37,985 nucleotides of DNA, from NCBI RefSeq assembly GCF_002571225.1, contig NZ_NVEC01000066.1, positions 1 to 37,985 of the forward strand. The letters are read 5' to 3'. Positions 1 to 37,985 of this stretch are shown piece after piece. Within the stretch, counting starts at the first letter, position 1. Every line of letters starts with the position of its first letter. A program made the translations under genes and the position numbers. Below the pieces are notes generated by a model, which ran no database searches, was not told the DNA's origin, and was given only the letters and a program-made list of their open reading frames with translations. This DNA is from Bacillus sp. AFS059628. Its GTDB lineage: Bacteria > Bacillota > Bacilli > Bacillales > Bacillaceae_G.

Positions 1-296
1 ATTAAAGTTTCACTTTATCCGGCTAATTTCCTCATAATCCATTCAATTGATCCCTCTAGTAAAATTTTTTCTCCACACCACGCTAATTAAAATACTGTGT
101 AAATTTCTTTCTAAAGTATTGTTTTTATTTCACACATAAATATTGAGAAAATTTCACTCCCCCTAAATGGAAAGGTAATAGAAATGTTCATAGAGAATTA
201 CTCGTAGATTCAATTTTTATCCCCCCATTTTGTGGGGAATGATTGCCTAGTGGTAATGGGATAAGGTTGAGCTACTTTATTAGGGGGAGTGGTTCT

Positions 297-1808
297 ATGT
301 TTAATAAAAAAATGGTGGCAATGGCAATGACTGTGCCGTTAGTAATGGGGACAATTTCTACAGTTTCGGCATTGGAAAAACAACAGCAAGTAAAGCTAGA
401 AGCTTATTCGCCGCAGAAAAAAGCAACAGAATATTTAAAAGAAAATGCTGCGCAGTATGGATTAAAAGCAGACCTTTCAGACTTACAATATATTTCTACA
501 ACAGAAACGTCAGTAGCTTCATATGTTAGATTCCAACAAGTTGTGAATGGTGCGCCTGTATTTTCGAAACAAATTACAGTTACTCTTAACGGAGAGGGAA
601 AGGGAGTACTTGCTGTTTCTGATTATCAATCTGTTAAAGGTGTGAAGGAAGCTACTACAAAAATTAGTGAAAAAGATGCAATACAAAAATCAATGGCGTA
701 TGTTGGAGAAGTAAGTGAACAAAACTTATGGGCTCCTACAGAGAAAGAATTTGGATATATTGTTGAAGAGGGAATTGCTCGTCCAGTATACAAAGTTGTA
801 GTCCATTCTAATAATCCGTTTGGTGCATGGGAAACATTTATTGATGCAGAAAATGGAAAGTTAATTAAAAAAGTTGATATAAACCGTAAAGCAGAAGGAT
901 CAGGAAAAGTATTTTTACCTAATCCAGTCGTATCTAGCGGTAGTAAAGTAGGTTTAAAAGATAACAATGATGCAGATTCAACAGCATTAACGAACCAATT
1001 AAAGACTGTTACGTTAAAAGGTTTAGATGGGACAGGATTTTTAATTGGAGAGTATGTAACGATTTCCTCAAAAGCAAAAACGAAAGCTACAAACTTACAA
1101 TTTAACTATACACGTGCAAATGATAGCTTTGAAGATGTGATGTCGTATTATCATATTGATACTTTACAACGTTACATTCAAAGTTTAGGTTTTAAAAATA
1201 TTAATAATCGCTCTATTAAAGTGAATGTGAATGGAACAACGGCGGACAACTCATTTTATTCTCCGACAACGAAAGCTTTAACCTTTGGTACTGGCGGAGT
1301 AGATGATGCAGAAGATGCAGGTATTATCGCACATGAATATGGACATTCAATTCAAGATAACCAAGTTCCTGGCTTCGGTAGTTCTGCAGAAGGTGGAGCG
1401 ATGGGAGAAGGATTTGGTGATTTCTTAGGTGCTACGTATGAAGATGCAGTATCGACAACAGGCTACGGAAAAGCATGTGTTGGAGAATGGGATGCGACTG
1501 CTTATTCTAGTTCAGATCCAACGTGCTTACGCCGATTAGATAATAATAAAGTGTATCCGAAAGATATTACGAATGAAGTACATGATGATGGAGAAATTTG
1601 GGCTCAAGGACAATATGAGATGGCGCAAGCATTTGGTCGTGATGTTGCAACGAAAATTATTTTACAATCGCACTGGTCGTTAACACCAAACTCTAAATTC
1701 AGTGATGGAGCAAAAGCAATTAAGCAAGCGGATGCTCTTTTATATGGCGGACAACATGCCGCTGATATCGATCGTATTTGGGCAGCGAGAGGAATTAGTA
1801 CGAATTAA
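297..1808 (+). CDS. Secreted zinc metalloprotease, fungalysin/thermolysin type
   Basis: Secreted zinc endopeptidase made as a pre-pro-enzyme. The ATG at 297 follows AGGGGGAG; a TTG further upstream has no suitable ribosome site and would put extra residues before the signal peptide. The 503-residue protein has a Lys-rich start and hydrophobic segment ending near SALEK (signal peptide), an FTP-like propeptide to about residue 220, then the catalytic part. The zinc motif HEYGH is at 346-350 and the third ligand is probably Glu371 in MGEGFGDF. The Gly-Glu-Gly setting of that Glu resembles M36 fungalysins more than the NExxSD form of classic M4 bacillolysin. The protein is shorter than thermolysin-type precursors (about 550 residues) but has no visible break. 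It is followed directly by a terminator, so it is monocistronic. Function by family knowledge: degradation of external protein. Confidence 0.9.
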   Translation: MFNKKMVAMAMTVPLVMGTISTVSALEKQQQVKLEAYSPQKKATEYLKENAAQYGLKADLSDLQYISTTETSVASYVRFQQVVNGAPVFSKQITVTLNGEGKGVLAVSDYQSVKGVKEATTKISEKDAIQKSMAYVGEVSEQNLWAPTEKEFGYIVEEGIARPVYKVVVHSNNPFGAWETFIDAENGKLIKKVDINRKAEGSGKVFLPNPVVSSGSKVGLKDNNDADSTALTNQLKTVTLKGLDGTGFLIGEYVTISSKAKTKATNLQFNYTRANDSFEDVMSYYHIDTLQRYIQSLGFKNINNRSIKVNVNGTTADNSFYSPTTKALTFGTGGVDDAEDAGIIAHEYGHSIQDNQVPGFGSSAEGGAMGEGFGDFLGATYEDAVSTTGYGKACVGEWDATAYSSSDPTCLRRLDNNKVYPKDITNEVHDDGEIWAQGQYEMAQAFGRDVATKIILQSHWSLTPNSKFSDGAKAIKQADALLYGGQHAADIDRIWAARGISTN

Positions 1809-1811
1809 TAT

Positions 1812-1845
1812 AAAAAGTCGTGGCATGTATAAGCCACGACTTTTT
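1812..1845. terminator. Bidirectional intrinsic terminator
   Basis: A perfect 13-bp inverted repeat (AAAAAGTCGTGGC at 1812-1824, complement at 1833-1845) ends in a T run on one strand and, by symmetry, on the other. It lies between the protease and the convergent minus-strand gene and could serve both. Confidence 0.85.
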
Positions 1846-1915
1846 AATTTGCCTTAGAACTGGTACTAGTAAAGTAAGCTATATGAATGATAATGTGAAT
1901 TTATTCGCATTTCAT

Positions 1916-2395
1916 TTATTTTTTTTCGTCTTTAAAAACAAAATGCTCTTTAAATTTTCTAGACTCCACTTTTTGACCATTTCGCATGGAGCGGAAAGGG
2001 TGTTCTTGCCAAGTAATCATTACATCAACTTCATCTGCTTTTGTAGCAACTGGAAAATTAGCATGTTCAAATCCAGTTTTTCCACTTGCTAAACGGTTTT
2101 CCTTTAGGGAGAAGAGTTCATATTTCGTTTTTGTTTTTGGCTCGTTGCGGAATACTTCGACTTGTACATTATATACTTCACTGTTTCCAACATTTTTCAA
2201 TGAAAATTGATATGTTTGAAATTCATCTTTTTTAGCTTGAAGCATATTCTTGTTTGTTTTTTTCGGTTTATCAATATTCACTTGCCATTGATCAGAGTTT
2301 TGAGAGATTGGTAAAGATTTTGGTGAATAGGCGTACGTTTCGTTTACTACAATTAGGCAAAACAATAGGAGAAAGAAACTAATCGCTTTTTGCAT
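1916..2395 (-). CDS. Small secreted protein of unknown function
   Basis: The 159-residue product starts at the minus-strand ATG at 2395, with GAGGTG five bases upstream; a GTG two codons earlier overlaps that site. Residues 1-23 form a hydrophobic signal peptide with an Ala-x-Ala-like end (ETYAY) and no lipobox cysteine. The mature part is charged and has beta-sandwich character: a stretch around FQTYQFSLKNVGNSEVYNV resembles CARDB-like or DUF11-like extracellular domains with a conserved N-x-G turn. It ends in a Lys-rich tail. No catalytic motif is visible, so I do not assign a function. It converges on the protease gene across a shared terminator. Confidence 0.75.
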   Translation of the reverse strand: MQKAISFFLLLFCLIVVNETYAYSPKSLPISQNSDQWQVNIDKPKKTNKNMLQAKKDEFQTYQFSLKNVGNSEVYNVQVEVFRNEPKTKTKYELFSLKENRLASGKTGFEHANFPVATKADEVDVMITWQEHPFRSMRNGQKVESRKFKEHFVFKDEKK

Positions 2396-2477
2396 ATACA
2401 CACCTCGCTATAAAATTTTTATTAATATGTGTAAATAAAACAGTAAATATGTAATTTAATGGAAAAAAGGTGATACT

Positions 2478-3842
2478 TTGATTCAAATGAATTTGAAAAA
2501 ACTTGAAGAAGTAGTAAATGGAGAAGGATTACAAGAATCGTTTCATCTTATAGAGATACATGGTGTCTGCATAGATTCCAAAAACATGAAAGAAGGAAAT
2601 TTATTTGTTCCAATCATTAGGATGAAAGATGGGCATGAGTATGTGAAAGAAGCAATGGATAATAGAGCTGTCGCTTCCTTGTGGAAAAAGTCTTACGGTA
2701 CTCCGCCAAAAGGGATTCCAATTATATTTGTGGATGACACTTTGTTTGCTTTGCAACAATTGGCACAATTTTATCGAAGAGAGATAAATGTAAAAGTAAT
2801 AGGAATTACAGGTAGTAATGGCAAGACTACGGTAAAAGATATAATAGGAAGCATTTTAAGTTCAACTTATAAAGTGCATAAAACAAAAGGTAATTTTAAT
2901 AGTCAAATCGGTTTGCCGTTAACAATTTTAGAAATGGAACGAAATACTGAGTTCTTAATACTTGAAATGGGAATGAGTGAAAAAGGACAAATTCGAAATT
3001 TATCACGAATCGCACAGCCAGATGTAGCGGTGATTACAATGATTGGGCAGTCTCATTTAGAAACGCTTGGATCAAGAAAAGAAATTGCGAAGGCTAAATT
3101 AGAGATTATTGACGGGTTAAGAGAAAATGGTTTGTTCTTATATAATGGTGATGAGCCATTGCTTTCTCGAAATAATAAAACGTCGAGTGTAAATTGTAAG
3201 ACATTTGGTGAAAAGGATACAAATGATTTGTTTCCAACGAACGTACAATTAGATGAATATGGTGTTCATTTTAAATTAAATCATTCAAAAATACAGTACG
3301 ATGTTCCCTTACATGGAAAACATAATATTTTTAATACGATTGTCGGAATCGCTGTAGGTCAATTTTACAAAGTCCCTATAGAAAAAATACAAGAAGCATT
3401 GCAGCAAATAAATATTACACAAATGCGCTTTCAGTTTTTAACCGCTAAAACAGGTTTTACAATTATTAACGATGCATGGAATGCCAGTCCTTCCTCCATG
3501 AAGGCTGCAATTGAAACGTTGCAGAAATTAAATGCCTATAAGAAAAAAATGATAGTGATTGGGGATATGTTGGAGTTAGGCAAGAAAGCTGAAACATATC
3601 ATAGAGAAATTGGTAAAATGTTAAATGAGGAGATTATTCAATATGTATTTACGTATGGAGAGTTAGCCAAAATTGTAGCGGAAGAAGCAAGAAAGAACTA
3701 TCATACAGGAAAAATAAAGTCATTTGATAATAAAGCCGAGATAGCAGAGGAAGTATTAAAAGTAATAACGAAAAAGGATGTTGTTTTACTGAAAGGTTCA
3801 CGTGGAATGGCTTTAGAGGAAATTGTACAAAACTGGATATGA
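2478..3842 (+). CDS. MurF-like Mur ligase (UDP-MurNAc-tripeptide:D-Ala-D-Ala ligase family), probably a paralogue
   Basis: ATP-dependent Mur ligase that would join D-Ala-D-Ala to UDP-MurNAc-tripeptide in the cytoplasm. The start is TTG at 2478, preceded by AAAGGTGAT at proper spacing; the ATG at 2487 is too far from it. Of 454 residues, 1-105 form the substrate domain, the ATP loop GITGSNGKTT is at 109-118, the central domain includes LILEMGMSEKGQI, and the C-terminal ligase domain carries NDAWNASPSSM and IGDMLELG. These are the family signatures and the length is normal. The gene stands outside a ddl-murF or dcw setting, so it is probably a second MurF-like copy. Its true substrate is an inference. 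It has its own ribosome site and no downstream partner; the aspS2 promoter starts 25 bases after its stop. Confidence 0.85.
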   Translation: MIQMNLKKLEEVVNGEGLQESFHLIEIHGVCIDSKNMKEGNLFVPIIRMKDGHEYVKEAMDNRAVASLWKKSYGTPPKGIPIIFVDDTLFALQQLAQFYRREINVKVIGITGSNGKTTVKDIIGSILSSTYKVHKTKGNFNSQIGLPLTILEMERNTEFLILEMGMSEKGQIRNLSRIAQPDVAVITMIGQSHLETLGSRKEIAKAKLEIIDGLRENGLFLYNGDEPLLSRNNKTSSVNCKTFGEKDTNDLFPTNVQLDEYGVHFKLNHSKIQYDVPLHGKHNIFNTIVGIAVGQFYKVPIEKIQEALQQINITQMRFQFLTAKTGFTIINDAWNASPSSMKAAIETLQKLNAYKKKMIVIGDMLELGKKAETYHREIGKMLNEEIIQYVFTYGELAKIVAEEARKNYHTGKIKSFDNKAEIAEEVLKVITKKDVVLLKGSRGMALEEIVQNWI

Positions 3843-3867
3843 AAAATTAAAATATATTTAAAAGTGC

Positions 3868-3896
3868 TTGCATTTTATAGTGTGAAGAGATAGAAT
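3868..3896 (+). promoter_or_regulatory. SigA promoter of the aspS2 T-box leader
   Basis: TTGCAT (3868-3873), a 17-base spacer, then TAGAAT (3891-3896). This is a close SigA match placed just upstream of the T-box, predicting a transcript start near 3903. Confidence 0.75.
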
Positions 3897-3902
3897 ACTC
3901 TG

Positions 3903-4139
3903 TAAATATAAAAAGTGATGATCAGGAAAAGTACATGATGCAAAGGTCTACAGAGAGCAATTGGTTGCTGAGAAGATTGCGATACCGCATGATGGAAAGA
4001 CACCTGTGAGTGTTGCTTTGAACGTGATAATTAGTAAAAGCAAACGGTACCTACCGTTATCAGGGCTAAGATGGTCATTATGACAATTTGGGTGGTACCG
4101 CGGAAAAATCCGTCCCTATTTATAGGGGCGGATTTTTGT
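3903..4139 (+). promoter_or_regulatory. T-box riboswitch leader with terminator, probable Asn specifier
   Basis: A tRNA-sensing transcription attenuator. The specifier-loop motif AGTA lies at about 3930, the Stem I ACAGAGAGC motif at about 3950-3958, and the antiterminator T-box GGTGGTACCGCGG at 4091-4103, with TGG at 4093-4095 to pair with the tRNA CCA end. The terminator stem is 4104-4118 with 4123-4137 plus T run. Pairing the lower Stem I arms (GATGATC with GATAATT) and aligning to the second T-box in this window puts the specifier at AAC, 4021-4023, i.e. tRNA-Asn; an overlapping GAA starts one base earlier. Uncharged tRNA-Asn would stabilise the antiterminator and allow aspS2 transcription. 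The T-box itself is certain; the specifier is inferred from hand-folding. Confidence 0.9.
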
Positions 4140-4164
4140 ATTCTTTTAAGGGAGGTGAGTGACC

Positions 4165-4338
4165 GTGGATGATGACGATGACAACAACAATAACGTAAAT
4201 AAATATAAAATTACCGGAGGGAAAAATAATGGAGTCAATAATGAAGCGTTCACTCACAAAAGAATGTACAAAGCAAGGCGGAAAAGTTGTATTACTTCAA
4301 GGGTGGGTAAAAAAGATTCGTCATCTTGGAAATGTTAG
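4165..4338 (+). CDS. Candidate aspS2 leader peptide with Asp5-Asn4 codon run
   Basis: A GTG at 4165 follows GGAGGTGAG (4151-4159), one of the best Shine-Dalgarno sequences in the window, at seven-base spacing. The 57-codon frame begins Val/Met, then Asp codons GAT GAT GAC GAT GAC, then Asn codons AAC AAC AAT AAC, with six more Asn codons later. It runs through the aspS2 ribosome site (4216-4221) and start (4229) in another frame and stops at 4338, overlapping aspS2 by 110 bases. The two repeated amino acids are those whose tRNAs a non-discriminating AspRS charges, which argues against chance. Inference: ribosomes stalled on the run leave the aspS2 ribosome site free, while ribosomes that pass it run over the start and depress initiation. 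Beyond the run the peptide is charged and has no recognisable fold. Translation has not been shown. Confidence 0.6.
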   Translation: MDDDDDNNNNVNKYKITGGKNNGVNNEAFTHKRMYKARRKSCITSRVGKKDSSSWKC

Positions 4339-5527
4339 TTTTTTATTATTACGGGACAGAACAGGGGTAATTCAATGTGTATTAGAAAATGAATTAGCTG
4401 GATATAAAGTTGATGTAGAAAGTGTCGTCCATGTAATCGGCGAGATAGTCGAAACAACGAAAACAGAATTGGGTGTTGAATTACTTGCGCATGAAGTGAA
4501 AGTAATAAACGGTGCAGAACAACTTCCATTTGAAATAAATAAAAAGAAGTTACAAGTTGGCTTAGATCAACTACTTAATGAGCGGGTATTATCATTAAGA
4601 CATGAGAGAATTGCGGCGATATTTAAAGTGAAATCTACGTTCGTTCATAGCTTTAGTGAATTCCTTGCAGAGAACGATTTCACACGTATATTTACTCCGA
4701 AAATTGTTTCGCAAGGGGCAGAAGGAGGAGCAAATGTTTTTAAGCTTCCATACTTCCAAAAAGAAGCTTATTTAGCACAATCACCACAGTTTTATAAGCA
4801 AATGATGGTAGCTGGGGGATTAGAGCGTGTTTTTGAAATTGCACCTGTATATAGAGCGGAACATCATAATTCTTCTCGTCATTTGAATGAATATATATCG
4901 TTAGACGTAGAGCTTGGCTTTATTCATGATTTTCATGAAGTGATGCAATTAGAAACGGATGTTTTACGTTATATGTTTCAACAAGTAGCAAAAAATTGTG
5001 AAAAAGAACTACAACTATTACAAATAGAAGTACCTGTTATTACAGAAATACCGAAAATTACATTGTTACAAGCACAAGAAATCTTAAAAAGTAAGTATCG
5101 TAAAGAATCTCCTGTAGGGGATTTAGATACAGAAGGTGAAAAGTTACTAGGGAAATATGTGAAGGAAACATATAAGAGTGAGTTTGTTTTCATTACACAT
5201 TATCCGAAAGAAGCGAGACCGATGTATACGATGCCGAATAAAGAGAATCCAGCTATAACTGATTCGTTCGACTTACTATATAAAGGATTAGAAATAACAT
5301 CAGGAGCACAGCGAATTCATAATTATGAAATGTTACTCGCTTCGTTTAACGAAAAAGGATTACATCCCGATAAGTTTCAATCGTATTTAAATACATTTCG
5401 ATACGGTTGTCCCCCGCACGGTGGTTTTGGAATTGGGTTAGAGAGAGTTGTATATAAACTATTAGAATTAACAAATGTACGAGAAGCGAGTGCTTTTCCG
5501 AGAGATTGTACTCGTCTTATACCATAA
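4229..5527 (+). CDS. aspS2: Archaeal-type aspartyl-tRNA synthetase AspRS2, probably non-discriminating
   Basis: Class II synthetase that activates Asp and loads it onto tRNA-Asp and, if non-discriminating, tRNA-Asn for later GatCAB amidation. Start ATG 4229 has GGAGGG seven bases upstream; an in-frame ATG 12 bases later is less well placed. The 432-residue length fits the archaeal/AspRS2 type and not the bacterial type (about 590, with a GAD insert). Seen: N-terminal OB anticodon domain with GWVKKIRHLGNVSF, motif 2 YRAEHHNSSRHLNEY, motif 3 GIGLERV at 401-407. The two OB positions that read C36 of tRNA-Asp in discriminating archaeal enzymes (Trp, Lys) appear here as Lys28 and Glu80 by hand alignment, consistent with relaxed tRNA choice. 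The Asn-type T-box points the same way. Controlled by promoter, T-box and the overlapping leader frame. Confidence 0.92.
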   Translation: MESIMKRSLTKECTKQGGKVVLLQGWVKKIRHLGNVSFLLLRDRTGVIQCVLENELAGYKVDVESVVHVIGEIVETTKTELGVELLAHEVKVINGAEQLPFEINKKKLQVGLDQLLNERVLSLRHERIAAIFKVKSTFVHSFSEFLAENDFTRIFTPKIVSQGAEGGANVFKLPYFQKEAYLAQSPQFYKQMMVAGGLERVFEIAPVYRAEHHNSSRHLNEYISLDVELGFIHDFHEVMQLETDVLRYMFQQVAKNCEKELQLLQIEVPVITEIPKITLLQAQEILKSKYRKESPVGDLDTEGEKLLGKYVKETYKSEFVFITHYPKEARPMYTMPNKENPAITDSFDLLYKGLEITSGAQRIHNYEMLLASFNEKGLHPDKFQSYLNTFRYGCPPHGGFGIGLERVVYKLLELTNVREASAFPRDCTRLIP

Positions 5528-5531
5528 TATT

Positions 5532-5563
5532 AAACCCCTTCTATATTACAGAAGGGGTTTATG
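5532..5563 (+). terminator. Intrinsic terminator after aspS2
   Basis: Perfect 11-bp stem (AAACCCCTTCT at 5532-5542, complement 5550-5560) with a seven-base loop. The T run is short (three). Confidence 0.75.
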
Positions 5564-5643
5564 TATTTCAACATATGTTAAAGGGAATAATAGTTTTTTT
5601 GTGTGAAAATATGTAAATTATATTAAGAACATTTTATAATGAA

Positions 5644-5673
5644 TTGAGAAAAAGAAAATTCATAAGTTATAAT
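5644..5673 (+). promoter_or_regulatory. SigA promoter for the type VII secretion operon
   Basis: TTGAGA at 5644-5649, 18-base spacer, TATAAT at 5668-5673, 53 bases before the VWA gene start. A second TATAAT at 5635-5640 has no good -35 partner. Confidence 0.65.
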
Positions 5674-5725
5674 GAAATATGAATATAAAAAAGTTCATAT
5701 AATAATGTATGGAAGGGTATGAAAC

Positions 5726-6490
5726 ATGTTATATCAAACTCAAGCAACACAACAAACACCAGCTTATATAATTTATCTTCTTGATGTAAGCGCATCAATG
5801 AACCAAATGATGGATGCAGGCGGAGAAGAAAAAAGAAGAATTGATATTGTAACGGATGCTCTTTCTTTAGCGATTCGCCAAATGGTATTTCGTTCAACAA
5901 AAGGTAGTCGCTTGCTCCCGAGATATAAGTTATCTATTTTAGCCTATAGCGATCATGTTTTTGATTTATTGGGCGGTGTGAAAACAATAGATGAGGTAGC
6001 AAGACTGCGTCCATTAGAAAAAATTCAAACGCATCGTTTAACTGATACAGCAAAAGCTTTCTCTGTAGTGGAGAAGTTATTGCAAAAGGAATTACTAAAT
6101 TTACAAGATGGGCCAGCTCCTGTTGTTTGTCATATGACAGATGGGGCATCAACTGGTGAAGATCCAGAATTAATTGTACGAAGAATTATGAATATGTCTG
6201 TACCTGATGGAAACGTACTAATTGAAAATATTTTTATTTCAGATGAAATTATGCAAGAACAAATTTCTAATATAAAGAAGTGGGAAGGGATTATGCCAAA
6301 TACAGAGATTACAGATGAATATGGTGCAAAGTTGCAAAGACTTTCATCGCCTATCCCTCAAAGCTATCGTGAGATGATGACGGAACATGGGTTTCATATT
6401 GCAGATGGTGCTGTGATGATGTTTCCTGGGACAAATGCGGACTTAGTATCACTTGGATTTCAAATGTCTGCTGCAACGCCGGTTCGATAG
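5726..6490 (+). CDS. VWA-domain protein of the T7SS locus
   Basis: First gene of the type VII cluster. The ATG at 5726 lies eight bases after GGAAGGG. The 254-residue protein is one von Willebrand factor A domain without signal peptide or membrane segment, so it is probably cytosolic. The metal-ion-dependent adhesion site is complete: DVSAS at 20-24, Thr106 in HRLTDTAKAF, Asp139 in MTDGAST. Such domains bind a partner through a divalent ion. It is 14 bases upstream of the PP2C gene, with which it is surely cotranscribed. A VWA domain also occurs fused to the kinase PpkA in type VI secretion, and a kinase-like protein lies downstream here, so a role in a phosphorylation switch is a reasonable inference. 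TerY-like VWA proteins are a more distant alternative. Confidence 0.85.
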   Translation: MLYQTQATQQTPAYIIYLLDVSASMNQMMDAGGEEKRRIDIVTDALSLAIRQMVFRSTKGSRLLPRYKLSILAYSDHVFDLLGGVKTIDEVARLRPLEKIQTHRLTDTAKAFSVVEKLLQKELLNLQDGPAPVVCHMTDGASTGEDPELIVRRIMNMSVPDGNVLIENIFISDEIMQEQISNIKKWEGIMPNTEITDEYGAKLQRLSSPIPQSYREMMTEHGFHIADGAVMMFPGTNADLVSLGFQMSAATPVR

Positions 6491-6504
6491 GAGGGGGGAG
6501 TAAG

Positions 6505-7275
6505 GTGAAATATACCCTATCGCAAAAGGAAGAAACGGTATTGCAAGAAAAGGAAACGAAACATTTTACTTATAGATATAGTTATGTAAGAGCAAAAGAA
6601 ACGCAGGATTTAAACGAGAGTGGACAAGACTTTCTAGTATTTCTAGATAATGGATCTAGTTTCGTATTTGCCTTATGTGATGGTGTAGGGCTATCTTTTC
6701 ATGGTGAAATTGCGGCGAAATTTCTTGGTATGAAGTTAGTAAACTTGTTTGATACATGTCAAGAAAGTGGACTGGATATTGCTACATTATTAAATGAACA
6801 GTTAAATAATTGGATAGAAGAAGCTTCAGAGGAAGTGAGTGCATTTCGATTGCCAGAAGAAACACCATGGTTACTACGCGATGTTTTGGAAGAAAAGCGA
6901 AAAAAAGGTAGTGAAACGATGTTTATTGGCGGAAAAATAGAACTCATTCCAAATCAAGATAAAGTACAAATAACGATAGTTACACATGGAGATTCATTTG
7001 TACAATTGTTTCAAGATAAGGAGAATTGTTCGAATATAATGAGGTTTAATAGAAATATAGAGAAAAGATGGTCTACACAGCGAGGCATTATTGGTGGGGA
7101 ATTGGCGGTTTTTTCAAAGGCATTATCTAGGCAAGAAGCGAATCGGATAGTTATTCACTCAGACGGACTCACGCTGCTTAAGCGGTATAACTTTGAGGAA
7201 GTGTTAAAAGAAATTGAGAGGGAACAGAACTCTCCGACAAGCGATGATATTTCATTTTTAGATGTTTCTTGGTAA
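6505..7275 (+). CDS. PP2C-family Ser/Thr protein phosphatase
   Basis: Soluble 256-residue metal-dependent phosphatase of the PP2C/PPM type. The GTG at 6505 follows GAGGGGGGAG by four to five bases. Seen in order: Asp42 in ESGQDF, Asp59-Gly60 in ALCDGVGLSFHGE (DGMGG equivalent), GDS at 162-164 in the core strand, SDG at 219-221, and final Asp247-Asp248 in DDISFLD. All metal-binding positions appear kept, so it is probably active. The DGMGG motif is divergent (DGVGLS). Standing between a VWA gene and the secretion ATPase with a kinase-like gene downstream, it likely reverses phosphorylation of a T7SS component. That role is inferred from context; the family assignment comes from motifs. Confidence 0.88.
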   Translation: MKYTLSQKEETVLQEKETKHFTYRYSYVRAKETQDLNESGQDFLVFLDNGSSFVFALCDGVGLSFHGEIAAKFLGMKLVNLFDTCQESGLDIATLLNEQLNNWIEEASEEVSAFRLPEETPWLLRDVLEEKRKKGSETMFIGGKIELIPNQDKVQITIVTHGDSFVQLFQDKENCSNIMRFNRNIEKRWSTQRGIIGGELAVFSKALSRQEANRIVIHSDGLTLLKRYNFEEVLKEIEREQNSPTSDDISFLDVSW

Positions 7276-7304
7276 CAAACATGATGGAAAAAAGGTGAAT
7301 AAAT

Positions 7305-7667
7305 GTGGAAGAGATTATTGTGACATACATAAAACAGTCAAATGAAGAAATTGATATTGCAATTCCAAATGACGTAAAAGTGGTGCAAATTATTGAAGCG
7401 ATTTTACATCATGAAAAAATAGATGAAGCATTAAGCGGGATCTATGAAATTAGAGTGGCAAAAGATAAAGAAGAGTGGCATTCTATTCGAAATGATGAAA
7501 CGTTGCGCGATAATGATGTGTGGGATGGACAATATGTAATGCTACATAAAAAAGGAGCAATTATCCCTTCTTTTGAAATGATGCCAGCAAAAGAAGTTTA
7601 TAATGAACCTGTTAAACAAGATATGTCTTCTAGTGAAGAAGATTATGTATGGAAAATCATTGAGTAA
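7305..7667 (+). CDS. YukD/EsaB-like ubiquitin-fold protein of T7SS
   Basis: Small cytosolic protein. The start is GTG at 7305, seven bases after AAAAAAGGTG; the ATG two bases earlier runs into a stop. Residues 1-80 have the pattern of the YukD ubiquitin-like fold: an amphipathic first strand, a helix around VKVVQIIEAILHHEKID, then strands ending in the VMLHKKG region. The 40-residue C-terminal tail is acidic and beyond the usual YukD length of about 80. EsaB/YukD proteins are regulators or accessory subunits of Firmicute type VII systems, and genes for them commonly sit beside the EssC/YukB ATPase, as here (31 bases away). The similarity is weak at sequence level; position supports it. Confidence 0.75.
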   Translation: MEEIIVTYIKQSNEEIDIAIPNDVKVVQIIEAILHHEKIDEALSGIYEIRVAKDKEEWHSIRNDETLRDNDVWDGQYVMLHKKGAIIPSFEMMPAKEVYNEPVKQDMSSSEEDYVWKIIE

Positions 7668-7698
7668 TAGTTTTGGGATGGGGAAGGAGAAATGTTTT

Positions 7699-10600
7699 GT
7701 GCAAAAATCACCGTATTTTCAACGCTCTCCGCGTGTGAAAGTAGATATACCAACAGGGGATGTTATTATTCATGATCCACCGAATATACCGGAGGAGCCG
7801 AAGTTTTCAATTGAAACAATGTTACTGCCTGCAATGATGACAGTTTTAACATTGGTATTATATTTTGTAATGATGAAATTTATGAAGATGAATTCAAGTT
7901 ATATGCCATTAATGATGGTTTCAAGTATTCCGATGTTAGGATCATATATAATTACAACGATGGGGCATTTCCGTAAAAAGAAAGAACATCGTCAAATGGT
8001 TGAACAATTACAAACAAGATATTTAGAGCAAATTCAAAAGCATCGAGTGGAATTAGATACGTTAAAGGTTGAACAAGCAAAATATTTAATTACACAAAAT
8101 CCAAGCCCATTAAAAAGTGTACAAAGAATTGAAAACAGGGAAAGTAATTTGTGGGAGAGAACACCTGAAAGTCCAGACTTTTTAGATATTCGTATTGGTA
8201 CAGGAGAAAGACCATTCCTTGTAGAATTGAAGGTGCCTGAACAGAAAGGTTACGAAGAAAATCCATTAGTTACAGAAGCACAAAATGTGAAAAGAGATTT
8301 CAATACGATACCGAATGGACATATTTCAATTTCTTTGAAAAAAAATGATGTAATTGGTGTAGTCGGAAATAAAGAAGATAGACTAAACTTTATTCGAATT
8401 GTAACGACACAAATTATGACGCATCATGCACCAAATGAAGTGAAAATAGCAGCATTTTATCATGAGAAGGAGAAAAAGCAGTGGGATTGGATGAGGTGGC
8501 TTCCTCATGTATGGGATGAACAGAGAAGTATGCGCTTTTTATCTGAAAATCAACAGGATGCACAGAAACTAGCTGAAGTACTATTTACCCCACTTAATAT
8601 GCGTAGAATCTATAATTCCTCTGCGCAAGCAGATGCAAAAGTTCCTTTAATTCCGATGTATGTATTTTTCTTATCAGCGAGAGAGTTTTTAGAAGATGAT
8701 CCTTTAACTCCAATGTTACTTAGAGAAGGTGAAAGTGTAGGAGCTTCTACATTTATTTTTGCGGAACAAAAGGAACGCTTACCGATGGAATGTGATCTTG
8801 TAATAAGCTTAAATGGAGAAAATGGTGAGTTAGTAGAAACGTTTTCAAGTTCAGCTGAAAATAGTGGAACAACGCGTGCTAGTTTTAAAGTAGATCGACT
8901 TTCATTCGAGCGATGTGAACTAGGAGCGCGAAGCATTGCTCCAATTCGAATGAAAAGTTCTACAGCAGCCAACATTCCGAAAGTATTAACATTTTTAGAC
9001 TTGTTTCAAGCTAAAAATATGGAAGAGCTACAAGTGCTAGAGAGATGGAAAGAAAATCGATATCCGACTTCATTACCGGTTCCAATTGGTGTAAGAGAAG
9101 GAAGTAAACCTGTTTTTCTAAATATTCACGATAAAATAGAGAAAAAAGGGCATGGTCCACACGGTCTAATGGCTGGTACAACAGGATCAGGAAAAAGTGA
9201 AGTAATTCAGTCTATAATAGCAGCGTTAGCAGCAACCTATCACCCTCATGAGATGGCATTTATGCTTATCGATTATAAAGGTGGTGGGATGTCAAACACA
9301 TTTGCGGGATTACCGCATATTATTGCATCTATTACGAACTTAGAGGACCCGAACTTAATTGAGCGTGCCAGAATTTCATTAAAGGCAGAACTAGAACGGA
9401 GACAAAAATTATTCATTCAAGCTGGAAATGTTCAGCATCTAGATGAATATTATGAAACAAGCTGGCGTGAAAAAGAACCTTTACCACATTTATTTATTGT
9501 TATTGATGAGTTTGCTCAAATGAAAAAGGAACAACCAGAATTTATGGACGAGCTAATTAGTGTCGCTGCAATAGGAAGGACATTAGGAGTTCACTTATTA
9601 TTAGCAACTCAAAAACCTTCAGGGGTTGTAAATGACAAGATTTGGAGTAACTCACGTTTTCGAATTTGTTTACGTGTACAAGATGACGCGGATAGTCGTG
9701 AAATGTTAAAGATTCCAGATGCATCTAAAATCAATGTACCAGGGCGAGGATATCTTCAAGTTGGTAGCAATGAAGTATTGGAATTATTCCAATCTGCATG
9801 GAGTGGAGCACCTTATAATCCAGATGAAGAGAAAGTTCTTGATATTGTTGACTTTACAGAAGTGAAGCTTTCCGGTGAAAGAATAAAAGTGAAAAAGCGT
9901 CCAAAACCAATGACAAATAGTCCAAAGCAACTACAAGCTTTTATTCAATATGTACAGAGCGTATCAGAAAAAGAAAATATTAAAGCATTACCAGGACCTT
10001 GGCTGGATCCATTACCGGAAAAATTATTGTTAAAAGAATTTTATGCTATGGAAGATTGGACAATTGCTGAGTGGAATAAATCAAAAGAATATTTACAAGT
10101 AACAGTAGGATTAATTGATGATGTTGCAAATCAAGCTCAATTTCCTCTGAAGTTAGATTTACAAGAAGGGCATTTAAATATTTATGGTATGCCAGGTACA
10201 GGAAAAACGACGATGTTGCAAACAATTATTATGTCTCTAGCTGTATCTCATACACCAGCAGAAGTGAATTTCTATATTATTGATTTTGGTCGAATGTTCT
10301 TAGATTTTAGAGATTTACCTCATATTGGCGGGATTATACAAGAAGGCGAAAATGAGAAAATGAAACGTCTATTCGGATTTTTAAAGAAGGAAATCACGCA
10401 TAGAAAAGAGAGCTTTTCTAATATCGGTGCAAAGTCATTCTCTATGTATAACCGAATGGTAGAAAAGAAAATACCAGCAATAGTAGTAATGGTAGATGGT
10501 TATATAAGATTCAAAAATGAATTCGAGAAAGAAAATGAAGTATTAGAATTATTATTGCGTGAATCAAGTACATATGGAGTATATTTCTATTTTTCTCTGA

Positions 10601-11706
10601 ATCAAACAATAGATATGTTCGATCGTGTTCGTAATAATATACCGATGGCACTTACATTTGAATTGCAAGATGGAACAGAATATCATAACTTAGTTGGCAG
10701 ACCTAAATTCCCATTAATTGAAGTTCCTGTTGGCCGTGGATTAATGAAAGGGCAACCGCCGGAATTATTCCAAGCAGCATTGCCGTTTATTGGGGAAAGT
10801 GAACTTGAATACTCTCAACAATTAAAAACAATTATTCAAAAAATGAATGGAGTATGGAATGGTGAAAAAGCAAAAGAGATTCCAATGGTACCTAAAGAAA
10901 TATTTGTAGAACATATGATTGAAAAATTAGAAAGAGCTCATATTTCAGCAGGTATAGAAACAGAGGATATTCGTTTGCAAAGTTTTTCTTTAGATGAAAT
11001 GAGTCATATATTTATTGGGGGAAGAATAGAAGGTGGAAAAACATCGCTATTACAAACACTTCTATTCACTACTACATACCAATACTCTCCTGAAAAGGTT
11101 GAGCTATACTTAGTAGACCTTGGTGAAAGACCTACAGGCTTATTAGCTCTTGGAGATTTACCTCATGTGAAGAAGAAAGTTACAGATGGTATGCAATTAA
11201 AAGAAATGTTAGATGAATTGTTAGAGCTAATAAATAATAGAGAACCAATAATGCCTTCTATAGATCCAAACACAACAGTGGAGATTCCATATAAGAGAAT
11301 AATCATTGCGATTGATGATATCGATCAAATGTTAACTATATTATCTACTGATTATGAGGCGAAAAATAAAATGGAACTAATAGTCCAAAACTGTAAAAAT
11401 AAAGGGATTCACTTTATGACAGCTGCTACTACGTCTAGCTTAAATAGCTATTCTCATGAAAAATGGTTTGCGGAAATTAGAAAGAGAAGTATTGGATATT
11501 TATTGGGAACGACACAAAATAACGATGTGTATTTCTTTAATATGAAACTGCCACATACTGAAATGGATCAAGAATTATTAAGTGGGGATGGATATTGCAT
11601 ACGTAGAAAGCCAATAAAAATAAAATGTGCATATACACCATTACATTTACTTCGCACGATGACAGATAAAATTAGTGTGAAATGGTCTGAATTAAAAGTG
11701 AAATAA
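7699..11706 (+). CDS. essC: EssC/YukB-like FtsK/SpoIIIE ATPase of type VII secretion
   Basis: Membrane-anchored motor that recognises and drives WXG100 substrates through the T7SS. I place the start at GTG 7699, eight bases after AAGGAGA; the open frame continues upstream into the previous gene. The 1335-residue protein has two membrane segments at about 40-62 and 72-92, then three P-loop ATPase domains: GTTGSGKS at 493-500, with Walker B LFIVIDEF; GMPGTGKT at 830-837; GRIEGGKT at 1108-1115. The first two have canonical loops; the third is degenerate in spirit but fits GxxxxGKT. EssC/YukB proteins normally carry two N-terminal FHA domains (total about 1480-1500); here only about 40 residues precede the first membrane segment, so FHA domains are absent. 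The start could be slightly different but no FHA domain is encoded upstream. Confidence 0.95.
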   Translation: MQKSPYFQRSPRVKVDIPTGDVIIHDPPNIPEEPKFSIETMLLPAMMTVLTLVLYFVMMKFMKMNSSYMPLMMVSSIPMLGSYIITTMGHFRKKKEHRQMVEQLQTRYLEQIQKHRVELDTLKVEQAKYLITQNPSPLKSVQRIENRESNLWERTPESPDFLDIRIGTGERPFLVELKVPEQKGYEENPLVTEAQNVKRDFNTIPNGHISISLKKNDVIGVVGNKEDRLNFIRIVTTQIMTHHAPNEVKIAAFYHEKEKKQWDWMRWLPHVWDEQRSMRFLSENQQDAQKLAEVLFTPLNMRRIYNSSAQADAKVPLIPMYVFFLSAREFLEDDPLTPMLLREGESVGASTFIFAEQKERLPMECDLVISLNGENGELVETFSSSAENSGTTRASFKVDRLSFERCELGARSIAPIRMKSSTAANIPKVLTFLDLFQAKNMEELQVLERWKENRYPTSLPVPIGVREGSKPVFLNIHDKIEKKGHGPHGLMAGTTGSGKSEVIQSIIAALAATYHPHEMAFMLIDYKGGGMSNTFAGLPHIIASITNLEDPNLIERARISLKAELERRQKLFIQAGNVQHLDEYYETSWREKEPLPHLFIVIDEFAQMKKEQPEFMDELISVAAIGRTLGVHLLLATQKPSGVVNDKIWSNSRFRICLRVQDDADSREMLKIPDASKINVPGRGYLQVGSNEVLELFQSAWSGAPYNPDEEKVLDIVDFTEVKLSGERIKVKKRPKPMTNSPKQLQAFIQYVQSVSEKENIKALPGPWLDPLPEKLLLKEFYAMEDWTIAEWNKSKEYLQVTVGLIDDVANQAQFPLKLDLQEGHLNIYGMPGTGKTTMLQTIIMSLAVSHTPAEVNFYIIDFGRMFLDFRDLPHIGGIIQEGENEKMKRLFGFLKKEITHRKESFSNIGAKSFSMYNRMVEKKIPAIVVMVDGYIRFKNEFEKENEVLELLLRESSTYGVYFYFSLNQTIDMFDRVRNNIPMALTFELQDGTEYHNLVGRPKFPLIEVPVGRGLMKGQPPELFQAALPFIGESELEYSQQLKTIIQKMNGVWNGEKAKEIPMVPKEIFVEHMIEKLERAHISAGIETEDIRLQSFSLDEMSHIFIGGRIEGGKTSLLQTLLFTTTYQYSPEKVELYLVDLGERPTGLLALGDLPHVKKKVTDGMQLKEMLDELLELINNREPIMPSIDPNTTVEIPYKRIIIAIDDIDQMLTILSTDYEAKNKMELIVQNCKNKGIHFMTAATTSSLNSYSHEKWFAEIRKRSIGYLLGTTQNNDVYFFNMKLPHTEMDQELLSGDGYCIRRKPIKIKCAYTPLHLLRTMTDKISVKWSELKVK

Positions 11707-11715
11707 TATTAAAAT

Positions 11716-11760
11716 AGGGTTAAATTACTAGAAAATAGAATATTTTTGTAATTTAACTCT
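11716..11760 (+). other. 13-bp inverted repeat between essC and the WXG100 gene
   Basis: AGGGTTAAATTAC (11716-11728) pairs with GTAATTTAACTCT (11748-11760) with one G-T pair and a 19-base AT-rich loop. It starts 10 bases after the essC stop and ends next to the -35 of the following promoter. No T run follows, so it may be an mRNA 3'-end hairpin or an operator. Confidence 0.5.
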
Positions 11761-11789
11761 TTAAAAATTGTATGAATATAGTTTATAAT
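11761..11789 (+). promoter_or_regulatory. Candidate promoter of the WXG100 gene
   Basis: TTAAAA (11761-11766), 17-base spacer, perfect TATAAT (11784-11789), 45 bases before the start. The -35 matches only four of six. It would give the secreted substrate its own transcript. Confidence 0.6.
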
Positions 11790-11833
11790 CTAATTGTTGT
11801 ATCATTTATGATTTGAAAGGGGAAATTATTAAG

Positions 11834-12106
11834 ATGGCAGAAATTAAAATCACACCAGAAGAACTTGAAAGAATCGCAGGAAACTTTAAAAACGCAGCAG
11901 GAGAAGCACAGAGTCAAATTAATAGACTTGAAGGCGATATTAATAGTTTAGAAGGACAATGGGCTGGGGCAACACAAGCGAAATTCCGTGGAGAATTTAT
12001 CCAATCTAAACAAGCAATGCAACAATACATTCCAATTTTAGAAGGTATTTCAACAGATTTAAAACGTATCGCTGATAAATTCCGTAACACAGATAACGCA
12101 TACTAA
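11834..12106 (+). CDS. WXG100 (EsxA-like) secreted protein
   Basis: Start ATG 11834 with AAAGGGGA upstream gives a 90-residue protein beginning MAEIKITPEELERIAGNF. It has the WXG100 plan: two helices around a central Trp-Ala-Gly turn (GQWAGATQ, about residue 43), no signal peptide, and a C-terminal segment with FRNTD in place of the YxxxD/E export signal. WXG100 proteins form helical-hairpin dimers and are substrates and components of T7SS. It has its own promoter and is followed by a strong terminator, which should make it the most abundant product of the locus. The N-terminus of the large effector downstream is closely similar (IKVKPEQLEQIAKN), so the two may pair or compete for the same site. 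Confidence 0.95.
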   Translation: MAEIKITPEELERIAGNFKNAAGEAQSQINRLEGDINSLEGQWAGATQAKFRGEFIQSKQAMQQYIPILEGISTDLKRIADKFRNTDNAY

Positions 12107-12121
12107 GAATAGAACAATTGC

Positions 12122-12156
12122 AAAAGACCAGGAGCTATTGTTCCTGGTCTTTTTTT
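12122..12156 (+). terminator. Strong intrinsic terminator after the WXG100 gene
   Basis: AAAAGACCAGGA (12122-12133) pairs perfectly with TCCTGGTCTTTT (12142-12153), followed by more T (to 12156). It divides the operon: distal genes need readthrough or another promoter. Confidence 0.9.
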
Positions 12157-12188
12157 GAAAAATTGTTATACGAGAGTAAGGGGATAAA

Positions 12189-14864
12189 ATGGGATTCCGA
12201 CCAGAAGTAGGAGAAAAAATTAATCTTAATAAAGATGTTTATCGTTTTGAGAAACACCCAGCTGTAATTGGTATTGAGATGCCCTATGGTCAAGAGGGAA
12301 GACAAGGAACAGTTTATCAATTACAACAGGAAAATGGTGTAGAACGAATTGCATTAAAAGTTTTTAAGGAACGCTATCGTGAGGAAAAACATCAACTAGC
12401 ATTTTTAAAACCACTTTCTTCCTTAGTGGGTCTGAAAGTATGTTCACGCTATATCGTTACTAAAGAAGAACATACATCTGCTATCGAAAAATCAGAAGAT
12501 CTTGCCAATAGTATTGTAATGCCTTGGATTGAAGGTCCAACTTGGGCTGATATTTTACAAGAACAACGAATGTTATCAAAAGAACAATGTTTCTTTATTG
12601 CAGAAGCATTTCTTACAACGCTTAAAATGATGGAAGAAAATGAAGTTGCTCATAATGATTTATCGTCTAGCAACGTACTTGTACCTTTTTTAAGTGAAAA
12701 TGCAATTGAAGGCCAACACAATATCGAACTTGTTGATGTTGAGCAAATGTATGGCCCAAAAACGAAAAGACCTTCATTATTGCCAGCAGGTTCAGCGGGT
12801 TATGCACCAAAGTATTTGACAAGTGGAGTATGGCAAAAAGAAGCCGATCGATTTGCTGGTGCTATTTTATTAGGAGAAATATTAAGTTGGTGTAGTGAAG
12901 AAGTTCGAAATAAAAAATGGACTGATGCAAGTTACTTTAAAACGGAAGAAATGCAGACAGAATGTGAAAGATATACGTTACTTCAGCAAGTATTACATAA
13001 TCAATGGAACGGGGAAATTGCAAAATTATTTAAGCAGGCATGGAGTAGTAATTCTTTCGCAGAATGCCCAAGCTTTGCACAGTGGTACGATGTATTTAAT
13101 AGCGCGAGAGAAAGAATAAAAATTGATGCGGAAAGGCAGTCAGCAGAAGAACACTCTCTTTTTGTATCAAAATGTTTGGAAATTGCAAGATTATTAGAAG
13201 AGAGAGGATTTAAACAAGCGGCATTATATGAATATAAAATAATTTTCAATTCACTCAATCCATCAACAGCTCTGCAAAAAGAACTCGCATATATCATTCA
13301 AACTATGGAGAGTCAAGAGCCTGAAATAAATAATAAAATGGTCCTACAACATTATTTGGAATTAGCTACTGAATTGGAACGAGAAAACAATGCAGCATTT
13401 GCTTGTTTCGTCTATTCACGAATCGTACAATTTCCAAACATTGATCAGGCGTTAAAACAGGAAATTGAAAGCATTATTAAAGAGATAGAAGAAGAGCAAG
13501 GAACACAGTCGCAGCAAGAAGTAGCAGCTACAATTACAGTGCCAAATAGCATTCTACAAAGCCGAAAACAAACAAAACAACAAGTGGAATATGATATAGA
13601 TGATGAGATTTTAAATGCAAAAGCATCGAATCAACCACTTACAATAGCGCATGAACAAAGTGAACCATCGGCTTTTTCTACATGGTGGAAAAAGAATAAG
13701 AAGCGAATTTTGATTATTGGCTCAACTGCAGTTGTTGTAATAGGTGGTTCAACGTTATTTTATTTCTATACAACAAACGCTAAATATCAAAAGTTTATGG
13801 AACAAGCACGACAAGCTTATGATGATAAAAAATATACAAAAGCAGAAGAAGCTGTTGGACAGGCAATTGCTGTAAAGGGTAAGGATGAGGCTTATCTCCA
13901 ATTAGCAACGATTTACGTTGCTGAAGGAAAAAATAAAATTGCAATCGATTATATTACAAAACTAATAAAAGATAGAGAAATAGATAAAGAAAATAATGAA
14001 GCTGCTTATTTATTAGCTTCAGCGAATTTCCGCATTGGGAAATATCAAGAAGCGGTGCAAAATTTTGAACAAGCGTTAGCGAATAATGCAAAAGGAATTG
14101 AACCATACAAAAAAGATGCGATGCGGGATTTAGCTGTAAGTCATATGAAAATGAAAGAATTTGAAAAGGCAGAAGATGTTATTGTCAAAATGAGTACGAA
14201 AACAAATGAAGATAAAGCAATTGTTTCGTATTTAAAAGGTCAACTATCAACCGCAACTGTACAGTTAGACAAAGCAGAATCTTTCTTTAAAGAAGCTATT
14301 ATGCAAGATTCAAAGAATGCCATATATACAATTGAACTTTCAAATTTATATGTACTTTGGAATAAAACAAACCTAATTGATAGTGCGAAGAAAGAAATGA
14401 ATTATCAACAAGCATCTCACATCTTACAAGTTGCAATTCAAAAAGATATGAAAAATATTGAGTTGTTAAATCAACTAGGAATTGTGTATTACGAAGCGGG
14501 CCAATTTTATGAAACGCGAGATGGCGCAAAGAGTACCGCTGCATATCAACAAGCGTTAGAAGCTTACAATAGAGTTGTGGGCAGTGGAACACGCGATATA
14601 AATACGCTTGTAAATATAGGGATTTTATACGATAAAGTGGGACAAGGAAATGAAGCAGAGAAGCTTTTCACAGAAGCATACTCACAAAACGATGAAAATC
14701 CGCATGTGAATTTTGCATTCGGGATGTTTAAAATTAAACAGAAAAAATATGAGGAAGCAAGTCGCTTCTTAAGAAAAACAGTGCAAGCAAATGAAAATGA
14801 ATCTGAAGTAAGAGCTGCGCAAGAAAAACTAACAGAAATGAAAACAAACGGTTGGATTCAATAA
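12189..14864 (+). CDS. Membrane protein with Ser/Thr-kinase-like domain and TPR-like repeats
   Basis: 891 residues in three parts. (1) Kinase-like fold, about 1-300: glycine loop GQEGRQGTVY, Lys57 in IALKVFK, catalytic HNDLSSSN at 155-162 (Asp157, Asn162), metal Asp183 in DVE (DFG position). All essential residues are present, though HRD reads HND and DFG reads DVE. (2) One membrane segment at about 504-526, preceded by KKNKKR, predicting a cytosolic kinase-like part and an outside C-terminus. (3) About 360 residues of repeated helix pairs (YDDKKYTKAEEAVGQA, FRIGKYQEAVQNFEQA), TPR-like. EssB/YukC of other T7SS have a short kinase-like fold plus one membrane segment, so this may be a fused and expanded EssB relative. 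Unlike EssB, which lacks catalytic residues, it may be active. It is 24 bases from the next gene's start. Confidence 0.85.
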   Translation: MGFRPEVGEKINLNKDVYRFEKHPAVIGIEMPYGQEGRQGTVYQLQQENGVERIALKVFKERYREEKHQLAFLKPLSSLVGLKVCSRYIVTKEEHTSAIEKSEDLANSIVMPWIEGPTWADILQEQRMLSKEQCFFIAEAFLTTLKMMEENEVAHNDLSSSNVLVPFLSENAIEGQHNIELVDVEQMYGPKTKRPSLLPAGSAGYAPKYLTSGVWQKEADRFAGAILLGEILSWCSEEVRNKKWTDASYFKTEEMQTECERYTLLQQVLHNQWNGEIAKLFKQAWSSNSFAECPSFAQWYDVFNSARERIKIDAERQSAEEHSLFVSKCLEIARLLEERGFKQAALYEYKIIFNSLNPSTALQKELAYIIQTMESQEPEINNKMVLQHYLELATELERENNAAFACFVYSRIVQFPNIDQALKQEIESIIKEIEEEQGTQSQQEVAATITVPNSILQSRKQTKQQVEYDIDDEILNAKASNQPLTIAHEQSEPSAFSTWWKKNKKRILIIGSTAVVVIGGSTLFYFYTTNAKYQKFMEQARQAYDDKKYTKAEEAVGQAIAVKGKDEAYLQLATIYVAEGKNKIAIDYITKLIKDREIDKENNEAAYLLASANFRIGKYQEAVQNFEQALANNAKGIEPYKKDAMRDLAVSHMKMKEFEKAEDVIVKMSTKTNEDKAIVSYLKGQLSTATVQLDKAESFFKEAIMQDSKNAIYTIELSNLYVLWNKTNLIDSAKKEMNYQQASHILQVAIQKDMKNIELLNQLGIVYYEAGQFYETRDGAKSTAAYQQALEAYNRVVGSGTRDINTLVNIGILYDKVGQGNEAEKLFTEAYSQNDENPHVNFAFGMFKIKQKKYEEASRFLRKTVQANENESEVRAAQEKLTEMKTNGWIQ

Positions 14865-14887
14865 AGATAGGAAAAGGGGAAAAGGAC

Positions 14888-17485
14888 ATGGAGGAAAACA
14901 ATAATAACTTAGGGAAAAAAGTCGCTATATCAGTAATGTCGGTAGCGTTACTAGGAACATCAGGATATCTTGTGTATGACAAAGGCTTTAAGACAGCAGG
15001 AAAAGAACAAGTAAAACTAGCAAGTAATACAGAAGAGAAAAAAGATGATCGTATTACAGGGGGCGATTTACAGTCTATGTTCCCAAATTTAGTCGCTGAT
15101 CCTGCAAAAAAAGATGAAAAACCTGGTGAAAAACCAACTATTAATTTAGCAGACTTAATTGGGAATAATAAATCACCAATTACACCAGTGACGTATAAAC
15201 CAGATGAAGTATCGGTGGAAAAGAAAGATCCACAAATCAAATTATCAGATGCACCAACTCCACAAAAGTTAGATTTGCCATCTAATATGGGGGGACCTGT
15301 GGCGGAACCGGGAAAGGCGAATGATAATAAACAGCAACCAAATGTACAAGAAGGAGACGGACAAAAAACAGATATAGGTACAAAACCAGACACAAACCCA
15401 GATACAAAGCCAGATCCAGAACCAACACACCCAACAATTACAGTATCACCAAAAACGGGTGATATTTTAGTTGAGTGGTACGCTGGAAATGGAAAATACT
15501 ACTCATCTGTTTTCTTTAATGATTTTTATACGAGTCAAAAAGAACTGGATGAAAATGCATTAAATAATTTAACAAGCTACTATAGTAAAAAAGAAGACTG
15601 GACGCTCGTTAGCCAATTGAATACACCATCAAAATCAAAATCGATAGCTGAACATAAGTTAGCGTTAGATAATGTAGAACAAATTCTTACAAGTGGTGAA
15701 TATTCAAATGAGAGAGCACTATTTTATTTACGTAATCAAATGAATGTACTAAATGAATCGGTTACTACACAAGAAGAGTTACAAAGATACATGAGTGAAA
15801 ATAAGAAAGATTATATTAAATCTGTAGCAGAAAAAGTTTATCAAACAGCAATAAAAGAAAAAAGAGAGTGGTCAAATACAGGAGATGTAGCATCTTTAGA
15901 ACAAGCATTAAGTAAATTTTATTTAGTTACATCAGTATTTGAAAGTGTAGATCCTGCATTAGTAGAAAAAGCGAATCAAGATGTAGAAGATATTTTCAAC
16001 AAGCTATTACAAGAAGAATTACAGAACCTTAATATCCAAACATCAGTAGTGATGTCTGCAACTGAGACAAAAGAAAAAGCAAGCCCTGTAAAAGAAAAGA
16101 CTAGCAGTAATGAAGGAAAAGCAGTGAAAGAAGTTACTAGCAGTAATGAAGGAAAAGTAGTTAAAGAAGAAAATGTAAGTGAAAATGAGGCAACAGCTAC
16201 ATCAAGTGAGAAAAATCTAAAAGAATCAATAACTGAAGGTGCCACAAATAACAATAAAATAAATAATGTAGATTCAAGTAATCAAAAAGAAAAAGTGAAA
16301 TCTGATCCGGCTGAAGAAGCAATTGCTCAAATTGATGTATATTTAAATCCAGCGAATCCACAATATGAAAATGCTTTACTATTAGCAAATCAGTATATTG
16401 ACGGTGCAACAGGAGAACAAAAAGAAAAATTAGAACAGCAATTTAGTGCGGCTGTAGAGGGACTTCGTGGACAAATTAAAGATTCTAATTTCAAAGTCGA
16501 AGATGCTATAAATAAAGCGAATTTATTAGCAAATACGGCAAGAGTAGAAAAATCTGTTCAAGATGAATCTCATAAATTATTAATGCCGCTAATGTTTGAA
16601 AGAAAAGCAAACGATGCTGCAAATAAGGGAGAATATTATACAGCGGTATTAAATATTGCAAATGCAATTCGTACAAAGCACCCATTGGAACGCTCAAGAG
16701 AAGAAATGGTTAATTATGCGAATAAATTATGGATAGATACAGAAAATGAATGGAATAAAATAAATGGAACGACAGGATGGCAAAGTGAAGTAAGTAAAAA
16801 CTTATTACCATCATACACATTACTTGCACAGTTAAAGGATATTGATAAAACGATTGGCCAAATTAGTGGTATGAATATGATTGATAATGCATCCAAAAAA
16901 ATGGAGGGAATTCAACTTATTCAGTTAGCAGGTGATGAAGCAAATAAAAAAGGTCAAACGAGCCTTTATAATGCTTTACATTATTATGGTCAAGCAGCTT
17001 CCCGTGGTGTTGTTGACAAAACAGGATTTTCTAATGTAGCTGGTCTTGTAATTAAAGAAGCAAAACAGTTAGAGAATAAGGATGCTTTAAACAACTATCA
17101 AATTTTATATAAAACACCAGGAATTGAAGAGCTAGGAATTAAAGATGAAGTAAAAGTGACAATTGAGTATTTGAGTACATTTGAAGCTGCAAAGGTAAGT
17201 GGAAATAAAGATACAATTGAAGATTTAGCTTCAGCAATTGAATTAACTTATCGTTCTATGGAATTAGGATATCCAGAAGCAGATGCTAAAGAATGGATGA
17301 ATACGGTAGCTCTAAAAATGCTTAATAAAGGTGCAGGTTATATGTCCGCAACTGATACGAATAATGCATATAAATGTTTTGAATTTTTAACTCGTGATAA
17401 ATATGCAAATGCTATTAATGGAGAAATAACGAAACAAGCAAAAAAGAATGTAGAAACAATTAAATCTATGAACGTTAAAAAATAA
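14888..17485 (+). CDS. Large T7SS-associated membrane-anchored protein, unknown function
   Basis: The start is ATG 14888 after AGGGGAAAAGG; the open frame extends 12 codons upstream into the previous gene. Of 865 residues, a membrane segment is at about 12-31 after a short Asn/Lys-rich start. Then comes a long Asp-, Pro- and Lys-rich disordered stretch (about 50-200) and helical, TPR-like sequence to about 390. A Glu/Ser/Lys linker holds a duplicated 12-residue unit (TSSNEGKAVKEV, TSSNEGKVVKEE; 36-base tandem DNA repeat at about 16099-16170). A second helical region runs to the end. Topology predicts most of it outside the membrane. I do not recognise a family. Its location between the kinase-like and SseB-like genes and its architecture suggest a structural partner of the kinase-TPR protein. 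Confidence 0.8.
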   Translation: MEENNNNLGKKVAISVMSVALLGTSGYLVYDKGFKTAGKEQVKLASNTEEKKDDRITGGDLQSMFPNLVADPAKKDEKPGEKPTINLADLIGNNKSPITPVTYKPDEVSVEKKDPQIKLSDAPTPQKLDLPSNMGGPVAEPGKANDNKQQPNVQEGDGQKTDIGTKPDTNPDTKPDPEPTHPTITVSPKTGDILVEWYAGNGKYYSSVFFNDFYTSQKELDENALNNLTSYYSKKEDWTLVSQLNTPSKSKSIAEHKLALDNVEQILTSGEYSNERALFYLRNQMNVLNESVTTQEELQRYMSENKKDYIKSVAEKVYQTAIKEKREWSNTGDVASLEQALSKFYLVTSVFESVDPALVEKANQDVEDIFNKLLQEELQNLNIQTSVVMSATETKEKASPVKEKTSSNEGKAVKEVTSSNEGKVVKEENVSENEATATSSEKNLKESITEGATNNNKINNVDSSNQKEKVKSDPAEEAIAQIDVYLNPANPQYENALLLANQYIDGATGEQKEKLEQQFSAAVEGLRGQIKDSNFKVEDAINKANLLANTARVEKSVQDESHKLLMPLMFERKANDAANKGEYYTAVLNIANAIRTKHPLERSREEMVNYANKLWIDTENEWNKINGTTGWQSEVSKNLLPSYTLLAQLKDIDKTIGQISGMNMIDNASKKMEGIQLIQLAGDEANKKGQTSLYNALHYYGQAASRGVVDKTGFSNVAGLVIKEAKQLENKDALNNYQILYKTPGIEELGIKDEVKVTIEYLSTFEAAKVSGNKDTIEDLASAIELTYRSMELGYPEADAKEWMNTVALKMLNKGAGYMSATDTNNAYKCFEFLTRDKYANAINGEITKQAKKNVETIKSMNVKK

Positions 17486-17497
17486 TTAGATTTAATA

Positions 17498-17528
17498 TTC
17501 GCCATCTTACTTTGAGTAAGATGGCGAA
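17498..17528 (+). terminator. Hairpin between the membrane protein and SseB-like gene
   Basis: TTCGCCATCTTAC (17498-17510) pairs perfectly with 17516-17528. Only a broken T run follows, so it is a weak terminator or an mRNA-stability hairpin. Confidence 0.55.
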
Positions 17529-17555
17529 ATTATTTCGCATAAGGAGTGAAGTTCA

Positions 17556-17993
17556 ATGAGTTTACTAGAAATTTGTCCATTAGATGAGGCGTTAGTGGAG
17601 GCTTTACAGAATGAAGAAAAAAGAGTTCGTTTTTATGAGATATTACAGAAATCAAATTTGTACGTTGTTGCTTCGGTAGAGGGCGATACAACTGTAGATG
17701 AAGAAGGAAATTTGATTTCAACTGAAAATACACAATTGCAAATTCATTATTTTGAAATGGAAGAAGGATTAATGTTACCACTGTATTCTGATTTGAAACA
17801 TTTAGAAATGGTTATTCCAGAAGAATGTCCGTATGTCTCTATGAATGCAGTTGAATTATTAAAGACGATAGATTTAGAGGCAAATGTAATATTAAACCCA
17901 GGAACAAAATTTCAAAAATTATTTGTAAAGGAAGAAATTGAAGCGATTTGTGATAACAGTATTTTTGATGTTTTTTCTAAAGGGAATAAGTAA
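17556..17993 (+). CDS. SseB-like N-terminal domain protein
   Basis: 145-residue soluble acidic protein, ATG 17556 after AAGGAG. The first 115 residues follow the SseB N-terminal pattern: an early helix (LDEALVEALQNEEKRVRFYEIL), a strand with LYVVASVEGD, the aromatic strand IHYFEMEEGLMLPLYSDL, and a conserved run through NAVELLKTIDLEANVILNPG. SseB domains are found beside secretion systems and polymorphic toxin loci and may act as chaperones or adaptors. This one lies directly upstream of the WXG100-headed effector, so a chaperone role for that effector is a reasonable inference. Assignment is by remembered pattern only. Confidence 0.7.
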   Translation: MSLLEICPLDEALVEALQNEEKRVRFYEILQKSNLYVVASVEGDTTVDEEGNLISTENTQLQIHYFEMEEGLMLPLYSDLKHLEMVIPEECPYVSMNAVELLKTIDLEANVILNPGTKFQKLFVKEEIEAICDNSIFDVFSKGNK

Positions 17994-18049
17994 AAATTGA
18001 TGCAGTTCTATTTCTTTTTGGTATAAAATAGAGGAAGGTGGGAGAAGGT

Positions 18050-19378
18050 TTGGAGATTAAGGTCAAACCTGAACAACTCGAACAAATTGCCAAAAACATA
18101 TCAGAGATGCAAACACACAGCCAGACCATACAACAAAATCTCAATCAATCTATGTTTAGTATTCAAATGCAATGGCAAGGAGCAACGAGTCAACATTTTT
18201 ATGGGGAATATATGAGATCAATGAGACTCATGGAATCTTACATACGTAACTTACAAGTTACAGAAAAAGAATTACGGCGTATCGCTCAAAAGTTTCGTCA
18301 AGCTGATGAAGAATATCAAAAGAAACAAAATGAAAAATTGAAAGAAGCCCATAAAAAAGAAAAGAAACATGAAAAATCATGGTGGGAAAAGAGAATAGAA
18401 GGAGCAGCTGAATTCATCGGAGTAAATGATGCAATTCGTGCAGTTACCGGTAAAGACCCTATTACAGGAAAAGAATTATCATCAAAAGAAAGACTCATCG
18501 CCGCAGGATGGACGCTCCTAAACTTTGTTCCTGTTGGAAAAGTGGCAAGTCTTGCTGGAAAAGGAATAAAGTATGTCGCTTCTAGCTTTGGGAAGACGAT
18601 TGTAAAAGCAGGAAAAAAACTAGGCGAAGGCGTAACAATGGTAGCCGGAAAAGCTGGAAAAGCAGCTGTCGATGGCATAAAAACAGCCAGCCACAAAGTA
18701 AAAGAGGGTGTAAACTTTGTAGCCTCCACAGCAAAAGGATTTGCCGACAAAATCGGAAGCCTATGGAACAAAGGTGCCACAACCGTAAAAACAACCGTCT
18801 TACAGGGAAATGAAAAGATCCAGCACGCAGTAAAAACATTACTGGAGTACAAATGGATCCCAGGTGAGGGAAAAGGCTTCGCCATGGCTGGAGTAGGAAA
18901 TGTCTCAGGAGGAGGACAGTATTCTCTGAAAGAGGCTTATCAGTATATGGAGAGTAAGGTTGTTAAGGGTACGGGTGATGTTGGTGATAAAGCCAGTGGA
19001 GCTAATATAAAGAAATTAGATGATTTTTCAGGCCCTTTAGAAAATGGTCCATATATTAAAAACGGAAAGCCTAGGGGTAGACCACAATTATCTGGGGAAA
19101 AGAAACTTGGATTTGAAAAAGATGTTTTCAATAAACAGATAGACCCAGATGGAATTTTACGAGACCCTAACACTAGTGAGACAATTGACTGGAAACCTGG
19201 ACGACCACGAAAAGGTAAAGTAGATTTTGGGCATACAGAAGGAAATTCGTATAAGAAAATGTTTGAGAAGTATAAACATGGTGAGATTACTCTTGAAGAA
19301 TTAAAGGAATTTCAGTTTAACCCAGATAATTTCAGATTAGAAACGCCTTCTGCAAATAGGAGTCATAAATATGAGTAG
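18050..19378 (+). CDS. T7SS polymorphic toxin: WXG100 head, pretoxin stalk, GH-E nuclease tip
   Basis: I prefer the TTG at 18050 because MEIKVKPEQLEQIA then aligns with the MAEIKITPEELERIA start of the WXG100 gene and GGTGGGAG lies just before it; a GTG at 18038 overlaps that site. The 442-residue protein has a WXG100-like head (about 1-95, with WQG), a charged coiled stretch, a pretoxin PT-TG-like segment (GVNDAIRAVTGKDPITGKEL), an Ala/Gly/Lys stalk ending at KVVKGTG, and a tip of about 130 residues. The tip ends with VDFGHTEGNSYKKMF and FNPDNFRLETPSANRSHKYE: the Gly-His ... Glu pattern of GH-E nucleases in the HNH/Endo VII group. It is presumed to be exported by the adjacent T7SS and to cut nucleic acid in rival cells. 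Immunity genes follow 16 bases later. Bases 18402-18978 recur at 22061-22637. Confidence 0.88.
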   Translation: MEIKVKPEQLEQIAKNISEMQTHSQTIQQNLNQSMFSIQMQWQGATSQHFYGEYMRSMRLMESYIRNLQVTEKELRRIAQKFRQADEEYQKKQNEKLKEAHKKEKKHEKSWWEKRIEGAAEFIGVNDAIRAVTGKDPITGKELSSKERLIAAGWTLLNFVPVGKVASLAGKGIKYVASSFGKTIVKAGKKLGEGVTMVAGKAGKAAVDGIKTASHKVKEGVNFVASTAKGFADKIGSLWNKGATTVKTTVLQGNEKIQHAVKTLLEYKWIPGEGKGFAMAGVGNVSGGGQYSLKEAYQYMESKVVKGTGDVGDKASGANIKKLDDFSGPLENGPYIKNGKPRGRPQLSGEKKLGFEKDVFNKQIDPDGILRDPNTSETIDWKPGRPRKGKVDFGHTEGNSYKKMFEKYKHGEITLEELKEFQFNPDNFRLETPSANRSHKYE

Positions 19379-19394
19379 TTAGGAAGAGGATGTA

Positions 19395-19934
19395 ATGAAA
19401 ATATTAAATATTTTTGATGCGGTTAGAGAAGGAACTTATGAAGATTTTAAACGATTTTATGATGGTGATATTAATCAAATTGATAGTGATTTAGATATCA
19501 ATTTATTGTGTATGGCAATGATTAATGATAAAAATTCTAGTGAAAAACTTAAGATTATAAAATTTTTGCTAGAAGAGGATATTGATATTAATTACACTAC
19601 AGCTAAAAATAAAAGGAATGCATTGCATATGTTTTATTTTTGTGTTTTACGTCCAACAATAGAATATGAATTAGAGATAACAAGGTTACTTATTGATAAT
19701 GAGATTAATATCAATGCTTTAGATAAATATAATGCTATCCCCTTGAAATATGCTATTACGATAAATAAATTGTCTACAAAAGATAATAAAGAGATGTATA
19801 AACTACTTATTAGTAGTGGCTCAAAGTATAATTTGAAAGATGAATTTGGAAAATCATGTGTGGATTATGCCAAAGAGTATTCTTGGAGAAATGATTTATT
19901 AACTATTATTGAGGAGTGTGAATATGAAAGTTAA
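19395..19934 (+). CDS. Ankyrin-repeat immunity protein
   Basis: 179-residue soluble protein whose start lies 16 bases after the toxin stop. It contains three to four ankyrin-like units: KIIKFLLEEDIDINYTTAKN, an ITRLLIDNEININALDKYNA unit followed by a P-LKYAI helix, and MYKLLISSGSKYNLKDEFGK. Ankyrin proteins are a known class of immunity factor in polymorphic toxin loci. Directly behind the GH-E tip, it is the best candidate for its cognate inhibitor, binding the nuclease in the producer's cytosol. No signal peptide. Its stop overlaps the start region of the next gene by 11 bases, implying coupled translation. Confidence 0.82.
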   Translation: MKILNIFDAVREGTYEDFKRFYDGDINQIDSDLDINLLCMAMINDKNSSEKLKIIKFLLEEDIDINYTTAKNKRNALHMFYFCVLRPTIEYELEITRLLIDNEININALDKYNAIPLKYAITINKLSTKDNKEMYKLLISSGSKYNLKDEFGKSCVDYAKEYSWRNDLLTIIEECEYES

Positions 19935-20268
19935 TAATTCTGACTTTGGAGGTTTTATTGTTTCTAAGAATGTTGTAGCCGGAAAACCAATACGTTATAC
20001 ATTTAGAGAAAAATCAGAAGTTCCTCAATTAAATGGGTGGACTATTTACTCTTTAGAAGATGATGATGAATATGTAAATGATTCTAGTAATTTTCAAGTT
20101 TTAGGAGCAAGCTCTATATTAGAAATAGCACCAGTTATGTTAGAAATTTTTGATGCTCCCTATGGAACAGACCTATGTTGGTTGTATAAAGAAGGGGTTC
20201 ATGTAGGATTTTATGATTTAATAAGTGAAGATGAGAAAGATATTGGTCAAATTGTAAAAGGAAATTGA
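19924..20268 (+). CDS. DUF2185 (Imm33-type) immunity protein
   Basis: 114 residues from ATG 19924, with GAGGAG eight bases before it and an 11-base overlap with the ankyrin gene. The sequence follows the DUF2185 pattern: GGFIVSKNVVAGKPIRYTFREK, then a Gly-Trp strand, an acidic SLEDDDEYVND segment, and LEIAPVMLEIFDAPYGTDL. DUF2185 is Imm33 in the toxin-immunity catalogue of Zhang, Aravind and colleagues. The intact toxin may therefore have two immunity genes, or this one may be the leftover partner of a former toxin tip. The strong terminator ends the unit about 50 bases after its stop. Confidence 0.85.
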   Translation: MKVNNSDFGGFIVSKNVVAGKPIRYTFREKSEVPQLNGWTIYSLEDDDEYVNDSSNFQVLGASSILEIAPVMLEIFDAPYGTDLCWLYKEGVHVGFYDLISEDEKDIGQIVKGN

Positions 20269-20318
20269 TGCTATTTTGTGAGTTCCATGGGCACTGACAA
20301 AAATGCATTTCCAATAAG

Positions 20319-20368
20319 AAAAGTCAACAGCGACGTTAGGAGAACGTAGTGGTCTGTTGACTTTTTTT
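20319..20368 (+). terminator. Intrinsic terminator closing the intact effector-immunity unit
   Basis: AAAAGTCAACAG (20319-20330) pairs perfectly with CTGTTGACTTTT (20354-20365) and a T run. The loop itself contains a small ACGTT/AACGT hairpin. Confidence 0.88.
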
Positions 20369-20391
20369 ATAGTGTTATTTCATGACAAGAG

Positions 20392-20676
20392 TTATTTATC
20401 ATCTTCGTTTAAGTTAATGATTTTATTATTTTTACCAACAATTCGTAGATTATTTAATTTGTTTTTACGAACTTCAAGGATAGCTTTTCCCATGTCTCGT
20501 TCGATTCGTTGCTTGTAAAGAAATTCTGTAAATGCTCTAAAGCATTCATTCCCGTTTCCAACATGTACTCGAATCAATCAATCTAAATAAAAAAGCTCGT
20601 CTTTTCCATCCCTATTTTCTCAATAAAAACCGACATTCGCTTGCAAATCCTCAATAATATTAATATCATCGGTCAT
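20392..20676 (-). pseudogene. Minus-strand relic gene with two in-frame TGA stops
   Basis: Reading from the minus-strand ATG at 20676, one frame stays open for about 95 codons to TAA at 20392 except for two TGA codons (after VGFY and after LFYLD). Both sit where a Trp would fit (TGG to TGA), suggesting one gene with two nonsense mutations. The C-terminal 61 residues could still be read from a TTG at 20577, but no ribosome site is visible. The product would be charged, ending NNKIINLNEDDK. I do not recognise it. It lies between the intact effector unit and the first decayed cassette, on the opposite strand. Confidence 0.5.
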
Positions 20677-20744
20677 ACCATTGATATTATAGTTTGTTCG
20701 CTTGATATTTTAGGATTCCCAATATTTAAAGGGAATGATGTTAA

Positions 20745-21081
20745 GCATACGTTGGAAACAAAAGAAGTAGGGGTAAAAAATACGTAGTTGACTCATATGC
20801 ACAAAATAAGGGAATAGTATCGAGAAAATTCACTCAACTTAGTGAAGTGCAAGAAAAAACAGCTAAGAGTTATTTAAATGAAATTACAAAAAAAATATCC
20901 TTCAGTTTCTAAAATATCAAATGGTCCTTTTAATCCTAACGCTCTCAAAGGGGGGCGACTTAAAGGTGAGTTAATATTAGAAGTACCAGTTCAAAATAAA
21001 CCAATTTCGCAAACGATTCTTGATGAAGCAACAAAAAATAGGATTATTATTAGGGATATTAAAGGGAAGGTGTATAATTGA
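20745..21081 (+). pseudogene. Headless toxin tip, frameshifted (cassette 1)
   Basis: Two frames join into one protein of about 112 residues if a single A is removed from the eight-A run at about 20887-20894. The first half reads YVVDSYAQNKGIVSRKFTQL; the second continues KYPSVSKISNGPFNPNALKG and ends IIIRDIKGKVYN. There is no start codon with a ribosome site, no WXG100 head and no stalk, so it is a detached C-terminal toxin domain. Conserved-looking features are Lys/Glu-rich helices and ELILEVPVQNKPI; the ELxLEVPVQ strand suggests a nuclease-like alpha/beta fold (perhaps restriction-endonuclease type), not proven. Its immunity partner follows with a four-base overlap. Confidence 0.65.
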
Positions 21082-21548
21082 CTATGAAAATTTATTATTG
21101 TGACGAATGGTCGGAAATTAAAAAGAAGCCTTGGAATATTCTAGATGATCGTGATGCATACACATACCATCAAAAACATGAACCATATACGGCGGTATTA
21201 ACTGAAGATGAAAACCTTAAGTATATTGTAAATGTTACAAATGAATGGGTTTCGGTGGGATTTTATGATGACTTTATTCGTAAGTATTTAAATTATGATT
21301 TTGAAGTTATGAGTGAGAGTAAGATATTTTTAAGAACAGCTACGTATTGGGAATATGATGATGAAACTGATACAGAAGTAAGTAGCTTAATTTGGGGATT
21401 CCGAGAAAATGGCTATATAGCAATGGAAAAAAGGGATTTAAAGACCGGCTTAGTCGAGGAGCGTGAGATTAGTGATACCCTTGAAAGAAACTGGGATGTA
21501 TTTCCTGAATTTGGTCATTATATTCATTTGTGTAGAGAGGAAAGATAA
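21078..21548 (+). CDS. Putative immunity protein of cassette 1
   Basis: 156-residue soluble acidic protein. The TTG at 21078 overlaps the stop of the toxin relic and is seven bases from GGGAAGG; an ATG two codons on (21084) is an alternative with looser spacing. It is rich in aromatic residues (YYCDEWSEI, WNILDDRDAYTYHQKHEPYTA, GFYDDFIRKYLNYDF), typical of small immunity proteins, and has no membrane segment. I cannot name its family. Function is inferred from its position behind a toxin tip and from coupling. The frame is intact although its toxin is broken, as expected if immunity is kept against neighbours. Confidence 0.7.
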   Translation: MTMKIYYCDEWSEIKKKPWNILDDRDAYTYHQKHEPYTAVLTEDENLKYIVNVTNEWVSVGFYDDFIRKYLNYDFEVMSESKIFLRTATYWEYDDETDTEVSSLIWGFRENGYIAMEKRDLKTGLVEEREISDTLERNWDVFPEFGHYIHLCREER

Positions 21549-21610
21549 TGTTTTTAGGAGCACTCTATAGTGCCAAAGCTATCTATAAGAAAGGTATTAT
21601 ATATCATTAA
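21548..21610 (+). pseudogene. Truncated gene start, 20 codons
   Basis: An ATG overlapping the TAA of the immunity gene (TAATG), with AGAGAGGAAAG upstream, opens a frame of 20 codons (MFLGALYSAKAIYKKGIIYH) before stopping. The good initiation site suggests the 5' end of a further cassette gene cut off near the start of repeat copy A. Confidence 0.35.
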
Positions 21611-21651
21611 CACATAAGGCAAGCGAACTAAAGATAATTAAAATATTGAAT

Positions 21652-21991
21652 TAGAAAAAAGAAAAATGATATATTTGAAAATAGAGACTCCATGAAGGTA
21701 ATACCATCATGGAGTACTATTACTATGTGCAATGATAGAATAAAAAAGAAGTACGAGCTTAGGTGCGATGACATTTTACTAGGCGATGAATATAAACACA
21801 TGGATTGTATATGAAACTAATGAACTCGTATAAACTCGTGAGTTTTAAAATAGTAGTTTTTATGATATACAAAAGGTATCACATTTTTTACTGCAAGATT
21901 TACAAATTTATAGTACTTAAAAACATATGAACATAAAGCACTTGATTGTCTATGAGAGACAACAAGTGTTTTTTCATTTTAGGATAGAAAA
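21652..21991 (+). repeat. Cassette repeat, copy A (3'-truncated)
   Basis: First of three copies of a structured repeat. It has a leading hairpin (21689-21715, ACTCC...GGAGT), the block AATGATAGAAT...GTACGAGCTTAGG, an ACTCGT direct repeat, and a final CACTTG/CAAGTG hairpin followed by T run. It diverges from copies B and C after about 21991 and lacks their last 150 bases. It is the most diverged copy. No other gene is seen between 21611 and 22060. Confidence 0.8.
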
Positions 21992-22060
21992 GAGGAGAGT
22001 ATAATAAATGATAAGTACATGTATTGTTTCAGCAAATAGTATAAGAAAATAGATTCTAAA

Positions 22061-22637
22061 GAGCAGCTGAATTCATCGGAGTAAATGATGCAATTCGTGC
22101 AGTTACCGGTAAAGACCCTATTACAGGGAAAGAATTATCATCAAAAGAAAGACTCATCGCCGCAGGATGGACACTCTTAAACTTTGTTCCTGTTGGAAAA
22201 GTGGCAAGTCTTGCTGGAAAAGGAATAAAGTATGTCGCTTCTAGCTTTGGGAAGACAATTGTAAAAGCAGGAAAAAGACTAGGTGAAGGCGTAACAATGG
22301 TAGCCGGAAAAGCTGGAAAAGCAGCTGTTGATGGCATAAAAACAGCCAGCCACAAAGTAACAGAAGGTGTAAACTTTGTAGCCTCGACAGCAAAAGGATT
22401 TGCCGATAAAATCGGAAGTCTATGGAACAAAGGTGCCACAACCGTAAAAACAACCTTCTTGCAAGGGAATGAAAAGATCCAGCACGCAGTAAAAACATTA
22501 CTGGAATACAAATGGATCCCAGGCGAGGGAAAAGGCTTTGCCATGGCTGGAGTAGGAAAGGTCTCAGGAGGAGGACAGTATTCTCTGAAAGAGGCTTATC
22601 AGTATATGGAGAGTAAGGTTGTTAAGGGTACGGGTGA
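22061..22637 (+). repeat. 577-bp duplicate of the intact effector's pretoxin and stalk
   Basis: Matches 18402-18978 base for base with a few percent substitutions and no indels (constant offset 3659). The match begins abruptly at GAGCAGCTGAATTC and ends at GGGTACGGGTGA, the point where the toxin tips diverge. This gives a long arm for homologous exchange of toxin tips. Confidence 0.92.
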
Positions 22638-23094
22638 AGGTAGTAAGAGTACTAGTGGGAATAGTAAGCATTTAAGTGATGTGAAAATTCCATCAGTAAG
22701 AAACAATGAGTTTAATAAATGGTTTGATAATCTATCAGCAAAAGAATTTGAGGAAATGTGGAATAATCCTCAGTTGAGAAGTAAAATAGAAGATAGGATT
22801 AGACGCCCAGGAGGATACCATGAGTGGCATCTTGTAGCTAGAACTCCTAAATTTAAGCAGTGGGGAATTAGTATGGATGATATTAAAGAAATGAGGTCTC
22901 TGACTAAAGATGTTGAATTTGTAAATCCACCTGGTCGTCATGGAAGAAGAGGCTCGACAAAAGCACATAATGAAATGTTAAAGATTATTGATTCTGCTTC
23001 TGACTATGAAAGTTTTGTTAAAGGGCTTAATGAATGGGCTGAAAATAGAATGAAAAATGGCATTATGGATTTACCAGAAGGTTTGAGGAGGTAA
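22061..23094 (+). pseudogene. Headless T7SS toxin: stalk plus HEWH-type tip (cassette 2)
   Basis: The frame from 22061 is open to the stop at 23092-23094 but lacks the WXG100 head and any ribosome site; a TAA lies just upstream in frame, and the first internal start, GTG at 22201, has no credible site. The encoded chain has the pretoxin segment and stalk of the intact effector up to KGTG, then a new tip of about 150 residues. The tip carries RRPGGYHEWHLVARTPKFKQ, WGISMDDIKEMRS, and PPGRHGRRGSTKAHNE. The spaced His residues (HEWH, GRHG, AHNE) suggest a metal nuclease, as in Rhs and other toxin tips with the same string; this family is recalled from memory and has no function I can name. It can be expressed only after recombination to a head. 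Immunity follows three bases later. Confidence 0.8.
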
Positions 23095-23097
23095 AAA

Positions 23098-23481
23098 ATG
23101 AAAAACGATGTTTCTTTATGGTTAGGATGCTTTAGTGATTTTGATGAACTCGAAACGTACACTGAAATAAAATATAATGAAGATGGAGATAGTATTCCCT
23201 CTATTTTTGAGAAAGATTTTAAATTAGGTTATTATGATAGGGACTTAGTTGAAAAAGATTGGATTCCTGATGCTGAAGATGACATAGAAAAGCTGTTAGT
23301 AGATTTTTCATATGATAATCAATTAATACAACAGTACAATAACATTAAGTTAAAGTCTAAATACAATACCATCATTTTAATTTATAATTATGATTATAAT
23401 AAAGAAGGTAAAATTGTTAACATCGTAGATAAGACTACCTACAAGTTGGATTTCATTGGTACGGCAGAATATATAGATTAG
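23098..23481 (+). CDS. Imm22-like immunity protein (cassette 2)
   Basis: 127-residue very acidic soluble protein; ATG 23098 follows GAGGAGG, which itself lies in the last codons of the toxin tip. The pattern DVSLWLGCFSDFDELETY ... IKYNEDGDSIPSIFEKDFKL with YYDRDLVEKD matches what I recall of Imm22 (VSxWLGxF, DGDxIPSxFxxDF). It is intact. It would neutralise the HEWH-type tip in the producer. Acidic surface fits an inhibitor of a basic nuclease tip. Confidence 0.78.
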   Translation: MKNDVSLWLGCFSDFDELETYTEIKYNEDGDSIPSIFEKDFKLGYYDRDLVEKDWIPDAEDDIEKLLVDFSYDNQLIQQYNNIKLKSKYNTIILIYNYDYNKEGKIVNIVDKTTYKLDFIGTAEYID

Positions 23482-23502
23482 TGCGAATAAAGTATATTTG
23501 CA

Positions 23503-23978
23503 GTGAAAAGAATAGGCTGTTAGAAAGTACGTACTTCATGATGGTTGTACCATCATGGAGTACTGTGTGCAATGATAGAATAGAAAACGAAGTACGAGCT
23601 TAGGCGGAATGACATTTTACATGGCGGTGAATATAAACACATGGAATGGGCATGAAACTAACGAACTCGTACAAACTCGTAAGTTTTAACGTAGTAGTTG
23701 TCATGACATACAAAAGGTGTCATACTGTTACTACAAAACTTACAAATTTATGCTACTTAAAAACATATGAACTTAAAGCACTTGATTGTCAATTAAAGGC
23801 AACAAGTGCTTTTTTGCGTTTTAGGATAGAAATGAGTAGACACATTATAATTTTATAAGTGCGCTAAGTGTTAAATTTTTATAGATTGTAATGGCTGTGT
23901 ACAGGGTATGACGATAGTAGAAGAAAAAATAAAGGGTTGTGTTATTTTTTGAAGTCATCGTAAAGTACGTTTTAACGG
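23503..23978 (+). repeat. Cassette repeat, copy B
   Basis: Full-length copy, closely similar to copy C from GAAAAGAATAGG to GTACGTTTTAACGG. It includes the CATGATGG...CCATCATG hairpin (about 23533-23561), a long-range GTAAGTTTT / AAAACTTAC pairing, the AAGCACTTG...CAAGTGCTT hairpin ending in T run (about 23776-23815), and a right end GAAGTCATCGTAAAGTACG. A 70-codon frame in it (from 23646) is also open in copy C but not in A, with no ribosome site, so it is probably not a gene. The serine recombinase starts 83 bases beyond its right end. Confidence 0.88.
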
Positions 23979-24060
23979 ATGGACGTTATGCACACGTTAT
24001 CCGCAAAAAACAGGTAAACGTTACAGGGATTGTAATTGCTGTAACGGGAGGGAGTTTGAT

Positions 24061-24843
24061 ATGGAAGGGAAAGTTGTTGGTTATGTACGAGTTTCAACAG
24101 AAGGACAAGTGCGTGAAGGTTATAGCTTAACGTATCAAGTAGAAGAAATCGAACGGTACTGCACTGAAAATAAACTACAACTGCTTCACATATACGAAGA
24201 TAAAGGAATTAGTGGAGCGATAGTAGATGAAGATGGATTAACAGTTGAACGTGAAAGCTTACAAGAACTATTGTCAGATATGGCATATCAACAAGTGAAG
24301 CACCTGATAGTACTCAATACATCTCGGTTATGGCGCTCTGATATGGCAAAAGTGTTAATACAACGAGAGCTAAAGAAACATGCGGTTGATGTGAAAGCAA
24401 TTGAACAACCCAATTACAGTATATATGCACATGACCCAAATGACTTTTTAGTAAATGGCATGTTAGAACTACTAGACCAATATCAACGTCTCGAGATTGC
24501 ATTAAAGCTAAGTCGAGGCAGAAAGAAGAAATCGGAACAAGGTGGATATGCAGGTGGGGGTGTACTGTTTGGCTACAAGGCAACAAAAGGACAAAAAGTG
24601 TTAGAAGTGGATGTTGAGAAAGCAGTAGTTGTACGTAGACTATTTGAATTGCGACACTTTTTTAGGCATTGGTCACTGACTCAATTGGCAGAACGACTTA
24701 ATTTAGAGGGTTATCGTACAGAGAAAAAGAAGCTATTTACGAAAGTACAAGTGAAACGTATGTTAGACCGTGAGAGCTTTTATCGTGGGTTGTATACATA
24801 CGGACAAATACAAACAAATGGGAAACATCCAGCAATTATGTAA
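24061..24843 (+). CDS. Serine site-specific recombinase, C-terminally truncated
   Basis: ATG 24061 lies eight bases after GGGAGGG. The 260-residue protein has a resolvase catalytic domain with Ser12 in GYVRVSTEGQ, SRLW at about 90-93, and part of the recombinase domain (GGYAGGGVLFGYKA, then KKKLFTKVQVKRMLDRESFY). Large serine recombinases continue past GxHPAI with a zinc ribbon and coiled coil; here the frame ends at HPAIM, where the IS110 element begins. I infer that the insertion removed the C-terminal DNA-binding part, so activity is doubtful, although short recombinases exist. A Cys-rich in-frame stretch upstream (CTRYPQKTGKRYRDCNCC) has no start codon. Confidence 0.82.
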   Translation: MEGKVVGYVRVSTEGQVREGYSLTYQVEEIERYCTENKLQLLHIYEDKGISGAIVDEDGLTVERESLQELLSDMAYQQVKHLIVLNTSRLWRSDMAKVLIQRELKKHAVDVKAIEQPNYSIYAHDPNDFLVNGMLELLDQYQRLEIALKLSRGRKKKSEQGGYAGGGVLFGYKATKGQKVLEVDVEKAVVVRRLFELRHFFRHWSLTQLAERLNLEGYRTEKKKLFTKVQVKRMLDRESFYRGLYTYGQIQTNGKHPAIM

Positions 24844-25001
24844 CAGTCGTACTTAAAAAAATCGCTCATTTTACTATATGTACTTATGAAGTTATGAAAA
24901 TGGATAGGCTTGCGTACCTATGCGCATCGGGAGATGAACGCTCGAACTAAGGTTGCCGACATTTATATATATGACTAAATCATTGAATAGAGGGATGAGT
25001 T
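24844..25001 (+). ncRNA. Candidate bridge (seeker) RNA of the IS110 element
   Basis: IS110 transposases use a structured RNA encoded in the element's non-coding end to choose target and donor DNA. The gap between recombinase stop and transposase start has the right size and place, and folds locally: ATAGG/CCTAT around 24903-24922, then a GC-richer stretch GCGCATCGGGAGATGAACGC unlike the AT-rich surroundings. Loop guides were not resolved by eye. Confidence 0.45.
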
Positions 25002-26237
25002 ATGCATAATAGACAGAACTATTTGTATGTAGGAGTAGATTTACATAAGGAGCATCATACGGCTGTTATAATTAATTGTTGGCAAGAGAAACTAGGAGAA
25101 ATACAATTTGAGAATAAACCATCTGCATTTTCGAAGTTTTTATTAGAAGTAGAGACATATGTGAGTGCTGGGGTATCAGTTGTATTTGGTTTAGAGGATG
25201 TTGGTGGTTATGGAAGAGCGTTAGCAAAATATTTAGTAGATCATGAACAAGTAGTGAAAGAAGTAAATCCAGCTTTATCATTTTTAGAACGAAAAAGCCA
25301 AGTAATTATACACAAAAATGATAGTTGGGATGCGGAATGTGTGGCACGCATATTGATAAACAAATTTAATCAATTACCAGATGCAAAGCCAAACGATTTA
25401 TTATGGTCAATACAACAATTGGTTTCAAGAAGGAATGCATTAGTAAAAGTACAAAGTGCATTAAAGAACCAATTACATATTCAATTAAACCATCATTATC
25501 CAAGCTATAAAAAGTTTTTCTTAGAGTTAGATGGGAAAACAGCATTAGCATTTTGGCAGCAATATCCGTCACCCTCTTGTTTAGAGGGGGCGAATATAAA
25601 GCAATTAACAGCTTTTTTATTAGATGTTAGCAACAATACATGTTCAGTAAAGAAAGCAAGCGACATATTAAAACTTGTAAAAGAAGATGGACATACAATG
25701 AAGGAATATCAAGAAACACGAGACTTTTTAGTAAGGAGTATTGTACGGGACATTGAGTTTAAAAAGACAGAAATGAAATACATCGAAAGAGAATTAAAAC
25801 AGCTAGTAAATCTACTAGAGTATCAATTAGAGACGATGCCGGGAATAGAACTTGTGACGGCATCGGCATTAATTGCAGACATTGGGGATGTAAGGCGATT
25901 TTCAAATGCCAATAAATTAGCACGATTTGCGGGGATTGCACCTGTTTACTTTGGTTCTGGTGGGAAAGGTAAGACACACAAAAGCAAACAAGGAAACAGG
26001 GCGTTACGCGCTTTATTTTATAATTTAGCTGTACAACAAGTGCAAGTAGCGAAAGGAAGTAAGTTACCCAGAAACCCAGTGTTTCATGCATATTATCAAA
26101 AGAAACTTAAAGAGGGAAAAACAAAAGGACAAGCATTGGTATGTATTATGAGAAGGCTTGTAAACATTGTATATAGCATGATGAAATATAAAACAGCTTA
26201 TGAATTGCCGGTAGTGGAAGAAAAAGAAGTAGTTTAA
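25002..26237 (+). CDS. IS110-family transposase
   Basis: 411 residues, ATG 25002 after AGAGGGATG. The N-terminal RuvC-like DEDD domain shows the first acid in YVGVDLHKEHH and Glu in FGLEDVGGYG; further acids lie in NDSWDAECVARIL. The C-terminal Tnp_20 domain has LETMPGIELVTASALIADIG, GDVRRFSNANKLARFAGIAP and GSGGKGKTHKSKQGNRALR, including the conserved Ser-containing segment of this family. Length and domains are complete, so it may be active. It moves by site-specific recombination and not by cut-and-paste. Confidence 0.93.
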   Translation: MHNRQNYLYVGVDLHKEHHTAVIINCWQEKLGEIQFENKPSAFSKFLLEVETYVSAGVSVVFGLEDVGGYGRALAKYLVDHEQVVKEVNPALSFLERKSQVIIHKNDSWDAECVARILINKFNQLPDAKPNDLLWSIQQLVSRRNALVKVQSALKNQLHIQLNHHYPSYKKFFLELDGKTALAFWQQYPSPSCLEGANIKQLTAFLLDVSNNTCSVKKASDILKLVKEDGHTMKEYQETRDFLVRSIVRDIEFKKTEMKYIERELKQLVNLLEYQLETMPGIELVTASALIADIGDVRRFSNANKLARFAGIAPVYFGSGGKGKTHKSKQGNRALRALFYNLAVQQVQVAKGSKLPRNPVFHAYYQKKLKEGKTKGQALVCIMRRLVNIVYSMMKYKTAYELPVVEEKEVV

Positions 26238-26291
26238 TAAGGTTTTACATGGTTTGCTTTTTTATTGTGAGAGTTTAAGATTACAACATAG

Positions 26292-26817
26292 GGTACGGGT
26301 AATGGTAAGCATTTAAATGATGTACCTAAAATAAAAGAAATTGAAGTGAACTTTAATAGAAATGTAAAACATGATTCAGAAGAGTTTGCGAGCCAATTAA
26401 AAGACCAAGAAAAAGGTATGAATGAGCTTAACAGTGGATGAGTATTTAAAAAATCGTGAAAGATACATAGCACAGGGGCGAGCTATTGAAGGGAATGCTG
26501 CTCAACAAGCTGCTAGAGAAGAAGCTTATGTACAAAAGGTAAATGAACTACAAAGAGAAGGATTAACGTTATCAAATGCCAAGAAAAAAGCCAAGGAATG
26601 GCTAGATACTCAAGCTGCACTTCACAACCCTGACCAGATAGCAGGTGGAAAGGCAGAAATAATAGGAGGTATGGGAGATAAAAGGATTAATTCTTCTATA
26701 GGTAGTCAATGGCGGTATAGAATTGATATTGTTGATGAACAAATTAAGGAATTAGCCAAAAACATGACACCAGAACAACTAAAAAGTACTTATTTGAATG
26801 TAAAATTAACACATTAG
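26292..26817 (+). pseudogene. Headless Ntox15-type DNase toxin, frameshifted (cassette 3)
   Basis: Starts at the stalk/tip junction GTG-N-G and has no head, stalk or start codon; its left side is the IS110 end. The frame reads KHDSEEFASQLKDQEKGMNE and then fails: one extra A at about 26430 (CTTAACAGTG for CTTACAGTG) shifts it to a TGA at 26439. The other frame continues LTVDEYLKNRERYIAQGRA, then WLDTQAALHNPDQIAGG and INSSIGSQWRYRID, and ends YLNVKLTH. This is the Ntox15 pattern with its HxxD motif (HNPD), the DNase type of Agrobacterium Tde effectors. An internal ATG (26422) could start the back part but would lose the N-terminal piece of the domain. Doubly inactive as it stands. Confidence 0.82.
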
Positions 26818-26830
26818 AGGAGGAGTCTAG

Positions 26831-27373
26831 ATGGAACAATATTTAAAAGATTTTAAGTTGCATAATAAAGTTCCGAGTGAAATCATTGAAAAGTATAAAC
26901 ATGTAGTACCTAATGAAATAATAAATTTATGGAGTAATTATGGATTTGGTACATTTATGCAAGGGTATTTTAAAAGTGTAAATCCAGAGGAATTTAAAGA
27001 GATTTTGGAGGAGAGTAGTCAAAGATATAAGGATTCAATAGTATTGTTTGCTACGGGTATGGGAGACTTGGTTATTTGGTCAGATGGATATGTTAGATTA
27101 CTTAATTACAGGTATGGTATAGTAAAGACCATTATGTTTACATTTGAATTTTTCTTTCAAAATATTACTGATTTAGAATTTAGAGATGAAGATTTATCTT
27201 GGCAACCTTATCCTGAAGCGCTTAAAAAATATAATGAATTAGATTACGAGGAGTGTTTTGGTTATACACCTCTATTAGGTTTAGGTGGAGCAGAAAAAGT
27301 AGAGAACTTAAAAAAGGTCAAATTAAAAGAACATATTCTTATTATTACTAGTTTTATGGGGCCAGTACAATAA
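26831..27373 (+). CDS. GAD-like/DUF1851 immunity protein, Tdi1-like (cassette 3)
   Basis: 180-residue soluble protein; ATG 26831 follows GAGGAGGAGTC. The N-terminal GAD-like part (FKLHNKVPSEIIEKYKHVVP, IINLWSNYGFGTFMQGYFK) and C-terminal DUF1851-like part (LVIWSDGYVRLLNYRYG, ... CFGYTPLLGLGGAEKVENLK) match the layout of Tdi1, the immunity partner of Tde DNases in type VI secretion. Its partner here is the Ntox15 relic 13 bases upstream, which agrees. It is intact although the toxin is not, so it may still protect the cell as an orphan immunity gene. Confidence 0.85.
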   Translation: MEQYLKDFKLHNKVPSEIIEKYKHVVPNEIINLWSNYGFGTFMQGYFKSVNPEEFKEILEESSQRYKDSIVLFATGMGDLVIWSDGYVRLLNYRYGIVKTIMFTFEFFFQNITDLEFRDEDLSWQPYPEALKKYNELDYEECFGYTPLLGLGGAEKVENLKKVKLKEHILIITSFMGPVQ

Positions 27374-27530
27374 TAGAATAAGTAGATGTTTTATTACTAG
27401 GTAAATAGAGATATAGGATTCGTTCAAATGACTTAGACTTACTACTTAATTTATATTCTACCAGCGAATATGATAACGAAACACATTAACACATATATAA
27501 ATCAATGAAAAACAAAGTTTATGTGAAGTG

Positions 27531-28022
27531 GATAGAAAAAATAATAGGGTGTTTGAAAATACATACTCCATGATGGTTGTACCATCATGGAGTACTGTGT
27601 GCAATGATAGAATAGAAAACGAAGTACGAGCTTAGGTGAGATGACATTTTACGGGGCGATGAATATAAATACATGGATTGTATATTAAACTAACGAACTC
27701 GTACAAACTCGTAAGTTTTAACGTAGTAGATGTTACGACATATAAAAGGTGTCATACTGTTACTACAAAACTTACAAATTTATGCTACTTAAAAATAGAT
27801 GAACTTAAAGCACTTGATTGTAAATTAAAGGAAACAAGTGCTTTTTTGCGTTTTAGCGTAGAAATTTAAAAGAGCAGTATAATTTTATAAGTGCATTAGG
27901 TGTTAAATTTTTATTGTTGTTTTATAGATTGTAATGGCTTTGTACAGTGTATGACGATAGTAGTGAGAAGAATAGAGGGTTGTATTATGTTTTGAAGTCA
28001 TCGTAAAGTACGTTTTAACGGT
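27531..28022 (+). repeat. Cassette repeat, copy C
   Basis: Full-length copy with the cleanest first hairpin: ACTCCATGATGG (about 27564-27575), loop TTGTA, and the perfect complement ending at 27592. It then carries the same blocks as copy B through GTACGTTTTAACGG. It follows the cassette 3 immunity gene by about 160 bases (27374-27530, in which I see no gene) and closes the array. Confidence 0.88.
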
Positions 28023-28048
28023 TGATGTAAGAGTACATCCAATAACAG

Positions 28049-28168
28049 GTGGAGCCGTCTACTACAGCGGTAAATAATACTATTCAACAAAAAGAGTCAT
28101 CGCAAGAACAAGATAACGATGATCCAGAAGAAGGTACTGCTGATAGTGGTGATGATGACGAAGGATAA
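28049..28168 (+). other. Fragment with acidic C-terminal tail, probable gene remnant
   Basis: A 39-codon frame (GTG at 28049, no ribosome site) ends in an acidic tail (EEGTADSGDDDEG). An overlapping frame entering from the repeat reads VDVRVHPITGGAVYYSGK and stops at about 28077. Both look like ends of lost genes at the boundary between the array and the T-box leader. Neither is assigned. Confidence 0.3.
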
Positions 28169-28203
28169 TAAAAAGGTTTCTCAACAAATTTTAATATAAC
28201 CCT

Positions 28204-28232
28204 TGACAGTTACAAATATAACCGATATACTT
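28204..28232 (+). promoter_or_regulatory. SigA promoter of the NSS transporter T-box leader
   Basis: Consensus TTGACA (28204-28209), 17-base spacer, TATACT (28227-28232). Predicted transcript start is near 28239. Confidence 0.85.
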
Positions 28233-28238
28233 CATATT

Positions 28239-28541
28239 AATTTCAAAAGAAAATATATTCTAAATATTTAATTGTGTTGAATAGGAGTAGTAAGGTCGTA
28301 TATTTGTACAGAGAGCTATGGGTTGGTGTGACATAGTCAAATGACATCCTGAACTCGCCTAGGAGCAGTAAGGTGGAACGGAATCACATTCTTAGTAAAT
28401 CTTAACGGTTAACCTTCGATATTAGGTTTGTAATCAAACGATTACTACTAAGGTGGATTCATAATGGAATCAATAAGAGTGGTACCGCGTTAAGCAAATG
28501 GCTTAGCGTCTCTTTATATAGAGACGTTGGGCCATTTTTTT
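28239..28541 (+). promoter_or_regulatory. T-box riboswitch leader with terminator, probable Ile specifier
   Basis: Stem I motifs AGGAGTAGTAA and ACAGAGAGC (about 28311-28319), T-box GAGTGGTACCGCG (28477-28489; TGG 28480-28482) and a terminator (ATGGC...GCGTCTCT at 28498-28513 with AGAGACG...GCCAT and T run to 28541). The lower Stem I pairing GAAT/ATTC and alignment to the first T-box (shared TTAGTAAA after the specifier arm) put the specifier at ATC, 28383-28385: tRNA-Ile. The T-box is certain, the specifier moderately so. It would switch on the transporter when isoleucyl-tRNA is low. Confidence 0.88.
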
Positions 28542-28632
28542 ATTTTATAGGAATAGAAATGGAGGGTTTATTCGGATTGGTCTATATAATTTAATTATTT
28601 ATATAAAATGATTTAATTGGGAGGAAAATAAG

Positions 28633-29973
28633 ATGAAACAGACGGAGCAATGGACTTCGAAATTAGGGTTTATAATGGCTGCAGCAGGATCAGCAATTGG
28701 ACTTGGCGCAATATGGAAGTTTCCTTATATCGCTGGGAAAAGCGGGGGAGGAGCATTCTTTTTAATCTTTATATTATTTACTGTATTAATTGGATTACCA
28801 CTACTTATAGCTGAATTTATGATTGGACGCAGTACACAGAAACAAGCAGTTGGAGCATTTAAAAGTATCGCACCTAATACAGGATGGCACTGGATTGGAC
28901 GCCTTGGCGTTGGAACATGTTTTATACTACTTTCGTTTTATAGTGTTGTAGGTGGATGGGTGTTAATTTATTTATTCAGGGGAGTAACGGGACAACTTAT
29001 TACTCCGGGACAAAATTACGGAGCATTATTTACTGAAACAATTGGAAATCCGACTTGGGCGATTATGGGACATTTCGCTTTTATGTTCATTACGATATGG
29101 GTTGTATCAAAGGGTGTACAAAACGGAATTGAAAAAGCAAGTAAATATATGTTGCCAGCATTGTTCGTTTTATTTGTCGCTCTTATTATTCGTTCGTTAA
29201 CACTTGATGATGCAATGAAAGGTGTGAAGTTTTTCTTACAACCGGACTTCTCAAAGGTTACTTCGGAAAGTATTTTGTTCGCAATGGGGCAATCATTCTT
29301 TGCGATTAGTATCGGGATTTCAATTATGGTTACGTATAGTTCCTATTTAAATAAAAAAGAAAGTTTACCAAAATCAGCAATAACAATTGTTGGATTGAAT
29401 TTATTTGTTTCATTATTTGCAGGACTTGCAATTTTTCCGGCCGTATTTTCATTAGGAATGGAGCCAACAGAAGGGCCTGGATTACTATTTATCGTATTAC
29501 CATCAGTATTTAGTCAAATTCCATTTGGTGCGGTTTTCTTAACAGTATTTCTTGCACTATTTACATTTGCGACATTAACATCAGCATTTTCACTATTAGA
29601 GACAGTTGTTTCAGCAGTGACAAATGGTGAACAGGAAAGAAGAACGAAATTATCATGGATGATCGGTTTCGGCATTTTCTTAGTAGGTATACCATCAGCG
29701 TTATCATTTGGAGTATGGAGTGATATTACGATTTTCGGAAAAAATATTTTTGATGTAGTAGACTTCTTATCTAGTAATATATTAATGCCACTTGGTGCAC
29801 TATTTATTAGTATTTTCGTTTCATTCAAAATGGAAAAGAAGGTGCTAGAAGCAGAGTTTTTTGTAGGTGGAAATTATGGAAAGAAAGTATTTACTTGTTG
29901 GGCGTTTTTACTTCGATTTATAGCACCGCTTGCAATCATCATCGTCTTTTTAAATGTAATAGGGATTATTTAA
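28633..29973 (+). CDS. Sodium-dependent amino-acid transporter, NSS/SNF family
   Basis: Integral membrane symporter, 446 residues, about 11-12 membrane segments. ATG 28633 follows GGGAGG. The signature near the N-terminus ([21 protein letters not shown]) is the LeuT-type unwound TM1 that binds sodium and substrate; a second marker is [20 protein letters not shown] (TM6 region). It is a single-gene unit behind a T-box. With an Ile-type specifier the likely substrate is isoleucine or another branched-chain amino acid, but bacterial NSS members also carry Trp or Tyr, so the substrate is an inference from the leader only. Confidence 0.92.
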
Positions 29974-30007
29974 GGTGAAGTGTTATAATATTCAGTAAAA
30001 AAAGAAG

Positions 30008-30925
30008 GTGATGATCATAAAGGCGAATTTGATAGAAGCAGGGAAATACATGAATATTAGAGGCAAAAAGCTATACGTTGAAACGCATGGAAACCCTAAA
30101 AATAAACCAGTTCTATACTTACATGGTGGACCGGGAGAAAGTTGTTATGATTTTTCATTTCATCAGGCGGAACGTTTAAAAGATTCTTTATATGTAATTA
30201 TGATAGATCAAAGAGGTGTTTGTCGCTCCGAAGAAATTACTGAGGAAGAAGCTTTTGGATTAAAAGATTTAATTGAAGACTGTGAGGAATTAAAAAAAGT
30301 ATTACAAATTGAGAAGTGGTCTGTAATTGGACATTCTTTCGGTGGATATGTAGCATTGTTATATGCATCGATATATCCAAGTTCAATAGAGAAAATAATA
30401 TTTGAAGGACCAACTTTCGATTTCGCATTAACAAGTAGGGCTTTGTTACAAAAGACAGGGCATCTATTAAAAAAGTATGGAAAAGAAGAAGTAGCAGAAG
30501 AGTCTCTTGCATATTCATCTAGCAATGCTAGTTCAGAAGAGTTGTTAGAGGCTTATATAAGACTAAGTGATGAACTAGAAGAAAAAAGAATGGAGATTTA
30601 CAATAATAAGGAAGATGTGACAGACGAGAGTTTATATAGTGATGAAGAATGGGAAGAATTTTCAAATCGCTCCATGATTCATTTTGATAGATTAAAAGTA
30701 GAAGGAGCATTCCATACTTCATTATTACCTCAGATAAAAGATATAATAAACCCAATGTTATTAATTGTAGGAAAACATGATGTAGTAACCTGTGAAAAAC
30801 AAATTGAAACGTTTAATAAAGAAGCTCGAAACGGTAAGTATATCGCATTTGAAGAGAGCGGTCATTCACCTCATTATGAGGAAGCAGATAGATTCGCAGA
30901 CATAGTCATACATTTTTTGAAATGA
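30008..30925 (+). CDS. Alpha/beta hydrolase, proline iminopeptidase-like
   Basis: Cytosolic serine hydrolase of up to 305 residues. Fold signatures: oxyanion motif HGGPGES, nucleophile elbow GHSFGGY (Ser), and catalytic His in SGHSPHYEE near the end; an acid is probably Asp in GKHDVVT. The GGPG motif is typical of prolyl aminopeptidases and related esterases; the exact substrate is unknown. The start is uncertain: the open frame begins at GTG 30008, inside a good ribosome site (AGAAGGTGATG); TTG 30029 and ATG 30050 (just before NIRGKKLYVETHG) are alternatives. It lies 34 bases after the transporter stop, and readthrough from it is possible. Confidence 0.85.
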   Translation: MMIIKANLIEAGKYMNIRGKKLYVETHGNPKNKPVLYLHGGPGESCYDFSFHQAERLKDSLYVIMIDQRGVCRSEEITEEEAFGLKDLIEDCEELKKVLQIEKWSVIGHSFGGYVALLYASIYPSSIEKIIFEGPTFDFALTSRALLQKTGHLLKKYGKEEVAEESLAYSSSNASSEELLEAYIRLSDELEEKRMEIYNNKEDVTDESLYSDEEWEEFSNRSMIHFDRLKVEGAFHTSLLPQIKDIINPMLLIVGKHDVVTCEKQIETFNKEARNGKYIAFEESGHSPHYEEADRFADIVIHFLK

Positions 30926-30927
30926 AG

Positions 30928-30964
30928 AAAAGGGTGCTTCTATAAATGAGAAGCACCCTTTTTT
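30928..30964. terminator. Bidirectional terminator
   Basis: AAAAGGGTGCTTC (30928-30940) pairs perfectly with 30950-30962, with T runs on both strands, between convergent genes. Confidence 0.88.
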
Positions 30965-30967
30965 AAT

Positions 30968-31537
30968 TTATGGATATGTGATTGTGATGTTGGGCCACTT
31001 ACTTTGCCAATTCTTTTTAATAACTCTGTTTTTGTACATATGTATACGCTCTTTCGATTCCAGAAAATGAGCTGTTGGTCTCACTTGTAAGGAAAGAACA
31101 TCTTCAATGCCGCACGGAGCTGTTAATATAACTTTGTTTTTTTCGTCTAATGTAACACCTAAAGCCGTTGCTGTTTCAGGGAATTTAGAAATAGCATCAA
31201 CAGAAGAAGAATACGGTGGCATATTACCCACTACATGCATACGAGCTTGATTCTTTACCGACCAAGGAATCGTAGTATCAATATTCTTTAATTTATTTTC
31301 TAATGATTGTTCGTACATCTCATCTTTATGTAGACTATCATAATAAATTACATCAACATCAGGCAGAGCTGTTCTAGTCTCACAGTTATGTAAAGTATCC
31401 CAAATTTTAGAGCGGACAAAGCCGGCACAAATCCACCAATCAGGTAACTCTAGTGATTTTGCCATTTGTAATACATCCATCATCCATTCATCGTTTTCTA
31501 TTAATCGAATTATATCTTGCTCTGTTTGTATTGTCAT
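30968..31537 (-). CDS. Nucleotidyltransferase-like protein (DUF925 family)
   Basis: 189-residue soluble protein from minus-strand ATG 31537, preceded by AGGTGGG. It has the short nucleotidyltransferase-like core of DUF925 proteins: WWICAGFVRSKIWD, then LPDVDVIYYD with the paired acids expected of a metal-binding NTase site, and a C-terminal SKERIHMYKNR-x-KKNW element typical of the family. The reaction is unknown. It is 28 bases downstream of amj on the same strand and probably cotranscribed with it. Confidence 0.85.
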   Translation of the reverse strand: MTIQTEQDIIRLIENDEWMMDVLQMAKSLELPDWWICAGFVRSKIWDTLHNCETRTALPDVDVIYYDSLHKDEMYEQSLENKLKNIDTTIPWSVKNQARMHVVGNMPPYSSSVDAISKFPETATALGVTLDEKNKVILTAPCGIEDVLSLQVRPTAHFLESKERIHMYKNRVIKKNWQSKWPNITITYP

Positions 31538-31568
31538 TTGTTATCCCACCTACTTTTTTAATTGAGGG

Positions 31569-32366
31569 CTAATTCATTAGTTTTATAATCCATGTGATCC
31601 AGTAAGCACCTGGTATGAATAATAGTTGTGCTAATAACGTACCGAAAAGTCTAGAAATCATTAACCAACCATACATTTTACTCATTGCTTCAGCACCTTC
31701 TTCTGATTGAAGGGCTCGCTCTGTTAAAAGAGCGATACGTGGATCTAGTAGCACTGTTAATAAAATAGTAGCAAAACCATTAATAAGGCCAGAAGCTGTA
31801 GTAGCTTTTGTCGCGTAATCTGGAAGTAAAAAAGAAGCATATAGGGCTGAAAGAACACCAGCTGTATATATAGCAGTAGCAAACATGTTAATAAGCATAA
31901 TACGTTTTGGAATACCACCAATGCGTAGTCTATGAATCATTTCTAATTTTGGGAAGCGTACATATTTTTTTGTGTACTTTAATTTTTGAATGTTATTTGT
32001 TTTCATCATTCGAATGAAAGAACCGTCTGTTTCAAAGTTTTGAATGACGTATCCAAATAGTTTTGTCAAAGTTGGATATAGTATAATCGCAATTAATGTA
32101 CCGACAGAGGCGGATAATAGAACGAGCCGTATAATATGTTCTAAATTTATGGATGCGTCTCGTTTTGCCTCATCGACAATCCCACCGATTAAAAAGGCTT
32201 GTAGCATGTTAGATGTTCTTGAAATAAGTAACACCATGCCTACCACAGACAAAGCGACAGCAATTCTCTTTAAACGTACTCCAGCTAATCGAATACTATA
32301 AGAGCTTGTTTCAACCGCGTGAATAACAATTGTGCAAGCCATTATAACAATTAACGTAATTGACAT
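31569..32366 (-). CDS. amj: Lipid II flippase Amj (YdaH family)
   Basis: Integral membrane protein, 265 residues from minus-strand ATG 32366 (GGTGA six bases upstream; an in-frame GTG three codons earlier overlaps it). Six or so hydrophobic segments; conserved-looking start SITLIVIMACTIVIHAVETS with charge-containing HAVET in the first helix, then SRTSNMLQAFLIGGIVDEAK. In Bacillus subtilis, Amj is the alternative lipid II flippase that can replace MurJ in cell-wall synthesis and is induced under envelope stress. Assignment rests on remembered family sequence and topology. No clear regulator site was seen. Confidence 0.85.
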   Translation of the reverse strand: MSITLIVIMACTIVIHAVETSSYSIRLAGVRLKRIAVALSVVGMVLLISRTSNMLQAFLIGGIVDEAKRDASINLEHIIRLVLLSASVGTLIAIILYPTLTKLFGYVIQNFETDGSFIRMMKTNNIQKLKYTKKYVRFPKLEMIHRLRIGGIPKRIMLINMFATAIYTAGVLSALYASFLLPDYATKATTASGLINGFATILLTVLLDPRIALLTERALQSEEGAEAMSKMYGWLMISRLFGTLLAQLLFIPGAYWITWIIKLMN

Positions 32367-32462
32367 TAGATTCACCAGTTTCTATTAAAATAATTTTAAC
32401 TTTTTTACTTTATCATATATATCTTTTTTTGTAACTGAAAGTATGTGACATAGAAAAAGGAA

Positions 32463-32492
32463 TTTTCAGAAAAAAGATAATAATGGTATAAT
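32463..32492 (+). promoter_or_regulatory. Candidate promoter of the HAD gene
   Basis: TTTTCA (32463-32468), 18-base spacer, TATAAT (32487-32492), 55 bases before the start. The -10 is perfect, the -35 weak. Confidence 0.5.
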
Positions 32493-32546
32493 AAAGAGAT
32501 AGGAAACAATGCTATATATACAGTAAAATAAGCGAGGGAAGAAAAC

Positions 32547-33212
32547 ATGTATACAACATTTCTAGTTGATCTAGATGGAACATTGACTGATCCGAAAGAA
32601 GGGATTATTAATTCAGTACTGTATGCATTAAAAAAGGTTGGTATTGAAGAATTACATATAAAAGAGTTAAATTCATTTATTGGACCGCCCATTCAGCAAT
32701 CATTCATAGAGAGATACAATATGAATGAAGGAGAAGTAGAACGCGCTGTTTTTTATTTCAGAGAATATTTAAAGCAGCGTGGATTGTTAGAAAATAAGGT
32801 ATACGATGGTATTCCAAATCTTTTAAAACAATTAAAAGATAACGGAAATCGTTTATTTATAGCAACTTCAAAGCCTACTGTATTTGCAAAACAAGTACTA
32901 GATCATTTTCAACTAACGGATTATTTCGAAGATATCATTGGAAGTAATTTAGATGGTACGAGAATAAAGAAAGAAGAGATCATTGCTCATATTTTACAAA
33001 CAAATGAAGGACTTAATAAAGAAGGAATTGTTATGATTGGAGATAGAAAGCATGATATAATTGGTGCGAATGATAATGAGATTGCTTCAATTGGTGTTTT
33101 ATACGGTTATGGTAGTGAAACAGAATTGACTGAAGTTGGTGCGACTCATATAGTGAATGATGTAAAAGAATTACATCATTTTTGTGTAGAAAATAGTTTG
33201 GTAAAGAAGTAA
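32547..33212 (+). CDS. HAD-superfamily phosphatase, phosphoglycolate-phosphatase-like
   Basis: 221-residue soluble hydrolase; ATG 32547 after GCGAGGGAAG. HAD motifs in order: I, LVDLDGTLTD (nucleophile Asp9, acid Asp11); helical cap about 20-80; II, FIATSKP (Thr/Ser); III, the Lys in KPTVFAKQVL or its neighbour; IV, MIGDRKHDIIGA (two Asp). The compact helical cap is of the Gph/PgmB type. It dephosphorylates a small metabolite; which one cannot be read. It is a single gene with its own promoter and terminator. Confidence 0.9.
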   Translation: MYTTFLVDLDGTLTDPKEGIINSVLYALKKVGIEELHIKELNSFIGPPIQQSFIERYNMNEGEVERAVFYFREYLKQRGLLENKVYDGIPNLLKQLKDNGNRLFIATSKPTVFAKQVLDHFQLTDYFEDIIGSNLDGTRIKKEEIIAHILQTNEGLNKEGIVMIGDRKHDIIGANDNEIASIGVLYGYGSETELTEVGATHIVNDVKELHHFCVENSLVKK

Positions 33213-33223
33213 ATATAGAGACT

Positions 33224-33278
33224 AAAAATCCCTTTATAACAGATGACGATGAAATCGTTTTTGTTTAAAGGGATTTTT
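33224..33278 (+). terminator. Intrinsic terminator after the HAD gene
   Basis: AAAAATCCCTTTA (33224-33236) pairs perfectly with TAAAGGGATTTTT (33266-33278) across a 29-base loop. Confidence 0.75.
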
Positions 33279-33417
33279 CATATGTAATCGAATACTTATA
33301 ATTAGACATTTTTAGCATGAAAAATTTGTATGAATTAGAGGAGGGATGTCAGAAATAAAAGATTAAAAGAATTTTATCAATAAAATTTAGAATTTTCAGT
33401 TTAAGGGAGGGGTATGA

Positions 33418-34857
33418 TTGGAGCTAGTTATTATATTATTAGCACTTAGTTTACTTATGTTTGTAGCTTATAAAGGATTTTCTGTTATATTATTTGCACC
33501 GATATTTGCATTATTTGCCGTATTTTTGACAGAGCCTAGTTTTGTATTACCTTTCTTTTCGAATATTTTTATGGAGAAAATGGTAGGTTTTATTAAACTA
33601 TATTTTCCTGTATTTTTACTTGGGGCAATATTTGGGAAAGTAGTAGAAATGTCAGGAATTGCGGATTCGATTGCAAAGACAATTATAGAGTTAGTTGGTG
33701 AAAAACGTACAATATTAGCGATTGTATTAATGGGTGCTATCTTAACGTATAGTGGTGTTAGTGTGTATGTAGTAGTGTTTGCTGTATATCCGTTCGCAGC
33801 TAAGTTGTTTCGACAAGCGAATATTCCAAAACGTTTAATCCCTGGAACAATCGTTCTTGGAGCGGTTACGTTTACGATGGATGCGCTACCTGGATCACCA
33901 CAAATTCAAAACGTAATACCTACGACGTTTTTTAAAACAGACATTTATGCTGCGCCGATACTTGGTATTGTAGGGGCAATTTTTGTACTTACGTTAGGGT
34001 TACTATATTTAGAGAGTAGACGGAAGAAGGCGAAAGCAGCTGGAGAAGGGTATTTTGGTTTTAACGATGGGAATACTGAAATGGCAGCTTCTTTACAAGC
34101 AGAACAAAAAGATATGCCGTTGGTTAAAAATATTGAAATTACAAGAGCACAGCAAGTAATTGCTTTTGTACCACTTATTTTAGTAGGTGTAATGAATAAA
34201 GTTTTTACTATTATGATACCGAAGTGGTATCCCAATGGTTTTGATTTTTCTGCAATTGGTATGAAAGCATTTGGAAAAGTAGAATTAAGTGCAGTAGTTG
34301 GAATCTGGTCAGTAGAATTGGCACTTATTATAGGTATAGTAACAACGTTATTATTATATTGGAAACGAGTAGTAACAGGATTTCAAGCTGGATTGAATAC
34401 AAGTATCGGTGGGGCGCTACTGGCAACGATGAATACAGGAGCTGAATTTGGATTCGGTGGTGTCATCGCAGCACTTCCAGGCTTCGCAATTATGAGAGAT
34501 GGTATTTCTGCCACATTCACAAACCCTCTAGTGAATGGAGCAGTAACGACAAATATTTTAGCCGGTATTACAGGCTCTGCATCAGGAGGAATGGGAATTG
34601 TTTTAAGTGCAATGGGAGATAAGTTTATTGCAGCGGCCAATCAATTCGATATTCCGTTAGAAGTAATGCATCGTATCGTGTCAATGGCATCAGGAGGAAT
34701 GGATACATTACCACATAACGGGGCTATTATTACTATTCTTACCGTAACAGGTTTAACACATAAACAGTCATATAAAGATATTTTTGCAATTACTGTTTTG
34801 AAAACGGTTACTGTGTTTTTAGTTATTGCATTCTATACAGTAACAGGAATTTATTAA
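33418..34857 (+). CDS. GntP-family permease
   Basis: 479-residue integral membrane protein with about 12-14 hydrophobic segments. The start is TTG 33418 after AAGGGAGGGG; an ATG four bases earlier is out of frame. Family features: the early helix pair, a Gly-rich FGKVVEMSGIADSIAKTI segment typical of GntP/GenX permeases, AVTFTMDALPGSPQIQN, and GITGSASGGMGIVLSAMGD with GMDTLPHNGA near the end. GntP-type proteins carry gluconate or other hydroxy and short-chain acids; the YxjC branch is linked to hydroxybutyrate. It is 43 bases before an alcohol dehydrogenase gene, so they likely serve one pathway. Confidence 0.88.
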   Translation: MELVIILLALSLLMFVAYKGFSVILFAPIFALFAVFLTEPSFVLPFFSNIFMEKMVGFIKLYFPVFLLGAIFGKVVEMSGIADSIAKTIIELVGEKRTILAIVLMGAILTYSGVSVYVVVFAVYPFAAKLFRQANIPKRLIPGTIVLGAVTFTMDALPGSPQIQNVIPTTFFKTDIYAAPILGIVGAIFVLTLGLLYLESRRKKAKAAGEGYFGFNDGNTEMAASLQAEQKDMPLVKNIEITRAQQVIAFVPLILVGVMNKVFTIMIPKWYPNGFDFSAIGMKAFGKVELSAVVGIWSVELALIIGIVTTLLLYWKRVVTGFQAGLNTSIGGALLATMNTGAEFGFGGVIAALPGFAIMRDGISATFTNPLVNGAVTTNILAGITGSASGGMGIVLSAMGDKFIAAANQFDIPLEVMHRIVSMASGGMDTLPHNGAIITILTVTGLTHKQSYKDIFAITVLKTVTVFLVIAFYTVTGIY

Positions 34858-34900
34858 GTCGATATGTTATGAACTAAAATATTAATTAGGGGAAGAAGGG

Positions 34901-36112
34901 GTGGAGTACTTGCAAGAAGTTGCTGAGTTTCGTATGCCGAAGTCTGTATTATATGGAAGAAATTCGCTTGAAAAACTGGGGGAACAATCTAAGAAGTTGG
35001 GGAAAAGAGCGTTTATAGTTACGGATACAATTATGGAGAATTTAGGATATGTTGAGAGTTGTATACAACAACTAAATACGAAAGGTATTACTGTTATTAC
35101 ATATAATAAAGTAAATGCTGAGCCTACAAATATACACGTGTTAGAAGCGTTAACTCTTAGTAAAGAAGAAAAGTGTGATTTTATTATCGGTATTGGTGGT
35201 GGAAGTTGTATTGATGCAGCGAAAGCAGTTGCGGTATTATATACAAATGGCGGAGACGTGGAAGATTATGTCCAAAAAGATATGGAAATAGAAAATGATC
35301 CGCTACCACTTATTGCAATTCCGACAACTTCTGGTACTGGATCGGAAGTAACAAGTGTAGCAGTAATTATGAATAAACGAACAGATGTAAAAATGATGAT
35401 GAAGCATCCAAGTTTTACCCCGCAAGTAGCGATTATTGACCCAATTTTAACACGTTCGGTACCACCTCACATTACAGCAGCAACAGGGATAGATGCTTTA
35501 TGTCATGCAGTCGAAGCATATATTTCTAAAGTTTCACAATCACTTACAGATGTATTAGCTCTTTCCGCTATTGAAAGTATTATGAAATATTTACGTATTG
35601 CATATGAAGATGGAGAGAATATGGAGGCAAGAGAAGCGATGATGATAGCGTCCTTACAAGCTGGAATCGCATTTTCAAATGCATCTGTTACATTAGTTCA
35701 TGGCATGTCAAGACCAGTAGGGGCGTTATTTCATGTACTACATGGTATATCGAATGCAATACTATTACCTACAGTTTTAGAATATACAAAAGTGAGTGCA
35801 GTAAAAAGACTAGCGGAAATTGGACGTTGTTTAAATAAAGATATGTATTCTTATTGTGATGAAGAAGTAGCCGATTACACGCTCAGGGAAATAAAAAAAC
35901 TTTGCTTTGATCTTCGTATTCCAAATTTAAAAGAATACGGAATTGGTGAGGTTGAATTTGAAAAAGCTGTTTCTAAAATGGCATCAGATGCAATTGAAAG
36001 TGGAAGTCCAGCAAATAACCCACGTGTGCCATCATATGACGAAATTAAACAGTTGTATCGAGAATGTTTTCATTATCAATATGGAGATTCTATAAAAACA
36101 TTAGATAATTAA
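34901..36112 (+). CDS. Iron-containing alcohol dehydrogenase (type III)
   Basis: 403-residue soluble NAD(P)-dependent dehydrogenase. Start GTG 34901 after AGGGGAAGAAGGG; TTG 34910 is a close alternative. Signatures: GIGGGSCIDAAKA (nucleotide binding), PTTSGTGSEVTS, and the metal-binding His series: DALCHAVEAY, LVHGMSRPVG, FHVLHGISNA. Length is typical (380-400). Downstream of the GntP permease in one unit ended by a strong terminator, it probably oxidises the imported hydroxy acid (4-hydroxybutyrate-like enzymes belong here). The substrate is an inference. Confidence 0.92.
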   Translation: MEYLQEVAEFRMPKSVLYGRNSLEKLGEQSKKLGKRAFIVTDTIMENLGYVESCIQQLNTKGITVITYNKVNAEPTNIHVLEALTLSKEEKCDFIIGIGGGSCIDAAKAVAVLYTNGGDVEDYVQKDMEIENDPLPLIAIPTTSGTGSEVTSVAVIMNKRTDVKMMMKHPSFTPQVAIIDPILTRSVPPHITAATGIDALCHAVEAYISKVSQSLTDVLALSAIESIMKYLRIAYEDGENMEAREAMMIASLQAGIAFSNASVTLVHGMSRPVGALFHVLHGISNAILLPTVLEYTKVSAVKRLAEIGRCLNKDMYSYCDEEVADYTLREIKKLCFDLRIPNLKEYGIGEVEFEKAVSKMASDAIESGSPANNPRVPSYDEIKQLYRECFHYQYGDSIKTLDN

Positions 36113-36149
36113 TTTCAGAATATTCTCATAAAATTTCCTTGGAAATAGT

Positions 36150-36190
36150 TAAAACAAGACTTTATATTTTGAACGTAAAGTCTTGTTTTA
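36150..36190 (+). terminator. Intrinsic terminator after the dehydrogenase
   Basis: A 15-bp perfect stem (TAAAACAAGACTTTA at 36150-36164 with 36176-36190) ending in T. Confidence 0.9.
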
Positions 36191-36261
36191 TTATGTATAA
36201 TATACATAATAAAATGTTTGAATCAGGTTGTAAAAATATTGTGAGGTAGGTGTGGGGTTTT

Positions 36262-36960
36262 ATGAAAACAATAGGTTTAATTGGTGGTATGAGTTGGGAA
36301 TCGACTATTGAATATTATCGAATTATAAATGAAGAAATAAAAAAGAGATTAGGAGGATTACATTCAGCAAAATGTATCCTTAATAGTGTGGACTTTGAAG
36401 AGATTGAACGATTCCAGTCTAATGGAGATTGGGATGGAGCAGGAGAAGTATTAGGGAATGCAGCATATTCGTTACAGAGTGCAGGAGCAGATTTTATAAT
36501 TATTTGTACAAATACAATGCATAAAGTAGTTGAGAAAATAAAGGAGAATATTCATATCCCAGTCTTACATATCGCTGATGCAACAGCGAAAGAAATGAAA
36601 AGGAAAGATATTCAAACGGTTGGTTTACTTGGAACTAAATATACAATGGAGCAAGATTTCTATAAGTTACGCATAGAAGAAAATCATATAAATGTAATGG
36701 TTCCATCAAAAAAGGATAGAGAAAAGATAAATGAAGTAATATATACAGAACTATGTTTAGGAAAGATAACATCTCAATCTAGAGAGTATTATAAAAAAGT
36801 TATAGAAGATCTAGTACAAGAAGGGGCACAAGGAATCATATTAGGTTGTACAGAAATAGGTTTATTAGTTAAGCAGGAAGACGTATCCATTCCGATATTC
36901 GATACAACTCATATACATGCAGTTGAGGCAGTTAATTTCGCTTTACGAAATAGAGTATAA
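36262..36960 (+). CDS. Aspartate/glutamate racemase family protein
   Basis: 232-residue cofactor-independent racemase. I choose ATG 36262 because the protein then begins MKTIGLIGGMSWEST, the standard start of aspartate racemases; a GTG four codons earlier lies within the ribosome-site region. The two catalytic cysteines are in IICTNTMHK and LGCTEIGLL. These abstract and return the alpha proton to interconvert L- and D-Asp (or a similar amino acid). D-Asp is used in some Firmicute cell walls and spores, but the role in this strain is not indicated by neighbours. Confidence 0.9.
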   Translation: MKTIGLIGGMSWESTIEYYRIINEEIKKRLGGLHSAKCILNSVDFEEIERFQSNGDWDGAGEVLGNAAYSLQSAGADFIIICTNTMHKVVEKIKENIHIPVLHIADATAKEMKRKDIQTVGLLGTKYTMEQDFYKLRIEENHINVMVPSKKDREKINEVIYTELCLGKITSQSREYYKKVIEDLVQEGAQGIILGCTEIGLLVKQEDVSIPIFDTTHIHAVEAVNFALRNRV

Positions 36961-37047
36961 TTATATTATGTAACCTAGTTCGTGTGTGTGGAAAACATTC
37001 AGAAAATATTTTATAATGTAAGTGGTTACATTTAAGGGGGAATGCGT

Positions 37048-37521
37048 ATGTTTTCAGTTCAACCAATCGCATTTGTACATAATGAAAGAAAGGAAATAAA
37101 AGATGATGAGTGGGGAGAAGTAAAATCCTATATTACTTTAACTGAAATGTATACAGAAGAAAGTATACAAGGGATTGAAGATTTTTCTCATATTGAAGTT
37201 GTTTTTTATTTTCATAAAGTAACTGATGAACAAATTCAATATTTTGCTAGATATCCTAGAAATAATCATGATTATCCTAAAGTAGGTATTTTTGCACAGC
37301 GCGGAAAAAATCGTCCGAATCGTATAGGAGCAACCATTGTAAAGGTAATCAAAAGAGAAGGTAAATCAATTATTGTTGAGGGGTTAGATGCTATTGATGG
37401 TACCCCTATATTGGATATAAAGCCGATAATGAAAGAGTTTATGCCGAAAGAAGAAATCGCACAGCCTAAATGGGCAACGGATATAATGAAACAGTATTGG
37501 AAGGGGAATGGAGTAAAATGA
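37048..37521 (+). CDS. trmO: tRNA t6A37 N6-methyltransferase TrmO (TsaA-like)
   Basis: 157 residues from ATG 37048, seven bases after AAGGGGG; an ATG two codons earlier is too close to it. TrmO uses S-adenosylmethionine to methylate the N6 atom of t6A37 in tRNA-Thr. Family features: start FSVQPIAFVHNERKE, GIEDFSHIEVVFYF, FAQRGKNRPNRIGATIVKV (core signature), and DIKPIMKEF with a DxKPY-like motif (here DIKPI). The beta-barrel length is right. It overlaps the next gene by four bases (ATGA), so they are translationally coupled. Confidence 0.9.
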   Translation: MFSVQPIAFVHNERKEIKDDEWGEVKSYITLTEMYTEESIQGIEDFSHIEVVFYFHKVTDEQIQYFARYPRNNHDYPKVGIFAQRGKNRPNRIGATIVKVIKREGKSIIVEGLDAIDGTPILDIKPIMKEFMPKEEIAQPKWATDIMKQYWKGNGVK

Positions 37522-37958
37522 GAATATATGAGGCAACAATTGCGGACTTAGATGGACTAGCATCAGTTTTTAATAACTATCGTATGTTTTATAGACAAGA
37601 TTCCGATCTAGAAGGAGCAAAAGTATTTTTACGAAATCGAATCGAGAAAAAAGAATCAGTTATTTTCGTAGCAGTTGAAGACGGGGAATATATTGGATTC
37701 ACACAATTATATCCATCATTTTCTTCTATTTCGATGAAAGAATTATGGATTTTAAATGATTTATTTGTACAAGCTACTAAGCGCGGGGCAGGAACAGGAA
37801 AAAAATTATTAGAAGCTGCTAAAGGATTCGCCTTAGAACATGGTGCAAAAGGTGTAAAATTACAAACAGAGATTGATAATTTATCAGCACAGCGATTATA
37901 TGCTGAAAATGGTTATTTGAGAGATAATCGTTATTTCCATTATGAATTAACGTTTTAA
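37518..37958 (+). CDS. GNAT-family N-acetyltransferase
   Basis: 146 residues from ATG 37518, which overlaps the trmO stop; GGGGAATGGAG lies just upstream. The GNAT fold shows in VIFVAVEDGEYIGFTQLYP (beta 2-3), LNDLFVQATKRGAGTGKKLL (beta 4 and the acetyl-CoA pyrophosphate loop, form RGAGTGKKL), and LQTEIDNLSAQRLYAENGYL (beta 5 and helix 4). Substrate unknown. Complete, ending 27 bases from the window edge. Confidence 0.9.
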   Translation: MRIYEATIADLDGLASVFNNYRMFYRQDSDLEGAKVFLRNRIEKKESVIFVAVEDGEYIGFTQLYPSFSSISMKELWILNDLFVQATKRGAGTGKKLLEAAKGFALEHGAKGVKLQTEIDNLSAQRLYAENGYLRDNRYFHYELTF

Positions 37959-37985
37959 AAAAGTTATATAAAAAGAGACGTTTTC

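Follow-up and report, generated by a model that had tools for sequence, protein, structure and literature searches.

The gene aspS2, which encodes a spare aspartyl-tRNA synthetase, is preceded in the stretch of DNA analysed here (37,985 nucleotides; hereafter the window) by a T-box with an Asp specifier and by a short open reading frame that has a run of Asp and Asn codons at its 5' end and continues out of frame over the aspS2 start. The same layout recurs at related loci, and from a comparison of these sequences we propose, with middling confidence, that a two-stage tRNA sensor may govern the spare synthetase. The features of the region are as follows, in window coordinates.

3909..4120, + strand: T-box leader RNA (RF00230), 143.1 bits, gathering threshold 93.
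3999..4001, + strand: T-box specifier codon GAC (Asp), in the context GAAA-GAC-ACC.
4104..4137, + strand: intrinsic terminator of the T-box, a terminator-like site of 15 pairs and a T tail.
4150..4158, + strand: Shine-Dalgarno (SD) of the leader ORF, GGGAGGTGA, with an anti-SD duplex of -17.6 kcal/mol versus -10.6 kcal/mol for aspS2.
4165..4338, + strand: leader ORF of 57 codons with a GTG start, which overlaps aspS2 in another frame; the arrangement is kept in 26 loci.
4168..4194, + strand: Asp5-Asn4 codon run, with homologous runs in relatives.
4216..4221, + strand: SD of aspS2, GGAGGG, lying inside the leader ORF, in the loop that a predicted helix would close; predicted 0.80 unpaired including the start.
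4229..5527, + strand: aspS2, aspartate--tRNA(Asn) ligase, 432 aa, above cut-off for NF003483 and TIGR00458.

The T-box of the window is an ordinary one, a full match with an Asp specifier and a terminator, and the leader is an addition downstream of it. The GAC specifier fits the Asp enzyme encoded downstream. The product of aspS2, AspRS2, which we take to be archaeal-type, scored 625 bits with NF003483 and 453.5 bits (cut-off 368.4 bits) with TIGR00458, the profile of non-discriminating AspRS. These matches are in line with a guess made in the first-pass annotation, that AspRS2 serves both tRNA-Asp and tRNA-Asn. A megablast search with window positions 3850-5527 gave no match to plasmid copies of the region.

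The leader can be read directly. The GTG at 4165-4167 opens a frame of 57 codons that ends with the stop at 4336-4338, and its codons 2-10 (4168-4194) are GAT GAT GAC GAT GAC AAC AAC AAT AAC, the sole stretch of at least six D/N in the six frames of the window. A GTG at 4159 in the same frame would give a longer product of 59 aa; the start at 4165 is favoured because relatives place the start codon immediately 5' of the run. The aspS2 ATG at 4229 and its GGAGGG both sit within the leader ORF, in the other frame. The first-pass annotation had described a GTG with a strong SD and a 57-codon Asp5-Asn4 frame, had placed it between the T-box terminator and aspS2 and had it cross the aspS2 ribosome site and start; all of this agrees with our reading of 4150-4338 and of the flanking T-box, terminator and ATG, and the crossing recurs in the 26 loci. 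In the nine loci for which duplexes were computed, with an assumed anti-SD string, the leader SD gave -16.7 to -22.1 kcal/mol versus -8.2 to -11.9 kcal/mol for that of aspS2.

Relatives of AspRS2 were collected as the best 80 loci from genome contigs and by family and order scans at E <= 1e-120, in which AspRS2 was present in 7/34, 2/19, 7/104 and 6/397 genomes (the sets overlap). Among the AspRS2 loci listed, the window and 25 further loci share the layout of SD, start and Asp/Asn-rich codons, giving 26 nonredundant leader loci after nine duplicates had been removed. The 25 belong to Bacillaceae and Paenibacillaceae groups, apart from one Symbiobacterium MAG (L074). One of them, L098, failed the automatic leader criterion and was added by eye. 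The nearest AspRS2 among the matches listed, from Lederbergia citrisecunda, is 83% identical, so that the comparison covers relatives at <=83% AspRS2 identity among those matches, and the 26 loci are mutually related and represent few lineages. Within this range the features whose conservation the first-pass annotation had proposed to test are largely kept: all 26 loci have the leader with its SD and an overlap across the aspS2 start, and all but L098, whose leader is D-rich and lacks an Asn run, have an Asp/Asn run.

Rfam placed a T-box upstream of the leader in each of the 26 loci, at L074 barely over the threshold (93.4 versus 93 bits). An earlier suspicion, raised by short upstream stretches, that Paenibacillus leaders occur without a T-box was therefore rejected; in 11 Paenibacillus-type loci the T-box match ends 42-224 nt 5' of the leader start. 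A same-register regex search over the 26 leader loci returned GAC among its candidates in 24, and GAC was recognised by eye in L012 and was not found in L074.

The leader was absent in 64 of the 90 AspRS2 rows, 63 of them, mostly clostridial, by the automatic criterion and L087 also on reading. A T-box was present in L087 and in all five leaderless rows given to Rfam (L015, L016, L017, L019 and L022). A midpoint-rooted tree was built from the 90 AspRS2 proteins; L048, whose match is interrupted by a stop, was entered with an X. One group of 26, with support 100/96, took in 25 of the 26 leader rows. The remaining member of this group is L087, which has kept the T-box, has no leader and has an altered N-terminus, and which likely represents loss of the leader. 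L074 stands apart in the tree; its T-box and Asp/Asn leader precede a distant AspRS2 and come without the helix described below, and a separate origin, a transfer and a binning error are the alternatives for it.

The association of the leader with aspS2 was exclusive in the scans made. A search for an SD, a start and D/N-rich codons on both strands of the AspRS2 loci (911,286 bases with the two strands added) returned 35 matches, duplicates included, and all were aspS2 leaders. The single match to the leader pattern in 398 Bacilli genomes was the aspS2 leader of the genome that carries L005. In 104 Paenibacillaceae genomes the pattern matched eight times in seven genomes, exactly the seven with aspS2, and the eighth match precedes a broken second copy of the gene. 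With every match in these scans at aspS2, a chance repeat is rejected as the origin of the run. The second copy (L103, in genome G004) has an in-frame stop and a leader with the run DDGDDNNN; no T-box above threshold was found there in the stretch examined, and the leader start still pairs downstream at -21.1 kcal/mol. Both L087, with a T-box only, and L103, with a leader only, speak against the two-stage reading proposed below.

The composition of the run suggests that Asp and Asn are the residues under selection. Over the 26 loci the run codons encode D 170 times, N 73 times, G 14 times and E twice, of 272, with C as well as T in the third position (GAT 105, GAC 65, AAC 48, AAT 25). The leader peptide 3' of the run is variable and the run persists. 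Asp occurs within the first eight codons of all 26 leaders, which would also suit an explanation that dispenses with tRNA charging: the acidic run itself may pause or intrinsically destabilize the ribosome whatever the charging of its tRNAs, the leader then being Mg2+- or ABCF-dependent as in MgtL. PMC11282234 reports that E. coli ribosomes pause at early acidic residues and cites repeats of such residues as destabilizing. Leaders that destabilize the ribosome are marked by an N-terminus that is acidic, with Asp or Glu, or intermitted by Pro; the aspS2 runs are rich in Asp, with Glu at 2 of 272 codons. MgtL-type leaders resemble those of aspS2 in their early acidic residues, but the aspS2 leaders are near-devoid of Glu and contain Asn codons. 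Glu would do equally well for acidic pausing, yet the runs hold 170 D and 2 E versus 424 D and 1038 E in the AspRS2 proteins of the same loci; the second residue of the runs, Asn, is not acidic; and the gene encodes an Asp enzyme behind a T-box that reads Asp. We regard acidic pausing as an improbable replacement for charging-dependent stalling, to which it may be an addition.

The position and frame of the run bear on what a stalled or passing ribosome could do. Starts of aspS2 and run ends were assigned by rule; as single interruptions are allowed, the run of the window then extends as far as the Asn codon 4198-4200. So measured, the distance from the run end to the aspS2 ATG is 25-46 nt in 25 of the 26 loci, L098 being the outlier. 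Allowing for ribosome footprint sizes, this distance leaves room for the aspS2 site beside a ribosome halted at the run end, which upholds the stall geometry put forward in the first-pass annotation. The leader is in frame with aspS2 in four loci (L005, L006, L074 and L086) and occupies the other two frames in 13 and 9. Between the run end and a point 30 nt beyond the aspS2 ATG the leader frame is free of stops in 26/26, trivially so past the ATG for the four in-frame loci, and over the same stretch the third frame is broken by a stop in 18 of the 22 out-of-frame loci. With one row per lineage, from eleven lineages that we chose and grouped ourselves, stops were found in 0/8 for the leader frame versus 6/8 for the third frame. 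Since the third frame is usually broken and the leader frame is open, passage of the leader over the aspS2 start seems to be maintained. L086 has an enlarged run of DDN repeats; its leader is in frame, unlike that of close relatives, and the region of the aspS2 start shows an apparent indel.

Two further explanations can be weighed against this geometry. The frame could be an N-terminal extension or an alternative start of AspRS2 in some lineages, with no regulatory role, as the four loci in which it is in frame and stop-free would allow. With 22 of 26 leaders out of frame, in both other frames and with stops inside aspS2, it is rejected as a general account, and the residues after the run vary where the run stays; overall we give the extension the smallest probability of the explanations considered. 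Positive translational coupling, by which ribosomes finishing the leader would feed aspS2, draws on the strong upstream site that lies near a weaker one. In the 22 out-of-frame loci, however, the leader terminates 32-191 nt beyond the aspS2 start and never before or at it, and we find such coupling very unlikely, if slightly less so than the extension.

The comparison also suggests that the leader start is itself controlled, by a long-range helix with the following arms.

4154..4167, + strand: 5' arm of the predicted helix, comprising the SD tail, the spacer and the leader GTG; duplex -16.5 kcal/mol, with covariation in relatives.
4245..4258, + strand: 3' arm of the predicted helix, aspS2 codons 6-10 (K-R-S-L-T); identified from duplex energies, covariation and fold.

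In the window, the helix had p 0.024 against synonymous recodings of aspS2 and 0.09 against other stretches of aspS2. The fold of the window itself is unexceptional (z -0.21), and the case for the helix therefore rests on comparison. In 25 of the 26 loci, L074 being the exception, the best duplex joins the leader SD and start with aspS2 codons around the conserved Arg7. The mean energy was -21.1 kcal/mol, with a range of -14.0 to -27.6. In a test against 500 synonymous recodings, p<=0.05 was reached by 23/26 loci, L012 (0.07), L093 (0.156) and L074 (0.466) being the exceptions; 19/26 reached it when the duplex was compared with those formed by other parts of aspS2.

Covariation supports the helix in Bacillaceae. 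For register counts the loci were divided into two sets, with L074, which has no helix, in neither, and with L011 and L020 omitted from the Paenibacillus-type set because their register differs. In the 12 Bacillaceae-type loci (nine distinct arm pairs), 100/108 cells were paired versus 31-53 of 90-108 when the arms were slid, and five pairs in fixed register had changed on both sides. When the 3' arms were re-dealt, 2/20000 shuffles matched the number of paired cells and 1287/20000 matched the both-side count. A permutation over seven lineages of our choosing, in which Lederbergia was represented by L082 and not by L001 (mismatch), equalled the paired cells in 4/5040 orders. The 11 Paenibacillus-type loci (ten distinct) had 97/110 cells paired versus 18-53 of 90-110 when slid, with little variation and one pair changed on both sides. 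Synonymous-site conservation in the 3' arm, compared among seven close relatives, speaks neither for nor against the helix.

Folding predictions place the main effect of the helix at the leader site. Adding the 3' arm to the fold is predicted to make the leader site less open in 22/26 loci (mean 0.41 to 0.19); the aspS2 site becomes less open in 19/26, more open in six and is unchanged in one (mean about 0.58 to 0.49). Together with the comparison of loci, this suggests that the helix closes the leader SD and start by pairing them with aspS2 codons, and so gates leader initiation. A serious rival, which we consider possible though doubtful, is that the helix instead clamps aspS2, in a scheme broadly like that of ErmC: it would repress the gene by hampering 30S loading, a ribosome stopped on the first Asp codons would free it, and passage of the leader over the aspS2 start would be incidental. 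Counted from the aspS2 ATG, the first base of the 3' arm lies at +6 to +28. The low values in L003 (+6) and L004 (+10) fit a clamp, and so does a run that starts at codon 2, since the 5' arm (-16 to +5) would then lie beneath a ribosome stopped at the first Asp codons. The aspS2 site is also predicted to be more open in 19/26 loci when the 3' arm is lacking and, again in 19/26 (seven less), when a leader ribosome is stalled at the run end. Against a clamp, the 5' arm consists of the leader SD and start and not of the aspS2 site, and the larger change in openness is at the leader site; the aspS2 site of the window is predicted to be 0.80 open even when folded and to gain little from a stall (0.73 to 0.76). 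A ribosome halted at the Asn codons would probably expose much of the 5' arm, and a clamp has no need for the open overlap seen in 26/26.

In the two-stage reading that we prefer, uncharged tRNA-Asp would first be read by the T-box, letting RNA polymerase pass the terminator. Ribosomes would then load at the strong leader site and face Asp and Asn codons from codon 2 onwards. With ample charged Asp- and Asn-tRNA, leader ribosomes would cross the aspS2 ribosome site and start and block aspS2 initiation, and in passing they would sweep the 3' arm of the helix within aspS2, so that their own start stays open. With scarce charged tRNA, a leader ribosome would halt within the run, before it reaches the aspS2 site; the unswept 3' arm would let the helix re-form, leaving the leader start shut and aspS2 free to initiate. 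The more detailed form of this proposal, a toggle in which the overlapping leader and aspS2 frames compete and a stall on Asp or Asn flips the system to leader-shut and aspS2-open, is more tentative, and we think it rather less probable than the two-stage sensor as such, though ahead of the clamp. The T-box would read only tRNA-Asp and the leader both tRNAs, and the pair may in this way integrate the two tRNAs tied to one non-discriminating synthetase.

The first-pass annotation had interpreted the leader as a translational sensor stacked on the T-box, with leader ribosomes simply occluding aspS2 when charged tRNA is ample. The layout, the T-box and the near-absence of Glu speak for the sensor, but the leader start appears to be gated in its turn, and simple occlusion is strained by the in-frame loci. 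These four loci are also the main difficulty for our own proposal, as passing ribosomes would there yield an AspRS2 with an acidic N-terminal extension. Moreover, ribosomes translating aspS2 would also open the helix, which would make for a leaky switch.

Among known systems, the aspS2 leader most likely works like rtpLP. As described in PMC2311275, a T-box in the B. subtilis rtpA (anti-TRAP, AT) operon is followed by rtpLP, a leader that contains three Trp codons, and by rtpA, whose translation is prevented by complete translation of rtpLP. The window and the 25 further loci likewise have a T-box and a leader ORF with an SD and a run of cognate codons. Unlike rtpLP, the aspS2 leader reads Asp and Asn and not Trp, its target is a synthetase, its frame runs over the gene start and stops well within the coding sequence, and its start is predicted to pair with the coding region of the gene. 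The rtpLP stop lies just upstream of the gene, so that a finishing ribosome presumably blocks the gene; at aspS2 the stop is well past the ATG in 22 loci and the remaining four leaders are in frame, and we therefore do not file the aspS2 leader as a member of the rtpLP type.

The other systems compared differ in where they act. In translational attenuators of the ermC type, a stall in the leader alters initiation at the next gene, as is proposed here, but the predicted aspS2-leader helix covers the leader site and not the site of the gene. The His leader peptides that precede hisS/hisZ and his genes in Firmicutes are described in PMC2965389 and PMC9413887 as transcription attenuators that replace T-boxes. 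Like the aspS2 leader, they place cognate codons in a run ahead of a synthetase gene; at aspS2, by contrast, the T-box is kept and, in window positions 3800-4500, all terminator-like sites lie at or before 4137, with none between the run and 4500. No description of an Asp/Asn aspS2 leader was found in the literature consulted, mostly open-access texts on T-boxes, leader peptides and aspS/AspRS2, nor was one found there of a layout that combines such an overlap with an apparently gated leader start.

In the literature searched, rtpLP/anti-TRAP is the only stacked transcriptional and translational sensor of charging that we found. A second such sensor, present in two families and acting on a synthetase in place of a regulator, would point to a T-box that is by itself insufficiently tight for a spare synthetase, and the aspS2 leader would offer a natural reporter of joint Asp- and Asn-tRNA charging.

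Elsewhere in the window, a second T-box (28268-28516, 129.5 bits), with a specifier that by eye is apparently CUC (Leu), lies upstream of a gene for a transporter of the sodium:neurotransmitter-symporter family (28633-29973). Positions 7603-11706 encode a large FtsK/SpoIIIE-family protein (Pfam), which we take to resemble the EssC ATPase of type VII secretion.
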